Shown piece after piece: positions 1 through 64,000 of a stretch of DNA of 64,000 nucleotides. Every line of letters starts with the position of its first letter. The first letter of the stretch is position 1. The position numbers and the translations under genes are program-made. The DNA comes from Halomonas cerina (GTDB lineage Bacteria; Pseudomonadota; Gammaproteobacteria; Pseudomonadales; Halomonadaceae). A model generated the notes under the pieces. It was not told the origin of the DNA. It searched no databases and was given only the letters and a program-made list of their open reading frames with translations. Where the stretch lies: positions 62,001-126,000 of the forward strand of contig NZ_JACHXP010000001.1 in NCBI RefSeq assembly GCF_014192215.1, given 5' to 3'.

Positions 1-263
1 GCGTGGGGCCGGAGCATGCCCTGTGGAAAGACGTGGGCCGCGTCAACTATGTGGCGGCCAACGACGAGGCCGTGCTCGAGGCCTTCCGCGAGCTGACCCG
101 CGTCGAAGGCATCATGCCGGCGCTGGAATCGGCGCATGCTCTGGCCTATGCCAAGGTGCTGGCGCCCACCCTGCGCCCCGACCAGAACATCGTCGTCAAC
201 CTGTCCGGTCGTGGCGACAAGGATATCATGACCGTTGCCAAGCTCGACGGCATCGAATTCTGA
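1..263 (+). CDS. trpB: Tryptophan synthase beta chain, C-terminal part (5' truncated by window)
   Basis: The last 87 or so codons of TrpB, the PLP subunit that condenses indole with serine. The frame is open from the window edge and carries the TrpB C-terminal landmarks: GPEHA near the start, [16 protein letters not shown], and the glycine-rich [11 protein letters not shown] just before the end. The start and the PLP lysine lie outside the window. The stop is 9 bases before trpA, with a GAGGGG ribosome site between, so trpB and trpA are one transcription unit, as expected for the alpha2-beta2 complex. Confidence 0.95.
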
Positions 264-272
264 GGGGCCAAG

Positions 273-1076
273 ATGAATCGTATCGACCAACGTTTCGCCG
301 CGCTCAGGGCCGAGGGGCGCAAGGCACTGATTCCCTATATCACCGCCGGGGATCCATCCCCCGAGCATACCGTAGGCTTCATGCATGCCCTGGTGCGGGC
401 CGGGGCCGACGTCATCGAGTTGGGCGTGCCGTTCTCCGACCCCATGGCCGATGGTCCGGTGATCCAGAAGGCCTGTGAGCGGGCGCTCCGCCACCAGGTG
501 CGCCTGTCGCACCTGTTCGAGATGGTCCGCGAGTTCCGCCAGCAGGACACCGAGACGCCGGTGGTGCTGATGGGCTACCTGAACCCCATCGAGCGCATCG
601 GCCTCGAGCCGTTCGCCGATCAGGCGGCGGCCGCGGGCATCGACGGCGTGCTGACCGTGGACATGCCACCGGAAGAGGCCGAGGAGTTTGGCCCGGTGCT
701 CAAGGCCCGTGGCTTGGCCTCGATCTTCCTGGTGGCCCCTACCACTTCGCGTGCCCGGGCCGCTACAATATGCGCCCATGGCGAGGGATATCTCTACTAC
801 GTATCGCTCAAGGGCGTGACCGGCTCCGCCACCCTCAATGCCGGCGACGTGGCCGAGCACCTGGCGCCGCTGCGCGAGATGACCGACCTGCCGCTGTGCG
901 TGGGCTTCGGGATCCGTGACGGGGCTTCCGCCGCCGAGGTGGGGCAGGTGGCCGACGGCGTCATCGTGGGCTCGGCCCTGGTCAACCGGATCGCCGAGTA
1001 TGCCGAGCGTCCGGAGGCGATCCCCGCTGCCCTGGAGACCGTGCTGGGCGAGATGCGCCAGGCACTGGATGCTTGA
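273..1076 (+). CDS. trpA: Tryptophan synthase alpha chain
   Basis: 267 residues, the normal TrpA length. It is a TIM barrel that cleaves indole-3-glycerol phosphate to indole, which is channelled to TrpB. The catalytic acids fall at the canonical numbers: Glu49 in [10 protein letters not shown] and Asp60 in MADGP. Phosphate-binding glycines are seen in the VGFGIRDG and GVIVGSALV stretches near the C-terminus. It follows trpB directly; the next gene, accD, starts 77 bases later behind a GC-rich hairpin, so it may be partly co-transcribed. Confidence 0.97.
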
Positions 1077-1106
1077 TCCGGGGCCTGTCCCCGACCGATT
1101 CGACCT

Positions 1107-1127
1107 GGCCCCCGCAGATCGGGGGCC
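1107..1127 (+). other. GC-rich hairpin between trpA and accD
   Basis: A perfect 8-bp inverted repeat (GGCCCCCG, loop CAGAT, CGGGGGCC) lies in the trpA-accD gap. No T-run follows, so it is not a standard intrinsic terminator. It could attenuate readthrough or stabilise the trp mRNA 3' end; this role is inferred. Confidence 0.5.
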
Positions 1128-1153
1128 GCAGCCTATACGGATGTGTTTCTGAC

Positions 1154-2224
1154 ATGAGCTGGCTAGACAAGATCGTGCCCTCGGTGGGCCGCATTCAGCG
1201 CAAGGATCGTCGGGTGAGCGTTCCCGACGGCCTGTGGCGCAAGTGTCCCAAGTGCGAGGCGGTGCTCTATCTCCCGGAGCTCGAGAAGCATCACAACGTC
1301 TGCCCCAAGTGTGATCACCACCTTCGCCTGACGGCACGCAAGCGCCTGGACTGGTTTTTGGACAAGGAGGGCCGTGAGGAGATCGCCGCCGACCTCGAGC
1401 CGGTGGATCGCCTTAAGTTCCGTGACTCCAAGAAGTACAAGGACCGCCTGGTCGCTGCCCAGAAGGAGACCGGCGAGAAGGATGCCTTGATCACCATTCG
1501 GGGCACCCTGGATGGTCTGCCGGTGGTGGTGGTGGCCTTCGAGTTCACCTACATGGGCGGCTCCATGGGGGCCGTGGTGGGCGAGAAGTTCGTGCGTGCC
1601 GCGACCCTGGCGCTGGAGGAGGGCATCCCGCTGATCTGCTTCTCCGCGTCCGGCGGGGCGCGCATGCAGGAAGCCTTGTTCTCGCTGATGCAGATGGCCA
1701 AGACCTCCGCGGCACTGGAGAAGCTCAGGCAGGCCGGCGTGCCCTATATCTCCGTGCTCACCGACCCGGTGTTCGGCGGGGTATCGGCCTCCCTGGCGAT
1801 GCTCGGGGATCTCAACGTGGCCGAGCCCAATGCCCTGATCGGCTTTGCCGGTCCCCGGGTCATCGAGCAGACGGTACGCGAGCAGTTGCCCGAGGGCTTC
1901 CAGCGCAGCGAGTTTCTGCTCGAGCACGGGACGGTGGACATGATCGTCCATCGTCGTGACATGCGTGACCGCCTGGGCAGCGTGCTGCGTAAGCTTACCC
2001 ACCAGCCGCGATCCGGCCTGACCGAGGCGGTCGAGGCGCAGCCGGATCTGCTCGAGGCGGCCGAACGCGGCGAGCCGGGCAGGGCGCCGGCACCTGAGCC
2101 GGTCGCCGAGGCGCTCCGTCGGAACGAGGCGTCCGAAAAGCCAGGCGAGGCCTCCGAAAAGCCAGGCGAGACCGCCGAGCCGGAAGCGTCGGATACCGCC
2201 GGTCGCCATCACGTCCCCCGTTGA
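1154..2224 (+). CDS. accD: Acetyl-CoA carboxylase carboxyltransferase subunit beta
   Basis: AccD is the zinc-binding half of the carboxyltransferase that makes malonyl-CoA for fatty acid synthesis, working with AccA. I chose the ATG giving [10 protein letters not shown] because the family begins MSW; a longer upstream TTG frame runs through the trpA-accD hairpin. The zinc ribbon cysteines are C31, C34, C50 and C53. The carboxyltransferase core is seen in [23 protein letters not shown] and [14 protein letters not shown]. At 356 residues it is about 50 longer than E. coli AccD (304). The extra tail is acidic and low in complexity and contains a tandem 7-residue repeat (EASEKPG twice). Confidence 0.96.
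2126..2167 (+). repeat. Two tandem 21-bp units in the accD tail
   Basis: Two adjacent 21-base units, differing at one position (gcgtcc versus gcctcc), encode EASEKPG twice in the acidic extension of AccD. The near identity suggests a recent slippage duplication in a tolerant, probably disordered tail. Confidence 0.8.
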
Positions 2225-2234
2225 CGCCAGCGGC

Positions 2235-3554
2235 ATGAGCGACGCTTCCCGTTCCCTCTCCCTGGCGGCCTGGTTGTCCCGCCTCGAAGCGGCGCACCCG
2301 GTGGGGATCGACCTGGGCCTCGAGCGTGTGGCCGAGGTCGCTCGACGCATGGGCCTGCTCGATGCGCCTCTGGCGGGGCGCGTGATCACCGTGGCCGGCA
2401 CCAACGGCAAGGGCTCTACCGTGGCCATGCTGGAAGCCCTGGCCCTCACCCATGGCATGACCACCGCCGCCTACACCTCTCCGCACCTTCTGCGCTACAA
2501 CGAACGGTTGCGCCTCGAGGGAGTCGAGGCCGACGATGCGACGCTCATCGACGGCTTCGAGGCCGTGGAGGCCGCGCGCCTCGATGGCGAGCCGGTCAGC
2601 CTGACCTACTTCGAGGTCGGCACCTTGGGCGCGCTGCATGCCATCGCCCGCCGTGCCCCCGATCTGGCGATCCTCGAGGTCGGGCTCGGGGGACGACTGG
2701 ACGCCGTGAATGTCATCGATCCGGATGTTGCCGTGGTGACCACGGTGGCCCAGGATCATGCCGCCTTCCTGGGGAACGACCTCGAGGGCATCGGCCGCGA
2801 GAAGGCCGGCATCCTGCGGGCGGGGCGCCCCGCGGTGCTCGGCAGCGAGTCTCTGCCGGACAGCGTGCGGACGGTGGCCGAGGAACTCGGCGCGCCGGTC
2901 TACGCTCTGGGCGAAGCCTTCCGGCGTGAAGGCGATGGCGAGGGCTGGCGCTTTTGGGGTCAGACCCCGAGTCAGGGTCTGACGCTGGTCGATCTCCCCG
3001 ATCCCGGCCTTCCGCTGGATAACGCCGCCACGGCCCTGCAGGCCTTGGTGCTGGCCGAGGTGCCGCTGGCGTCGGCGGCCTGTCGTCGCGCGCTGACTGA
3101 AGTGCAGCTGCCGGGGCGCATGCAGTGGGTCGGCCAGTGGTGCCTCGATGTCGGACATAATCCCCATGCCGCCGACTACCTGGCCGGACGCCTGTCGGCG
3201 CGGCCCTGTGCCGGGCGCACCATCGCCCTGGTGGGCATGCTCGCCGACAAGGACGCCGATGGCGTGATCGAGGCGCTCTCATCCGTCGTCGATGCCTGGG
3301 TGCCGGTCGGCCTCGACGGCGAGCGGGCCCGCGGTGCCGACGAGTTGGCCGAGCGATTGGTGGCGCGGGGCGCCGAGGTGTGGCACCGGGCCGCCTCGCC
3401 GGGGCTGGGGGCCGCCTGGCTGACGCCCCGGCTTGCCGCCGAGGATCGGGTCCTGGTCTGTGGCTCCTTCTTCACCGTGGGCGCCGTGCTGGCGGCCTGG
3501 CGGTCCCGGGCACAGACTGATCAGGTTGACACGAGCTTCGAGGGAGCGACATGA
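2235..3554 (+). CDS. folC: Bifunctional folylpolyglutamate synthase / dihydrofolate synthase
   Basis: FolC adds L-glutamate to dihydropteroate and then to folates in the cytoplasm, using ATP. The Mur-ligase P-loop is at residues 55-63 (GTNGKGSTV). Also seen are the YTSPHLLRYNERL folate-site stretch, the LEVGLGGRLDAVN magnesium-site motif and a C-terminal Mur-like domain with DVGHNPHAA. At 439 residues it is full length. It starts 10 bases after accD and its stop overlaps the next start as ATGA, so the accD-folC-SPOR cluster is an operon, a common arrangement in gammaproteobacteria. Confidence 0.96.
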   Translation: MSDASRSLSLAAWLSRLEAAHPVGIDLGLERVAEVARRMGLLDAPLAGRVITVAGTNGKGSTVAMLEALALTHGMTTAAYTSPHLLRYNERLRLEGVEADDATLIDGFEAVEAARLDGEPVSLTYFEVGTLGALHAIARRAPDLAILEVGLGGRLDAVNVIDPDVAVVTTVAQDHAAFLGNDLEGIGREKAGILRAGRPAVLGSESLPDSVRTVAEELGAPVYALGEAFRREGDGEGWRFWGQTPSQGLTLVDLPDPGLPLDNAATALQALVLAEVPLASAACRRALTEVQLPGRMQWVGQWCLDVGHNPHAADYLAGRLSARPCAGRTIALVGMLADKDADGVIEALSSVVDAWVPVGLDGERARGADELAERLVARGAEVWHRAASPGLGAAWLTPRLAAEDRVLVCGSFFTVGAVLAAWRSRAQTDQVDTSFEGAT

Positions 3555-4252
3555 AATACGGAATGCGTGAGCGCGTCAGTGGCGCGATGATCCTTGTCGC
3601 CCTGGCGGTGATCTTCGTTCCGATGCTGTTCGACGAGCCGGCGCCCCGGGACGAGCGTCCCCGTCCGGTGATGACTATCGAGCGACCGGCCGAGGTCGAG
3701 CGTCAGGATGTTCCCGCCCCCGAGCCTCCCGATAGCCTCCGGGGGGGCACCCAGGCCATCGACGAGACGCCCCTCGAGGGGGTCGAGGCACCCGACAGTG
3801 CCCCCTCCACCACGGCGTCCGCCACGACGGTGGACAACATCGAGGCCATGCCCGGCGCGGTGCAGCAGGAGACGCCCGGCGAAGACGCCAAGGCGGACGA
3901 TGCCACGAAGGCGGAAGACGCTACGGAAGAGGACCCCATCGCGGCGCTGGCGCGGGCCGCGGACGAGCGCCTCGCCGCCGAGGAGACGGCGCCGACCGAG
4001 TCGCCTCGGCAGGCCGCCGAGGGGGGCGAGTGGGCCGTGCAGGTCGGCAGCTTCGGCGAGCCGGGCAATGCCGAGCGGCTCCAGGCACGACTGGAATCGC
4101 AGGGTTTTCCGGCCTATCGGCGCCCGCGCGACAATGACCTGACCTCGGTTTATGTCGGTCCCTACGACAGCTCCGAGGTGGCCGAAGTCGTCATGGCCGA
4201 ACTCAAGGCCAAGATCAACCTCCAAGGCCTGTTGGTACGCACGGAACGCTGA
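3551..4252 (+). CDS. dedD: DedD-like SPOR domain cell-division protein
   Basis: An inner-membrane protein with one N-terminal transmembrane segment (about residues 10-27, AMILVALAVIFVPMLF), a long acidic Ala/Glu/Asp-rich linker (about 35-150) and a C-terminal SPOR domain (about 155-233, starting WAVQVGSF). SPOR domains bind septal peptidoglycan lacking stem peptides, so this should localise to the division site. Length (233 residues) and position between folC and cvpA fit DedD. It is translationally coupled to folC by a 4-base overlap. The linker is longer and more acidic than in E. coli, as expected in a halophile. Confidence 0.88.
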   Translation: MKYGMRERVSGAMILVALAVIFVPMLFDEPAPRDERPRPVMTIERPAEVERQDVPAPEPPDSLRGGTQAIDETPLEGVEAPDSAPSTTASATTVDNIEAMPGAVQQETPGEDAKADDATKAEDATEEDPIAALARAADERLAAEETAPTESPRQAAEGGEWAVQVGSFGEPGNAERLQARLESQGFPAYRRPRDNDLTSVYVGPYDSSEVAEVVMAELKAKINLQGLLVRTER

Positions 4253-4307
4253 GTGGGGCATGACAGGCACCGAGCGGAAAGTAACAGGGTGCCGAGTGAA
4301 GGATAAG

Positions 4308-4357
4308 AGGGCGCCGAGTGAGTCATGAGCGAGTGAGTCATGTAGAGAGGGCGCTGA
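4308..4357 (+). repeat. Short direct repeats upstream of cvpA
   Basis: The 106-base gap between dedD and cvpA contains GAGTGAGTCATG twice (4316-4327 and 4331-4342, a 15-base period). These are flanked by two GAGGGCGC(C/T)GAG copies ending at the cvpA ribosome site. No hairpin or protein is evident. This looks like local slippage in a leader. Confidence 0.65.
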
Positions 4358-4358
4358 G

Positions 4359-4916
4359 ATGCTGCTGACCTGGCTTGACTGGCTATTCATCGTGGTACTG
4401 ACGGTGACCGCCCTGGCCGGCTTCATGCGCGGGCTGATACGCGAGGCCCTGGGGCTGGCGACCTGGGTGCTCGCCTTGCTGGCGGCCCGCTGGCTGTCAC
4501 CCCCGGTGGCGGAGCTGCTGGCCGGTCTGATCGATAATCCCGACGGACGCCTGGTGTTGGCCTTCGTGATGGTGGTGTTCACGGTGATCCTGGCTTGCGG
4601 CTTGATCATCCGCATGATGCATGCCGCCGTGGAGTGGGTCGGCATGGGCCTGTTCAATCGGGTCGCCGGCGCCGCCTTCGGCGTCGCCAAAGGCGCGGCG
4701 ATCGTGGTGCTGGCGACCATTCTGATCGGTCTGACGCCACTGGAACAGCTGCAGGCCTGGCAGCAGGCGCAGTTGCGACCGACCTTCGAGCAGCTCCGGG
4801 ACTGGGCGGTGAGTCGGCTCATGGACGCAGAAGGGCGCCTGCCCGAGATGCCCGCCGTGCTGCGTGAGCTGCCTCGCGACTCTGGCTTGGTCATCGACCC
4901 CGAAACGACCCCCTGA
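4359..4916 (+). CDS. cvpA: CvpA family membrane protein
   Basis: CvpA-type inner-membrane protein with four predicted helices: about residues 5-24, 30-48, 65-88 and 100-122. The family is known for colicin V production and, in several enterics, for envelope stress and bile resistance; the biochemical role is unresolved. 185 residues is a little longer than E. coli CvpA (162), the surplus being a soluble C-terminal tail. It lies 69 bases before purF, the classic cvpA-purF pairing, and the two are probably co-transcribed. Confidence 0.92.
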   Translation: MLLTWLDWLFIVVLTVTALAGFMRGLIREALGLATWVLALLAARWLSPPVAELLAGLIDNPDGRLVLAFVMVVFTVILACGLIIRMMHAAVEWVGMGLFNRVAGAAFGVAKGAAIVVLATILIGLTPLEQLQAWQQAQLRPTFEQLRDWAVSRLMDAEGRLPEMPAVLRELPRDSGLVIDPETTP

Positions 4917-4985
4917 CATATATGACCGGGGCGGACGCCATCCTCGCATGGCCCCGTCCCATCCAAGGCAAGAGAGGTAAGCTGA

Positions 4986-6503
4986 ATGTGCGGTATCGTG
5001 GGCCTGATGGCCAAGCAGGCGGTGAACCAGGGCATCTATGATGCCCTGACGGTGCTCCAGCATCGGGGGCAGGACGCCGCCGGCATGATGACCTGGCACG
5101 AGGGACGCTTTCTACTGCGCAAGAGCAACGGCCTGGTGCGGGATGTCTTCCATACCCGCCACATGGCGCGTCTCAAGGGTAGCCTGGGCATCGGCCATGT
5201 CCGCTACCCTACGGCCGGGTCTTCCAGCGAGGCGGAGTCCCAGCCCTTCTATGTCAATTCGCCCTTCGGCATCACCCTGGCACACAACGGCAACCTGACC
5301 AACTCCGAGCAGCTCAAGCAGGAGCTGTTCTCCTCGGATCTGCGCCACATCAATACCAGTTCCGACTCCGAGGTGCTGCTCAATGTCTTCGCCCACGAGC
5401 TGGGCAAACAGGGCCTGCACCTCGAGCCCGGCGACATCTTCGATGCCGTGCGCCGCGTGCATCGTCGCTGTCGTGGTGGCTACGCGGCCGTGGCGATCAT
5501 CAATGGCGTGGGCCTGGTCGCCTTCCGCGACCCCCATGGCATCCGGCCGGTGGTGTTCGGTACTCGCGACGGGGGGCAGGGCCAGGAGGTGATGATCGCT
5601 TCCGAGTCGGTGGCCCTCGATGTGGGGGGCTTCGAGTTGCATCGTGACCTGGCGCCTGGCGAGGCGATCTTCGTCGACATGGACGGGGCGATCCATACCC
5701 AGTCCTGCGCCGATGCTCCGCGCCTGACCTCCTGCATCTTCGAGCATGTCTACCTGGCACGACCCGATTCGATCCTCGATGGCGCCTATGTCTACGGCAC
5801 ACGCATGCAGATGGGCCGCAAACTGGGGGATCGCATCAAGAGTGAGTGGCCGGACTACGATATCGACGTGGTGATCCCGATTCCCGATACCTCCCGGACC
5901 TCGGCACTGGAGCTGGCCCAGCACCTGGGGGTGACCTATCGGGAGGGCTTCGTGAAGAACCGCTATATCGGCCGGACCTTCATCATGCCCGGGCAGACCC
6001 AGCGCAAGAAGTCGGTGCGCCAGAAGCTCAACGCCATCGATGTCGAGTTCAAGGGCAAGAACGTGCTGCTCATGGACGACTCCATCGTGCGCGGGACCAC
6101 CTGCAAGCAGATCATCCAGATGGCCCGCGAAGCCGGGGCCAACAAGGTCTATTTCGCCTCGGCGGCGCCACCTGTCCGCTATCCCAACGTCTATGGCATC
6201 GACATGCCGGCCGCCAGCGAGCTGATCGCCCATGGCCGCAGCGAGGCCGAGGTGGGGGAGCTGATTGGGGCCGATCGCATCGTCTATCAGGACCTCGAGG
6301 ACCTCAAGACGGCCTGTCGAGAAGTCAACCCGTCGCTGGAGGCCTTCGACTGCTCGGTCTTCGATGGTCGCTACATCACCGGTGACATCGATGACACCTA
6401 CCTGGCCGATCTCGAGGCCGCACGCAGCGATGAGGCCAAGCAGCGAAGCGCCGGCGATCATGCCCTGGTAGGCGTGCATAACCAGGATGATATCGACGAC
6501 TGA
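4986..6503 (+). CDS. purF: Amidophosphoribosyltransferase
   Basis: PurF makes phosphoribosylamine from PRPP and glutamine, the first committed step of purine synthesis. The N-terminal nucleophile cysteine follows the initiator Met (MCGIVGLM), which fixes the start. Glutaminase landmarks are [22 protein letters not shown] and AHNGNLTN. The PRPP loop [12 protein letters not shown] lies in the second half (about residue 360). The protein has 505 residues, the same as E. coli. The last 20 residues are acidic and variable. metZ starts 10 bases downstream. Confidence 0.98.
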
Positions 6504-6513
6504 GGGGAGCGGC

Positions 6514-7710
6514 ATGCACGACGAATCGATACCCGGTGAGGGTTGGCAACTCGATACCCTGGCGATCCGCACCGGCCACCGGCGGACCCACGAGCAGGAG
6601 CACGGGGAGCCGATCTTCCCGACCTCAAGCTTCGTCTACGACAGCGCCGCGGAGGCGGCACGCAAGTTTGGGGGTGAGGAGCCGGGGAACATCTATTCAC
6701 GCTTCACCAACCCCACGGTGCGCACCTTCGAGGAGCGCCTGGCGGCGCTGGAGGGCGGTGAGCGCTGTGTGGCCACCAGCTCCGGCATGGCGGCGATCCT
6801 GGCCACGGCCCTGGCATTGCTCGAGGCCGGCGACGAGATCGTCGCCTCCCGCTCGCTGTTCGGCTCCACCGTGAGCCTGTTCGACAAGTACCTGGGCAAG
6901 CTGGGGATCACCACCCGCTACGTGGAACTGTCGAACCTCGAGGCCTGGGAGGCGGCCATCACGCCGGCGACCAAGCTGCTGTTCGCCGAGACCCCCTCGA
7001 ACCCGCTCTCCGAGGTGGTTGACATCGCGGCGCTCGCCGAGATCGCCCATCGCCACGGTGCGTGGCTGGCCATCGACAACTGCTTCCTGACGCCGGCGCT
7101 GCAGACACCCATCGAACTGGGCGCGGACCTGGTGATCCACTCCGCGACCAAGTACCTGGACGGCCAGGGCCGGGCGATCGGCGGTGCCGTGGTGGGGCGT
7201 GACAAGGAGCTCGAGGAGCTGTTCGGGGTGGTGCGCACCTGCGGGCCCTGCCTGAGTCCCTTCAATGCCTGGATCTTCACCAAGGGGCTCGAGACGCTGG
7301 GCCTACGCATGAAGGCCCATTGCGCCAATGCCCAGCAGCTTGCCGAGTGGCTCGACGGACATCCGGCCGTGGCGCAGGTCCATTACAGCGGCCTGGTCGG
7401 CCATCCCCAGCACGCGCTGGCGGCCCGTCAGCAGAAGGGCTTCGGGGCGGTGCTTGGCTTCGAGGTCAAGGGCGGGCGCCAGGCGGCCTGGTCGGTGATC
7501 GATGCCACGCGGTTGGTGTCCATTACCGGCAACCTCGGTGACGTCAAGACCACCATCACTCATCCCGCCACCACCACCCACGGGCGCCTCTCAGACGACC
7601 AGAAGGCCGCAGCGAGCATCCATGAGGGATTGATCCGCGTGGCCGTAGGCCTCGAGGACCTGGCCGACATCCGTGCCGACCTGGCACGGGGGCTGGATGC
7701 CCTCGCCTGA
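6514..7710 (+). CDS. metZ: O-succinylhomoserine sulfhydrylase
   Basis: A PLP enzyme of the Cys/Met metabolism family that forms homocysteine from O-succinylhomoserine and sulfide, so methionine is made by direct sulfhydrylation. The ATG at MHDESIPGEG is preferred because GAGGGGAG sits just upstream; an earlier in-frame ATG overlaps purF. The PLP lysine is K213 in SATKYLDGQG, preceded by the aspartate in AIDNCF, and TSSGMAA binds the cofactor phosphate. 398 residues matches MetZ. The purF-metZ order is typical of Pseudomonas relatives. A terminator follows. Confidence 0.93.
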   Translation: MHDESIPGEGWQLDTLAIRTGHRRTHEQEHGEPIFPTSSFVYDSAAEAARKFGGEEPGNIYSRFTNPTVRTFEERLAALEGGERCVATSSGMAAILATALALLEAGDEIVASRSLFGSTVSLFDKYLGKLGITTRYVELSNLEAWEAAITPATKLLFAETPSNPLSEVVDIAALAEIAHRHGAWLAIDNCFLTPALQTPIELGADLVIHSATKYLDGQGRAIGGAVVGRDKELEELFGVVRTCGPCLSPFNAWIFTKGLETLGLRMKAHCANAQQLAEWLDGHPAVAQVHYSGLVGHPQHALAARQQKGFGAVLGFEVKGGRQAAWSVIDATRLVSITGNLGDVKTTITHPATTTHGRLSDDQKAAASIHEGLIRVAVGLEDLADIRADLARGLDALA

Positions 7711-7727
7711 GCCAGGCACGGCTCCCG

Positions 7728-7745
7728 GCAAGGGCGTCCTTGCCG
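7728..7745 (+). other. Hairpin downstream of metZ
   Basis: A 7-bp perfect stem (GGCAAGG, loop GCGT, CCTTGCC) just after metZ with no U-tract. It may act together with the better terminator 38 bases downstream. Confidence 0.4.
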
Positions 7746-7782
7746 AGGCCTCACGCCACGTCGTCTCGCCTATTCAGTTTTT

Positions 7783-7806
7783 CCGAATATGGCATTCGGC
7801 TTTTTT
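7783..7806 (+). terminator. Intrinsic terminator after metZ
   Basis: A 6-bp stem CCGAAT/ATTCGG with loop ATGGC is followed by C and six Ts. It ends the accD-to-metZ transcription unit before the cytochrome b561 gene. Confidence 0.8.
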
Positions 7807-7864
7807 CAGCAGACCCCGGGACGGTGGTCGGGTAGGGTAGGCGCCTGATTCTTTTTCATCAGGG

Positions 7865-8467
7865 ATGTCTCGTATGTGGCGCAACACCTCATCGGGCTGG
7901 GGGCTTGTCAGCATCCTGCTGCACTGGCTGAGCGCCCTGGCCATCATCGCGCTCTTCGTGCTGGGCTGGTGGATGACCGGGCTTGGCTACTACGACAGCT
8001 GGTACAACCTGGCGCCCTGGTGGCACAAGTCCGTGGGCATGCTGGTGCTGTTCGCGACCCTCGCCCGGCTCGCCTGGCGGGCGGTTCAGCCCACACCCAC
8101 GGCCGCCGGCACGCGTCTGGAACGGGCGCTGGCCCATCTGGGCCATATCGCCCTCTATGTCCTGATGCTGGTGGTCCTGGTCAGTGGCTACCTGATCTCC
8201 ACCGCCGACGGCGCCGGCATCAGCGTGTTCGGCGCCTTCGAGGTGCCGGCACTGATCAGCCACCTGCCCGACCAGGCGACCGTGGCCGGCACCCTTCACT
8301 GGTACAGCGCCCTGGCCCTGATGCTCATCGCGGCGGGACATGCCCTCGCCGCCCTGAAACACCATTGGATCGATCGCCATGACGTGCTGTGGCGCATGAT
8401 CGACCCGACCCGTTCCCGTCGCCCTTTCGGGCGATCGACCTCCCCGACGAACCAAGGAGATGCATGA
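7865..8467 (+). CDS. Cytochrome b561 family protein
   Basis: A four-helix di-heme b-type cytochrome of the inner membrane (CybB-like, PF01292), thought to pass electrons from the quinone pool. Candidate heme-ligand histidines appear in LLHWLSA (helix 1), WWHKSVG, GTLHWYSA and AAGHALAALKHHW. 200 residues is slightly longer than CybB (176) because of a polar tail. A second ATG three codons on is possible. Its stop overlaps the next start as ATGA, coupling it to the YceI gene; the b561-YceI pair recurs in proteobacteria. Confidence 0.9.
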   Translation: MSRMWRNTSSGWGLVSILLHWLSALAIIALFVLGWWMTGLGYYDSWYNLAPWWHKSVGMLVLFATLARLAWRAVQPTPTAAGTRLERALAHLGHIALYVLMLVVLVSGYLISTADGAGISVFGAFEVPALISHLPDQATVAGTLHWYSALALMLIAAGHALAALKHHWIDRHDVLWRMIDPTRSRRPFGRSTSPTNQGDA

Positions 8468-9048
8468 TGCTCAAGAAGACCGCCATCGCCACCGCCCTGA
8501 CCGCCGCCCTGGTGCCGTTCACCCAAGCCCAGGCAGCCGAGTACACCATCGATACCGAGGGGCAGCACGCCTTCGTGCAATTCAAGATCAGCCACCTCGG
8601 CTTCTCCTACATCCTGGGCAGCTTCGAGGAATTCTCCGGCGAGTTCAGCTACGATCCGGAGAACCTCGCGGCGTCCTCCGTCAGCGTGGATGTCAATGTG
8701 TCGAGCATCAATACCAACCATGCCGAGCGTGACAAGCACATCCAGAGCGATGACTTCCTGAATGTCGCCGAGTACCCGACCGCCACCTTCGCATCCACCG
8801 GGTTCGAGCCCACCGGTGACAACGAGGGCGTCCTGACCGGGGAGTTGACCCTGCATGGCCAGACCCACGAGATCGAGATGCCGGTGACCCTGGTTGGCGA
8901 AGGGGAGGACCCCTGGGGCGGTTACCGTGCCGGCTTCGAGGGCTCCACGACCCTGACCCTGGCCGACTATGGCATCGACATGTCGAGCTTCCCCGAGGTG
9001 ATGCATGAGCTCGAGCTCTACGTCACCTTCGAGGGCATCCGCCAGTAA
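8464..9048 (+). CDS. yceI: YceI family periplasmic lipid-binding protein
   Basis: Exported YceI-like lipocalin, 194 residues. The signal peptide ends near AQA/AEYTID (about residue 25). The mature part has the family features: YTIDTEGQHAFVQFKISHLGFS at the start, NTNHAERDKHIQSDDFLNV in the middle and a GFEGSTTLTLADYGID motif. YceI proteins bind polyisoprenoids in a hydrophobic tunnel; they are often next to cytochrome b561 genes, as here, hinting at quinone-related redox work in the periplasm. AAGGAG lies just upstream; ATG at the first or second Met is possible. Confidence 0.93.
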   Translation: MMLKKTAIATALTAALVPFTQAQAAEYTIDTEGQHAFVQFKISHLGFSYILGSFEEFSGEFSYDPENLAASSVSVDVNVSSINTNHAERDKHIQSDDFLNVAEYPTATFASTGFEPTGDNEGVLTGELTLHGQTHEIEMPVTLVGEGEDPWGGYRAGFEGSTTLTLADYGIDMSSFPEVMHELELYVTFEGIRQ

Positions 9049-9090
9049 GAGAGGATAGCGTCAGGGTCCTAACCCGACGCCTAAATCGAG

Positions 9091-9121
9091 GACCCCCCGG
9101 CATGGCCGAGGGGTCTTTTTT
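9091..9121 (+). terminator. Intrinsic terminator after yceI
   Basis: Stem GACCCC/GGGGTC with an inner GGC/GCC pair and loop ATG, followed by six Ts. It ends the b561-yceI unit and also separates it from the convergent dioxygenase gene. Confidence 0.85.
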
Positions 9122-9134
9122 ATTCCCGCAACCC

Positions 9135-9929
9135 TCAGCGGGTCTCGTTGAGCACGGCGTCGGGGAAGTGACGACGCAGGATACGGTTCTGGAAATCATC
9201 CACGAAACGGCTGTTGATGATCACGATGAACCGCTCGAAGGGTGCGCCGGGATCCTGCTGGGCGATGCCGTCCACGCTATGGAAGAGCCGGTCGTCCCGC
9301 AGGTGCAGGATATCGCCGGGCGCGAGGATGGCATCGGTGAGTCGGCGCGTACCGGCCTTGTCGGCATAGAGGTGGTTGTCGGCGCCGGCCACGTTTTCCC
9401 GGGTCACCACCATGATGCTCAGGGCCTTGCAGCCGTCGGCATGGATGCCCTGTCCCTGGAGGGGGTCGACCCGACCCTCGCCCCGGACACCGGTGATCTG
9501 CATCAGGATCGGTTCGTTAGCCTGAAGCTCCCACAGCCGCGCCCAGGCCTTCACGAAGGCCTTGACGTCGGGGCGTGCCAGAAAGGCATCGGTCAGGGGC
9601 GCGTAGTAGCGCAGCCGATCGGCCATGCTCTCGGCCTCATTGAAGGCGCCGCCCTGCGCCATGGGGCAGTGGCCCATGGCCTGCATCTCGCCCCTCTCGT
9701 CGAGGGCCAGCCAGGACATCCGCTTCCAGCGCCGGTTGACGTAGGGATCGCGGGGCAGGTCGGTAGTGGCGGCCTGCCAGGCCGCCAGGTCGAGGCGATC
9801 GCGTACGTCGGTCAAGGCCCAGTCCTGGCGCGACAGGGTATCAATGACCGCCGGAGACCAGTAGTCGACCAAGGGGCCGGCAGGCATGGTGGTACGATCG
9901 AAACCATGCTTTAAGGTGTCGAGTTTCAT
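9135..9929 (-). CDS. 2-oxoglutarate/Fe(II) dioxygenase family protein (PF10014-like)
   Basis: 264 residues from an ATG preceded by GGAGAAAACTC. A probable iron site is visible: H163 and D165 (GIHADG), distal H217 (RLFHSVD) and R233 (FERFIVI) for 2-oxoglutarate. This resembles the 2OG-Fe dioxygenase family typified by L-isoleucine 4-hydroxylase of Bacillus thuringiensis; members hydroxylate free aliphatic amino acids. The substrate here cannot be read from sequence. In a halophile, a hydroxylated amino acid as an osmolyte or signal is conceivable (inference). It stands alone on the minus strand, with a palindromic operator candidate upstream. Confidence 0.75.
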   Translation of the reverse strand: MKLDTLKHGFDRTTMPAGPLVDYWSPAVIDTLSRQDWALTDVRDRLDLAAWQAATTDLPRDPYVNRRWKRMSWLALDERGEMQAMGHCPMAQGGAFNEAESMADRLRYYAPLTDAFLARPDVKAFVKAWARLWELQANEPILMQITGVRGEGRVDPLQGQGIHADGCKALSIMVVTRENVAGADNHLYADKAGTRRLTDAILAPGDILHLRDDRLFHSVDGIAQQDPGAPFERFIVIINSRFVDDFQNRILRRHFPDAVLNETR

Positions 9930-9967
9930 GAGTTTTCTCCATTTTCGTAGTGGGCGGTAATGCCCTT

Positions 9968-9992
9968 TGTTGCTACAAATGAATGAGCAACA
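9968..9992. promoter_or_regulatory. Inverted repeat upstream of the dioxygenase gene
   Basis: TGTTGCT, an 11-base spacer, then AGCAACA: perfect 7-bp arms with T-N11-A geometry like LysR-type sites. It sits about 40-60 bases upstream of the dioxygenase ATG. No LysR gene is adjacent, so the binding protein is unknown. Confidence 0.45.
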
Positions 9993-10204
9993 GGTACGAA
10001 AGGAGGAGAATGGCAACGAAATGTCAAAGTGCGATGTGGCTCAGATCCCGTGGCGCATCATGTGATGGACGCGATAGCTCCGGTGAGGACACGTCATGCG
10101 CCGTGCGAGAGTGGCGACGATTCCGTGTAGGATGAGAACGCTAATATCGTGTGAAGGAAGATCATGAGGAATGAGACCGGCAGTGTGACGGGGAGGCAGC
10201 CGCC

Positions 10205-12031
10205 ATGATCGGCCGTAATTCGCGCGTTCAACGCTGGCTAACCCATCATCTGGGGTGGGTGCGCCGGTGGTCGTCACGGGAACCGCGTGAGGGCTGGCAC
10301 GACGATGTCGAACGGGTGCGTCGCCAGTATCTGGAGAGCGAGCAGCGCTTCCGCGCCCTGCTGGAGAGCCTGCCCAAGGTGGCCGTCCAGGGCTATGATC
10401 GCGATCGGCGCGTCATCTACTGGAACGAGGCTAGCACGCGACTCTATGGCTATTCCGCCGAGCAAGCCGAGGGCCATCTCCTCGAGGAGCTGATCATTCC
10501 TCATTTCATGCGGGAGGGGGTGATCGAGGCTCACCGTGCCTGGGTCCAGGAGGGCAGGGAGATTCCCGCAAGCGAGCTGGAGCTTCGCCATCGCAGCGGT
10601 GAGCTGGTGTCGGTCTTCTCGCACCATGTGATGCTCGGCGAGCATACCGAAGACCCCCTGATGTTCTGCGTCGATGTGGACCTCTCGGACCAGAAGCGCG
10701 CCCATCGGGACCTGGCCTTCGCCACCCGTTTCGATCACCTGACCCACCTGCCCAACCGGCAGACGTTCGAGGCGGAACTCGACGAGATGCTGGAGACCTG
10801 CCGGCGGCGGGGCAGCGGCCTGGCGGTGCTCTATCTCGACATCGACCACTTCGTGGAGATCAATGATGCCGTGGGCTATGAGCAGGGCGACTGGCTGCTG
10901 GTTGAGCTTTCACGGCGCCTGCGCCAAGAGCAGCGGGCCACCGACCTGTTGTCCCGGGTCTCCAGCGACGAGTTCGTGATGGCCTTCCCGGGGGTGGAAA
11001 AGGAGGCGCACATTGTGCGTCTGGCGGCCAAGGTACAGGAGGTATTCCAGACGCCATTCGTCGTCGACGGTGGCGAGCGGATGATCACCGCGAGCCTGGG
11101 GGCCAGTCGCTACCCCGACCATGGGGCCAGCGCCCGGGAGCTGATCCGCAATGCCGATGTGGCCAAGAACCGCGCGAAGCTCGATGGGCGCGGCAGTCTC
11201 CAGCTCTTCCAGCAGACCTTCCACGACGAACTGGTCCGTCAACACCGGCTGGCCGAACGCCTCGAACGTGCCATCGACAAGCGGGAGCTGAGCCTGCATT
11301 ACCAGCCCCAGGTGTCGGCGGTCAGTGGCCGTATCGAGAACCTGGAGGCGCTGTTGCGATGGACCCCGGCGGACGGGCCGCCGGTATCTCCCGCGGAGTT
11401 CATCCCCCTGGCCGAGCGTTCGGGGCTGATCCATCGGCTGGGCGACTGGGTGATGGAGGAGGCATGCCGCCAGCAGGCGGCCTGGCGCGCCGCGGGTTTC
11501 ACCGAGTCACGCATCGACATCAATCTCTCCGGCCGCCAGGTATCCCGGGCGGACGTGCTCGAGCGCTTCGAGGCCTGTCTCGCGCGTCATGGCCTGGGGG
11601 CTCGTGATATCGGCATCGAGCTGACCGAGAACGTGCTTATCACGGCGGACAGCCGGATTCTCGAGGGACTCAGGCGTCTCTATCACCGGGGGGTGCGGAT
11701 CGCGATCGACGACTTCGGCACCGGTTACTCCTCGCTGAGCTATCTCAAGCACTTTCCTGTCACCGCGATCAAGATCGACCGCACCTTCGTACGGGATGCC
11801 CCGGGCCAGCCCGAGGACCGGGCCATCATGGAGGCCACGGTCTTCATCGGCCATCGCCTGGGGCTCGAGGTGGTGGCCGAGGGGGTCGAGAATGAGGAGC
11901 AGCTCACCCTGATCCGCGAGATGCACTGCGACCTGGTGCAGGGCTATTACTTCTTCCGTCCGATGCCGGCCTTTGACATCGAGCGTCTGCTGGTCGGACT
12001 GGTGACGACGTCACCGGGGCTCTCCGGCTGA
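10205..12031 (+). CDS. PAS-GGDEF-EAL cyclic-di-GMP protein with degenerate GGDEF
   Basis: 608 residues. A PAS domain spans about 45-165, a GGDEF domain about 170-340 and an EAL domain about 345-600; no transmembrane segment is evident. The cyclase signature reads SSDEF (residues 253-257) instead of GGDEF, so cyclase activity is doubtful. The EAL domain keeps its catalytic set: EALLRW at 381, NLSGRQ, ELTE, DDFGTGYSSL, the KIDRTF lysine, EGVE and QGYYF. It is therefore probably a c-di-GMP phosphodiesterase whose GGDEF domain senses GTP or only scaffolds (inference). It is divergent from the dioxygenase and probably monocistronic. Confidence 0.9.
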   Translation: MIGRNSRVQRWLTHHLGWVRRWSSREPREGWHDDVERVRRQYLESEQRFRALLESLPKVAVQGYDRDRRVIYWNEASTRLYGYSAEQAEGHLLEELIIPHFMREGVIEAHRAWVQEGREIPASELELRHRSGELVSVFSHHVMLGEHTEDPLMFCVDVDLSDQKRAHRDLAFATRFDHLTHLPNRQTFEAELDEMLETCRRRGSGLAVLYLDIDHFVEINDAVGYEQGDWLLVELSRRLRQEQRATDLLSRVSSDEFVMAFPGVEKEAHIVRLAAKVQEVFQTPFVVDGGERMITASLGASRYPDHGASARELIRNADVAKNRAKLDGRGSLQLFQQTFHDELVRQHRLAERLERAIDKRELSLHYQPQVSAVSGRIENLEALLRWTPADGPPVSPAEFIPLAERSGLIHRLGDWVMEEACRQQAAWRAAGFTESRIDINLSGRQVSRADVLERFEACLARHGLGARDIGIELTENVLITADSRILEGLRRLYHRGVRIAIDDFGTGYSSLSYLKHFPVTAIKIDRTFVRDAPGQPEDRAIMEATVFIGHRLGLEVVAEGVENEEQLTLIREMHCDLVQGYYFFRPMPAFDIERLLVGLVTTSPGLSG

Positions 12032-12086
12032 GAGACGTGGCGCCTTGGCGTAGAATGCAGCGTCCCGTCTATCCATCGGAGGTCTC

Positions 12087-13436
12087 GTGACGCACGCCGA
12101 ACCCGACCCTCTTCCCCTTGGCCGCCGGCTCTGGCACCAGACCTGGCCCATGGCCATCGGGGTACTGGCCCTGCTGGGGTTCCAACTGGTCGACAGCGCC
12201 TTCATCGCACGGCTGGGAACCGCACCGCTGGCGGCCCAGTCGTTCACCTTCCCGCTGTCGTTTCTGATCATCGGTATCCAGGTCGGCCTGGGCATCGCCA
12301 TCGCGGCCCTGGTCTCCCGGGCCCTGGGGGCGGGGGAGACGGCCCGGGTGCGCCGCCTGGGCAGTCTGGTCCTGCTGGTCGGCACCGCGACCATCGCGCT
12401 GCTGGCCGTGGCGCTGTGGGGGTGGCAGGCGCCGATCTTCACCCGCTTGGGGGCCGATGCTGCCGGTCGTGAGCTGATCCGTGACTACTGGGGGCCTCAG
12501 CTACTGGCCGCCTGGCTGGGCGCCGTGCTCTATTTCGGCTATAGCCTGTTTCGCGCGCACGGCAACACACGCCTGCCCGGCAGCCTGATGGTTGCTACCA
12601 GCCTGATCAACCTGGTGCTGGACCCGCTGCTGATCTTCGGGGTCGGCGCCTGGCCGGGCCTTGGCCTGCCGGGGGCGGCCTGGGCCACCGTGCTGGCCTT
12701 CACCAGCGGGCTGGTGGTACTGGGCTGGCGCCTGGCGGGCACCGACTGGTTGGCGGTCTCGGGGCTCGGCCGTGAGGTGCGGGTCTCCTTGCGCCCCTTC
12801 GCGGGCATCGCCGGACCCGCCATGGTCAGCCAGTTGATGCCGCCACTGGCGGCCCTGCTGGCGATCTCGGTGGTGGCGCGGCTGGGGGAGCCGCAAGTGG
12901 CGGCCTGGGGGCTGGCGAGTCGTCTGGAGACGCTGTCGTTGATGGTGGTGTTGGCCCTGACCATGTCGTTGCCGCCCTGGCTGGGGCGCTGTTACGGCGC
13001 GGGTGACTGGGAGCAGGTGCATCGACTGATGCGCCTGGCCCTCGGCGTCGTGGTGGTCTGGCAGCTGGCCCTGGGGGGGGTGATGGCAGCCATGGCGCCC
13101 TGGGTGGCCCTGATGCTGTCGGGGACCCCCGAGGTGCAGGGTGAGCTGGCGGTGCTGATTCGCTTCCTGCTGCCGAGCTACGCGGCCCTCGGCGTCTGCA
13201 TGCTGGTAGTCTCCGCCGGCAATGCGCTGGGTTGGCCGCTGCGGGCCATGCTGATGTCCGGGGCGCGACTGTTCGTGTTCTATCTGCCCTGCCTGTGGCT
13301 GGGTGCCTGGCTCGGCGGGCTGACCGGGCTGGCGATGGGGGCGGCCCTGGGTAACCTGCTGGCTGGCATCACGGCCTGGCAGGTGCTGCGGCGTATCCTC
13401 GCCAGCCCGCGGCGATGTCCGGCGAAGACTGCCTAG
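12087..13436 (+). CDS. MATE family efflux transporter
   Basis: A 449-residue polytopic membrane protein with about 12 predicted helices arranged as two six-helix halves, the MATE fold (NorM/DinF branch) that exports drugs or metabolites with sodium or proton entry. Typical stretches are QLVDSAFIARLGTAPLAAQSF in helix 1, LINLVLDPLLIFG in the first half and AWGLASRLETLSLMVV in the second. GTG start with GGAGG 4 bases upstream. The substrate is unknown. The gene ends in a T/A-rich region that leads to dadA. Confidence 0.9.
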   Translation: MTHAEPDPLPLGRRLWHQTWPMAIGVLALLGFQLVDSAFIARLGTAPLAAQSFTFPLSFLIIGIQVGLGIAIAALVSRALGAGETARVRRLGSLVLLVGTATIALLAVALWGWQAPIFTRLGADAAGRELIRDYWGPQLLAAWLGAVLYFGYSLFRAHGNTRLPGSLMVATSLINLVLDPLLIFGVGAWPGLGLPGAAWATVLAFTSGLVVLGWRLAGTDWLAVSGLGREVRVSLRPFAGIAGPAMVSQLMPPLAALLAISVVARLGEPQVAAWGLASRLETLSLMVVLALTMSLPPWLGRCYGAGDWEQVHRLMRLALGVVVVWQLALGGVMAAMAPWVALMLSGTPEVQGELAVLIRFLLPSYAALGVCMLVVSAGNALGWPLRAMLMSGARLFVFYLPCLWLGAWLGGLTGLAMGAALGNLLAGITAWQVLRRILASPRRCPAKTA

Positions 13437-13457
13437 TGGAATAAGCTTTTTAATAGC

Positions 13458-13475
13458 CATTTATTTTGATAAATG
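13458..13475. promoter_or_regulatory. AT-rich palindrome 1 upstream of dadA
   Basis: Perfect 7-bp arms CATTTAT and ATAAATG around TTTG. It lies in a roughly 100-base AT-rich island between the MATE gene and dadA, very unlike the surrounding GC-rich DNA. Candidate operator or UP-like element. Confidence 0.5.
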
Positions 13476-13504
13476 ACTAATTTTTCCTTAATAAAAAATA
13501 AATA

Positions 13505-13523
13505 TTATCATAATAAATGATAA
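13505..13523. promoter_or_regulatory. AT-rich palindrome 2 upstream of dadA
   Basis: Perfect 7-bp arms TTATCAT and ATGATAA around AATAA, in the same AT-rich island and about 100 bases before the dadA ATG. Its arms (ATGATAA) resemble palindrome 1 (ATAAATG) in composition but are not the same sequence. A regulator of D-amino-acid catabolism could bind here (inference). Confidence 0.5.
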
Positions 13524-13621
13524 ATATAGTGTCATTTTCTACTGCTTGATCCCTACACTGCCGGCGGCGCTTGGCGCTCGGTAGCAGACAACCATCGTTC
13601 AGCGGTCAAGGGGGGAGCAGC

Positions 13622-14881
13622 ATGAAGGTTCTGATTCTCGGTAGCGGCGTCGTCGGGGTCACCAGCGCATACTACCTGGCGCGCCAGGGCCATGAGGTGA
13701 CGGTGGTAGACCGCCAGCCGTCACCGGCCCTGGAGACCAGCTACGGCAATGCCGGTCAGGTCTCCTTCGGCTTCTCCTCGCCCTGGGCGGCACCGGGCAT
13801 CCCCCAGAAAGCCGTGAAGTGGATGTTCCAGGAGCATGCCCCCCTGAAGATCCAGCCCAAGATGGAGCCCGCCATGGCGCGCTTCATGATGCAGATGTTC
13901 GCCAACTGCAGCGCCGAGCGCTACGCGGTCAACAAGGAGCGCATGGTGCGCATCGCCGAGCATAGCCGGGCCTGCATCAATGCCCTGCGGGCGGAGACGG
14001 GGATTCGTTACGAGGATCGTCAGCGTGGCCTGTTGCAGCTATTTCGCCATGATAGCCAGGTCGAGGCGGTGGTCAAGGACATGCGTGTCCTCGAGCAGTG
14101 TGGCGTCAACCACAAGCTGCTCAACGGCGAGGAGATCACCAAGGTCGAGCCCGCGCTTGGCCGAGTGCCCGGCAAGTTCGTCGGGGGCCTGCACCTGCCC
14201 GACGACCAGACCGGCGACTGCTACCTGTTCACCCATCGCCTGGCGGACTACTGCCGTGAGCGGCTGGGTGTCACCTTCCGCTTCAATGTCGAGATTCAGC
14301 GACTCAAGCGCTCTGCCGGCAAGGTCGAGAGCGTACTGACGAGCGAAGGCGAGCTCACCGCCGATGCCTACGTGGTCTGTCTCGGCAGCTACTCGTCCTT
14401 CCTGGTCAAGGACCTGGACATCCGCCTGCCGATCTATCCGGTCAAGGGCTACAGCTTGACGGTGCCGGTGGTCGACGATGGGGGAGCGCCCCAGTCCACG
14501 GTGATGGATGAGACCTACAAGGTGGCGATTTCCCGCTTCGATGACCGGATCCGGGTCGGCGGTACCGCCGAGTTGGCTTCCTACAACCTGGCACTGCGCG
14601 AGAAGCGTCGGGCGACCATCAGCATGGTGGTCCGTGATGTCTTCCCGGAAGGCGGTGACGTGGCGAAGGCGGAGTTCTGGACCGGTCTGCGGCCCATGAC
14701 CCCCGACTCCACGCCGATCATCGGGGCCACCCGCCACGCTAACCTATGGCTCAACACCGGCCATGGCACCCTAGGCTGGACCATGAGCTGTGGCAGCGCC
14801 CAGTTGCTCGCCGACCTGATGGACGGCCGTCCGCCGGCCATCGACCCGCGTGGCCTCGACGTCTCCCGCTATGCCGCGTGA
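13622..14881 (+). CDS. dadA: D-amino acid dehydrogenase small subunit
   Basis: A membrane-associated FAD enzyme that oxidises D-amino acids, chiefly D-alanine, to 2-oxo acids and passes electrons to quinones. Start at [13 protein letters not shown] behind GGGGGAGCAGC. The FAD-binding Rossmann motif is at residues 4-32. Strong DadA landmarks are [17 protein letters not shown]-like text near residue 58, [28 protein letters not shown] and [15 protein letters not shown]. 419 residues fits the family (432 in E. coli). The alanine racemase gene dadX is not adjacent. Regulation probably involves the AT-rich palindromic leader. Confidence 0.94.
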
Positions 14882-15307
14882 AGGAGCAGGCCTTGGTGTA
14901 ACGAGCGGAACCTGGCGTGTCGGCGACAGCCTGGTCCTCAATTAGCAGGTTGTGTATCTTTAGCAACACATTAACTGACTGATTAATATGATATTTTTCT
15001 GTCCTTGATGAGTGGCGTCGATGAATTGCGACATTCCATGGGGTAGCGATTTCCCGCCGTGCCGGAATAGAAAACACTGTTTCTTTTTAAGATATTGTTT
15101 TTATTTGATTTATTTTCAGGTTGGCATGCCTTTCGCTGCAGTCGAGATGTCGCCTTGGTGATCTCGACCCAGGGCGTGGCGAGGCACCTCGCAATTTCTC
15201 GATGACCAGGAAGGGTTCTGGGCCATGGATGGGCCCGATCCACATGGATACAAGTCACTCTGGACACGCCGGGCCTGCGCCCGGTGTGGTTCAACCAAGG
15301 AGGCAGC
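14882..15307. other. Non-coding gap between dadA and the Ala-rich protein gene
   Basis: 426 bases with no convincing gene. The stretch 14940-15115 is AT-rich. Two structures are visible: an 8-bp inverted repeat GTCGAGAT/ATCTCGAC at 15141-15168 with a 12-base spacer, and GCGAGG-CA-CCTCGC at 15179-15192. The downstream part probably holds the promoter and a structured 5' leader of the next gene. A small RNA cannot be excluded. Confidence 0.5.
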
Positions 15308-15853
15308 ATGAAGCTGAAGACACTCGGGATCACTATCACCCTCGCGATGACGGGCCTGGGCGCCAATGCCATCATGGCCGACAGTGCCGGGGTCCAGGCA
15401 CAGACCGAGGCGGCGATCCAGGCGGAGGCCGCCGGTCATGAGGCCGGTGCCGATGCCGGCATGCATGCCGACGCCGGACTGGGTGCCGAGGCCGAGGGCA
15501 ACGCCGAGACTGATATGGGCGCGAATGCCCAGACCGAGCAGGGTGCTGCCGCCGATGGTCAGCTCACTTCCGGGACCGCCGCCTCCGCGGGCACCGAGGC
15601 GGGTCAACAGGCCGGTGGCCAGCTGGATGCGGCCGGTGACCAGGCGGCGAGTACCCTGGATCAGGCGAAGGACAAGAGCGAGCAAGCCCTGGAATCGGCG
15701 GAAGGTACGGCCGAACAGGCGCTTGAGTCCACCACCGGAACGGCCGAGCAAGCCCTTGGCCACACCACCGAAACCGCAGGTGATCTGGTGGGGTCGGCCG
15801 ATGCGGACGCGAGCCTCTCCGGCTCCGCCGAGGGGGAGGCCAGCCTGAATTGA
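15308..15853 (+). CDS. Exported Ala/Glu/Gly-rich low-complexity protein (LEA-like repeats)
   Basis: 181 residues; start chosen at MKLKTLGITI after the GGAGGCAGC ribosome site. A signal peptide ends near residue 24 (IMA/DSAG). The mature protein is almost entirely Ala, Gly, Glu, Gln, Thr and Asp, with no Cys, Trp or Phe. The last 80 residues hold imperfect helical repeats (SEQALESAEG, AEQALESTTG, AEQALGHTTE) of about 10-11 residues, like late-embryogenesis-abundant or YtxH-type proteins. I do not recognise a defined family. A periplasmic protectant against osmotic or drying stress is a reasonable guess. It is flanked by its own leader and terminator. Confidence 0.75.
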   Translation: MKLKTLGITITLAMTGLGANAIMADSAGVQAQTEAAIQAEAAGHEAGADAGMHADAGLGAEAEGNAETDMGANAQTEQGAAADGQLTSGTAASAGTEAGQQAGGQLDAAGDQAASTLDQAKDKSEQALESAEGTAEQALESTTGTAEQALGHTTETAGDLVGSADADASLSGSAEGEASLN

Positions 15854-15860
15854 GCCTGCC

Positions 15861-15884
15861 CGTGGCGGCGCTTACGCCGCCACG
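15861..15884 (+). terminator. Hairpin after the Ala-rich protein gene
   Basis: Perfect 10-bp stem CGTGGCGGCG/CGCCGCCACG with loop CTTA, 7 bases after the stop. No strong T-run follows, but the hairpin is very stable. Confidence 0.55.
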
Positions 15885-15933
15885 GCTTACGCTCTTGTTT
15901 CTTACCTCTTACCTCTGTTTACGGCATGCCGAC

Positions 15934-15959
15934 AAAGACGCCCGGGCCCGGGCGTCTTT
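15934..15959. terminator. Bidirectional terminator (26-bp perfect palindrome)
   Basis: A perfect palindrome with arms AAAGACGCCCGGG and its complement. It reads as GC-rich stem plus TTT on either strand. It sits between the plus-strand Ala-rich gene and the minus-strand phhC, as expected of a shared terminator. Confidence 0.75.
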
Positions 15960-15980
15960 CTAGAGCAGGGGGGATTCGGC

Positions 15981-17168
15981 TCAGTTGACCGCGGCGATCG
16001 CCTGGGTCAGGTAGGGCAGGTTCTCGTGGGAGAAGCCGGCCACGTTGGCACGCCCCGAGCGCACCATGTAGATGCCGAACTCGTCGCGCAGGCGGTCGAC
16101 CTGCTCCGGCGTCAGGCCGGTGTAGGAGAACATGCCGCGCTGGTCGGCGACGCAGGCGTACTTCTGGTCGAGGCCGTAGGGCTTGAGGGCCTCGACGAAG
16201 TCACGACGCAGGGTGTTGATGCGATCCCGCATCTCGGTGAGCTCCTCGCGCCAGAGGGCAGCCAGCTCGGCGGACTGCAGGATCTCGCTGACGATGGCGC
16301 CGCCATGGGCCGGCGGGTTGGAGTAGTTCTCGCGGGCCACGATGGCGATCTGCGAGCGGACGTTCTCCATCTGCTCGTTGTCCTTCGCCACCATGATCAA
16401 ACAGCCGGTGCGTTCGCAGTAGATGCCGAAGTTCTTAGAGCAGGAACTGGTAATGATCACCTCGTTGAGGTTCTCGGCCATCAGGCGCACCCCGTAGGCG
16501 TCCTCGTCGAGGCCCTCACCGAAGCCCTGGTAGGCGAAGTCGATCAGTGGAAGCAAGTTGCGCGCCTTGACCACGTCCAGCACCTGTTGCCACTGCTCGC
16601 GGGAGAGATCGAAGCCGGTTGGATTGTGGCAGCAGGCGTGCAGCAGCACCACGTCGCCTTCCGGTATCTCCTTGAGGGCGGCCAGCATGCCATCGAAGTC
16701 CAGGCGGTTCTCGGCATCCACATAGGGATACTTGTTGAGCGTCAGCCCGGCAGCCGGGAAGATACCCAGATGGTTCGGCCAGGTCGGGTCGGACACCCAG
16801 ATGGCCTTGCCGGGCAGCTGATTGGCGATGAAATCCGCCGCCAGGCGCAGGGCGCCGGTGCCGCCGGGGGACTGGGTAGCGCTGGCACGCTTGGCCTCCA
16901 GTACCGGTGAGTCCTCGCCGAGCACCAACGGCAGGATCACCTCGCCGTAGGCCGGCGACCCATGGGAGCCGATGTAGGTCTTGGTGGTTTCGTTCTTGAG
17001 CAACAGGGCCTCTGCTTCCTTGACGGCGCGCATCACCGGGGTGTTGCCCTGAGCATCCTTGTAGACGCCGACACCGAGATCGACCTTCTGCGGGTTGGTA
17101 TCCTTCTTGAAGGCCTCGATCAGACCGAGGATGGCGTCCCCGGGAACCCGCTCAATTTTCTCGAACAT
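15981..17168 (-). CDS. phhC: Aromatic amino acid aminotransferase
   Basis: A class I PLP aminotransferase of the AspC/TyrB type, 395 residues. Landmarks are VDLGVGVYKDAQGNTPVM, HACCHNPTGFD, IDFAYQGFGEG and the PLP lysine in SCSKNFGIYCERTG, plus the substrate-carboxylate arginine in MVRSGRANVAG. By sequence alone it could act on aspartate or aromatics. As the third gene of phhA-phhB-phhC it most likely converts tyrosine or phenylalanine to the 2-oxo acid that feeds HppD. Its ATG directly follows the phhB TAA with no gap. Confidence 0.9.
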   Translation of the reverse strand: MFEKIERVPGDAILGLIEAFKKDTNPQKVDLGVGVYKDAQGNTPVMRAVKEAEALLLKNETTKTYIGSHGSPAYGEVILPLVLGEDSPVLEAKRASATQSPGGTGALRLAADFIANQLPGKAIWVSDPTWPNHLGIFPAAGLTLNKYPYVDAENRLDFDGMLAALKEIPEGDVVLLHACCHNPTGFDLSREQWQQVLDVVKARNLLPLIDFAYQGFGEGLDEDAYGVRLMAENLNEVIITSSCSKNFGIYCERTGCLIMVAKDNEQMENVRSQIAIVARENYSNPPAHGGAIVSEILQSAELAALWREELTEMRDRINTLRRDFVEALKPYGLDQKYACVADQRGMFSYTGLTPEQVDRLRDEFGIYMVRSGRANVAGFSHENLPYLTQAIAAVN

Positions 17169-17507
17169 TTATTTCGCTACCTCGTCGGTTCTGGCGGCAA
17201 GAATGAAATCGTTCTTGTGCAGGCCCTTCAGCTCGTGCGACCACCAGGTCACGGTGACCTTGCCCCATTCGGTCAACAGGGCCGGATGGTGACCGGCCTT
17301 TTCGGCGATCTCGCCGACGCGGTTGGTGAAGTCGAGGGCCTGCTTGAAGTTGCGGAACGCGAAGACCCGCTCGAGCTTCATGATGCCATCCTGCTCGATG
17401 ATCTGCCACTCGGGGATGTCGGCGTGCAGGGTCTCGATCTCGCTCTGAGTGGCGCGGGGCGCGTCGGCGCTACAGGCTTCGCATTGCAGTTCGGAAAGCT
17501 CGCTCAT
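17169..17507 (-). CDS. phhB: Pterin-4a-carbinolamine dehydratase
   Basis: 112 residues from an ATG preceded by GAGGAGTCATC. It dehydrates 4a-hydroxytetrahydropterin so that the pterin cofactor of PhhA can be recycled. The family core is visible: [26 protein letters not shown]-type text, where the GHHP histidines are catalytic, then [19 protein letters not shown]. The N-terminal [10 protein letters not shown]-like stretch is usual for bacterial PhhB. It lies between phhA and phhC in one operon. Confidence 0.96.
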
Positions 17508-17584
17508 GATGACTCCTCGTTGTCGTTGGTCATGGGTCGTCGGGGTGAAGGGGGCAGGCGCAGGAGGCCCCGGCCGCCTTTGGT

Positions 17585-18391
17585 TTAGGCAGAAAGTGGC
17601 TTGGGAGGGAAGCGCGGCTCGAAGAGGCCGAGCTCCATCGCCTCGTGGACCATGCCCATGATGTCGCGATTGGCCAGCTCGTGCAGCGTGTCGAGGCCAT
17701 CCAACACATAGTAGAGGGGCTGGAGGATGTCGATCCGGTAGGGCGTGCGCATGGCCGCGAGGGGATCGAAGGGCAGATGCTCCGGAGCGTCGGACAGCGC
17801 ATGCTGGGTCTCCTTCGGGGAGGAGATGATACCGCCACCGTAGATGCGCCGGCCCTCGGCGGTGTCGACCAGGCCAAATTCCACGGTCATCCAGTACAGC
17901 CGGGCCAGGTAGACCCGCTCCTTGGGCGTGGCGTCGAGTCCCAGACGGCCGTAGGTGGCGGTGAACTCGGCGAAGGCCGGGTTGGTGAGCATCGGACAGT
18001 GACCGAACAGCTCGTGGAAGATGTCCGGTTCCTGTAGGTAGTCCAGCTCTTCCGGGGTGCGGATGAAGGTGGCCACCGGGAAGCGGCGATGGGCCAGCAG
18101 CTCGAAGAAGGTATCGAAAGGGATCAGCGCCGGCACCTGAGCGGTCTCCCAGCCGGTGGCTTCGCGTAGCACCGCGTCGACCTCGGCCAGCTGGGGGATG
18201 CGCTCCATCGGCAGGGCCAGGCGCGCCATGCCGTCCAGGTATTCCTGGCAGACCCGCCCCGGAAGCAGCTCGACCTGACGCTCCATGAGGGTCTTCCAAG
18301 TGGCGTTCTCCTGCTCGCTCCAGGCGATATGGCCGTTGGCATCCGGCCTCCTGGCCTGGTAGGCGGTCTTCTTGCCTGTCGGTGCCTTCAT
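17585..18391 (-). CDS. phhA: Phenylalanine-4-hydroxylase
   Basis: A non-heme iron, tetrahydropterin-dependent monooxygenase turning phenylalanine into tyrosine. 268 residues, the bacterial single-domain length without a regulatory ACT domain. Iron ligands are H126 and H131 (FHELFGH) and E171 (WMTVEFGL). The pterin-pocket [17 protein letters not shown]-like stretch precedes them. The first gene of the phhABC operon, divergent from phhR; one PhhR-type box lies about 120 bases upstream. No sigma-54 -24/-12 element was found in its promoter region, unlike what is reported for P. aeruginosa. Confidence 0.97.
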
Positions 18392-18511
18392 GATGTTTCC
18401 CGTGACGGTTGGGGTGTCGTGGCCTTGGAGGGAATATCCGCAGTCTAGGCCGCCTCAGGGCGCTACTTGGAGCGTCACGGTACCCGGTGGCGGAGAGAAC
18501 TCACGCCTCAG

Positions 18512-18529
18512 TGTAAGAAAATCGTGACA
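18512..18529 (-). promoter_or_regulatory. TyrR/PhhR box near phhA
   Basis: TGTAAG-AAAATC-GTGACA matches the TyrR-family box TGTAAA-N6-TTTACA in spacing and in most positions. It is 121 bases upstream of the phhA start codon, where a class I activator would act. Confidence 0.6.
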
Positions 18530-18593
18530 GACCCGCCTGCCACGGACCCCTTTATGCATAGGATGCGGAATGCGGCCATTGAGCGGCCCTTGT

Positions 18594-18611
18594 TGTCACG
18601 TTATCTTTACA
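18594..18611 (+). promoter_or_regulatory. TyrR/PhhR box near phhR
   Basis: TGTCAC-GTTATC-TTTACA, the same box with its strong half (TTTACA) facing phhR. Reversed, it reads TGTAAA-N6-GTGACA, nearly the same as the box 82 bases away, so the two are head to head about eight helical turns apart. It lies 66 bases before the phhR ATG and may mediate autoregulation. Confidence 0.6.
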
Positions 18612-18676
18612 ACAGAGTCACACCGGCCTGACGATTTCCTGGCCTGTCGGCTCCTGTTTCTCCCTTTGAGTCCCTT

Positions 18677-20242
18677 ATGCGCCTGAGATTTCATTGCCAG
18701 AACCGCATCGGTATCCTGCGCGACATCGTCGCGCACTTCGCCGACTACGGGCTCAATGTGGCCCATGGCGAGGTCGGCGGCGAGCACGGCAATGCCATCT
18801 ACCTGCACGTGCCCCAGCTGCTCAATGCCCAGCTCGCCACGCTGAAGCCGGAGCTGGAAGCGGTGCCCGGTGTCTTCGGCGTCCGCCGGGTCAGCCTGAT
18901 GCCCAGCGAACGTCGCCACCTGGAGCTCGATGCCCTGCTGTCATCGCTTTCCGACCCGGTGATGTCCATCGACATGGAGGGGCACCTGGTCGCCGCCAAC
19001 CGGGCCGCCGGCCAGCTGCTGGGGGTGCGCATCGATGAGGTGCCGGGGCTGTCGCTGGACCGTTACCTGCCCGACCTGGACCTGCCGGCGTTGATTCGTC
19101 GCAACAATGCCCGGGTCAATGGGTTGAGGGTCAAGCTGCGTGACACCGTCTTCCTGGCCGATATCGCCCCCCTGCACCGCGAGAAGCTCGAGGACGTGGC
19201 CTCCCTGGCCGGGGCGGTGGTCACGCTACACCGGGCGGACCGCATCGGGGAACGCATCTACCAGGTGCAACGCCAGGCACTGCGCGGCTTCGAGACGATC
19301 TTCCAATCGAGTCCTCGTCTGGCGGCCTTGATCCGTGAGGCCCGACGCATGGCGCCCCTGGAGGCGCCGTTGCTGATCCAGGGCGAGACGGGCACCGGCA
19401 AGGAGTTGCTGGCGCGGGCCTGCCACCTGGCCAGTGCCCGGGGACAGGCGCCGTTCATGGCGCTGAACTGCGCTGGACTGCCCGAATCCATGGCCGAGAC
19501 CGAGCTGTTCGGCTATGCACCGGGGGCCTTCGAGGGGGCAAGGCCCGAGGGCAAGCTGGGGCTGCTGGAGCTGACGGCCGGCGGCACCATCTTCCTCGAT
19601 GAAGTGGGCGAGATGAGCCCGCGCCTGCAGGTCAAGCTGCTGCGCTTCCTCCAAGATGGCGGGTTTCGCCGAGTGGGCAGCGACGAGGAGACCTACCTGG
19701 ATGTCCGGGTGATCTGTGCCACCCAGCAGGACCTGCCGGCGCTGTGTGCCCAGGGGCAGTTCCGGCAGGACCTCTATCACCGGCTGAATGTGCTCTCGCT
19801 GAGCGTGCCGCCGTTGCGGGATTGCCTGGACGGGCTCGAGGAGCTTGCCGCTCAGTTCATCGATCGAGCCGCCCGCCAGATCGGTTGTACGCTACCCGCC
19901 ATCTCGGAGGCGGCCCTGGCCAGGCTGCGGGCCTATCACTGGCCAGGCAACGTGCGCCAACTCGAGAACGTGCTCTTCCAGGCAGTCTCGCTGTGCGAGC
20001 GTGGCGTCATCGAGCCGCGCCACCTGCGCCTGCCCGAGGTAGGCCAGCCTTCCGGGCTGGCCGGCATCGACCTCGAGGGGTCGCTGGCCGAGATCCTCGG
20101 CGAGGTGGAGCGCCGGGTGCTGACGACGCTCTACCCCCGTTACCCCTCGAGTCGCCAGCTCGGCAAGCGGCTCGGCGTCTCGCATACCACCATCGCCAAC
20201 AAGCTCAAGCGCCATGGTATCGGCTTGGAGGAGGACGACTGA
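18677..20242 (+). CDS. phhR: TyrR/PhhR-type regulator of aromatic amino acid metabolism
   Basis: 521 residues with the TyrR architecture: ACT domain (about 1-75), PAS (about 80-165), AAA+ ATPase (about 205-430) and C-terminal helix-turn-helix (about 490-515, RQLGKRLGVSHTTIANKL). Walker A is GETGTGKE at 236-243; Walker B is in GGTIFLDEVGE. The sigma-54 contact loop reads GAFEGA (283-288) rather than GAFTGA, and the TyrR branch is known to act at sigma-70 promoters. It is divergent from phhA with two PhhR-type boxes between. Likely role: phenylalanine/tyrosine-responsive activator of phhABC and hppD. Confidence 0.94.
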   Translation: MRLRFHCQNRIGILRDIVAHFADYGLNVAHGEVGGEHGNAIYLHVPQLLNAQLATLKPELEAVPGVFGVRRVSLMPSERRHLELDALLSSLSDPVMSIDMEGHLVAANRAAGQLLGVRIDEVPGLSLDRYLPDLDLPALIRRNNARVNGLRVKLRDTVFLADIAPLHREKLEDVASLAGAVVTLHRADRIGERIYQVQRQALRGFETIFQSSPRLAALIREARRMAPLEAPLLIQGETGTGKELLARACHLASARGQAPFMALNCAGLPESMAETELFGYAPGAFEGARPEGKLGLLELTAGGTIFLDEVGEMSPRLQVKLLRFLQDGGFRRVGSDEETYLDVRVICATQQDLPALCAQGQFRQDLYHRLNVLSLSVPPLRDCLDGLEELAAQFIDRAARQIGCTLPAISEAALARLRAYHWPGNVRQLENVLFQAVSLCERGVIEPRHLRLPEVGQPSGLAGIDLEGSLAEILGEVERRVLTTLYPRYPSSRQLGKRLGVSHTTIANKLKRHGIGLEEDD

Positions 20243-20346
20243 CGCCGGGCGCCTCGGCTCGGTGCCCCCGGCGCAGCGTGTCTACACTCCAGGCAGGTAA
20301 TCTCGAACAACCAAGCGCGCATCGGAAGCGTCGGGAGGAGGCCGTC

Positions 20347-21045
20347 ATGAACAAGGTCTGTGCCATCGTCGGTGTCGGTCCGGGTAACGGCCTGGCGCTG
20401 GTTCGGCGTTTTGCGCGAGAAGGCTATCGCGTCGCCATGCTGTCGCGGGATATCGACAAGCTGAAGAGGTGGGAACAGGAGATTCCCGGGAGCCATGCCT
20501 ATCGTTACGATGCCACCGAGGGCGAGCAGGCCCGCGAGGTCTTCACGCGGATTCGCGCGGAGCTCGGGCCGGTCTCGGTGCTGCTCTACAACGCCGGTGG
20601 CGGCATTTTCAAGAGTGCCGAGCAGGCGACGCTACAGGAGTTCGAGGACAGCTGGCGGGTCAACTGCTACGGCCTGCTGGCGACCGTCCAGGCCGCCCTG
20701 GGGCAGCTGCGCGAACATCACCGGGCGAGCCTTGTCGTCACCGGCGCCTCGGCGGCGCTGCGCGGCCGAGCCGCGACCGCCCCCTTCGCCTCGGCCAAGG
20801 CGGGGCAACGCAGTCTCGCCCAGTCCCTGGCTCGCCAGCTCGGTCCCGAGAACATTCATGTCGCCTATGTGGTGATCGACGGGGTGGTGGACCTGCCCCG
20901 CACCCGGGAGGCCATGCCGGACAAGCCGGACGACTTCTTCCTGAATCCCGACGCCGTGGCCGACAGTGTCTGGTTCCTCACTCGCCAGGAGCACTCGGCC
21001 TGGACCTTCGAACTCGACCTGAGACCTTTCGGCGAAAGTTGGTAA
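20347..21045 (+). CDS. Short-chain dehydrogenase-like protein with Phe at the catalytic Tyr
   Basis: 232 residues; start at MNKVCAIVGVG after a GGGAGGAGG ribosome site. The Rossmann nucleotide motif is GVGPGNG (residues 9-15), and NAGGG follows at about 82. The catalytic Ser135 (TGASAAL) and Lys151 are present, but the expected Tyr of YxxxK is Phe147 (FASAK). A subgroup of SDRs has this change and often the VVIDGVVD-type end seen here. Normal hydride chemistry is uncertain; substrate unknown. It stands 105 bases after phhR and may be co-transcribed with the following membrane protein. Confidence 0.85.
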   Translation: MNKVCAIVGVGPGNGLALVRRFAREGYRVAMLSRDIDKLKRWEQEIPGSHAYRYDATEGEQAREVFTRIRAELGPVSVLLYNAGGGIFKSAEQATLQEFEDSWRVNCYGLLATVQAALGQLREHHRASLVVTGASAALRGRAATAPFASAKAGQRSLAQSLARQLGPENIHVAYVVIDGVVDLPRTREAMPDKPDDFFLNPDAVADSVWFLTRQEHSAWTFELDLRPFGESW

Positions 21046-21127
21046 CGTTGCGGTGTTCGGCCGGCCCGTCTGCCGATGTGGCGGCGCGAGGGGGAGGCGG
21101 AGATCGCGTCGGTTAACGGAGGATCCC

Positions 21128-21735
21128 GTGTCGCCACCCCGCTTGCCGCTATGGCTTAAGCTTGCCTTCACGCTCTGGGTGCTCATCTGGGCGACGAGCT
21201 ATGCCCGAGTGCTGGGCTGGCAGAACTTCCTGTGGCTGTGTGACCTGGCGAGCTTTCTGATCCTCGTCGCCCTATGGACCGAGAACCGGCTGCTGATCTC
21301 CGCCCAGTGGCTCGCGGTGTCGCTGGTGGGGGTGCTGTGGACGCTGGATGTGGCGGTGGCGTTCGCCATCGGGGTACACCCCATCGGCGGCACCGAGTAC
21401 ATGTTCGACACCGCGCGACCGCTGGCTTTCCGACTGCTGTCGCTATTCCATCTGTTTCTGCCGCTGGTGGCGGGCTACGGCGTGTGGCGGCTGGGCTACG
21501 ACCGCCGCGGCCTGGGGTGGCAGGTCGTTCTGACCTGGCTGGTGCTGCCGCTGAGCTACGCCGTCACCGACCCCGAGCGCAATATCAACTGGGTGCAGGG
21601 TCCCTTCGGTCAACCACAAACGAGCCTCGACCCGCTGGTGTATCTCGTCGGCCTGATGCTGGCCTGGCCGGTGGTGGTCTATCTGCCGCCCCATCTGCTG
21701 ACGCGGGGTCTGGCGCGCTGGCGCCGTCTCCGTGG

Positions 21736-21742
<7 letters not shown>
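21128..21742 (+). CDS. Predicted six-helix membrane protein of unknown function
   Basis: 204 residues from a GTG with GGAGG five bases upstream. Hydrophobic segments lie at about 9-27, 35-50, 57-80, 100-122, 133-150 and 175-195. Polar landmarks include TENRLLIS, GGTEYMFD and VTDPERNINWV. I do not recognise the family. It follows the SDR gene by 82 bases and its end overlaps the 3' end of the convergent recQ-like gene by 7 bases. Confidence 0.7.
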
Positions 21743-23700
<1,958 letters not shown>

Positions 23701-23860
23701 GGCGGACACTCCTTGTCGGTTCGTGAGGATGGACAGGGTACACCCACCATCTTCGTAACGGGATCGCGGTTGACCTCGGGCGGGATGGCAGACCGCGAAA
23801 GGCCGTCACTACACTGGGAGTAGAGGTACCGAGATGTCGGCTCAAGGGGAGGAGGTGACC

Positions 23861-24535
23861 ATGACAGAAGGGGTACATCACGAAACGCAGGTCGAGGTCC
23901 AGGCCGCCGGGGTCGCCCTGGAGGGCGACCTGCTGGTTCCCGACGCGTCGGCGGGGATCGTGGTCTTCGCCCATGGCAGCGGCAGCAGCCGGTTCAGTTC
24001 GCGCAATCGCCAGGTGGCGCGTTACCTGGCCGACCAGGGGCTCGCCTCGCTGCTGTTCGATCTGCTGACGCCGGAGGAGAGCCTGATCGACGAGCGTACG
24101 CGCGCCCTGCGTTTCGATATCCCGCTGATCGGGACCCGCATGAGCGAGGCGGTGGACTGGGTGGCCGAGGCCCCCGAGACACGGGAGCTGGCGATCGGGC
24201 TGTTCGGGGCCAGCACGGGGGCGGCGGCGGCATTGATCGCCGCCGCCGAGCGACCGGCCCGGGTGCAGGCGGTGGTCTCGAGAGGCGGCCGGCCCGACCT
24301 GGCCGGCGAGGCGCTTTCGCGGGTCAAGGCGCCGACCCTGCTGCTGGTCGGTGGCCGGGACACCCAGGTGATCCGGCTCAACGAACAGGCCATGTCCGGC
24401 ATGACCGCGGCGCCCTGCGAGCTCTCCCTCGTGCCGGGGGCGTCTCACCTCTTCGAGGAACCGGGCACGCTCGATATCGTCGAGGCCAAGGCGGCTCGAT
24501 GGTTCCTGAGCCATCTCGGGAGCGGGTCGGGCTAG
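23861..24535 (+). CDS. Alpha/beta hydrolase (dienelactone hydrolase-like)
   Basis: 224 residues from an ATG behind a strong GGGGAGGAGG site; an earlier in-frame ATG lacks one. The catalytic triad is readable: Ser118 in GASTG, Asp167 in GGRDTQV and His196 in GASHLF. AHGSGSSR near residue 37 supplies the oxyanion loop. The fold resembles dienelactone hydrolases and small esterases; no substrate can be assigned. It ends in overlap with the minus-strand GGDEF remnant. Confidence 0.85.
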   Translation: MTEGVHHETQVEVQAAGVALEGDLLVPDASAGIVVFAHGSGSSRFSSRNRQVARYLADQGLASLLFDLLTPEESLIDERTRALRFDIPLIGTRMSEAVDWVAEAPETRELAIGLFGASTGAAAALIAAAERPARVQAVVSRGGRPDLAGEALSRVKAPTLLLVGGRDTQVIRLNEQAMSGMTAAPCELSLVPGASHLFEEPGTLDIVEAKAARWFLSHLGSGSG

Positions 24536-24720
24536 GAGGTCGTCATGACCTGATTGCGTCCACCATGCTTGGCGCGATAGAGGCTCTTGTCGGTTCGTCG
24601 CAGCAGGGTATCTCGTGAGTCGCCGACCCGGTGCTCGGCGATGCCGATACTGACGGTGACGCCTCCCTGGCCGATCCCGAAGTCATGGGTGGCGATGCGT
24701 CGGCGCAGTGCCTGTACCCG
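24532..24720 (-). pseudogene. C-terminal fragment of a GGDEF diguanylate cyclase gene
   Basis: Read on the minus strand, this stretch has no start codon of its own but encodes 62 residues that match the end of a GGDEF domain: a VTVSIGIAEH strand, then LLRRTDKSLYRAKHGGRNQV, then a stop. It begins immediately after the cfa stop codon and in the same frame, with no intergenic base. The upstream two thirds of the cyclase, including the GGDEF motif, are missing. I infer a deletion that joined cfa to the tail of a neighbouring cyclase gene. Confidence 0.85.
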
Positions 24721-25872
24721 TCAGCGTGGGGCGTCGTAGCGCCCTGGGCGTCCGCGCGAGAAGGCCACCTGCCAGAGTTGCAAGTTGCGGGCCCGGAAGG
24801 CCCCGGCACAAACCGAGAGATAGTAGCGGAACATCCGCCGGGTGCGCTCGTTGTAGCGGTGGGCGATCTCGGGCCAGTGAGTATCGAAGTTGCGAAGCCA
24901 GGCCATCAGGGTATGGTCGTAATCGGCCCCGAAATTTTGCCAGTCCTCCATTAACAGGTGTCCTTCGCTGGCACGGGCGATATGCATGGCCGACGGCAGC
25001 ACCCCGTTAGGGAAGATATAGCGGTTGATCCAGGGGTCGATGCTGATCTCCGAGTTGTTGGAACCAATGGTATGCAACAGGAAGAGGCCATCGTCGGGCA
25101 GTAGGCGTTCAACGGTCTCGAAGTAGGTGGCATAGTTACGGTGACCGACGTGTTCGAACATGCCGATGGAGACGATGCGATCGAAGGTGCCTCCCAGGTC
25201 ACGATAGTCCTGAAGGAGGATTTCCACCGGCAGGTCGGCGCAGCGCTCCCTGGCCAGCGCGGCCTGCTCCTTCGAGATGGTGATGCCGGTGACCTCGACG
25301 TCGTGGTGGCGGGCGGCATGCTCGGCGAGGCTGCCCCAGCCACAGCCGATGTCGAGCACCCGCATGCCGGGCCTGAGCTCCAGCTTGCGGCAGGCCAGCT
25401 CGAGCTTGGCCCGCTGGGCCTGATGGAGGGTCTCGGCCTCCTTCCAGTAGCCGCAGGAGTAGCACATGGTCTCGTCGAGCATGCGCTCGAAGAGGTCGTT
25501 GCCTAAGTCATAGTGGGCCTCGCCGACCATATAGGCACGCGCCTTGCTCTGTAGGTTGAAGAAACCCGATTGCAGGCGATACATGAGGCGTTCGGTCGGC
25601 TTGCGGGCATGCTTGCCGACACCGTGGCGCAGCAGTCGGTAGGCCATCTCGTCGATCCGTTCGCAGTTCCACCAGCCATCCATGTAGCTCTCGCCAAGAC
25701 CCAGGGTTCCCTGATGCAACACCCGGCTGAAGAAATCGGGGTGATAGACCTGGAGGTCCTGAGGGGCGTTCCCGTTCAGGGACACCCCCGAGCCGTTCAG
25801 CAGTTTCTCGATAATGTAACGGGGCCGGGTCCGGGGCAGGGCGACGGGGCCGATGCGGGCATCACTGGTCAT
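24721..25872 (-). CDS. cfa: Cyclopropane-fatty-acyl-phospholipid synthase
   Basis: A SAM-dependent enzyme adding a methylene across cis double bonds of membrane phospholipid acyl chains, usually in stationary phase or under acid or salt stress. 383 residues, like E. coli Cfa (382). Landmarks are LGLGESYMDGWW, EHYDLGNDLF-like text, MCYSCGYWK, the SAM motif VLDIGCGWGSLAEH, MFEHVG, TIGSNNSE and the C-terminal AGAFRARNLQLWQVAFSRG. The C-terminus is intact even though a GGDEF fragment follows directly after the stop. Confidence 0.96.
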   Translation of the reverse strand: MTSDARIGPVALPRTRPRYIIEKLLNGSGVSLNGNAPQDLQVYHPDFFSRVLHQGTLGLGESYMDGWWNCERIDEMAYRLLRHGVGKHARKPTERLMYRLQSGFFNLQSKARAYMVGEAHYDLGNDLFERMLDETMCYSCGYWKEAETLHQAQRAKLELACRKLELRPGMRVLDIGCGWGSLAEHAARHHDVEVTGITISKEQAALARERCADLPVEILLQDYRDLGGTFDRIVSIGMFEHVGHRNYATYFETVERLLPDDGLFLLHTIGSNNSEISIDPWINRYIFPNGVLPSAMHIARASEGHLLMEDWQNFGADYDHTLMAWLRNFDTHWPEIAHRYNERTRRMFRYYLSVCAGAFRARNLQLWQVAFSRGRPGRYDAPR

Positions 25873-26356
25873 GGAGTCCTCCTGGTCCCACAGTGGTCGT
25901 TAGGATGGCTGGCGGCGTTTTCGTCAGCATAGTCCAGCGGAGAAGAAGTCGTTAACCATCGAAGTGTTGAACCAAGGAGAGACGAGATGCACGTGATCCT
26001 CGATCCGTGTGTGCATCCGTACCGACCGGACCCAGCACATGGCCGACAAGGTGACCAGTGTGGAAGAGCGGCTGGCGGGGCAATTGCCGCCTTCCTGAGG
26101 CTATGCTGCGAGCATGGATGCGGTGTAAGATTATCTTTACGGTTTGTCAGGGTTTCCTGCCGGCTATCGAGCCTTTGTCGGCAGGTGAGTGGGGATGGCA
26201 GGGTTTCGTTACACTGACGTTCTGTCATCCTCCGGGAATCTCTTGTTATCCGGATCGCGTGCCATTTCGGCAGGGGCGGGGGCGCACTAGGCTGGGAGCA
26301 CCTCAAGGCCGAGTGCCTTGTGCTGTTCTTCCCACAATAATGCCCTGGAGGATTCC
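25873..26356. other. Non-coding gap between divergent cfa and hppD
   Basis: 484 bases. It must hold the promoters of cfa (leftward) and hppD (rightward). A PhhR-type box lies at 26124-26141. A 76-codon frame at 25987 has a good-looking AAGGAG site but an implausible Cys/Arg-rich product, so I do not call it. Nothing else is recognised. Confidence 0.6.
26124..26141 (+). promoter_or_regulatory. TyrR/PhhR box upstream of hppD
   Basis: TGTAAG-ATTATC-TTTACG: same spacing and near-consensus halves as the two boxes in the phhA-phhR gap, and it shares the TTATC centre with the phhR-proximal one. It lies 216 bases upstream of the hppD ATG. Confidence 0.6.
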
Positions 26357-27457
26357 ATGAACGCCCCTGCCCAGACACCGCCCCCCGTCAGCACCGCCAA
26401 TCCCATCGGCACCGACGGTTTCGAGTTCGTCGAGTACACGGCGCCGACGCCCGAGGGCATCGAGGAACTGCGGGCACTATTCAACCGCATGGGCTTCACC
26501 GAAACCCGCAAGCATCGCTCCAAGCAGGTATTCCTCTTTCAGCAGGAAAACGTCAACTTCGTGCTCAACGCCGAGCCGGGAAGCCACGCGGCGACGTTCG
26601 CCGAGGTGCATGGCCCCAGTGCCTGTGCCATGGCGTGGAAGGTGGAAGATGCCCGCCAGGCCTTCGAGTATGCCGTGGCCAACGGTGCCGAGCCGATGGA
26701 GAATCCGGTCGGCCTCCGTGAGGTGGGGATTCCCGCGGTGAAGGGCATCGGCGGTTCGCTGCTGTATTTTGTCGACAACAAGGTCGACAATGAAGGGCGC
26801 ACCATCTACGACATCGACTTCGAGGCGATCCCTGGCCGCGGCGCCAACGACCACAGCGTCGGCCTCAAGGTACTCGACCACCTGACCCACAATGTCGACC
26901 GTGGCCAGATGGATCCTTGGGCGGACTTCTACACGCGCATCGCCAACTTCCGGGAGAACCGCTACTTCGACATCAAGGGCAAGAAGACAGGCTTGCACTC
27001 CCGTGCCATGACCGCTCCCTGCGGCAAGATGCACATTCCGATCAACGAGTCCGCCGATGACACCTCGCAGATCGCCGAATTCCTGCGCGAGTATAACGGC
27101 GAGGGCATCCAGCATCTGGCCATGGCCACCGACGATATCTACGCCACGGTGCGGGCACTGCGGGCTAACGGCGTAACCTTCCTCTCCACGCCAGACACCT
27201 ACTACGAGAAGGTTGACCAGCGCGTGCCCAACCATCAGGAGAATGTCGAGGAACTGCGCGAGCTCAACCTGCTGATCGATGGTGGCCCGGATGAGGGCGT
27301 CCTGCTGCAGATCTTCACCGAGACCGTGATCGGTCCCATCTTCTTCGAGATCATCCAGCGCAAGGGCAACGACGGCTTCGGCGAGGGCAACTTCAAGGCC
27401 CTGTTCGAGTCCATCGAGGAAGACCAGATCCGTCGCGGCGTTCTCAAGGCGGATTGA
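26357..27457 (+). CDS. hppD: 4-hydroxyphenylpyruvate dioxygenase
   Basis: An Fe(II) dioxygenase that converts 4-hydroxyphenylpyruvate to homogentisate, the committed step of tyrosine catabolism. 366 residues from an ATG after CTGGAGGATTCC. Two VOC-fold halves are present; the iron ligands are H175 (LDHLTHNV), H253 (GIQHLAM) and E331 (FFEIIQRKGNDGFGEGNF). The C-terminal helix that gates the active site is intact. It stands apart from phhABC but carries the same regulator box, and is followed by a putative amino acid transporter. Homogentisate dioxygenase genes are not in the window. Confidence 0.96.
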   Translation: MNAPAQTPPPVSTANPIGTDGFEFVEYTAPTPEGIEELRALFNRMGFTETRKHRSKQVFLFQQENVNFVLNAEPGSHAATFAEVHGPSACAMAWKVEDARQAFEYAVANGAEPMENPVGLREVGIPAVKGIGGSLLYFVDNKVDNEGRTIYDIDFEAIPGRGANDHSVGLKVLDHLTHNVDRGQMDPWADFYTRIANFRENRYFDIKGKKTGLHSRAMTAPCGKMHIPINESADDTSQIAEFLREYNGEGIQHLAMATDDIYATVRALRANGVTFLSTPDTYYEKVDQRVPNHQENVEELRELNLLIDGGPDEGVLLQIFTETVIGPIFFEIIQRKGNDGFGEGNFKALFESIEEDQIRRGVLKAD

Positions 27458-27482
27458 GCCCCTGCATAAAAATCCTTCACAA

Positions 27483-27501
27483 TATCGCTGATGCGGCGAT
27501 A
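27483..27501. promoter_or_regulatory. Palindrome upstream of the NSS transporter
   Basis: TATCGC and GCGATA around a 7-base spacer, 45 bases before the transporter ATG. Could be an operator or a leader hairpin; no T-run follows. Confidence 0.35.
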
Positions 27502-27545
27502 CATCTTTGTGTCGGAACTACAACATCCCTGAGCCCTGGTGTGAT

Positions 27546-29006
27546 ATGACAACGAACGAACAACCCCGTACTCAGTGGCGCGGCCGCTGGGGCTTTCTGC
27601 TGGCGGCGACCGGCTCCGCGGTGGGCCTAGGCAATATCTGGAAATTTCCCTATATCACCGGCGAGTACGGTGGCGGCGCCTTCGTGCTGGTCTATCTGGC
27701 CTGTATCCTGGCCGTGGGTGTGCCGGTGATGATGACCGAGATTGCTCTGGGACGACGCGGGCGAGGCAGTCCCATCGATGCCATCCGTCGCTTGGTCAGT
27801 GAATCGGGTAAAGGCTCGGCCTGGTCCCTGCTCGGCTGGATGGCCATGCTCTGCGGCTTTTTGATCCTGTCCTTCTACGTCGTGGTGGCCGGCTGGTCCT
27901 TCTCCTATCTATGGAAGATGCTCAGCGGTGGCCTGGCCGGTTCCAGCGTCGATGACATGGCGGCGATCTTTGTGGCCAACAACGAGAATCCCTTGAATCT
28001 GGGTTTCTGGAGTACCCTGGTCACGGTCGCTACCATGGTGATCGTCGGCAAGGGCGTGCAGGCTGGTATCGAGAAGAGCGTCGACTGGATGATGCCGGGC
28101 CTGGTGATCATGCTGCTGGCACTCATCGGCTTTGGCATCTTCTCCGGCGGTTTCGGCGACGCGGTACGCTTTCTGTTCTCCTTCGATGCCGGTAGCCTGT
28201 CCAGCGAGGGCATGCTGACCGCTCTGGGCCATGCATTCTTCACCCTGTCGCTGGCCTCCGGGGCCATCCTCACCTACGGCAGCTACTTGCCGGCCAAGGC
28301 GTCGATTGCGCGTACCACCCTCAGCGTGGCCGTGGCCGATACCGTGGTGGCGCTGATGGCCGGCCTGGCCATCTTCCCGGTGATCTTCGCCAATGGCATG
28401 AGCCCGGCCAGCGGACCGGGGCTTATCTTCATGAGCCTGCCGCTGGCCTTCCAGGCCATGCCGCTGGGTACCCTGTTTGGCGTCCTGTTCTTCGTCATGC
28501 TCTCCATGGCGGCCCTGACCTCCTCGATCTCCATGGTCGAGGCCACCATCTCCTGGCTGAGTGACAACAAGGGCATCTCGCGGCGTACGGCGTCCTGGAG
28601 CACCGGCATCGTGTTGTGGCTGGTCAGTACCCTGGCGATGCTGTCGTTCAATCTGGGTGCCGACTGGACCCTGGCCGGCAAGACCTTCTTCGACTGGCTG
28701 GACTACCTGACCTCGCGCTGGATGATGCCGCTGGGCGGGCTGGGCATGGTGCTGCTGGCCGGTTTCGTGCTGAAACACGAGACCTTTCGGGAGGAACTCG
28801 GTCTTTCGCCGGCCTGGCATGCGCTCTGGCTGTTCATGGTCCGTTACGTCAGCCCGCTGGGCATCTTGGTGATCTTCGTCGATGCTCTAGGCATCACTCG
28901 AGTGCAGTTCGGTCTGCACTGGCCCTGGCTGCTGGCCATCCTTGTCGTCATGACTCTGGTCGGCGAACTGGCCAGCCCTCGTCTGCGTCGTACACTCAGT
29001 TCCTGA
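27546..29006 (+). CDS. Neurotransmitter:sodium symporter family transporter
   Basis: 486 residues with about 12 helices. The N-terminal NSS hallmark RWGFLLAATGSAVGLGNIWKFPY contains the sodium/substrate site in unwound helix 1, followed by GGGAFVLVYL. Helix 6 has HAFFTLSLASGAILTYGSY. Bacterial relatives (LeuT, TnaT, MhsT) import hydrophobic or aromatic amino acids with sodium. Placement 88 bases after hppD suggests tyrosine or phenylalanine uptake (inference). The ATG at MTTNEQPRTQW is chosen; the ribosome site is weak. A strong hairpin follows the gene. Confidence 0.9.
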   Translation: MTTNEQPRTQWRGRWGFLLAATGSAVGLGNIWKFPYITGEYGGGAFVLVYLACILAVGVPVMMTEIALGRRGRGSPIDAIRRLVSESGKGSAWSLLGWMAMLCGFLILSFYVVVAGWSFSYLWKMLSGGLAGSSVDDMAAIFVANNENPLNLGFWSTLVTVATMVIVGKGVQAGIEKSVDWMMPGLVIMLLALIGFGIFSGGFGDAVRFLFSFDAGSLSSEGMLTALGHAFFTLSLASGAILTYGSYLPAKASIARTTLSVAVADTVVALMAGLAIFPVIFANGMSPASGPGLIFMSLPLAFQAMPLGTLFGVLFFVMLSMAALTSSISMVEATISWLSDNKGISRRTASWSTGIVLWLVSTLAMLSFNLGADWTLAGKTFFDWLDYLTSRWMMPLGGLGMVLLAGFVLKHETFREELGLSPAWHALWLFMVRYVSPLGILVIFVDALGITRVQFGLHWPWLLAILVVMTLVGELASPRLRRTLSS

Positions 29007-29033
29007 GCCTGACATCAAGCGCCAGACGAACTC

Positions 29034-29062
29034 TTGTCGCCCCCGCCCAGCGGGGGCGACAA
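29034..29062 (+). terminator. Strong hairpin after the NSS transporter
   Basis: Perfect 13-bp stem, arms starting TTGTCGCCCCCGC with loop CCA, 27 bases after the stop. No T-run, so factor-dependent or mRNA-stabilising use is possible. Confidence 0.55.
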
Positions 29063-29169
29063 CGTTATGGGTGGGGGGTGATGGACGGCGCCGAGGGGAG
29101 AGTGACAGGCGAGGTGTCGATTAATTACCATTATGCATAGAAGATAAGTCTTACTGGAGATATCGAAAT

Positions 29170-30051
29170 ATGCAGATAGGCTCCCCGCATGATGGTGATC
29201 AGCTCGACCCCGGTGTCTGTTGGCCGACCGGTTCAGCCTTCCCTGCCGGTGGTGTCAGCCTGGTCGGGGCCGGTCCCGGAGACCCCGAGCTGCTGACCCT
29301 CAAGGCATTGCGCCGTCTCCAGGCGGCCGAGGTGATCCTGCACGACCGTCTGGTCAGCGAGGAGGTCCTGGCGCTCGCCAATCCGACGGCCAAGCGGTGC
29401 TATGTGGGCAAGGAGCGGTCCCGCCACAGCGTGCCCCAGGACGGCATCAACCAGGCCCTGGTGGATTGGGCCCGAGCGGGCAAGCGGGTGGTGCGACTCA
29501 AGGGTGGGGATCCCTTTATCTTCGGCCGGGGAGGCGAGGAACTCGAGACGCTGGCGGCCGCGGGGATTCAGGTGGAGGTGGTGCCCGGCATCACGGCCGC
29601 CTCCGGCTGTGCGGCCTATGCCGGCATTCCCCTGACCCATCGCGACCATGCCCAGTCCGTGCGCTTCATTACCGGTCACCTGCGTAATGGCAGCTGTGAC
29701 CTCGACTGGCCCGCCCTGGCCCGCCCTGGCCAGACACTGGTCTTCTACATGGGGCTGGGCAGCCTCGCGCTCATCGGCGAGCGACTGCAGGCCCATGGCC
29801 TGGCACCCGACACGCCATTGGCCCTGATCGAGCAGGGCACCACGGCGCGCCAGCGGGTGCACCTCGGCACCCTGGCAAGGTTGCCGCCGGCCGGCGAAGT
29901 GGTTACTATCCGACCGCCGACGCTGATCATCGTCGGTACCGTGGTGACATTGCATAACGTGCTGGCCTGGTTCGACAGCGACCGGGCCGACAGTTCGGGC
30001 TGGCAGCAGGGAAAGCATCCCACGCCCACCACCCCCTCCGAAGACGCCTGA
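29170..30051 (+). CDS. cobA: Uroporphyrinogen-III C-methyltransferase
   Basis: SUMT adds two methyls from SAM to uroporphyrinogen III to give precorrin-2, the branch to siroheme and cobalamin. 293 residues. The tetrapyrrole methylase signature is clear: [46 protein letters not shown] and [12 protein letters not shown]. The protein is a lone CobA, not fused to CysG dehydrogenase/chelatase. N- and C-terminal extensions are Pro/Ser-rich. Siroheme serves sulfite and nitrite reductases, but no partner gene is adjacent. Confidence 0.95.
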
Positions 30052-30097
30052 ACACGCAGGAGACGTGATACGGCGAAACGGAGCCCCGAGGTGTCTT

Positions 30098-30517
30098 ATG
30101 GACAACATGCTTCAATGCCCGCGTGCCCGTCATCGTCTGTCTCGCCTGGTCCTCGCCGGCCTGACCGCCTGCCTGCTGGCCGCCTCGACCAACGTCATGG
30201 CCCACCCGTCATCCGGGCCCCGCATCGAGCCCCAGAAAGGCGTCGCTTCCTTCTATGGCGATCGCTTCCAGGGGCGACCCACGGCCAGCGGCGAACCCTT
30301 CAACGCCCAGGCGCTGACGGCCGCCCACCCGACCCTGCCGTTCGGTACCCGCGTACTGGTGACGCGCCGGGACAATGGCCGCGAGGTCGAGGTGCGCATC
30401 AACGATCGTGGCCCCTATGCCAAGGGGCGGGTCATCGATCTCTCCAAGCGGGCCGCCAAGGCCCTGGGCATGATCAGCCAAGGCACTGCCCCGGTAGTGA
30501 TCACGGCGGTGCGCTGA
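30098..30517 (+). CDS. rlpA: RlpA-like double-psi beta-barrel protein
   Basis: 139 residues. The N-terminus is a signal sequence (residues 15-37, [18 protein letters not shown]). LTAC at residues 22-25 fits a lipobox, but hydrophobic residues continue to a second possible cleavage at VMA/HPSS, so lipoprotein status is open. The DPBB domain fills the rest: [30 protein letters not shown] and [22 protein letters not shown], with the catalytic-type aspartate in NDRGPY. Unlike P. aeruginosa RlpA it has no C-terminal SPOR domain. Likely acts on denuded peptidoglycan strands. Confidence 0.88.
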
Positions 30518-30521
30518 TCGC

Positions 30522-31637
30522 TCAGCGAGCGGGCGAGGATCTGTCCCGCCCGTATTCCCGCTGCCAGCGCGAGAGCAATGCCTGACGCTTCAGCTCATCC
30601 AGGGTAGCCAGCAAGCCGGGGCTCAGGGGGAGCGGATGCAGGGCCTCCCCCTGGGAGCGACGTAGCGCGGCGGCCGTTCCCGGGCCGTCGAGGGCCGGAT
30701 GGATGGCGCCCAGTGGGGTGCGCTCGGCCAGCACTCGTTGGCCGGTCTCGCTTAACAGGTAATCAAGAAAGCGTCGGGCGTTCACCGGATGGGGAGCCAG
30801 GCGTGGAATGAAGGCGAGCCGCTGCGTCACCAGCGCATAGTCGTTGGGGATGATCTGGATTAGCGCCGGATCCTGCGCCACCACCTGGCGAGCATAGCTG
30901 CCGAGCAGATTGTAGCCGATCAGGTAGCGTCCGTTTGCCAACCCCTCGAGCATCTCGCCGGTGGTCTCCACCAGGTCGGCCTTCACCAGGCCCAGAGCGC
31001 TGACCAGATCCCAGTAGCGTGGCGAGAGTCGCGACTCCGCGATGGCATAGGTATAGCCGGCGCCGCTGCGGACCGGATCGTAGGTGACGACGCGGCCCTG
31101 CAGGGACTTGGGGTGCTGCTCGAGAAGATCGAGCAGCGCTACATGGTTGTCGGGGCGTCCGAAACGCTCGACGATGTCCCGGCGCACCACCATCACGATG
31201 GGCTCGAAGGTGAGCGCGAACAATTCGCGGCGCCAGCGGGCCCACGCCGGCCAGGCACGGGCGGCCGGCGTATCCAGCGACATGGCGTGTCCCGCGTTGG
31301 CCAGATAGTACTGTAAGGGCATCGCCGAGGAGATCACCACGTCGGCGTCGGCCGGGGACGCTAGGAAGCGCCGATGCAGGGCCAGGGTGGTCAGGTTGCG
31401 GTAGCGGAGCGTGATGCCGGGATGACGGCGATGGAAGTCTTCGAGGATGGGACGCATGATCGGCGTGTCCAGGGCGCCATGCACCACCAGCTGGCCGGCA
31501 TTCTCTTCACCGTCCGTGGCGGAGTCAGGCGTGGTAGGGCGAGGCGAAGCAGGAAAGGTCAGCTGTTCATCGGCGGTGGCTATCGGGAGCCATAGGCACA
31601 GCAGCAAGCCCAGTATCACGTGCCAGGATCGGCTCAT
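30522..31637 (-). CDS. Periplasmic solute-binding protein coupled to TctDE
   Basis: 371 residues with a signal peptide ending near ATA/DEQ (residue 22). The rest is a type-2 periplasmic binding fold of the ferric/spermidine-binding superfamily: VVHGALDTPIMRPILEDFHRRHPGI, AMPLQYYLANAG and a C-terminal VNARRFLDYLLSETGQRVLAERTPLGAIHP. Its ATG overlaps the tctE stop by 4 bases, so it is the last gene of an iclR-tctD-tctE-sbp operon. No ABC permease or ATPase lies near, which suggests it may present a ligand to TctE rather than feed a transporter (inference). Confidence 0.8.
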   Translation of the reverse strand: MSRSWHVILGLLLCLWLPIATADEQLTFPASPRPTTPDSATDGEENAGQLVVHGALDTPIMRPILEDFHRRHPGITLRYRNLTTLALHRRFLASPADADVVISSAMPLQYYLANAGHAMSLDTPAARAWPAWARWRRELFALTFEPIVMVVRRDIVERFGRPDNHVALLDLLEQHPKSLQGRVVTYDPVRSGAGYTYAIAESRLSPRYWDLVSALGLVKADLVETTGEMLEGLANGRYLIGYNLLGSYARQVVAQDPALIQIIPNDYALVTQRLAFIPRLAPHPVNARRFLDYLLSETGQRVLAERTPLGAIHPALDGPGTAAALRRSQGEALHPLPLSPGLLATLDELKRQALLSRWQREYGRDRSSPAR

Positions 31638-33013
31638 GGAGCGGCCTCCGGGAAGTGCAGACTGACGCTCAGGCCGCGACCGTCGGGACCGTCGGCGAGC
31701 ACGAGTCGGGCGTCGTGGGCCCGAGCGATGCCATCGACGATGGCTAGCCCGAGTCCCGATCCCTCGCCTTCTTCCCGACCACGATGGAAGGGGCGCAGGA
31801 CCAGGCGACGCTGCGACTCGGGAATGCCCGGGCCATCGTCTTCGACCGCCAGGACAGGCGGTGTGCCCCCTACCCGGACCGTGATGCGATGCGCCCCATA
31901 GCACCAGGCATTGTCGATCAGGTTGGTCAGGGCCTCCTCCAGCTCCCAGGCGATGCCGTGAACCACCACCGGCGCGTCTGTCCCTGCCAGGCCCAGGTCG
32001 ACCCCGTGGCCGTGACACTCGCTCCAGTGGCGCCTGACCGCCTCGCGCGCCAGTTGCTCGAGATCCAGCGGCGTGTGCTCGGGATGGTGTTCCGGGTTGT
32101 CGAGACGCGTCAGGGACAACAGCTGCATGGCCAGCCGCGCGGTGCGGGCACTGGTGGCCTGCATCGCCTCCAGGGCATTGCGCCAGGCCTGGGGATCGTC
32201 CTGACGCAGTGCCAACTCGGCGCGGGCCGAAAGCCCGGCGAGCGGGGTGCGCAGCTGATGGGAGGCGTCGCCGATGAAGCGCTCCTGGTTAGCGCGTACG
32301 CGTCGCATCCTGGCCAACAGCTCGTTGAGCGTCTCGCGGAGCTCGGCCAGTTCCCGCGGGAGCGCCAGCTCGAGGGGCGTCAGGGCGCGTGGGTCCCGCG
32401 CCCGGATCGCTCGCCGCAGGCGCGTGAGCGGGGCCAGGGCACTGCGCACGGCCAGCAACAGGACCACCACCGCCAGGGCGGCCATGGCCAGCACCACGGC
32501 CAGGTTGCTGCGCAGCAGCTGATTGGTCAGAGCAATCCTGCCTTCACGCGTGTGGGCGACCCGTACCTCAAAGCCTTCCGTCAGCTGCCAGTCCTCCAGG
32601 CGTGAATGGCGCACGCCCTGGCGCAGCGATAGCCCCTGCCAATCGACATCCCGGTAGAACAGTCGGTCTTCACCGCGGCCGTCCAGGGTGAGGCGCGGAT
32701 CGCCCGGCAGTTCGGCATTACCGGTGACGAATCGGCCGGCGGCATCGTACAAAGCATAGAACACCCGTTCCTCGGCGTCTGTGGCCAGCATTTCCAGCGC
32801 GGCCGGTGGCAGGTCCAGCCACAGTCGGCCGTCTTGCCACTGCACCTGTTCGGCGATCGCCAGGGTGGCGGCCTCGAGCAGGCGGTCATAGGCACGATCG
32901 GCGGTACGTCGCGCATCCACCCAGGCCTGCAGCACCATCAGCCCCCCCAAGGCCAGCAGCGGCAACAGCAGCCAGGTGAGCAGGCGCCGATACAGGCTGT
33001 CACCCCGGCTCAC
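31634..33013 (-). CDS. tctE: Sensor histidine kinase (TctE-like)
   Basis: 459 residues. Transmembrane segments at about 10-31 and 170-190 enclose a roughly 140-residue periplasmic sensor region with the TctE_N look. A HAMP-like linker is at 190-240. Phosphoacceptor His252 lies in DASHQLRTPLAG. ATP-binding boxes are NLIDNAWCYG (N), VEDDGPGIP (G1) and GSGLGLAIV (G2). It should phosphorylate TctD. In Salmonella, TctDE controls the tricarboxylate transporter TctCBA, which here lies divergently. Overlaps tctD and the binding-protein gene by 4 bases each. Confidence 0.92.
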   Translation of the reverse strand: MSRGDSLYRRLLTWLLLPLLALGGLMVLQAWVDARRTADRAYDRLLEAATLAIAEQVQWQDGRLWLDLPPAALEMLATDAEERVFYALYDAAGRFVTGNAELPGDPRLTLDGRGEDRLFYRDVDWQGLSLRQGVRHSRLEDWQLTEGFEVRVAHTREGRIALTNQLLRSNLAVVLAMAALAVVVLLLAVRSALAPLTRLRRAIRARDPRALTPLELALPRELAELRETLNELLARMRRVRANQERFIGDASHQLRTPLAGLSARAELALRQDDPQAWRNALEAMQATSARTARLAMQLLSLTRLDNPEHHPEHTPLDLEQLAREAVRRHWSECHGHGVDLGLAGTDAPVVVHGIAWELEEALTNLIDNAWCYGAHRITVRVGGTPPVLAVEDDGPGIPESQRRLVLRPFHRGREEGEGSGLGLAIVDGIARAHDARLVLADGPDGRGLSVSLHFPEAAP

Positions 33014-33672
33014 CGCGCCTCCAGCAGGTAGCCCAGGCCCCGGATCGTGCGCAGGGCCAGGGTATCGTCGGGCAGGCGCTTGCGCAGCCGGTGGACATAG
33101 ACCTCGATGGCGTTATCGCCCATGGCCTGGCCCTGGAAGGCCTCTTCGGCGAGGCGCGCCTTGTCCACCGGTTCGCCGGCATGGTGCATGAGGCAGGCCA
33201 GCAGGCGCTGCTCGCGTGGCGGCAGGTTGAGCGTCTCGCCGTCCAGGGTGAACCGCTGGGCGAGGGCATCGAAGACTAGCGAGCCGACCTGCAGGCGTTG
33301 CCCTCGCTGCTGGCGGCGCAGCAGCGCCCTGACTCGCGCCTCCAACTCATCCAAGGCGAACGGCTTGGCCAGATAGTCATCGGCGCCCAGGTCGAGGCCC
33401 TTGACGCGGTCCTCGATGGCCCCCCGGGCGGTGAGGATCAGCACCGGGGTGTCACGATCGTGGGCACGCAGGGCGGCCAGCACGTCCAGGCCGCCGCAGC
33501 CGGGTAGGTTCAGGTCCAGCAGCACCAGCGCCAGACCGTGGCCCGGCACACCCAGGCGCTCTCTGGCTTGGCGACCATCAGCTAGATGATCGACCTCATG
33601 GCCCTCGAGGCGCAGCGCATCGCCCAGGGTCTCGGCCAGCAGGGTGTCGTCCTCGACCAGCAGCAGCGTCAT
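33010..33672 (-). CDS. tctD: OmpR-family response regulator (TctD-like)
   Basis: 220 residues: receiver domain about 1-115 with acidic pocket E7/D8/D9, phosphoacceptor D53 (LLDLNLPGCGG), T at ILTARG and K in YLAKPF; winged-helix domain about 125-220 ending in the LRTIRGLGYLL motif of OmpR proteins. The cognate partner of TctE, with a 4-base overlap on both sides. Likely activates the divergent tctCBA promoter. Confidence 0.94.
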   Translation of the reverse strand: MTLLLVEDDTLLAETLGDALRLEGHEVDHLADGRQARERLGVPGHGLALVLLDLNLPGCGGLDVLAALRAHDRDTPVLILTARGAIEDRVKGLDLGADDYLAKPFALDELEARVRALLRRQQRGQRLQVGSLVFDALAQRFTLDGETLNLPPREQRLLACLMHHAGEPVDKARLAEEAFQGQAMGDNAIEVYVHRLRKRLPDDTLALRTIRGLGYLLEAR

Positions 33673-34277
33673 GAGATCGTCTCCTCGTCGGCAGGGGGTG
33701 CTTCAAGGACGGCGGCCGCCTCCTGCAAGGCCTGGCGTAGCCTTGTGGCGGACTGGCGTCCGGCGGGGCCCGACAGCGAGAGCCATAGCGGGGGCGCATC
33801 GGGCCCGTTGGCCAGGGCCAGGTATTCCATGGCACCACCGGGCAGTACCGGGCGCGGGTCATCCTGCTCGCTGACCGGCCAGCGACTGCCCGGTCGCAGG
33901 TCATGCCGCAGGGCCGTGGCCGGCAGCGCCACCAGGCGGCACTCCACTTCGCCGGGATGCGCTTCGAGCAGGGCAGCGGTCTCGCCGGTCTCGGCTGCCA
34001 GGCGGTCCAGCAGCGGCTGGACCCGCGCCGCCAGCTGACGTGACGGAACATGGCGACGCGCCAACCGTACCGGGCTATGGCCCAGTCGCCAGCGCCCGTC
34101 GCTGCCCCGCTGGACATAGTCATAGCGCGCAAGCGAGCCGAGCAGTCGCAACAGGGTGCTCTTGTAGTAGCCGGTGGCCTGGGCCAGGTCGGCCAGCGTG
34201 AAGGCCTCTCTTGGGGAATCGAAGACCTCGAGCACCGTCAACGCCCGCTCGACGGCCTCCACGCGATCCTGTGCCAT
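33669..34277 (-). CDS. IclR-type regulator with shortened effector domain
   Basis: 202 residues from ATG (MAQDRVEAVER) behind GGAGGGAGAG. The N-terminal winged helix is typical IclR: VEAVERALTVLEVFDS, LADLAQATGYYKSTLLRLLGSL, YVQRGSDGRWRLG. The C-terminal effector domain is only about 125 residues instead of the usual 170-180, with the end of the fold missing or degenerate. It heads the iclR-tctD-tctE-sbp operon, each step a 4-base overlap, and is divergent from tctC. It may repress its own operon and tctCBA, while TctD activates. Confidence 0.8.
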   Translation of the reverse strand: MAQDRVEAVERALTVLEVFDSPREAFTLADLAQATGYYKSTLLRLLGSLARYDYVQRGSDGRWRLGHSPVRLARRHVPSRQLAARVQPLLDRLAAETGETAALLEAHPGEVECRLVALPATALRHDLRPGSRWPVSEQDDPRPVLPGGAMEYLALANGPDAPPLWLSLSGPAGRQSATRLRQALQEAAAVLEAPPADEETIS

Positions 34278-34385
34278 CTCGTCTCTCCCTCCATGCCGGA
34301 TCCGGCTTGCCGATTCAACTTTAGTCGCGATCCTCGCCTCAGGCATTGACCTGCACAGGGTGTATGCCTAGATTTCTATCCTGAA

Positions 34386-34415
34386 GAACATAGTTCTGCC
34401 TTACAGAATTGTAAG
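34386..34415. promoter_or_regulatory. Overlapping palindromes in the iclR-tctC promoter region
   Basis: Three inverted repeats overlap in 30 bases: GAAC-ATA-GTTC (34386-34396), TTCTG-CCTTA-CAGAA (34394-34408) and CTTACA-GAAT-TGTAAG (34400-34415). They lie 60-90 bases upstream of tctC in the divergent region, the natural place for IclR or TctD binding. Which protein binds which cannot be told from sequence. Confidence 0.55.
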
Positions 34416-34474
34416 CCAGGTGTCAGTGTTCTACAAGCGCCATCTCGATCCACCGACTTCAGAGGACAACAACA

Positions 34475-35464
34475 ATGTCCATGAGAACGCCACTCAAGCT
34501 CTTCGCCGTCGCCGCCTTCACCGTCAGCGCCGGTTCCGCCATGGCCTTCGAGCCCGAGGGTAAGGTAGAGTGCCTGGCCCCCGCCGACCCGGGCGGCGGC
34601 TGGGACTTCACCTGCCGCAGCGTGGGCAAGGTGATGGAGGACCTGGATATCGTTCCGCGCAGCGTCCAGACCATCAACATGGCCGGTGCCGGCGGGGGCG
34701 TCGCCTATGCCCACACCGTCAGCAAGCGCGCCGGCGATGACCAGCTACTGGTCGCCGCCTCCACCGCCACCACTACCCGCCTGGCCCAGGGGCAGTTCCC
34801 GGGTATGAATGCCGACATGGTCAACTGGATCGGCGCCCTGGGGGCCGATTACGGCGTCATCGCGGTCTCGGACGATTCGCAGTACCAGGATCTGCCGGCG
34901 GTGATGGAGGCCCTCAAGGAGGACCCGCGCAGCGTCAAGTTCGCCGGTGGCAGCGCCAAGGGCGGCTGGGACCACCTCAAGGTGCTGATCGCCGCCCAGG
35001 CCGCCGGGGTCGAGAACCTGCCGCGTGTTCCCTACCTGTCGTACAACAACGGCGGCGAGGCCCTGACCCAAGTGGTCGGCGGCCACGTGGACGCCTTCAC
35101 CGGCGACATCACCGAGGCCCAGGGTTTCATGGAGTCCGGCGACCTCAGGGTACTGGCGGTGCTCTCCGACGAGCGCCTGCCGGGCGAATACAGCGACATT
35201 CCCACCGCCAAGGAGCAGGGCATCGATGCGGTCGGCCCCAACTGGCGCGGCTTCTACATGCCGGCGGATATCTCCGACGAGGCCAAGCAGTACTGGGTGG
35301 ATGCCATGGACACCATCTATCAGAGCGAGGAGTGGAAGAACGTCATGCAGCAGAACGGCTTGATGCCGTTCCACATGAGTGCCGGTGAGTTCGAGACCTT
35401 TGTCAAGAACCAGATCGATGACATCGAACAACTCTCCAAGGATATCGGGCTGATTCAGCAATGA
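34475..35464 (+). CDS. tctC: Tripartite tricarboxylate transporter substrate-binding protein
   Basis: 329 residues; signal peptide cleaved near AMA/FEPEG (residue 24). It is the periplasmic receptor of the TTT system. Family marks: CLAPADPGGGWDFTCR, where the glycine-rich loop binds the substrate carboxylate, FAGGSAKGGWDHL and VVGGHVDAFTGDITEA. TctC binds citrate-like acids in Salmonella, but the family ranges widely, so the substrate is open. The tctB start overlaps its stop by 4 bases. Confidence 0.94.
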   Translation: MSMRTPLKLFAVAAFTVSAGSAMAFEPEGKVECLAPADPGGGWDFTCRSVGKVMEDLDIVPRSVQTINMAGAGGGVAYAHTVSKRAGDDQLLVAASTATTTRLAQGQFPGMNADMVNWIGALGADYGVIAVSDDSQYQDLPAVMEALKEDPRSVKFAGGSAKGGWDHLKVLIAAQAAGVENLPRVPYLSYNNGGEALTQVVGGHVDAFTGDITEAQGFMESGDLRVLAVLSDERLPGEYSDIPTAKEQGIDAVGPNWRGFYMPADISDEAKQYWVDAMDTIYQSEEWKNVMQQNGLMPFHMSAGEFETFVKNQIDDIEQLSKDIGLIQQ

Positions 35465-35916
35465 CCTTCTTCAACGACCGCATCTTCGGGGTCCTGATGA
35501 TCGTCCTGGCCGTCGCGTACGGCTGGGGCACCACCCAGTTTCCCGAACCATTCGGCGGGACCGAAGCCGTCGGTCCCGAGACCTTTCCCCTGCTGCTGGC
35601 CATCGTGCTGGCACTCTCCAGCCTCTACATGGTCGTGCGGCCGGATCCGGATAACGCCTGGCCGTGGAGTCGCACCGGCGTCGAGCTGATCATCGCCGTG
35701 GTGGTGCTGATCCTCTACGCCATGCTGCTGCAGCCGCTGGGCTTCATCATCAGCACGACCTTGGCGGTGGGCACCCTGTGCTGGCGCATGGGGGCGGTGC
35801 CGCTCAAGGCTTACGTGACCGGTGCGGTGGCCGGCGTGGTGGTCTTCCTGCTGTTCAACTTCGCGCTTGACCTGGCGTTGCCGCTGGGCCTGCTCTCGTT
35901 CCTGGAGGTGAGCTGA
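35461..35916 (+). CDS. tctB: Tripartite tricarboxylate transporter small membrane subunit
   Basis: 151 residues, four predicted helices (about 5-25, 38-57, 75-95 and 118-145), the TctB pattern. It pairs with TctA in the inner membrane. Recognised mainly by position and topology plus FGGTEAVGPETFPLLLAI, a common TctB motif. Its stop shares one base with the tctA start. Confidence 0.92.
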   Translation: MTFFNDRIFGVLMIVLAVAYGWGTTQFPEPFGGTEAVGPETFPLLLAIVLALSSLYMVVRPDPDNAWPWSRTGVELIIAVVVLILYAMLLQPLGFIISTTLAVGTLCWRMGAVPLKAYVTGAVAGVVVFLLFNFALDLALPLGLLSFLEVS

Positions 35917-37442
35917 TGGAGACCCTTGGCTTCCTGATCGACGGCTTCGGCGTCGCCTTGGCGCCGCACAACCTGATGTTCGCCCTGCTCGGGGCCTTCC
36001 TCGGCACCCTGATCGGCGCCCTGCCGGGGCTCGGCCCGGCCAACGGCGTGGCGATCCTGATTCCGCTGGCCTTCACCCTGGGGCTCGCCCCGGAAACCGC
36101 CATGATCATGCTTACCGCGGTCTATGCCGGCGCCATGTACGGTGGGCGCATCTCGTCGATCCTGCTCAACATCCCCGGTGATGAGCCGGCGATGATGACC
36201 TGCCTCGACGGCTATCCCATGGCGCAGCAGGGCAAGGCCTCCGAAGCCCTGGCGATCTCCGCCGTGGCCTCGTTCATCGGCAGCCTGATCGCCACCATCG
36301 GGCTGATCCTGCTGGCGCCGTTGCTGGCCGATTTCGCCTTGACCTTCGGGCCGGCGGAGTACTTCGCGCTCTTCCTGCTGGCCTTCGCCACCCTCGGGGG
36401 CATCACCGGCAAGAACCCCATGAAGACCGTGGTGGCCGCCGCCATCGGGTTGATGATCGCCACTGTGGGCATCGATTCCACCGGAGTGCAGCGCTACACC
36501 TTCGGCGTGCTCGAGCTCTACGAGGGCGTGGACTTCATCATCGCCATCGTCGGGTTGTTCGCCATCTCCGAGCTGCTGTTCTTTATCGAGGAGAAGGCTG
36601 GCGGCGGCAAGGCGAAGATGGCCGTCAACAAGCTCACGCTCAGCTGGAAGGACATCCGCAACATCCTGCCGTCCAGCTTTCGGGGCGGTGTGCTGGGCTT
36701 CATCGCCGGGGTATTGCCCGGGGCAGGGGCATCGCTGGGCAGTTTCATCGGCTATACCCTCGAGAAGAAGGTCGTGGGCAAGAAAGGCTACTTCGGCCAG
36801 GGCGACCCGCGCGGCGTGGCCGGCCCCGAGGCCGGCAACAACGGCGCTTCGAGCGGGGCACTCGTGCCCATGCTGACGCTTGGCGTGCCGGGTAGCGGCA
36901 CCACCGCGGTGCTGCTGGCGCTGCTGATCTCACTGAACATCACCCCCGGGCCGCTGATGTTCACCCAGAATGCCGACATCGTGTGGGGCGTGATCGCCGC
37001 GCTACTGATCGGCAACTTCCTGCTGCTGTTGCTCAACATCCCGCTGGTGGGCATCTTCGTCAAGCTGCTCTCGGTGCCGCCGATGTATCTGCTGCCGGTG
37101 GTGACCATGATCGCCTTCGTGGGGATCTACTCGATCAGTAACACCACCTTCGATCTCTACTTCATGGTGGCCTTCGGCGTTGCCGGGTACATCTTCCGCA
37201 AGTTGGAGATCCCGCTGGTGCCGATCATCCTCGGGTTGCTGCTGGGGCCGGAGATGGAGAAGAACCTGCGCCACGCCATGGACATCTCCGACGGCGACTG
37301 GACCATCCTGTGGGACAGTGGCCTGGCCATCGGCCTGTGGGTGTTCGCCGGGCTGGGGCTGATCCTGCCCTATATCGTCGGGCCCATCCTGCGCCGGCGC
37401 ATGCAGGTCCAGACCGGCACAGGCGGTCCCGAAAGCGACTGA
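35916..37442 (+). CDS. tctA: Tripartite tricarboxylate transporter large membrane subunit
   Basis: 508 residues, about 12 helices, the main permease of the TTT system. Two family signatures are visible: GTLIGALPGLGPANGVAILIP near residue 30 and a second in GVLPGAGASLGSFIGYTLEKK with PEAGNNGASSGALVPMLTLGVPGSGTTAVLL downstream. It uses the ion gradient to import the acid delivered by TctC. A good terminator follows 30 bases downstream, so tctCBA is a closed operon. Confidence 0.96.
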   Translation: METLGFLIDGFGVALAPHNLMFALLGAFLGTLIGALPGLGPANGVAILIPLAFTLGLAPETAMIMLTAVYAGAMYGGRISSILLNIPGDEPAMMTCLDGYPMAQQGKASEALAISAVASFIGSLIATIGLILLAPLLADFALTFGPAEYFALFLLAFATLGGITGKNPMKTVVAAAIGLMIATVGIDSTGVQRYTFGVLELYEGVDFIIAIVGLFAISELLFFIEEKAGGGKAKMAVNKLTLSWKDIRNILPSSFRGGVLGFIAGVLPGAGASLGSFIGYTLEKKVVGKKGYFGQGDPRGVAGPEAGNNGASSGALVPMLTLGVPGSGTTAVLLALLISLNITPGPLMFTQNADIVWGVIAALLIGNFLLLLLNIPLVGIFVKLLSVPPMYLLPVVTMIAFVGIYSISNTTFDLYFMVAFGVAGYIFRKLEIPLVPIILGLLLGPEMEKNLRHAMDISDGDWTILWDSGLAIGLWVFAGLGLILPYIVGPILRRRMQVQTGTGGPESD

Positions 37443-37471
37443 TCCCGCCGCTCATTCACCCTGCTGATTCG

Positions 37472-37510
37472 CGGGGGTGCCGAGGCGATCGGTGCCCCCG
37501 TTCTCTTTTC
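37472..37510 (+). terminator. Intrinsic terminator after tctA
   Basis: A 12-bp stem (CGGGGGTGCCGA paired with TCGGTGCCCCCG, two G-T wobbles) with a 5-base loop, then TTCTCTTTTC. Confidence 0.8.
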
Positions 37511-37525
37511 ATCAAGGCCGTTCGG

Positions 37526-37540
37526 GCACTAATTCGGTGC
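37526..37540 (+). promoter_or_regulatory. NtrC-like enhancer site 1 upstream of urtA
   Basis: GCAC-TAATTCG-GTGC is a perfect match to the NtrC dyad GCAC-N7-GTGC. It lies about 155 bases upstream of the sigma-54 promoter, a normal enhancer distance. Confidence 0.7.
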
Positions 37541-37588
37541 ATTGCACCATGGTCCCGTCCCCCGGCGGAGCGTGAAGAGGTCATTTCT

Positions 37589-37603
37589 GCACCATGGCGA
37601 TGC
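37589..37603 (+). promoter_or_regulatory. NtrC-like enhancer site 2 upstream of urtA
   Basis: GCAC-CATGGCG-ATGC matches the NtrC dyad with one mismatch in the right half. It is 63 bases (six helical turns) from site 1, so two NtrC dimers could bind on one face. Confidence 0.5.
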
Positions 37604-37681
37604 GTCCGGGGGTGGTGTCGACACCTGTTTGATTGGTGCAAAAATTTGATTGTAAAGGAATAATTTTGATTATGCGCGGGC

Positions 37682-37696
37682 TGGCACGTGCCTTGC
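37682..37696 (+). promoter_or_regulatory. Sigma-54 promoter of the urea regulon
   Basis: TGGCACG-N4-TTGC, an exact -24/-12 element (consensus TGGCACG-N4-TTGC). Transcription would start near 37706-37708, about 37 bases before the urtA ATG. An AT-rich stretch precedes it. Together with the NtrC-like dyads this predicts NtrC control of urt-ure. Confidence 0.85.
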
Positions 37697-37743
37697 GATG
37701 GACTGGGCGTCCCATAATAAGTGCCATACGCAAGGAGATCACC

Positions 37744-39063
37744 ATGACCCCACGTCGTCTCGCCCTGTGTCCTCATTGGCTCGCCGCCTCGCTGTTGAGC
37801 CTCGGGGTCGTCGCCCCCGCGATGGCCCAGGAAGAGCCCATCAAGGTCGGCATCCTGCACTCGCTCTCCGGCACCATGGCGATCAGCGAGACGGTGCTCA
37901 AGGACACCGTAGAGATGCTGATCGAGCAACAGAACGCGAGGGGCGGCCTGCTGGGCCGTGAACTCGAGGCGGTGGTGGTCGATCCGGCCTCCGACTGGCC
38001 GCTGTTCGCCGAGAAGGCCCGCGAGTTGCTGGCCCAGGAAAAGGTCGATGTCATCTTCGGCAACTGGACGTCGGTATCCCGCAAGTCGGTGCTGCCGGTG
38101 GTCGAGGAACTCAACGGCCTGCTCTTCTACCCGGTGCAGTACGAGGGCGAGGAGTCGTCCGAGAACGTCTTCTACACCGGCGCGGCGCCCAACCAGCAGG
38201 CGATTCCCGCCGTCGACTACCTGATGAACAACGTCGGCGTGGAACGCTGGGTGCTGGCCGGTACCGACTACGTCTATCCGCGCACCACCAACAAGATCCT
38301 CGAGGCCTACCTGAAGTCGCACGGCGTGTCCGACCAGGACATCATGGTCAACTACACGCCCTTCGGTCATTCCGATTGGCAGAATATCGTCTCCGAGATC
38401 AAGGCGTTCGGCAGCCAGGGCAAGAAGACTGCGGTGGTCTCGACCATCAATGGCGATGCCAATGTGCCCTTCTATCGTGAGCTCGGCAACCAGGGCATCG
38501 ACGCCGCCGACATCCCAGTAGTGGCCTTCTCGGTGGGCGAGCAGGAGCTCACCGGCATCGACACGGCCCCCCTGGTGGGCCACCTGGCCGCCTGGAACTA
38601 CTTCATGAGCGTCGATACCGACGCCAACTATGACTTCATCGACGCCTGGATCGAGTATACCGGCGACGACATGGCGGTCACCAACGACCCGATGGAGGCC
38701 CACTACATCGGCTTCAGCATGTGGGCCGAAGCGGTGCGCAAGGCGGGCACCACCGAGGTGGACGCCGTCAAGGATGCCATCATCGGGGTCTCGGTACCCA
38801 ACCTCTCCGGCGGCTACGCGGCCATGATGCCCAACCACCATATCACCAAGCCGGTGCTGATCGGCGAGATCCAGGACAACGGCCAGTTCTCCATCGTCTG
38901 GGAGACGCCTTCCACCGTGGCCGGCGACGCCTGGTCCGACTACCTACCCGGGTCGCGTGACCTGATCAGCGACTGGCGCAAGCCGATGCAGTGCGGCAAC
39001 TACAACGTCGTCGAAGGCAGCTGCGGTGGCGGTACCAGCGAGGATGTCGCGACGGCGGAATGA
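37744..39063 (+). CDS. urtA: Urea ABC transporter substrate-binding protein
   Basis: 439 residues; start after AAGGAGATCACC, signal peptide ending near AMA/QEEP (residue 28). It is the periplasmic urea receptor of the Urt system, a leucine-binding-type fold: KVGILHSLSGTMAISE at the mature start, ASDWPLFAEKARELL, IFGNWTSVSRKSVLPV, LFYPVQYEGEESSENVFYTG and SGGYAAMMPNHHITKPV. These are specific to the UrtA branch. First gene of urtABCDE and served by the sigma-54 promoter. Confidence 0.96.
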   Translation: MTPRRLALCPHWLAASLLSLGVVAPAMAQEEPIKVGILHSLSGTMAISETVLKDTVEMLIEQQNARGGLLGRELEAVVVDPASDWPLFAEKARELLAQEKVDVIFGNWTSVSRKSVLPVVEELNGLLFYPVQYEGEESSENVFYTGAAPNQQAIPAVDYLMNNVGVERWVLAGTDYVYPRTTNKILEAYLKSHGVSDQDIMVNYTPFGHSDWQNIVSEIKAFGSQGKKTAVVSTINGDANVPFYRELGNQGIDAADIPVVAFSVGEQELTGIDTAPLVGHLAAWNYFMSVDTDANYDFIDAWIEYTGDDMAVTNDPMEAHYIGFSMWAEAVRKAGTTEVDAVKDAIIGVSVPNLSGGYAAMMPNHHITKPVLIGEIQDNGQFSIVWETPSTVAGDAWSDYLPGSRDLISDWRKPMQCGNYNVVEGSCGGGTSEDVATAE

Positions 39064-39136
39064 TCCCACCTGCGGGCCGGCGATGCCGGCCCGTTCCCCC
39101 GACACGCCACTCAATGCTTATTCCAAGGATACGTCC

Positions 39137-40735
39137 ATGAGGATCCCCGACTCCCTCTGCCGGCTGGTGGTCCTGTGCCTGCTGGCCTGGTTACCCTGGG
39201 TCGCCCAGGCACAGGACGATCCCGGTCAGACCTTGCTCGAATCCCTCGATACCACCTCCTATGTCGAGAAGGGCGAGGCGATCGAGGCCATCATCGCCAG
39301 CGGCGACGAGCGCAGTCGTCGCTGGCTCGAGGCGCTGCTCGGCGGCAAGCTGCAGCGCCACAAGGCGTCCGGTCAGTTCGTCGTGGTCCTCGAGAACCGC
39401 GGCCGCCATTGGCCGGTAGTCGATGCACTCGGTTTCGAGGAGGCCGGCGAGATGTCGCGCCGAGAACTCGATCGTATCGGCATCAACAATGCGCTGCGTG
39501 GTCAGCTGCAGGGCGCGCTGGCGGTGCTGGATCTGCATGCCGACGAGGTGGACGAGCGTCGCGAGGCGGCCCGAGCGCTGCTCGGCGACATCGATGCCAC
39601 CCTGGCCGAGCCGCTCCAGGCGCTGATCGACAGCGAAGAGGACGGCGAGGTGCGTCGTCTGCTCGAGCAGGCGCTGGCCATCCACCGCCTCGGGCAGGGC
39701 GAGATGGCCGCCGTCGAGGACCTGGCCGGTAGCCTGAACAGCCGCGTGCGCGCCGCCTTGAGTTCGGCGAGCCGCAGCGACGACCCGCAGCTTGCCCAGG
39801 CCGCTGGCGCCGCCCTGGTCGATATCGAGCAGAAGATGAAGCTCAATCGCGGCCTGGAGACCCTCTACTTCGGGCTCTCGCTGGGCTCGGTGCTGGTGCT
39901 GGCGGCCATCGGTCTGGCGATCACCTTCGGCGTCATGGGCGTGATCAACATGGCCCACGGCGAGTTGATCATGCTCGGTGCCTATACCACCTGGGCCATG
40001 CAGCAGCTGCTGCCCGGCCAGCCCGGCCTGGCGCTGCTGCTGGCGATTCCCGCCGGCTTCCTGGTGGCGGCGCTGGCCGGGGTGGCCATCGAACGCGGCG
40101 TTATCCAGTTCCTCAAGGGACGTCCTCTGGAGACCCTGCTGGCCACCTTCGGCGTCAGCCTGATCCTGCAGCAGCTGGTACGTACCGTGATCTCGCCGCA
40201 GAACCGCACCGTGGTTAGCCCGGACTGGATGAGCGGCTCGATCATGATCAACGAGGGACTGTCTCTGACCCTCAATCGCCTCTATGTGCTGGGTTTCGCC
40301 CTGGTGGTGTTCGCCGGCCTGATGCTGGTCATGCGTCGTACCCGCCTGGGCTTGGAGGTGCGGGCGGTGACCCAGAACCGTGCCATGGCGCGTTCGATGG
40401 GCATCCGCGCGACCCGTGTGGACATCCTGACCTTCGCCTTGGGCGCCGGCGTAGCGGGACTCGCCGGGGTGGCGCTCTCCCAGCTCACCAACGTGGGGCC
40501 CAACCTCGGCCAGAACTACATCATCGACTCCTTCATGGTGGTGGTGTTCGGCGGCGTGGGAAATCTGTGGGGTACCCTGGTGGCCGGCATGTCGCTGGGC
40601 GTGATCAACCAGGTGTTGGAGCCCTGGGCCGGTGCCGTGCTGGCCAAGATCGTCGTGCTCGTGTTCATCATCCTGTTCATCCAGAAGCGCCCCCGCGGAC
40701 TCTTCCCGCAGAAGGGCCGGGCGGCGGAGGGCTGA
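39137..40735 (+). CDS. urtB: Urea ABC transporter permease UrtB
   Basis: 532 residues, LivH-type permease. Unlike ordinary LivH it has a signal peptide (to about AQA/QDD, residue 25) and a 210-residue periplasmic N-terminal region, which is usual for proteobacterial UrtB. The membrane part (about 240-525) starts ETLYFGLSLGSVLVLAAIGLAITFGVMGVINMAHGE and ends in NYIIDSFMVVVFGGVGNLWGT. The ATG is 73 bases after urtA. Confidence 0.95.
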   Translation: MRIPDSLCRLVVLCLLAWLPWVAQAQDDPGQTLLESLDTTSYVEKGEAIEAIIASGDERSRRWLEALLGGKLQRHKASGQFVVVLENRGRHWPVVDALGFEEAGEMSRRELDRIGINNALRGQLQGALAVLDLHADEVDERREAARALLGDIDATLAEPLQALIDSEEDGEVRRLLEQALAIHRLGQGEMAAVEDLAGSLNSRVRAALSSASRSDDPQLAQAAGAALVDIEQKMKLNRGLETLYFGLSLGSVLVLAAIGLAITFGVMGVINMAHGELIMLGAYTTWAMQQLLPGQPGLALLLAIPAGFLVAALAGVAIERGVIQFLKGRPLETLLATFGVSLILQQLVRTVISPQNRTVVSPDWMSGSIMINEGLSLTLNRLYVLGFALVVFAGLMLVMRRTRLGLEVRAVTQNRAMARSMGIRATRVDILTFALGAGVAGLAGVALSQLTNVGPNLGQNYIIDSFMVVVFGGVGNLWGTLVAGMSLGVINQVLEPWAGAVLAKIVVLVFIILFIQKRPRGLFPQKGRAAEG

Positions 40736-40741
40736 TTCATC

Positions 40742-41872
40742 ATGTGGCTGACAAGACCATTGCGTGAACGTTCGACGCAGCTTTTCCTGGGTATCCTGCT
40801 GGCCGCCCTGGCGCTGGTGACGCTGCTCAACCTGACGCTGCCGGCCGCGCATCCGCTGCATGTCTCGACCTATACCGTGACGCTGCTCGGCAAGTACCTG
40901 AGCTATGCGCTGCTCGCCGTGGCGGTGGACCTGGTGTGGGGCTACCTGGGTATCCTCAGCCTGGGGCACGGTGCCTTCTTCGCCCTGGGGGGCTACGCCA
41001 TGGGCATGTACCTGATGCGCCAGATCGGCGATCGAGGCACCTATGGTGATCCGGTGCTGCCGGATTTCATGGTGTTCCTCAACTGGGACAGCCTGCCCTG
41101 GTACTGGCTGGGCTTCGACATGCCGTGGTTCGCCTTCCTGATGGTGTTGCTGGCGCCGGGCCTGCTGGCCCTGGTGTTCGGCTTTCTGGCGTTCCGCTCG
41201 CGGGTCACCGGCGTGTATCTGTCGATCATTACCCAGGCCATGACGTTCGCGCTGATGCTGGCCTTCTTCCGCAACGAGATGGGCTTCGGCGGCAACAACG
41301 GCCTGACCGACTTCAAGGAGCTGCTGGGCTTCGACCTGCGCAGCGACGCTACCCGGCTGGGGCTGTTCATTGCGACCGGCATCGCCCTGGCGCTGGGCTA
41401 TGTGGTGTGCCGCGCGATCGTCGCCAGCAAGCTCGGCCGGGTCAGTGTGGCCTGTCGCGATGCCGAGGCACGCACGCGCTTCCTGGGCTACCGGGTCGAG
41501 CGCTTCCAGCTGTTCGTGTTCGTGGTCTCGGCGATGCTCGCCGGGGTGGCGGGTGCGCTCTACGTGCCCCAAGTGGGCATCATCAATCCCAGCGAGTTCT
41601 CGCCGATCTTCTCCATCGAGGTGGTGCTCTGGGTGGCCCTGGGCGGCCGCGCGACCCTCTACGGGGCGGTGATCGGGGCGCTGCTGGTCAACTACGCCAA
41701 GACGGTGTTCACCGGCGTGATGCCCGATGCCTGGCTGTTCGCCCTGGGGGGCCTGTTCGTGTTGGTCACGGTCTTCCTTCCCAAGGGGATCGCCGGCCTG
41801 CTCGATCTGCGTATCAAACGCCGCTCGGCCACGTCCGATTCCACGCCAGCCACAGGGGAGGCCACCGCATGA
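40742..41872 (+). CDS. urtC: Urea ABC transporter permease UrtC
   Basis: 376 residues, LivM-type permease pairing with UrtB. About ten helices; signature stretches are DLVWGYLGILSLGHGAFFALGGYAMGMYLMR, NNGLTDF and the EAA-like loop around FLGYRVERFQLFVFVVSAMLAGVAGALYVPQ. Separated from urtB by 6 bases; its stop overlaps urtD as ATGA. Confidence 0.95.
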   Translation: MWLTRPLRERSTQLFLGILLAALALVTLLNLTLPAAHPLHVSTYTVTLLGKYLSYALLAVAVDLVWGYLGILSLGHGAFFALGGYAMGMYLMRQIGDRGTYGDPVLPDFMVFLNWDSLPWYWLGFDMPWFAFLMVLLAPGLLALVFGFLAFRSRVTGVYLSIITQAMTFALMLAFFRNEMGFGGNNGLTDFKELLGFDLRSDATRLGLFIATGIALALGYVVCRAIVASKLGRVSVACRDAEARTRFLGYRVERFQLFVFVVSAMLAGVAGALYVPQVGIINPSEFSPIFSIEVVLWVALGGRATLYGAVIGALLVNYAKTVFTGVMPDAWLFALGGLFVLVTVFLPKGIAGLLDLRIKRRSATSDSTPATGEATA

Positions 41873-42714
41873 ACATCCTGAAATCCCTGGCCGACCGGGA
41901 TCGCGTCTTCGACTTCCTGGTGCCGGTCGCGTCCCCGGTGGACGTGCGCCATGGCCCCATCCTCTATCTCGAGGACGTCAGTGTCAGTTTCGACGGTTTC
42001 AAGGCCATCAATGATCTCAATCTGACCATCGATGACGGTGAGCTGCGCTGCATCATCGGCCCCAACGGGGCGGGCAAGACCACCATGATGGATATCATCA
42101 CCGGCAAGACACGTCCGGACACCGGCCAGGTGTGGTTCGGCAGCCGCCATGACCTGCTGACCCTGAATGAGCCACAGATCGCCAGCCTCGGCATCGGGCG
42201 TAAGTTCCAAAAGCCCACGGTCTTCGAGGCGCTCTCGGTGTTCGAGAACCTGGAGCTGGCCATGGCCGCCGACAAGCGCATCCTGCCCACGCTCACCGCC
42301 CGCCTGACCGGCGAGATTCGTGATCGCATCGAGGAGGTGCTCGCCACCATCGGCCTCACCGAACTGCGCTATGGCCCGGCGGGTATCCTCTCCCACGGCC
42401 AGAAGCAGTGGCTGGAGATCGGCATGCTGCTGATGCAGCGGCCACGCCTGCTATTGGTGGACGAGCCAGTCGCCGGTATGACCGAGCAGGAGATGGAGCG
42501 CACCGCCGAGCTGTTGACCGGCCTGGCCGGCAAGGGCAAGCAGTCGGTCGTCATCGTCGAGCATGACATGGGCTTCGTGCGCTCCATCGCGCGCACCGTG
42601 ACGGTGCTCCACCAGGGCAGCGTGCTGGCGGAAGGCAGCATGGACAAGGTTTCCAGTGATCCTCGGGTGGTCGAGGTCTACCTGGGTGCCGACCCGGACG
42701 TGGAGGCCGCCTGA
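41869..42714 (+). CDS. urtD: Urea ABC transporter ATP-binding protein UrtD
   Basis: 281 residues, LivG-type ATPase with a short N-terminal extension. Walker A GPNGAGKTT (about residue 66), Q-loop in GRKFQKPTVFE, signature LSHGQKQWLEIGMLL (His in place of the second Gly of LSGGQ, as usual in UrtD), Walker B LLLVDEPVAGM and the H-loop VEHDM. It powers urea import with UrtE. 4-base overlap with urtC, 1-base overlap with urtE. Confidence 0.95.
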   Translation: MNILKSLADRDRVFDFLVPVASPVDVRHGPILYLEDVSVSFDGFKAINDLNLTIDDGELRCIIGPNGAGKTTMMDIITGKTRPDTGQVWFGSRHDLLTLNEPQIASLGIGRKFQKPTVFEALSVFENLELAMAADKRILPTLTARLTGEIRDRIEEVLATIGLTELRYGPAGILSHGQKQWLEIGMLLMQRPRLLLVDEPVAGMTEQEMERTAELLTGLAGKGKQSVVIVEHDMGFVRSIARTVTVLHQGSVLAEGSMDKVSSDPRVVEVYLGADPDVEAA

Positions 42715-43412
42715 TGCTGACTATCGACTCCCTCAACCAGTACTACGGCGAAAGCCATACCCTCTGGGACCTGGATCTCGAGGTACCGGCCGGCCAATGC
42801 ACCTGCGTGATGGGGCGTAACGGGGTGGGCAAGACCACCCTGATGAAGGCGATGATGGGCGAGGTGCCCGTGGCGGGTGGCAGTATCCGCTATGCCGATG
42901 AGGTGGAGCTGACGAAGAAGCGGGTAGAGGACCGCTCGCGGCTGGGCATCGGCTATGTCCCCCAGGGTCGCCAGATCTTCCCGCTGCTCACCGTGGAGGA
43001 GAACCTGCGTACCGGCCTGGCTGCCCGGGGCGATGGTCGCAAGTCGATCCCCGAGCGCATCTACGAGCTCTTCCCGGTGCTACAGGAAATGCGCCATCGC
43101 CGGGGAGGCGATCTTTCCGGTGGCCAGCAGCAGCAACTGGCCATCGGCCGGGCCCTGGTCCTCGAGCCGCGCCTGCTGATCCTGGATGAGCCGGGCGAGG
43201 GCATTCAGCCCAATATCGTGGCGCAGATCGGCGAGGTGATCCGGCGGTTGATCGCCGAGGATGGCCTCACCGTGCTGCTGGTGGAGCAGAAGCTGCCCTT
43301 CGCGCGCAAGTATGCCGATCGTTTCGTGATCATGGATCGCGGCCGGCCGGTGGCCGATGGCGAGATCGAGGCACTCACCGATGCACTGATCAAGGAGCAC
43401 CTCACGGTGTAG
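42714..43412 (+). CDS. urtE: Urea ABC transporter ATP-binding protein UrtE
   Basis: 232 residues, LivF-type ATPase. It begins LTIDSLNQYYGESHTLWDLDLEV, UrtE-like; Walker A GRNGVGKTT, Q-loop YVPQGRQIFP, signature LSGGQQQQLAIGRAL, Walker B LLILDEPGEGIQPN. The last transporter gene; ureD starts 8 bases later, so uptake and hydrolysis are one operon. Confidence 0.96.
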   Translation: MLTIDSLNQYYGESHTLWDLDLEVPAGQCTCVMGRNGVGKTTLMKAMMGEVPVAGGSIRYADEVELTKKRVEDRSRLGIGYVPQGRQIFPLLTVEENLRTGLAARGDGRKSIPERIYELFPVLQEMRHRRGGDLSGGQQQQLAIGRALVLEPRLLILDEPGEGIQPNIVAQIGEVIRRLIAEDGLTVLLVEQKLPFARKYADRFVIMDRGRPVADGEIEALTDALIKEHLTV

Positions 43413-43420
43413 GCTGCCGC

Positions 43421-44314
43421 ATGACCGTTTTCGAGACTTCGCTTGATGACACTTCGCCATCGGCGTCCGGGCACCGCTTCGATGCCGGGCGTCGCTGGGA
43501 CGCCTTCCTGGACCTTGGCTTCGCACCCCGCGACGGGGTGACGCGGCTGGTCCGGGCGCGCCACCAGGGACCGCTGCGGGTCCAGCGGCCCTTTTACCCG
43601 GAAGGGCGCCAGGGGGCCTGTCACGTCTATCTGCTGCATCCACCCGGCGGCTTGGTCAGCGGCGATGCCCTGACCATCTCGGCGCGGGTCGAGACGGGGG
43701 CCCATGCGCTGATCACCACCCCCGCCGCCAACAAGCTATACCGCGCCGATAGCCAGGGCGTGGCCTGGTCCCAGCAGACCCACCTGGCGGTCGAGGCCGG
43801 CGGCGCCCTGGAGTGGCTGCCCCAGGAGACGATCGCCTTCGATGGCTCCCGGGGCGCGCAGCACACCACCATCGCGCTTTCCGGCGACGCCCGTAGTCTG
43901 GGCTGGGAGGTGCTGGCGCTGGGACGACCGGCCAGTCGCTTGCCCTATCTCACCGGGAGCATCGACCAGCGTTTCCGACTGTTTCGGGACGGCCGGCCCC
44001 TGTGGCTGGAGCGCCAGCCCCTGAATCCCCAGCATCCGCGCTTCACCGGTCGCTGGGGGCAGGGTAGAGCCAGCATCCAGGCCACCCTCTGGGCCGTGGG
44101 CCTGCCCGACGAGCGGGACGCGATCGAGGCGCTGCGCGAGGCCCTGCCGGCCTCGCCACGCTGGGCGGTGACGGTGCGCCACGGCGTGCTGCTGCTGCGC
44201 TACCTGGGCGATGAGCGTAACGAGGCCTGGGATCTCTGCCAGGGCGCGTGGGAGGTGCTCAGGCCGCGATTGCTCGGCCAGCCGGCACATACGCCGCGGA
44301 TCTGGTTGACCTGA
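43421..44314 (+). CDS. ureD: Urease accessory protein UreD
   Basis: 297 residues. UreD (UreH) is the scaffold that docks UreF and UreG on apo-urease for nickel loading. Family text includes GPLRVQRPFYPEG, CHVYLLHPPGGLVSGD, ALITTPAANKLYR and EWLPQETIAFDG. Length fits. It precedes ureA, the usual place. A short CGAGGC/GCCTCG hairpin follows right after the stop, before ureA. Confidence 0.95.
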   Translation: MTVFETSLDDTSPSASGHRFDAGRRWDAFLDLGFAPRDGVTRLVRARHQGPLRVQRPFYPEGRQGACHVYLLHPPGGLVSGDALTISARVETGAHALITTPAANKLYRADSQGVAWSQQTHLAVEAGGALEWLPQETIAFDGSRGAQHTTIALSGDARSLGWEVLALGRPASRLPYLTGSIDQRFRLFRDGRPLWLERQPLNPQHPRFTGRWGQGRASIQATLWAVGLPDERDAIEALREALPASPRWAVTVRHGVLLLRYLGDERNEAWDLCQGAWEVLRPRLLGQPAHTPRIWLT

Positions 44315-44416
44315 CGAGGCTCCGCCTCGGCTGCGAGCGACGCGCTACGGGCATCGAGCACCATCCTGTCGAAGCCCGAAGCCCGAATTCCAACGCATGA
44401 AGAGGGAGCAACGCCC

Positions 44417-44719
44417 ATGGAACTAACCCCCCGAGACAAGGACAAGCTGCTGCTGTTCACCGCGGCCCAACTCGCCGAGCGTCGCCGCGCACGCGGTCTC
44501 AAGCTCAACTATCCGGAAGCCGTGGCGCTGATCAGCTTCGAGATCCTGGAAGGGGCCCGCGACGGCAAGAGCGTCGCCGAACTGATGAGCCATGGTCGCG
44601 AGATCCTGACCCGCGACGACGTGATGGAGGGCGTGGCCGAGATGGTCGACGAGGTGCAGGTGGAGGCGACCTTTCCCGATGGGACCAAGCTGGTCACGGT
44701 TCATAATCCGATTGTGTGA
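44417..44719 (+). CDS. ureA: Urease subunit gamma
   Basis: 100 residues, the exact family size. It begins [23 protein letters not shown] and contains [14 protein letters not shown] and [13 protein letters not shown] at the end. Structural subunit of the (alpha-beta-gamma)3 enzyme in the cytoplasm. Separate ureA and ureB genes are the typical bacterial form. A GAGGGAG ribosome site lies upstream. Confidence 0.98.
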
Positions 44720-44783
44720 GGTAGGTGAGGAGTGAGGTGTGACTCCTTGCCCCTTGCCCCTCACGCGACGAAGGAGCGATCAC

Positions 44784-45100
44784 ATGATTCCAGGTGAATA
44801 TCAGCTGAAGGACGGCGAGATCGCGCTCTGCGAGGGACGTGAGCGCATCACCGTCGAGGTCGCCAATACCGGCGACCGTCCCGTCCAGGTGGGTTCTCAC
44901 TACCACTTCGCCGAGGCCAACCCGGCGCTTCACTTCGACCGTGACCAGGCCCGCGGCCGCCGCCTGGACATCGCCGCCGGCACCGCCATCCGCTTCGAGC
45001 CCGGCCAGACCCGCGAGGTGACGCTGATTCCCTATGCCGGCGCGCGGCATATCTATGGCTTTCGCGGTGAGGTGATGGGCAAGCTGGATGGAGGCAAGTC

Positions 45101-45104
<4 letters not shown>
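44784..45104 (+). CDS. ureB: Urease subunit beta
   Basis: 106 residues from the family-standard MIPGEY start behind GAAGGAGCGATC; an upstream in-frame start is not needed. Hallmarks: [39 protein letters not shown] and YGFRGEVMG. Structural subunit. Its stop overlaps the ureC start as ATGA. Confidence 0.98.
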
Positions 45105-46813
<1,709 letters not shown>

Positions 46814-46879
46814 GCGCCCAGCGCCCAGCGCCATGGCCCTAGACTCGGCCAGGAGGCTGAACAGAACGGAGTAGACAAA

Positions 46880-47377
46880 ATGTTGAGATTGACCGAGCGC
46901 CTGGGACCCATTGCGGCGAGCCAGGCTACCGACAGCCTGATGCTGCCTTATGAACTGCGCATCCGAGGGCGGCTCAAGACAGTGAGCGATGCCGGACGCG
47001 AGCTCGGCCTGTTCCTGGATCGCGGACCGGTGCTGCGCGATGGTGAGGGGCTGCGCGCCGAAAACGGCGAGGTGGTGCGTATCCGCGCTGCCGACGAGCC
47101 GGTGATCACCGCACGGGTCTTGGCCGGTCTGCCGCTGGCCCGCCTGGCCTATCATTTGGGCAATCGCCATGTGCAGCTGGCACTGGGCGAGGATGAGAAG
47201 GGCGGCTTCGTGCGCTTCCCGCCGGACCATGTGCTGGAGACGCTGGCCGAGCGGCTCGGGGCGACCCTGGAGCGCTTTGATGCGCCCTTCGACCCGGAGC
47301 CGGGCGCCTACCAGCAGCCGGACGGCCATGAGCATGGCCATCATCACCACGATCATGCGCGTGTCCATGCGCACTGA
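46880..47377 (+). CDS. ureE: Urease accessory protein UreE (nickel carrier)
   Basis: 165 residues. A peptide-binding-like N-terminal domain (about 1-75) and a metal-binding domain (about 76-145) with YHLGNRHV, where the conserved histidine binds nickel. The tail [18 protein letters not shown] is a histidine-rich nickel store, like Klebsiella UreE. It hands nickel to UreG. The end overlaps the likely ureF start. Confidence 0.95.
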   Translation: MLRLTERLGPIAASQATDSLMLPYELRIRGRLKTVSDAGRELGLFLDRGPVLRDGEGLRAENGEVVRIRAADEPVITARVLAGLPLARLAYHLGNRHVQLALGEDEKGGFVRFPPDHVLETLAERLGATLERFDAPFDPEPGAYQQPDGHEHGHHHHDHARVHAH

Positions 47378-48080
47378 GTCGTCGGGGGCCGGGCAGGGTG
47401 ACGACTTGGCGCTGCTGGGCCTGCTGCAGCTGGTCAGCCCAGCGCTGCCAATTGGCGCCTTCGCCTTCTCCCAGGGGCTCGAGAGCGCCTTCGAGCTGGG
47501 CTGGGTCTCCGATGAGGCGAGCCTCGGCGCCTGGCTCGCCGGCGTGCTCGACGATGGCCTGACACGCTGTGAGCTGCCGGTGCTGGCGCGCCTGCACCGG
47601 GCCTGGGCCGAGGCGGACGGCGAGGCCATCGTCGAGTGGGATACCTGGCTCGCCGCCAACCGCGAGACGGCGGAGCTGGCTGCCGAGGACAGCCGGCTGG
47701 GGGCATCGCTGGCACGGCTGTTGGCGAGCCTGGCGCTGCTGCCGGATAGCCTGTCACGAGAGACGCCGGCACTGCCCGCAGGCGCGGGTTACGTGACGGT
47801 GTTTGCCTGGACAGCCCATGCCAGGGGCATAGCGGTGCGTCAGGCGCTGCTCGGTTTCGCCTGGTCCTGGCTGGAGAACCAGCTGGCCGTGGCCTGCAAG
47901 GCGTTGCCGCTAGGTCATACCGCCGCCCAGCGGCTGGTGGAGCGGTTGCGCCCGGCGTTGGTGGACGCCGTGGACCAGGCCCTGGCGCTGGAAGATGACG
48001 AACTGGGCCCGGCGCTGCCCGGGCTGGCCCTGGCCAGCGCCCTGCATGAGACCCAGTATTCGCGGTTGTTTAGAAGTTGA
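47367..48080 (+). CDS. ureF: Urease accessory protein UreF
   Basis: About 237 residues. UreF is the all-helical protein that gates UreG GTPase action in the UreDFG complex. Core motif: [21 protein letters not shown], then GWVSDEA and a late [19 protein letters not shown]. The start is uncertain: two further in-frame ATGs lie within 30 bases upstream inside ureE, and none has a good ribosome site, suggesting coupling to ureE translation. Confidence 0.92.
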
Positions 48081-48121
48081 GAGACGAAAGAAGACGGAAG
48101 AGGGTATTCGTACTTCTTCAA

Positions 48122-48134
48122 GTCGCGAAGCGAC
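48122..48134. repeat. Small hairpin in the ureF-ureG gap
   Basis: GTCGC-GAA-GCGAC sits inside a purine/pyrimidine-skewed segment (48080-48170) whose ends are imperfectly complementary (GAAAGAAGACG near the start, CGTCTTCACTC near the end). It looks like a REP-type intergenic element. Repeat status cannot be tested within this window. Confidence 0.4.
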
Positions 48135-48193
48135 GTCTTCACTCTTTCTTCTCATCATTTCCCGGACGTTGCATTCATGCAAGGAGAAATTCG

Positions 48194-48856
48194 ATGACCC
48201 ATTGCCTGCGTATTGGTGTCGGCGGCCCGGTGGGCTCCGGCAAGACCGCCCTGCTCAAGCAGCTGTGCCTGGCGCTGCGCGACCACTATGATATCGCCGT
48301 GGTCACCAACGACATCTATACCCGCGAGGACGCCGACTTCCTGCTCAAGCACGAGGCCCTGCCCGCGGGCCGTATCCTCGGGGTCGAGACCGGTGGCTGT
48401 CCGCATACGGCGATCCGCGAGGATGCCTCCATGAACCTGGCGGCCATCGATGAACTCCAGGCACGCCATCCCGGCCTCGAGCTGGTGCTGGTGGAGTCCG
48501 GTGGGGACAACCTCTCGGCCACCTTCAGCCCCGAACTCTCGGATCTGACCCTCTATGTGATCGACGTCTCCGCCGGGGATAAGATCCCGCGCAAGGGCGG
48601 GCCAGGTATCACCAAGTCGGATTTGCTGATCATCAACAAGATCGACATCGCCGAGCAGGTGCATGCCTCGCTCGAGGTGATGGAGCGCGACTCCCGCAAG
48701 ATGCGCGGCGAGCGGCCGTTCGTCTTCACTAACCTCTACGATGGTGTGGGACTCGAGGAGGTCATCCGTTTCATCCTCGACCGGGGCATGCTGCCGGAGC
48801 GCCGGCCGCCGGAGCGCCGGCCGCCGGAGCGCCGGTCCGAGTCCGTCACCGTCTGA
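48194..48856 (+). CDS. ureG: Urease accessory GTPase UreG
   Basis: 220 residues; start behind AAGGAGAAATTCG, not the longer upstream frame. SIMIBI-class GTPase: P-loop GGPVGSGKT at 10-18, [15 protein letters not shown], the nickel-binding CPH in [30 protein letters not shown] and the NKID base motif. GTP hydrolysis drives nickel insertion into UreC. Oddity: the C-terminus carries three copies of PERRP, encoded by a 15-base tandem repeat, beyond the normal family end. Confidence 0.96.
48794..48838 (+). repeat. Three 15-bp tandem repeats at the ureG 3' end
   Basis: Three consecutive copies of ccggagcgccggccg (the third ends gtcc) encode the PERRP-type repeats at the UreG C-terminus. Copies 1 and 2 are identical, so copy number may vary between strains. 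Confidence 0.85.
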
Positions 48857-48892
48857 GCCATCCATCCTTCGCCTGACCAGGGAGAACGTCCC

Positions 48893-49120
48893 ATGAACGC
48901 CCTACTTTCCTTCATTACTCATGCGGGTATCTCGGCAGCTACGCTGTTGCCATCCGGTATCATTCTGGCCCATTCCGGGCATGGTGCCCCAGAGATGCAT
49001 GCCCATGCCGGTAGTCCGTCACTGATGGCGGTGCTGGCCGTCGTCACGCTGGGCATGGCCGCCCTGGTGCCGCTGGCGCGGCTCGTCCTACGGCGCCGTC
49101 GGCTTCGCCACCCGCGCTGA
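48893..49120 (+). CDS. Small histidine-rich membrane protein after ureG
   Basis: 75 residues with a GGGAGAACGTCCC ribosome site. An N-terminal hydrophobic segment (about 10-26) leads to a His cluster HSGHGAPEMHAHAG (27-40), then a second helix (about 44-62) and a basic tail LRRRRLRHPR. I do not recognise a family. The AHSGHG junction recalls HupE/UreJ nickel permeases, but the protein is far too short to be one. As the last gene of the urease cluster, a role in metal handling at the membrane is a fair guess. Confidence 0.6.
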   Translation: MNALLSFITHAGISAATLLPSGIILAHSGHGAPEMHAHAGSPSLMAVLAVVTLGMAALVPLARLVLRRRRLRHPR

Positions 49121-49184
49121 AGAACGGAGGCCGACGGTTGGGGACTCCATGGACGGAAGGGCCCCGGGAAAGAGGAGACGGCGC

Positions 49185-50615
49185 ATGTGGCCATGGGGAG
49201 TGGCCGTCCTGCTGCTGGCCTGGGCGGCCATGGGCGCCTGGCAGCGTTGCAAGCCGTTGCCGGAGGGGGTCGGCCAGGCCTGGCCCGAGCGTCCGGCGGC
49301 ACAGGTGCGCCTTCTGGTCGACGAGACCTGGTACGACGCCCAGGGGCAACAGCATCGACGCCAGGCCATCTTCGACGAGATGCTGACGATGATCGAGCAG
49401 GCGCGACGGCTGGTGGTGCTCGATGTCTTCCTGTTCAACGACTTTGCCGGGGCCACCGAAGGCAAGGAGTTCCGGCCCCTGTCCGGCGAGTTGGCCGAGG
49501 CCCTGATCGCGCAGCAAAGGCGCCATCCCACGCTTGAGGCGGTGGTGGTGACCGACCCCCTCAACACCTTCTACGGCAGTCTGGCACCGGAGCACTTTGC
49601 GCGACTGCGCGCAGCCGGCGTGCGGGTAGTGATCACCGATCTCAACCGGCTGCGGGCTTCCAACCCGCTCTGGTCGGGGCTCTGGCATCTCGGACCGCGC
49701 TGGCTCGGCAACCGCAGCGACGGCGGTTGGTTACCCAATGCCCTAGGGCCGGGACGGGTAACACTGCGCAGCTATCTCGCCCTGCTCAACTTCAATGCCA
49801 ATCACCGCAAGACCCTGGTGGTGGATCACGGCGATGACTGGGCAGGGCTGGTCACTTCCGCCAATCCCCATGACGCCAGTAGCCTTCACGGCAACGTGGC
49901 GCTGCGTTTCGCCGGGCCAGCCGCCCGCGATCTGCTGGTCTCCGAGCGATGGGTGGCCGCCTGGGGCGGGGTGAAGTTGTCGGGGCCTTCCTCGCCCGAG
50001 GCTTCGCCTGTCGAGGGCGGAGGGCCGCGCCTGCAGCTGGTGACCGAGGGGGCCATCCGCGAGGCGCTGCTGGCCGCGATCGGGCGGGCCGGGCGCGGTG
50101 AGCGGTTAAATATCGCGGTGTTCTACCTGTCGCACCGGGGCCTGATCGAGGCCCTCGTCGCCGCCCGCCGGCGGGGCGTGAGGGTGCGCGTGCTGCTGGA
50201 CCCGAACCAAGAGGCCTTTGGCCTCAAGAAGGGCGGTATTCCCAATCGGCCCGTGGCCGACGAACTGGTCGCGGCAGGCATCGAGGTGCGCTGGTGCCTG
50301 ACGCGAGGCGAGCAGTGTCACGGCAAGCTGTTGCTTCGTCATCCCGTGGCTACTGACGGTGAGGCCGAGATGATCCTGGGCTCGGCGAACTTCACCCGAC
50401 GCAACCTCGATAACCTGAACCTGGAGACCAGCGTGCGCCTGGTGGGGGCACCCGATACGCCGGTGATCATGGAGGCCATGGCCTTTTTCCGGCGCCGCTG
50501 GGATGCCACGCCGGCGTGTGCCTCCAGCGAGCCCTATGTGGCGGGGCACGCCGTGAGGGGCTGGCAGGTCCTGCGCTACCGAATCATGGAAGCCACCGGG
50601 CTCTCGACCTTCTGA
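49185..50615 (+). CDS. Phospholipase D-like domain protein
   Basis: 476 residues from an ATG after AGAGGAG; an ATG 36 bases upstream lacks such spacing. An N-terminal membrane anchor or signal (about 3-19) precedes two PLD repeats. The first HKD motif is intact (NHRKTLVVDHGDDW). The second reads HGKLLLRH, with His where Asp is expected, followed by a normal ILGSANFTRRNLDNLN. A single compromised HKD leaves activity uncertain. Relatives include cardiolipin synthase-like proteins. It lies downstream of the urease cluster, probably with its own promoter. Confidence 0.85.
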   Translation: MWPWGVAVLLLAWAAMGAWQRCKPLPEGVGQAWPERPAAQVRLLVDETWYDAQGQQHRRQAIFDEMLTMIEQARRLVVLDVFLFNDFAGATEGKEFRPLSGELAEALIAQQRRHPTLEAVVVTDPLNTFYGSLAPEHFARLRAAGVRVVITDLNRLRASNPLWSGLWHLGPRWLGNRSDGGWLPNALGPGRVTLRSYLALLNFNANHRKTLVVDHGDDWAGLVTSANPHDASSLHGNVALRFAGPAARDLLVSERWVAAWGGVKLSGPSSPEASPVEGGGPRLQLVTEGAIREALLAAIGRAGRGERLNIAVFYLSHRGLIEALVAARRRGVRVRVLLDPNQEAFGLKKGGIPNRPVADELVAAGIEVRWCLTRGEQCHGKLLLRHPVATDGEAEMILGSANFTRRNLDNLNLETSVRLVGAPDTPVIMEAMAFFRRRWDATPACASSEPYVAGHAVRGWQVLRYRIMEATGLSTF

Positions 50616-50626
50616 GCAGGCCCAGA

Positions 50627-51547
50627 TCAGTCGATCGTCACCACCTGGCGCCTCGGATCCTGGTACCAGGGCAGGCCGAGCCGGGCATTACGCTCGAGCT
50701 CGGCAATGACCTGGGCCCCGAGCAGGAGGATGACCGCCCCAATCTCCAGGCTCAGCAGCACCACAATCAGGGTGGCCAGCGAGCCATAGATGGCGTTCAC
50801 GAACGACAGGTTGGCGAAATAGAAGACCAGCAGCAGACGCACGCCTTCCCACATCAGGGCGGCGACGAAACCGCCCACCACCGCCCGGCGCAGGGCGATC
50901 CGCACCACCGGCAGTACCTTGTAGATGGCACTGAACAGCAAAAAGACACCAGTGAAGCTGATCAGGTTAAGCATCGGCTCGGAGAGGCCGGCCAGCGGCA
51001 GTTCGGAGCCGAAGAGCGCCATCCAGACGGCATTCAGCGCACTGACCAGACTGACCAGCAGCGTCAGGGCCAGCAGGCCTGCGCCCAGCACCAGCATGAA
51101 GGCATAGGGCATCAGGACCGAGACCCAGATACTGCGTCCCTGATGGTTGTCCGGGGTATGGAAGATGATCGCCAGGGCATCCTCGAGCATACGGAAGGCG
51201 AACGAGCTGAATACCAGCAGCACCGGGATGCCCAGGATGCCGATGACGTCCCGGGAGTCCAGCAGCGAACGCACTGCCTCTAGCAGGATCTCGGCGTGGG
51301 CCGGGGCCAGGTGACGAACCTGAACGGAGAGCACGCCCAGCAGATGCTGTTCGTCGACGATCCGCGCCAGAAGGACCACCAGCAGCGCGAACAGCGGGAC
51401 GATGGAGAGCAGTATATTGTAGCCGACGCCACCGGCCAGCAGCATGCCACGGTTGCGCAAGAAGGCGGTCAGCACGCGGCCCGTGAAGCCGAGAATTCGC
51501 GGCAACAGCGGGAAGAGGAGGCGTCGGATCGAGCTACGTGCCGTCAT
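50627..51547 (-). CDS. yihY: YihY/BrkB family inner-membrane protein
   Basis: 306 residues with six helices: about 35-60, 98-120, 140-165, 185-205, 215-240 and 250-280. Family marks: GVGYNILLSIVPLFALLVVLL, an IFHTPDNHQGRS-like loop and GGFVAALMWEGVRLLLVFYFANLSFVNAIYGSLATLIVVLLSLEIG near the C-terminus. The family was once misnamed ribonuclease BN; its true role is unclear. Convergent with the PLD gene, 11 bases apart. Confidence 0.92.
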   Translation of the reverse strand: MTARSSIRRLLFPLLPRILGFTGRVLTAFLRNRGMLLAGGVGYNILLSIVPLFALLVVLLARIVDEQHLLGVLSVQVRHLAPAHAEILLEAVRSLLDSRDVIGILGIPVLLVFSSFAFRMLEDALAIIFHTPDNHQGRSIWVSVLMPYAFMLVLGAGLLALTLLVSLVSALNAVWMALFGSELPLAGLSEPMLNLISFTGVFLLFSAIYKVLPVVRIALRRAVVGGFVAALMWEGVRLLLVFYFANLSFVNAIYGSLATLIVVLLSLEIGAVILLLGAQVIAELERNARLGLPWYQDPRRQVVTID

Positions 51548-51646
51548 GTAAGGGCCCGCCCCAAGGAGGTTATGGCATCATACGCTGCCGCCGGCGACCC
51601 TCGTCAATCTTGCGGCGCCCCCCATTGCATGAGAAAGGAGAGCAGC

Positions 51647-52201
51647 ATGACACCGGAATCTCGTCCCAACCCGGGGAAGCAGCGCGGACGCCTGGAGCGG
51701 CGTTTCGAGGCCTTCTTGTGGAATTCACGCCTGATGGTGCTGCTGGCGGTGGTGCCGGCCCTGCTGGGGGCCCTGGCGTTGTTCATCATCGCCACTATGG
51801 ACATCCTGTCGGTGCTGGTCGACACCTGGCGCCATTACCTGAGCGGCGGGCCGGACATCCACAAGAGCGTGGTCACCGACATCATCGTGGCCATCGACAT
51901 CTATCTGATTGCCCTGGTGCTGATGATCTTCGGGCTGGGAGTCTACAAGCTCTTCGTGTCGCGTATCGAGCCCGCCGAAAAGCGCGAACTCCATCATCCC
52001 TTCAATGTGCAGTCACTGGATCAGCTCAAGGACAAGATCGCCCGGGTGGTGATCCTGGCGGTGATCATCGAGTTCTTCCGCGCGGTGGTGGGGATCAGTT
52101 TTTCCTCTCCGCTGGATGCCATCTACCTGGCACTCTCGGTACTGGCACTGGCCTTGGCGTTGTACCTCATGGCGCTGGCCCATCGGGCCAGCGACGAGTG
52201 A
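51647..52201 (+). CDS. yqhA: YqhA family (UPF0114) membrane protein
   Basis: 184 residues, ATG behind AAAGGAGAGCAGC. Four helices at about 28-52, 80-104, 126-146 and 152-175. The YqhA pattern is seen in RRFEAFLWNSRLMVLLAVVPALLGALALF, IDIYLIALVLMIFGLGVYKLFVS and NVQSLDQLKDKIARVV. Function unknown in the family; structural work suggests an oligomeric membrane complex. It is divergent from yihY. Confidence 0.92.
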   Translation: MTPESRPNPGKQRGRLERRFEAFLWNSRLMVLLAVVPALLGALALFIIATMDILSVLVDTWRHYLSGGPDIHKSVVTDIIVAIDIYLIALVLMIFGLGVYKLFVSRIEPAEKRELHHPFNVQSLDQLKDKIARVVILAVIIEFFRAVVGISFSSPLDAIYLALSVLALALALYLMALAHRASDE

Positions 52202-52382
52202 CTCCGAGACGGGCTCGTGACCAGGCACCGTGTAAAAAGTTCGGGACCAAGACGTGGAGTGAGCGTGACCCTTGCGAGTGGTGAGGGGCGGCATGGCGTG
52301 TATGCTGAGGAGGGTGGAGTACCCGTATGCCCCACCGGTGCCCTGCCGGTGGTCACAGCCAGTCAACAGAGGGAAGCGGTTC

Positions 52383-53651
52383 ATGGCAGACACCTCGATG
52401 AAAGAGCTATTCAAGGACAATCGCGTCAAGGGCCTGGGGGCCGTGGCCGTGGTTGCCATCATCTGGGCGCTGGTCGCCCAGTCCAGTGTCAGCTCCAGCA
52501 ATGAGGCACGCGAGTCGCTCCAGTCTCGCCTGGAGGCAGCACAGGCCGAGAGCCAGACGCTCACCGATCGCCTGGAGGCGGCACAAGCCGAGAACCAGAC
52601 GCTCACCGATCGCCTGAACGAACTGGAGGAGACCCAGGCCGATGTCGCCTCGCTGGAGGCCCGGATCGAAGAGCTGAACCAGCAGCAGCAGGCCGCCGAG
52701 CGCCAGCTCGAGGAGACGTCGGCCGAGGTAGAGGCCGCGCAGGCTGCCCTGCAGGAGGCCCAGGCGTCGGCCGAAGCCCTGGATACCCAGATCGCTACCA
52801 AGCAGGATGAGCTGGAACAGGCCAACACTCGGCTGGCCAGCCTTCAGGAGGAGGCCGAATCGACGCAGGAGGCTCGGGAGGCTGCACAGGCCGAACTCGA
52901 GCAGGCCCAGGCGGCCCGCGATGAGGCCGTATCGGCCCGGGAGGAGGCCGATCAGGCTCGCCAGCAGGCCGAATCTGCGCGGGAAGAGGCACTGCAGGCC
53001 CGTGATGAGGCGATGGCGGAACTCGAGCAACTGCGTCAGGAGATCAGCGACGCCCAGCAGAACCTGTCCGATCTCGAAGCGCAGATCGCCGAGAGGACCG
53101 AGCAGCGCAATGCCCTGCAGCAGGAAATCTCGCAGTTGGAGGAGCGCAAGTCCGATGCCAGCCAGGCCTTGGAGGCGACTCGCCAGGAGCATGAGCAGGC
53201 CAAGGCCGACGTCGCCGAGGCCCGTAACGAGTTCGAGAACCTCAAGGTGGCCATCCAGGTGGGGCGTGAGGAAGTCGCCGACCTGGAAAGCCAGGTCGAG
53301 GAGCGTCAGGGGCAGCTGGATCGCCTGGAGTCCCAGCTCTCCAACTGGCGCAGTGAACTCGCGACCCTGGAGCAGCGCCTCGAGGACAGCGGCGCGAGCA
53401 GTGCAGGAACGAGCAGTGCCAGCGCCGCGGGTAGTGCGTCTGACACCGGCAGCGCCGATACCACTAGCAGCAGTTCGACCGATACCGGTGCGCAGAGCGG
53501 CAGCGGCGCCGAGAACGGCGGCAGCACCGCCAGCGAGAGTGGGGACGGCGATGCGGAGGCCCCGAACGGTGCCGGCGGTGAGGGTAGCGATGGCAGCGAG
53601 TCTGCCCCTCAGGACGCTGAGGCCACCCAGGGCGAGCCCATGACCGAGTGA
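52383..53651 (+). CDS. Membrane-anchored coiled-coil protein with acidic Ser/Gly/Ala tail
   Basis: 422 residues. A short cytoplasmic stretch, one helix (about 18-36, GAVAVVAIIWALVAQSS), then about 300 residues of heptad coiled coil rich in Gln, Glu and Ala (about 40-340), then an 80-residue Ser/Gly/Ala/Asp/Glu tail. Two 14-residue blocks near the start of the coil (EAAQAE(S/N)QTLTDRL) come from a 42-base duplication. No enzymatic domain. It may be a periplasmic spacer or envelope scaffold; length similarity to other coiled coils should not be read as homology. Confidence 0.8.
   Translation: MADTSMKELFKDNRVKGLGAVAVVAIIWALVAQSSVSSSNEARESLQSRLEAAQAESQTLTDRLEAAQAENQTLTDRLNELEETQADVASLEARIEELNQQQQAAERQLEETSAEVEAAQAALQEAQASAEALDTQIATKQDELEQANTRLASLQEEAESTQEAREAAQAELEQAQAARDEAVSAREEADQARQQAESAREEALQARDEAMAELEQLRQEISDAQQNLSDLEAQIAERTEQRNALQQEISQLEERKSDASQALEATRQEHEQAKADVAEARNEFENLKVAIQVGREEVADLESQVEERQGQLDRLESQLSNWRSELATLEQRLEDSGASSAGTSSASAAGSASDTGSADTTSSSSTDTGAQSGSGAENGGSTASESGDGDAEAPNGAGGEGSDGSESAPQDAEATQGEPMTE
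52527..52610 (+). repeat. 42-bp tandem duplication in the coiled-coil gene
   Basis: Two adjacent 42-base units (52527-52568 and 52569-52610) differing at only a few bases encode the same 14 residues (two heptads). Keeping an exact heptad multiple preserves the coil register. Confidence 0.85.
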
Positions 53652-53676
53652 GGGGGCACAACGTCAGGCAGTTGAC

Positions 53677-53704
53677 AGGACGGCGGGCCCAGGCTCGCCG
53701 TCCT
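53677..53704 (+). terminator. Hairpin after the coiled-coil gene
   Basis: AGGACGGCG and CGCCGTCCT around a 10-base loop, 26 bases after the stop. No T-run; weak terminator candidate. Confidence 0.45.
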
Positions 53705-53807
53705 GCATTATGGTGTCCTGTGCCGGGATTGCCAGGCAGGGCAGGCACGCGCGTATACTGAGAGCCTGAGCGCGTGTTCAAGGCACCCCAACCGCAAGGA
53801 GTCAGTC

Positions 53808-54611
53808 GTGATCGAAGGGGTCAAGCATATCGTTGCCGTGGCATCCGGCAAGGGCGGGGTGGGCAAGTCCACCGTGACCGTCAACCTGGCGCTGGCCATG
53901 GCCGCCGAGGGGTATCGGGTCGGCATCCTGGACGCCGATATCCATGGACCCAGCCAGGCAAGGATGCTCGGGGTGGGGGAGGGTGTGCGTCCCCAGGCGG
54001 CCGGCGAGAACCGTTTCCGGCCTCTCGAGGCGCATGGTCTCCAGGCCATGTCGATGGCCTTCATGGTCGACATCCGCGAGCCCATGGTCTGGCGAGGTCC
54101 CATGGTGGCCGGTGCCTTCCAGCAACTGTTGACCCAGACCGCCTGGGACCATCTGGACTACCTGTTCATCGACATGCCGCCGGGGACCGGTGACATCCAG
54201 CTGACGCTGGCCCAGAAGGTACCGGTGGACGGCGCGGTGATCGTCACCACGCCCCAGGACATCGCCCTGCTGGACGCCCGTAAGGGCATCGAGATGTTCC
54301 GCAAGGTGAATGTGCCGGTGCTGGGCGTGGTGGAGAACATGAGCCTGCACGTGTGCTCCCACTGCGGTCACAGCGAACCGATCTTCGGTGAGGGCGGTGG
54401 CGAGCGGATCGCCGGCGAATACGAGACCCGCGTGCTGGGTCAGTTGCCGTTGACGCTCGCCATCCGCGAGCAGGCCGACGGTGGGCGCCCTACCGTGGTG
54501 GCCGAGCCGGACAGCGAGGTGACGGCGACTTTCCGCGCCATGGCGCGCCAGGTCGCCGAACAGATCCAGGGCCAGGCGCCTGGTGGGCCGGAGATCTCCT
54601 TCAGCGAGTGA
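53808..54611 (+). CDS. apbC: Mrp/ApbC-type iron-sulfur cluster carrier ATPase
   Basis: 267 residues; GTG start with AAGGAG six bases upstream. ParA/MinD-fold ATPase: deviant Walker A SGKGGVGKS at 13-21, DADIHGPSQ, FIDMPPGTGD, VTTPQDIAL and ENMS. The CSHCGH cysteine pair, for the bridging 4Fe-4S cluster at the dimer interface, follows. It lacks the N-terminal MIP18-like domain of E. coli Mrp (about 100 residues), a known short form. It delivers Fe-S clusters to apoproteins. A terminator separates it from dcd. Confidence 0.93.
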   Translation: MIEGVKHIVAVASGKGGVGKSTVTVNLALAMAAEGYRVGILDADIHGPSQARMLGVGEGVRPQAAGENRFRPLEAHGLQAMSMAFMVDIREPMVWRGPMVAGAFQQLLTQTAWDHLDYLFIDMPPGTGDIQLTLAQKVPVDGAVIVTTPQDIALLDARKGIEMFRKVNVPVLGVVENMSLHVCSHCGHSEPIFGEGGGERIAGEYETRVLGQLPLTLAIREQADGGRPTVVAEPDSEVTATFRAMARQVAEQIQGQAPGGPEISFSE

Positions 54612-54636
54612 GTCGGCGTATCGTGACGCTATTCCC

Positions 54637-54670
54637 CGGGGCCGCTATCATGTGGCCCCGCTTTCTTTCT
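54637..54670 (+). terminator. Terminator between apbC and dcd
   Basis: 7-bp stem CGGGGCC/GGCCCCG with a 10-base loop, followed by the pyrimidine tract CTTTCTTTCT. Confidence 0.65.
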
Positions 54671-54695
54671 GATCCCAACCCAGCAGGACGACCGA

Positions 54696-55262
54696 ATGAG
54701 CATCAAATCCGACAAGTGGATCCGCCGCATGGCCGAGCAGGACGGCATGATCGAACCCTTCGAGGCCGACCAGGTGCGCTATGTGAACGATCGGCGGGTG
54801 ATCTCCTACGGGACGTCCAGCTACGGCTATGACGTGCGCTGTGCCGACGACTTCAAGGTCTTCACCAACATCCACTCCGCGGTGGTGGACCCCAAGGCCT
54901 TCGACGAGAAGAGCTTTGTCGACATCAAGGGCGATGTTTGCGTCATCCCGCCCAACTCCTTCGCCCTGGCGCGAACCGTGGAGTACTTTCGGATTCCGCG
55001 TAGCGTACTGACCATCTGCCTGGGCAAGTCCACCTATGCTCGCTGCGGTATCATCGTCAATGTCACGCCGCTGGAACCGGAGTGGGAAGGGCACGTGACC
55101 TTGGAGTTTTCCAACACCACCAACCTGCCCGCTAAGATCTATGCCAACGAGGGCGTGGCCCAGATGCTGTTCTTGGAGTCCGACGAGGTCTGCGAGTCTT
55201 CCTACAAGGATCGCGGCGGCAAGTACATGGGGCAACGCGGGGTGACACTGCCCCGTACGTGA
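54696..55262 (+). CDS. dcd: dCTP deaminase
   Basis: 188 residues, the Pseudomonas-type size. It deaminates dCTP to dUTP, the precursor for dTMP synthesis. Signature stretches: [12 protein letters not shown], the [14 protein letters not shown] strand and the active-site [32 protein letters not shown]-type region with the catalytic Glu in [12 protein letters not shown]. The N-terminal [13 protein letters not shown] opening is typical. Single gene after the apbC terminator. Confidence 0.96.
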
Positions 55263-55402
55263 CGGCTCACGGCCCGATGGGGCGAGGGGCATTTTTCTCT
55301 GACAGATGACCCGAGGTCTTCTAGGCTTGAAAATACCCCTGACAAGGCAGATGCCGTCGGGGAAGCTCTCTCCATGACCAGCTCCATGTCCAGGCCGCAG
55401 CC

Positions 55403-57328
55403 ATGTTCCTGCCGATTCCCAGGCGAGACATCAGCTCCGTCGCCCGCGAGCGAGCCTACCGAACGCGTCTGTTCGTCCTGCTGCTGGTGCTGGCCCTGTG
55501 GCCCGGCCTGGCGGCTGCCTATTCGCAACTGATCGTCTTCGGCGATAGCCTCAGCGATTCGGGCCAGTTTCCCGATGTCGAGCGGATCGCGCTGGGCGAA
55601 ATCGGCAGCCTGCGCTTCACCAACCGCCTGGGGCCGAGTTATCGGGCGCCCTCGCCCTATGGCCGGGTGAGCGCCCAGCGCCTGGCGGAGGCGCTCGGGC
55701 TGGCCCCGCTGCTGCCGTCGACTTCCCTCGTCCGTGAACAGACGGGTGCCCCCGACGGCACCAATTATGCGACGGGAGGCTATACGACCCCGCAGATACT
55801 GGCCTCGATCGCCCGCCCGGACGGTTCGGTGGTCGATACCGGCCTGGTCTCGCGCACCCGAGACGGTTATCTGGTCGAGCAGGGGACGGCCGATCCCGAG
55901 GCGCTGTACTACGTCAATGGCGGCGGCAATGACTTCTTCGATGGCCTGGTGACCGGGCCTGCCACGGCGGCCGCGAGCGCCGGGACCTTGGCCGATGGCG
56001 TCGACCGGCTGGTGGCGGCCGGGGCACGCACGCTCGTGGTCTGGAACCTGCCGGATGTGGGGGCGACGCCGGCCGGCCTGGCCAGCGGCCAGCGCGAGAC
56101 CTTCTCGTCGCTGGTTCGGGTCTTCAACCAGACGCTGGGTGAGCGCCTGAGGCGTCATGACGGGCGGGTGGACATCATCCGCCTGAACGTGGGGGCGCTG
56201 TTCGAGGAGGTGGTCGCCGCACCGACGGACTTCGGGTTCGCCGGCGGGGTGGCGTTGACCGATGTCTGCTTCAGTTCCCCCGGTTGTGATGTCACGCCCT
56301 TCGGCCTGTCCTCGAGCACGCCCGACCCCGATCGGCTGCTGTTCAACGATGGCCTCCATCCGACGACGGCGGGGCAGCAGATCCTGGCCGACTACGCTCT
56401 GGCCCTGATTGAGGCGCCGCGCACCCTGGCGTTGGCCATCGAGCTGGCCGTGGGCGCCCTGAATGCCCAGCAACAGTCGATTACCTACCAGTTGCGTCCG
56501 GGCCTGCAGCACGACACGTGGCGCGTCTATGTCCAAGGGGACCATCATGACGGCCAGGCAGATGGCGATCGCGATGCGCGCCTTGGCGAGGCCACCCAGG
56601 GGAGTGTCGGTGTGGGCCTGGTGGTGCCGGTCGGACAGGGCTGGCTGGGCGCGGCGGTCACCGAGCAGCGCGCCGAACTGGACGCGCCGGGGGCGTTCGA
56701 GCTCGACGGTCAGGCCTACAGCCTGTTCGCTCGGCAGCAGTTCGGCCGTGTCGGGGTGCAGGCGATGGCCAGTCGGGGGGAGTTCGATCTCGATCTGCAA
56801 CGGCGGATCGCCCTGGGGGTGGCGAGCAGGACACTCGATGGCACCACGGAAGGGGATGGCTGGGCGGCCGATCTGCGGCTCGATTATCGCCTGACGGCCA
56901 GCGAGTCGCCTTGGTACAACGCACCGTTCATCGGTTATCGGCATATCGAGGCCGATATCGAGGGTTACCGCGAGCAAGGGTCGGCAGCCAATGCCTTGAG
57001 GGTCGCCGATCAATCCGTGACCGATCGCCAGGCGGAAGTCGGCTTCCTGGTGGATCGTGCTCCGGCGGGGGGACTTGGTTTCTTTGCGGAACTGGCGGGA
57101 GGGCGCTATCTCGACAAGACCCGTGACGGCGCTGAGGTCAGGTTGGCCTCGCTGCCGACCAATCGTTGGTCAGGTGAGGGGCGTGAGCGTGAGGATGACA
57201 GCTACCTGCGCCTCGATGCGGGGCTGCGTGTGCAGCTAGGCGGTGTCACCGTTCAGGCAGGCGGCGGCGTGCAGGGCTGGAGCGAGACAGCCGCGCATGT
57301 GCAACTGAGTGCCGGCTTCACGTTCTGA
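55403..57328 (+). CDS. Autotransporter GDSL esterase (EstA-like)
   Basis: 641 residues. A signal peptide (about 22-39, ending AAA/YSQ) leads to a GDSL lipase domain (about 42-345) with catalytic Ser49 (FGDSLSDSG), Asn176 (GGGNDFF) and Asp316/His319 (NDGLHPT). A C-terminal beta-barrel autotransporter domain (about 365-641) ends in the outer-membrane Phe (SAGFTF). This is the EstA architecture of Pseudomonas: the esterase is displayed on the cell surface and affects rhamnolipid, motility and biofilm there. Lone gene; its upstream start is plausible but an internal Met cannot be excluded. Confidence 0.93.
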   Translation: MFLPIPRRDISSVARERAYRTRLFVLLLVLALWPGLAAAYSQLIVFGDSLSDSGQFPDVERIALGEIGSLRFTNRLGPSYRAPSPYGRVSAQRLAEALGLAPLLPSTSLVREQTGAPDGTNYATGGYTTPQILASIARPDGSVVDTGLVSRTRDGYLVEQGTADPEALYYVNGGGNDFFDGLVTGPATAAASAGTLADGVDRLVAAGARTLVVWNLPDVGATPAGLASGQRETFSSLVRVFNQTLGERLRRHDGRVDIIRLNVGALFEEVVAAPTDFGFAGGVALTDVCFSSPGCDVTPFGLSSSTPDPDRLLFNDGLHPTTAGQQILADYALALIEAPRTLALAIELAVGALNAQQQSITYQLRPGLQHDTWRVYVQGDHHDGQADGDRDARLGEATQGSVGVGLVVPVGQGWLGAAVTEQRAELDAPGAFELDGQAYSLFARQQFGRVGVQAMASRGEFDLDLQRRIALGVASRTLDGTTEGDGWAADLRLDYRLTASESPWYNAPFIGYRHIEADIEGYREQGSAANALRVADQSVTDRQAEVGFLVDRAPAGGLGFFAELAGGRYLDKTRDGAEVRLASLPTNRWSGEGREREDDSYLRLDAGLRVQLGGVTVQAGGGVQGWSETAAHVQLSAGFTF

Positions 57329-57464
57329 GCGATGCCATCACCCTTCCCGAGGCTCAACTTGCCGAAGACCGGGTTAATAACTTCTTTCACAACCCATTGG
57401 ACAGAGTGGGCTTTTCCGTCGGCAAGACTTTACGAGGGCGCTGTGAACCCCTCCCTGGGCGCTA

Positions 57465-57486
57465 CCTTTGCCATCCATGGCAAAGG
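57465..57486. repeat. Perfect hairpin, REP-like, between the GDSL and SpeE-like genes
   Basis: CCTTTGCCAT and ATGGCAAAGG around CC, inside a 215-base gap between convergent genes. The neighbouring GCTGTGAACCCCTCCCTGGG looks like the intergenic repetitive elements seen in Halomonas genomes (from memory, untested). No T-run on either side. Confidence 0.5.
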
Positions 57487-57543
57487 ACCCTCGCTTCGTC
57501 TTGCCCCCGGCGCCCACCATTACTGGGGGTTTGGAAATGAGCT

Positions 57544-59892
57544 CTAATAATTGCGCATAAGTCTCAACCAGTGTCCGGCGATGATGAAGGCCGCTAGGTA
57601 GCACAGCACGCCGGCGGCCAGGGTCGTGCTCTGGCCGATGTGAACGGACACCAGCGGCGCTAGCACCGCACTCAGCACCGAGGCGAAGCCGTTGATGCCC
57701 CAGGCCCAGGGCACCCAGCGCGGCTGGTCGGCCAGCTGCCGCAGCGCCCAGGGGAAGGGCCGTCCCATGGCCCAGGCCAGCGGCAACAGCGCCGCTACCA
57801 GGACCAAGGCGCGCAGCGGGAAGGGCGGGGTGCTGAGCGACTCGACGGCCAGCCAGGTGAGTAGTGCCGGCACCAGTCCCAGGGCTAGGCCGGCGAAGAC
57901 TCGCCGACGATTGGCCAGGTCGGCGGTTTCGGGGGCCATGGCGCTACCCACGCCGGAGCCGATCAGGAAGGTGGCGAAGACCAGCGCGGCGGCGAGCACC
58001 GGCTCTCCCAGGTAGAGGATCAGGCGCTGGAAGAGCGCCAGCTCGATGAGCAGGTAGCCCAGGCCGAGCGCGGTGAAGTAGCCGGCCACCGACAGCCGGC
58101 TGAAGGGTGGCCGCAGGGGCGGCAGCCGTCCCAGCGGCAGCAGAATCAAGGCGAAGGCCATCACGCTGACGATGACGGCGGTCAGCGCCGACAGCAGCAG
58201 CGTCCAGTCGAGATAGCTCCAGCCCCGGCCGCCCAGCTCGTGGACCAGCGCGGGCGCCTGGGCCCATACCAGCGAGCGCCACACATAGGGGCGATCGAGC
58301 GTCGCCGGCGCGGTGTGGAAGAGACGCGCCTCGACGGGCAGCGGGGCGTCGGCGAACCGCGCCCGGGCGATGTCGAAGAACAATGGCGTCGCCAGGCGGT
58401 GATAGCGATTGGCCTGCTCGCGGGCAAGTCCCGGCAACCAGACGAGGTCGAAGCGCCAGCGCTCGGCGAAGGCACGCAGCGCCGAGCGGTCGCCGGCCGT
58501 CAGGGGCTGCGGCGAGGCCAGGATCACCAGCGCCTGCAGGCCCCGCAGCACCGCCACCCGCTCGGCCGGCGGCGCCCCGCCGTGACGTTGCAGGGCCTGC
58601 GTCAGGGTGGCCAACACCCGCGGATAGTGGCGCGGCGGATAGTCGAGGCGCAGCGGGATGGCGAGCAGCCCCTCGGGAGTCAGGCGCGCCATCGCCCGCG
58701 CCAAGCCGGCCACGCTCAGCGCATAGTCCTCGGTGGCGGCGTCGCCGCCCTCCCAGGCCCGGTCGAAGGCGATGACCGCGTAACGGGCGTCTGCGGTGAC
58801 CAGGTGCCGCCAGGCGCCGTCCTCGACGAGGCTCAGGCCGGCATCGCTTGCGCCCCGGTCTCGGGCGATGTCGAGCAGGCGGCCGTCGGCCTCGACCCAG
58901 GTGACGTCACGCCCGCCGGCGGCGAGCGGAGTCTGCCAGGCGCTGCTGCCCAGCACCAGCACGCGGCCCTCGGGCCGCAGCGCCAGCGGCAGGCCGTTCA
59001 AGGCGGCCTGCCAGTGCGCGTCATCGGCGGGCCAGCGTCGCGGCATCGGCACCAGCCGGTCGCTGCCCACCACCACCGCATCGCTGACCGGCACGCCCTG
59101 CATCCATTGCAGGCTCAGGCCCGGAGCGAAGCGCAGGCTGTCGGCACGGAACAGGGTCAGCCGGCCGGGCAGCCCCGGTGCCACCACCAAGGTCTCGCTG
59201 CCGGGCAGCTCGCGTAATCGCGACAGCGCCTTGAAGTCCGACACCGCCGGCGCTGGCGGCTGGACGATGACGACCAGGGTCAGTGCCAGGCCCGAGGCCA
59301 GTCCCGCCGCGCTAAGACCCCGGCCGCGGGCGGCGGCCAACACGCTGCCCAGTCCGAACAGCAACGCCGCCACCACGGCCAGGGCCGCCTCCACCGGCAT
59401 TACCGTCAGCAGCGCCGCGGCCCCCAGGCTGCCCACCCCACTGCCCAGCAGGTTGGCGGCATACAGCGTCCGGGTGCGCTGCGGCCAGCGCAGAAAGACC
59501 TGGCCGATGGCCAGCCCGGCGCCATAGAAGGGCACGAAGGCGACCAGGTCCACCAGCAGCAGGCGGGCGAGCTCAGCAGGCTGCCAGCCGGCGAACAGCG
59601 GCCGCAGTGCGAGGCGCGACTGCAGCGCCAGCAGCACCAAAAAGCCCGCTGCGGTGATGCCCAACCCCATCAGGAACCAGCCGTCGCCGCGGCTGAAGCG
59701 CCAGCGTCCGGCCAGCGTCAGGGTAGTGCCCGCCGCCCCTAGGCCAAGCAGCGCCAGGGACACCGACAGTCCGGCGAAGTGATACCAGTGGCTGAACGCG
59801 AACAGCCGCAGCAACAAGACCTCCAGCGCCAGCAGGGCGGCGGAGACCCCGCCCAGGGCGGTGAGGTCGAGCCAGTCCGGCGCGCCCTTCAT
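57544..59892 (-). CDS. SpeE-like membrane protein (spermidine-synthase fold between two membrane blocks)
   Basis: 782 residues. About seven helices (10-215) precede a soluble domain (about 220-535), then five or six more helices (about 545-780). The soluble part looks like a degenerate spermidine synthase/Rossmann methyltransferase fold (VLVLGSSAWQTPLAA, VTWVEADGRLLDIAR, YAVIAFDRAWEGGDAATEDYALSV), with the acidic residue after beta-2 kept but the canonical G-x-G reduced. Polyamine synthesis is not shown. It starts 6 bases after the exported Pcm gene ends, so the two are one operon. Confidence 0.8.
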   Translation of the reverse strand: MKGAPDWLDLTALGGVSAALLALEVLLLRLFAFSHWYHFAGLSVSLALLGLGAAGTTLTLAGRWRFSRGDGWFLMGLGITAAGFLVLLALQSRLALRPLFAGWQPAELARLLLVDLVAFVPFYGAGLAIGQVFLRWPQRTRTLYAANLLGSGVGSLGAAALLTVMPVEAALAVVAALLFGLGSVLAAARGRGLSAAGLASGLALTLVVIVQPPAPAVSDFKALSRLRELPGSETLVVAPGLPGRLTLFRADSLRFAPGLSLQWMQGVPVSDAVVVGSDRLVPMPRRWPADDAHWQAALNGLPLALRPEGRVLVLGSSAWQTPLAAGGRDVTWVEADGRLLDIARDRGASDAGLSLVEDGAWRHLVTADARYAVIAFDRAWEGGDAATEDYALSVAGLARAMARLTPEGLLAIPLRLDYPPRHYPRVLATLTQALQRHGGAPPAERVAVLRGLQALVILASPQPLTAGDRSALRAFAERWRFDLVWLPGLAREQANRYHRLATPLFFDIARARFADAPLPVEARLFHTAPATLDRPYVWRSLVWAQAPALVHELGGRGWSYLDWTLLLSALTAVIVSVMAFALILLPLGRLPPLRPPFSRLSVAGYFTALGLGYLLIELALFQRLILYLGEPVLAAALVFATFLIGSGVGSAMAPETADLANRRRVFAGLALGLVPALLTWLAVESLSTPPFPLRALVLVAALLPLAWAMGRPFPWALRQLADQPRWVPWAWGINGFASVLSAVLAPLVSVHIGQSTTLAAGVLCYLAAFIIAGHWLRLMRNY

Positions 59893-59898
59893 CCCCGC

Positions 59899-60696
59899 TC
59901 AATGCCCCCTGGTGAGGGGGACGAAGCGCACCGTCGCTAGGTTGCGCGAGCTGACTTCCCCCTCGGGATTTTTCTCGAGCAGCAGCAGATTCTGGATCCA
60001 GCCCATCTGCCCCACCGGGATCACCATACGCCCGTCGGGGCGCAGCTGCTCGAGCAGCGGCGGCGGCACATGGCTGGCGGCGGCGGTGACGATGATGGCG
60101 TCGTAGGGGGCGCGGGGTGGGTAGCCGTAGTAGCCGTCGCCGTGCAGCACAGTGACGTTGGTATAGCCCAGCGTCGCCAAGCGCTCGGCGGCGCGCTCGG
60201 CCAGCGGCGCGATGATCTCCAGGGTGACCACGTCCTCGACGATCTCGGCGAGGATCGCCGCCTGGTAGGCAGAGCCCGTACCCACCTCCAGCACCCGGTC
60301 GTCGGGGTCGAGTCCCAGGCGCTCGGTCATGAAGCCGACGATATAGGGCTGGGAGATGGTCTGGCCGTGGCCGATGGGTTGCGGAGCGTCGCGATAGGCA
60401 CGCAGTGGATCGAGGTGCGGCACGAAGCGGTGGCGTGGCACCCGGCGCATGGCATCCAGCACCGCCGCGTCGGTGACGCCCTCGCCGGCCACCTGGTCGC
60501 GGACCATGCGTTCGCGCCGCTCAGCATAGGCACCGTCGCCGAAGGCCGGTCGGCTTGGCGCCGCGGCGTCCCGCTCGGCCTGCAGCAACACCCGGGGTGT
60601 TTGGGCGGTGGCCGCGGATGCCGCCAGGCACGCCCAGCACAGGCTCAGTCCGAGTACGGCCCCCTGCCGCACGATCATGGCACGCTGGCGCGTCAT
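59899..60696 (-). CDS. pcm: Exported protein-L-isoaspartate O-methyltransferase
   Basis: 265 residues from an ATG after AGAGGGTGGCA; this start leaves a clear signal peptide (about 1-31, ending ATA/QTPR). The rest is Pcm: RERMVRDQVAGEGVTDAAVLDAMRRVPRHRFVP, the GHGQTISQPYIVGFMTE substrate motif, the SAM motif VLEVGTGSAYQAAILAE and MVIPVGQ. It methylates isoaspartate to start protein repair. Location outside the cytoplasm is unusual, since SAM is made inside. The downstream gene is a membrane protein with a SAM-fold domain. Confidence 0.9.
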   Translation of the reverse strand: MTRQRAMIVRQGAVLGLSLCWACLAASAATAQTPRVLLQAERDAAAPSRPAFGDGAYAERRERMVRDQVAGEGVTDAAVLDAMRRVPRHRFVPHLDPLRAYRDAPQPIGHGQTISQPYIVGFMTERLGLDPDDRVLEVGTGSAYQAAILAEIVEDVVTLEIIAPLAERAAERLATLGYTNVTVLHGDGYYGYPPRAPYDAIIVTAAASHVPPPLLEQLRPDGRMVIPVGQMGWIQNLLLLEKNPEGEVSSRNLATVRFVPLTRGH

Positions 60697-60821
60697 TGCC
60701 ACCCTCTTGCGCTCGCCTCCGAATTCAAAGGATAGGTCAGGGACGAAGCACCTTGCGACCTTCTCGGCGAGGTCGCCGGTGAGGGCGATCATGCGCACGG
60801 TCCTGGCGCATGCTACGGCTG

Positions 60822-60858
60822 GATCACCATGGCCCCACGGCGTGGGGCCATGGTGATC
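60822..60858. terminator. Strong hairpin between purN and pcm
   Basis: Perfect 17-bp arms (starting GATCACCATGGCCCCAC) around GGC, 8 bases after the purN stop. Probably ends the purMN transcript and insulates pcm, although no T-run follows on the minus strand. Confidence 0.6.
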
Positions 60859-60866
60859 GATACACG

Positions 60867-61603
60867 TCAGTCGTCGATCTCTTCATCCAGTTCTTCGGCG
60901 GCATCGGCGTGGGAGAGGCGCATGCCGGTGGGGGGCAGGGGGGTGCCATCCATGGTGGCGGCGTCGCCCTCGAGCCTCAGGCGTCCCTCCAGGTACCAAC
61001 ACACCGCGATCGGGAAAATCAAGTGCTCGCGGGCCTGCACCTTGGCCTTGAGGCTTTCCTCGGTGTCCTCCGGGGTGATCGCCACCTCGGCCTGAAGGGC
61101 CACCGGGCCGCCATCGAGCTCCTCGGTGACGAAGTGCACGCTGCAGCCATGCTCGGCCACGCCGTCGGACAGGGCCCGGGCATGGGTGTGCAGGCCCTGG
61201 TAGGCGGGCAGCAACGAGGGATGGATATTGAGCATCCGCCCCAGGAAGCGGTTGACGAAACGCGGTGTCAGAATACGCATGAAACCCGCCAGCACGATCA
61301 GGTCGGGCTCGTGGCGCTCGATCACCTTGATCAGGGCGCCATCGTAGGCCTCACGGCTGTCATACTCGCGATGCGGCAGGACTACGGCATCGATGCCGGC
61401 ATCACGGGCGCGCTTGAGGCCATAGGCATCGGCCTGGTTGGAGATCACCGCGACGATCTCGCCACCCAGTTCGTCATGGGCCTGGGCATCGATCAGGGCC
61501 TGCAGGTTGCTGCCGCTGCCGGAGATCAGTACCACCACTCGCCGGGCCTCGGCGGGCTCGGGGGTGAAGTCCTTGAGGGTGTCGCTCGGATAGCCGGGCT
61601 CGC

Positions 61604-61607
<4 letters not shown>
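60867..61607 (-). CDS. purN: Phosphoribosylglycinamide formyltransferase
   Basis: 246 residues. Transfers formyl from 10-formyl-THF to GAR in purine synthesis. Marks: [41 protein letters not shown], the active-site [16 protein letters not shown] and VTEELDGGP with the catalytic Asp. A short variable N-terminus and an acidic tail ([10 protein letters not shown]) extend it past E. coli PurN (212). It overlaps purM by 4 bases. Confidence 0.97.
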
Positions 61608-62677
<1,070 letters not shown>

Positions 62678-62838
62678 GACCTGTCCTTCGTGAAGAGTGG
62701 CTGTCGATGATCTGCTGGTTCGGGTTGTCGATGCGGCGCTCGGCAAGCGTCATGCAGTAGGCAAACAGGGGCTTAAATTGTAGCATCACGCCGCGCGGCT
62801 CGCATCGCCGTGGCGGGGCTTCACACGGGGAGGAGGGG

Positions 62839-63918
62839 ATGCGCAGACAATGGTGGATCGTCGCCGCCGTGGCGGCGGTGGGGTTATGGTTCTTCATCAG
62901 CATCGAACCGGTGCTGATGCCCTTCTTCGTGAGCATGATCCTCGCCTACTTGGGCGACCCCCTGGCCGATCGCCTGGAGGCCATGGGCCTTTCCCGTCGT
63001 CTGTCCGTGTCGCTGGTGTTTTTGCTGCTGACGCTGATCATCGTGCTGACCCTGGTGGTGGTGGTGCCGATCCTCGGGCGCCAGCTCGGCCAGCTGGTCG
63101 AATCGCTGCCGGCGGTGCTCAACTGGATGCAGGTCACGGTGGTCCCGCACATCCGCTCACTGACCGGCATGGACCTCTCTACCGACTTCGACCAGATGCG
63201 CCAGGCCCTGGTCGATAACTGGCGCCAGACCGGTACCCTGGCCGCGACCCTGCTGACCCAGGTCTCGAAGTCCGGGCTGGCACTGATCGCCCTGGTGGGC
63301 AACCTGGCACTGATTCCGGTGGTCACCTTCTACCTGCTGCTGGACTGGGACATCCTCGTGGCCAAGGTGCGCGGCTCGTTGCCACGCAGCTGGGAGCCGG
63401 CGGCGGTGAAGCTGGCCAGCGAGTGCGACGAGGTGTTGTCGTCCTTCTTGCGTGGGCAGCTGATCGTGATGCTCTGCCTAGGCGTGATCTATGCCGTCGG
63501 CCTGTCGTTGCTCGGGGTGCGTTTCGGCCTGCTGATCGGCCTGCTGGCGGGACTGGCCAGTATCGTGCCCTACCTCGGGGTCATCGTCGGCATCGGCGTG
63601 GCCGAGGTGGTGGCCTTCTTCCAGTTCGACGACTGGCTGATCCTGCTCGCCGTGGCCGGGGTCTTCGGGTTCGGCCAACTAGTGGAGAGCACGGTGCTCC
63701 AGCCCAAGCTGCTGGGTGACAAGATCGGCCTGCACCCGGTCGCGGTGATCTTTGCGGTGCTCGCCGGCGGCCAGCTGTTCGGCTTTACCGGCGTCCTGCT
63801 GGCGCTGCCGGTGGCGGCCATGGTCATGGTGGTGTTGCGTTATCTCCATGAGCGGTATAAAAACAGCAGCCTCTACGACGCCGGCCGCCACCGCATCCAC
63901 GACGAGGAGTCGCCATGA
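62839..63918 (+). CDS. AI-2E family transporter (PerM-like)
   Basis: 359 residues, about eight helices, PF01594. Features: early FFVSMILAYLGDPLADRLE, a periplasmic loop (about 95-135), FYLLLDWD, SFLRGQLIVMLCLGVIYAVGL and the conserved VESTVLQPKLLGDKIGLHPVAVIFAVLAGGQLFG. Members include Na+/H+ antiporters and the TqsA exporter; the substrate here is unknown. Placement between purMN and hda is a common gammaproteobacterial order. GGAGGAGG precedes it; its stop overlaps hda as ATGA. Confidence 0.93.
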   Translation: MRRQWWIVAAVAAVGLWFFISIEPVLMPFFVSMILAYLGDPLADRLEAMGLSRRLSVSLVFLLLTLIIVLTLVVVVPILGRQLGQLVESLPAVLNWMQVTVVPHIRSLTGMDLSTDFDQMRQALVDNWRQTGTLAATLLTQVSKSGLALIALVGNLALIPVVTFYLLLDWDILVAKVRGSLPRSWEPAAVKLASECDEVLSSFLRGQLIVMLCLGVIYAVGLSLLGVRFGLLIGLLAGLASIVPYLGVIVGIGVAEVVAFFQFDDWLILLAVAGVFGFGQLVESTVLQPKLLGDKIGLHPVAVIFAVLAGGQLFGFTGVLLALPVAAMVMVVLRYLHERYKNSSLYDAGRHRIHDEESP

Positions 63919-64000
63919 GTCGAGCACCCGCGCAGTTGCCACTGGGCGTGGGGCTGCGCGACGACGCCACCTTCGCCAACTTCCATCCCGGGCCCAACGC
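63915..64000 (+). CDS. hda: DnaA-homologous regulator Hda, N-terminal start (cut by window)
   Basis: 28 codons are visible. APAQLPLGVGLRDDATFANFHPGPN fits the Hda N-terminus, where QLPL is the clamp-binding motif that ties it to DNA polymerase beta, followed by the DDATFANF opening of the AAA+ domain. Hda inactivates DnaA-ATP after initiation. The ATPase core lies outside. 4-base overlap with the permease gene. Confidence 0.85.
   Translation, partial: MSRAPAQLPLGVGLRDDATFANFHPGPN

Follow-up and report, generated by a model that had tools for sequence, protein, structure and literature searches.

A predicted IHF-assisted, NtrC-activated sigma-54 promoter ahead of the urea transport and urease genes of Halomonas cerina

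Comparison of sequences across the family indicates that the promoter of the urtABCDE-ureDABCEFG genes of Halomonas cerina is very probably of the sigma-54 type, activated by NtrC and assisted by IHF. The kind of switch is ordinary, and the only surprise is the rigid layout in which its elements are kept across relatives. The elements were located in a stretch of 64 kb of the Halomonas cerina genome, referred to here as the window, and were then compared with the urtA upstream regions of the genus, the family and the order.

Promoter elements and gene unit in the window

The sigma-54 -24/-12 consensus is TGGCAC-N5-TTGC, that of NtrC is a dyad of the GCAC-N7-GTGC type, and in IHF-assisted sigma-54 promoters a match to the IHF consensus is expected between the activator sites and the promoter. 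General descriptions of this kind served in the scans as sigma-54 weight matrix, as NtrC dyad and as IHF consensus. The exact TGGCACG-N4-TTGC element that the original prediction had placed ahead of the urtA ATG was found by pattern scan, with weight-matrix scoring in relatives, at 37682–37696 on the plus strand (TGGCACGTGCCTTGC); 47 bases separate its end from the ATG at 37744, and a ribosome-binding site, AAGGAG, was read from the sequence at 37732–37737(+). No exact match other than TGGCACGTGCCTTGC occurred in the 64 kb (0.05 expected; at least one in 5 of 100 shuffles), and when up to two mismatches were allowed the count of 31 was at chance level (27.4 expected). In the whole genome (4.17 Mb) the exact element occurs five times, and when one mismatch is allowed the count rises to 108, compared with 59 for the reversed pattern. 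The delineation of a regulon from sigma-54 matches alone was dropped; 30 loci were checked, comprising the 5 exact matches and 25 of the 103 with one mismatch, and urtA was the only one of these with an exact dyad upstream, a dyad with at most one mismatch being present at four of the 30, urtA among them.

Upstream of the sigma-54 element, the predicted perfect GCAC-N7-GTGC dyad is present at 37526–37540 (GCACTAATTCGGTGC; centre 37533, -149 from the first T of TGGCACG), followed by a proximal dyad of the same type with one mismatch at 37589–37603 (GCACCATGGCGATGC; centre 37596, -86 from the same T), the two centres being 63 bp apart. The motif scan additionally revealed two extra half-sites absent from the original prediction, one adjoining the distal dyad (TTGCACCA, 37542–37549) and the other overlapping the IHF site (TGGTGCAA, 37634–37641). 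Exact GCAC-N7-GTGC dyads showed no excess over chance in the window (3 versus 2.96 expected), and neither did those with at most one mismatch (51 versus 60 expected). The judgement of the dyads from the window alone was rejected, as these counts equal those of shuffles, and outside evidence was therefore required; the significance of the dyads lies in their position and their conservation in relatives. The IHF consensus WATCAANNNNTTR, which the original prediction had omitted, is matched exactly by AATCAAATTTTTG at 37639–37651 on the minus strand, the only match in 64 kb (0.07 expected). The distance from its centre is 49 bp to the proximal dyad and 44 bp to the middle of the -24/-12 element.

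The region is preceded by genes of a tricarboxylate transporter, identified as TctC and TctA by Pfam, 3' of which a terminator-like hairpin of 13 pairs with a T-rich tail was found at 37471–37501(+), another feature absent from the original prediction. The urt-ure unit spans 37744–48856, about 11.1 kb, and lies entirely on the plus strand. All five urt genes scored above their cut-offs, namely urtA, encoding the substrate-binding protein of a urea ABC transporter (37744–39063; TIGR03407), and urtB, urtC, urtD and urtE (39137–43412; TIGR03409, TIGR03408, TIGR03411 and TIGR03410, respectively). They are followed at 43421–48856 by ureD, ureA, ureB, ureC, ureE, ureF and ureG, assigned by NCBIfam and Pfam, so that a UrtABCDE transporter is present with urease and its accessory genes. 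The urease gamma, beta and alpha subunits (ureA, ureB and ureC) were identified by NCBIfam, and ureD, ureE and ureF by Pfam, ureD matching Pfam UreD and having no NCBIfam match at 1e-20, while the probable assignment of ureG rests on a CobW/HypB/UreG Pfam domain and on gene order. An open frame of 75 residues, among them several histidines and a hydrophobic segment (48893–49120(+)), starts 36 bases after ureG and may be part of the urease unit. No structured RNA matched Rfam at the gathering score in 37400–44450.

Whether one promoter would serve the whole unit bears on a different reading, in which the urease half is transcribed mainly from a promoter of its own, in the 102-base gap between ureD and ureA or elsewhere, and the sigma-54 promoter serves urtABCDE, perhaps with ureD, alone. 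The gap could hold such a start, and in 10 of the 72 genus genomes urtA and ureD lie at a greater distance (4) or on separate contigs (6). Nevertheless, only 8 bases separate urtE from ureD, no sigma-70-like site was found by scan on the plus strand inside the unit, and terminator-like sites within it were at shuffle level (3 versus 3.1). Given that 62 of the 72 genus genomes that have both genes carry ureD on the strand of urtA, 5.7–7.0 kb further downstream, a separate urease promoter is regarded as rather unlikely, and a single transcript from the sigma-54 promoter is the preferred reading.

Conservation of the layout among relatives

urtA was present in 72 of 90 genus genomes and in 108 of 151 family genomes (cut-offs 1e-60 and 1e-100). 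The family set, drawn from 160 distinct genomes with urtA, consisted of 132 urtA upstream regions from 19 genera, that of the window included; two second copies of urtA, 38–40% identical, were left out, and the relatives are non-independent samples. A sigma-54-like element scoring at least 10 was found upstream of urtA at 117 of the 132 loci, in 12 genera (Markov null 8.3%; other strand 10/132), and one scoring at least 12.2 at 111 (null 3.6%; other strand 4/132). The score of 10 was not reached at 15 of the 132 loci, including all examined loci of 7 of the 19 genera. The exact pair GCAC..GTGC at a gap of 7 occurred at 62 of the 117 loci, compared with 1.8 expected, and when gaps from 0 to 15 were considered the runner-up reached only 6 (0.9 expected). 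Similarly, when each of the 256 possible w-N7-rc(w) dyads was counted, GCAC ranked first, with 62 regions versus 19 for the second.

The dyads were also fixed in position. With at most one mismatch, a dyad centred at -145 to -152 was present in 53 of the 117 relatives (36 exact) and one at -83 to -89 in 60 (38 exact); both occurred together in 37, from 9 genera, and at least one in 76, from 11 genera. Two short intervals, 8 positions wide around -148 and 7 wide around -85, took in 74 of 91 exact dyads. At the 49 of 117 loci that had a codon anchor, the distance from the sigma-54 element to the codon ranged from 167 to 414 bp (sd 45.5 bp), whereas the distance of exact dyads to the sigma-54 element had a within-cluster sd of only 0.91 bp (13 dyads) and 0.54 bp (10 dyads), the two clusters having been picked after the pile-ups were visible, with 2 of 25 exact dyads falling outside them. 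A third, middle dyad at -113 to -120 was seen in 27 of the 117 relatives and is absent from the window, and no dyad with at most one mismatch was found at 15 of the 117 loci.

The original prediction had placed a second near-match six helical turns closer to the promoter than the perfect dyad. The one-mismatch dyad 63 bp nearer bears out its presence, but exact phasing did not hold in the relatives. Among the 37 with both dyads, the spacing was 63 bp in 18, 62 bp in 1, 64 bp in 4, 65 bp in 7 and 66 bp in 7. Six helical turns is thus the commonest spacing and not a rule; strict helical phasing of the two dyads was not upheld and is unproved because 14 of these 37 pairs lie 65–66 bp apart.

The IHF site was conserved in the same manner. 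At offset -43 and in the same orientation, the 117 loci contained 8 exact matches, 42 with at most one mismatch (8 genera) and 75 with at most two, compared with a median count of 0 across offsets; none of 60 permuted consensuses reached 42 at any one offset, the best of them reaching 17. The presence of the IHF site was weakly associated with that of the proximal dyad (49/85 versus 11/32, p = 0.037, uncorrected for relatedness) and not significantly with that of the distal dyad (42/85 versus 11/32, p = 0.21). This association was also considered as proof of a hinge and was set aside as too weak.

These comparisons bear on the reading in which the elements are motifs that arose by chance in an AT-rich intergenic stretch. 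The dyads of the window are indeed no more frequent than expected; against this stand the position-specific conservation, which extends to as many as 11 genera, and the unbiased motif controls. Conservation makes the chance reading very unlikely, to the point of being negligible.

Other motifs were observed in the same upstream regions. Everted half-site pairs, GTGC-N3-GCAC, occurred at 18 of the 117 loci. A palindrome like TTTGTATACAAG recurred at particular offsets upstream of the relatives' urtA, namely -165 (genera g6, g12, g20 and g21), -54 (g2) and -29/-30 (g4), at loci L070–L077, L081, L089, L151, L152, L154, L157, L162 and others. GTATAC was present at 27 of the 117 loci (2.0 expected), and no such palindrome was seen in the window's own urtA upstream region. 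In genus g4 (L154, L157–L159, L161, L163, L164 and L167), all eight urtA promoters are without the IHF site and both fixed dyads, and seven of the eight carry a changed element, A/GGGCACG-N4-ATGC, with an altered -12 part, and the GTATAC palindrome at -29/-30.

At the level of the order, urtA was present in 98 of 195 genomes; 92 lay outside the family, from which 84 loci of 24 other families were examined. A sigma-54 score of at least 10 was reached at 49 of these 84 loci, in 17 families (null 6.5%; reverse strand 11/84), and dyads with no more than one mismatch were present at 37 of the 49 (null 11%) and exact dyads at 9 (null 0.4%). The dyads outside the family occupied scattered positions, and in one order-level family (f19) none was found at -148 or -85, so that a fixed -148/-85 layout for the whole order was not upheld. 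As the element and the dyads recur in other families at scattered positions, the control of urtA by sigma-54 and an NtrC-type activator seems to predate the family, whereas the fixed layout looks to belong to this family.

Nitrogen regulators of the genome and known systems

The regulators that such a promoter would require are encoded in the genome. Profile searches yielded one copy of rpoN (TIGR02395, above cut-off), one ihfA above cut-off and one ntrC above cut-off, the last directly after ntrB. Across the whole genome the extended dyad TGCAC-N7-GTGCA was found with at most one mismatch at 62 places, compared with 39 for the reversed pattern, and exactly two of these were perfect. The two perfect dyads precede glnA and ntrB, which ties the motif to nitrogen control and NtrC in this genome, and the urtA dyad belongs to the 60 places with one mismatch. 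Downstream of the ntrB dyad comes TGGCGCGCTTCTTGC, with 46 bases between its end and the start of ntrB. In the glnA promoter (L172), the perfect dyad has its centre at -139, and an exact IHF consensus at -42 and a sigma-54 candidate with two mismatches come after it; the offset of this IHF site is close to that at urtA and its orientation is opposite. A one-mismatch sigma-54-like element, TGGCATGCAACTTGC (G000:C15:89026-89040), starts 124 bases before the rpoN match, so that rpoN might be read by its own product, though the element may be a chance match.

A real sigma-54 promoter could be served by an enhancer-binding protein other than NtrC, as 12 of the 38 matches of the NtrC search in the genome, NtrC included, cover an NtrC-like central domain. 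One of the 12 is a TyrR-like protein encoded in the window (18677–20242(+); NF008085 at 497 bits, below the cut-off of 576), but its gene lies 17 kb from the urtA promoter, and in this genome the same type of dyad is perfect only before glnA and ntrB. Another activator is accordingly given little likelihood. The single rpoN and the single ntrC, the glnA and ntrB dyads and the spacing conserved in the family together lend support to the NtrC/sigma-54 control of urt-ure that had been proposed from the window alone.

In Klebsiella and E. coli the principal NtrC sites of glnA lie about three turns apart, whereas the dyads of the window lie six turns apart and an IHF site is located between enhancer and promoter. 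IHF-assisted sigma-54 enhancers are exemplified by glnHp2, nifH and Pu; the promoter described here differs from these in its target, urtA, and in positions that are kept over many genera of the family.

A biosensor study describes the urtA promoter of Pseudomonas putida as a sigma-54 promoter that responds to nitrogen and is activated by NtrC (PMC8050072). An NtrC/sigma-54 promoter at urtA has hence been described before, and that predicted ahead of Halomonas cerina urtA is a further case. According to the same source, ureD (PP_2842) is far from urtA (PP_4841) in P. putida, unlike the single urt-ure cluster found here. The urtABCD genes of P. putida were reported to be induced under nitrogen limitation and were regarded by the authors as putatively controlled by NtrB/NtrC (PMC7801951), while urease gene expression and growth on urea were reported to depend on ntrC in P. 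stutzeri (PMC8443478). In open-licence literature, as judged by titles and the beginnings of abstracts, nothing was found on NtrC together with urea transport, or on NtrC together with RpoN, in Halomonas.

Layouts of a comparable kind have been described elsewhere. A class of sigma-54 enhancers is reported to have activator sites within 200 bp and, usually near the middle of the loop, an IHF site, with IHF raising or lowering expression depending on the position of its site (PMC4740811); activator sites within 200 bp and a roughly midway IHF site are predicted here likewise. The NtrC sites of glnA in Klebsiella and E. coli, located some 90 and 140 bp before the start, are reported to tolerate long distances, and a promoter with two NtrC sites (nifLA) to depend on the face of the helix (PMC7408454). 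Paired upstream NtrC sites, as described there for glnA and nifLA, are also predicted for urtA.

Some evidence from P. putida favours a reading in which urtA is transcribed mainly, or in addition, from a sigma-70 promoter and expression survives the loss of RpoN. According to Table 2 of PMC7801951, nitrogen limitation induced urtA of strain KT2440 12.7-fold in the wild type, 11.12-fold in an rpoN mutant and 75.03-fold in a relA/spoT mutant. These values, as tabulated, speak against strict RpoN dependence in P. putida, the best-known relative, unless they are explained by leakiness of the mutant or by a second promoter, and since urtA was still induced in the rpoN mutant RpoN dependence is not to be taken for granted. 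In the window, a weak sigma-70-like site was found at 37618–37645 (expected count there 0.2). Across the 37 relatives that have the two dyads, by comparison, information peaks at the -24/-12 element and is low over -64 to -44, which argues against this reading. A sigma-70 promoter as an additional or main source of urtA transcripts is thus considered unlikely, and transcription from the sigma-54 promoter remains the preferred explanation.

Proposed mechanism and significance for urea use

The sites, their positional conservation and the rpoN, ntrBC and ihfA genes were observed directly, and from them we infer protein binding, DNA bending, the start of transcription, co-transcription and the response to nitrogen. 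When nitrogen is short, NtrB would phosphorylate NtrC, dimers of which would occupy both dyads, spaced by about six turns, and form an active ring. A bend imposed by IHF at 37639–37651, about midway between dyad and promoter, would fold NtrC onto the sigma-54 polymerase at 37682–37696, and ATP hydrolysis by NtrC would then open the urtA promoter, with urtABCDE-ureDABCEFG being transcribed from about 37708.

NtrC enhancers are commonly described as distance-tolerant. A tentative explanation of the fixed layout is that the promoter may work as a rigid folded assembly instead of a free loop, in which the sigma-54 element, a pair of NtrC dimers spaced by six turns and a hinge made by IHF, its arms about 49 and 44 bp long, are kept in register; if so, it is IHF that would make distance matter. 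Most positions between the dyads, the IHF site and the sigma-54 element, as well as the length of the leader, have changed while the layout has been kept (both dyads in 9 genera, either in 11). Additionally, the one genus with a sigma-54 element and no IHF site in its eight loci (g4) also lacks the fixed dyads. The 117 natural promoters offer a test bed for the question of whether IHF makes a distance-tolerant NtrC enhancer distance-strict.

For this bacterial family, the arrangement provides a concrete candidate element for the nitrogen control of urea use. It predicts that urea uptake and urease, and hence the release of ammonia, would be raised only under nitrogen limitation.
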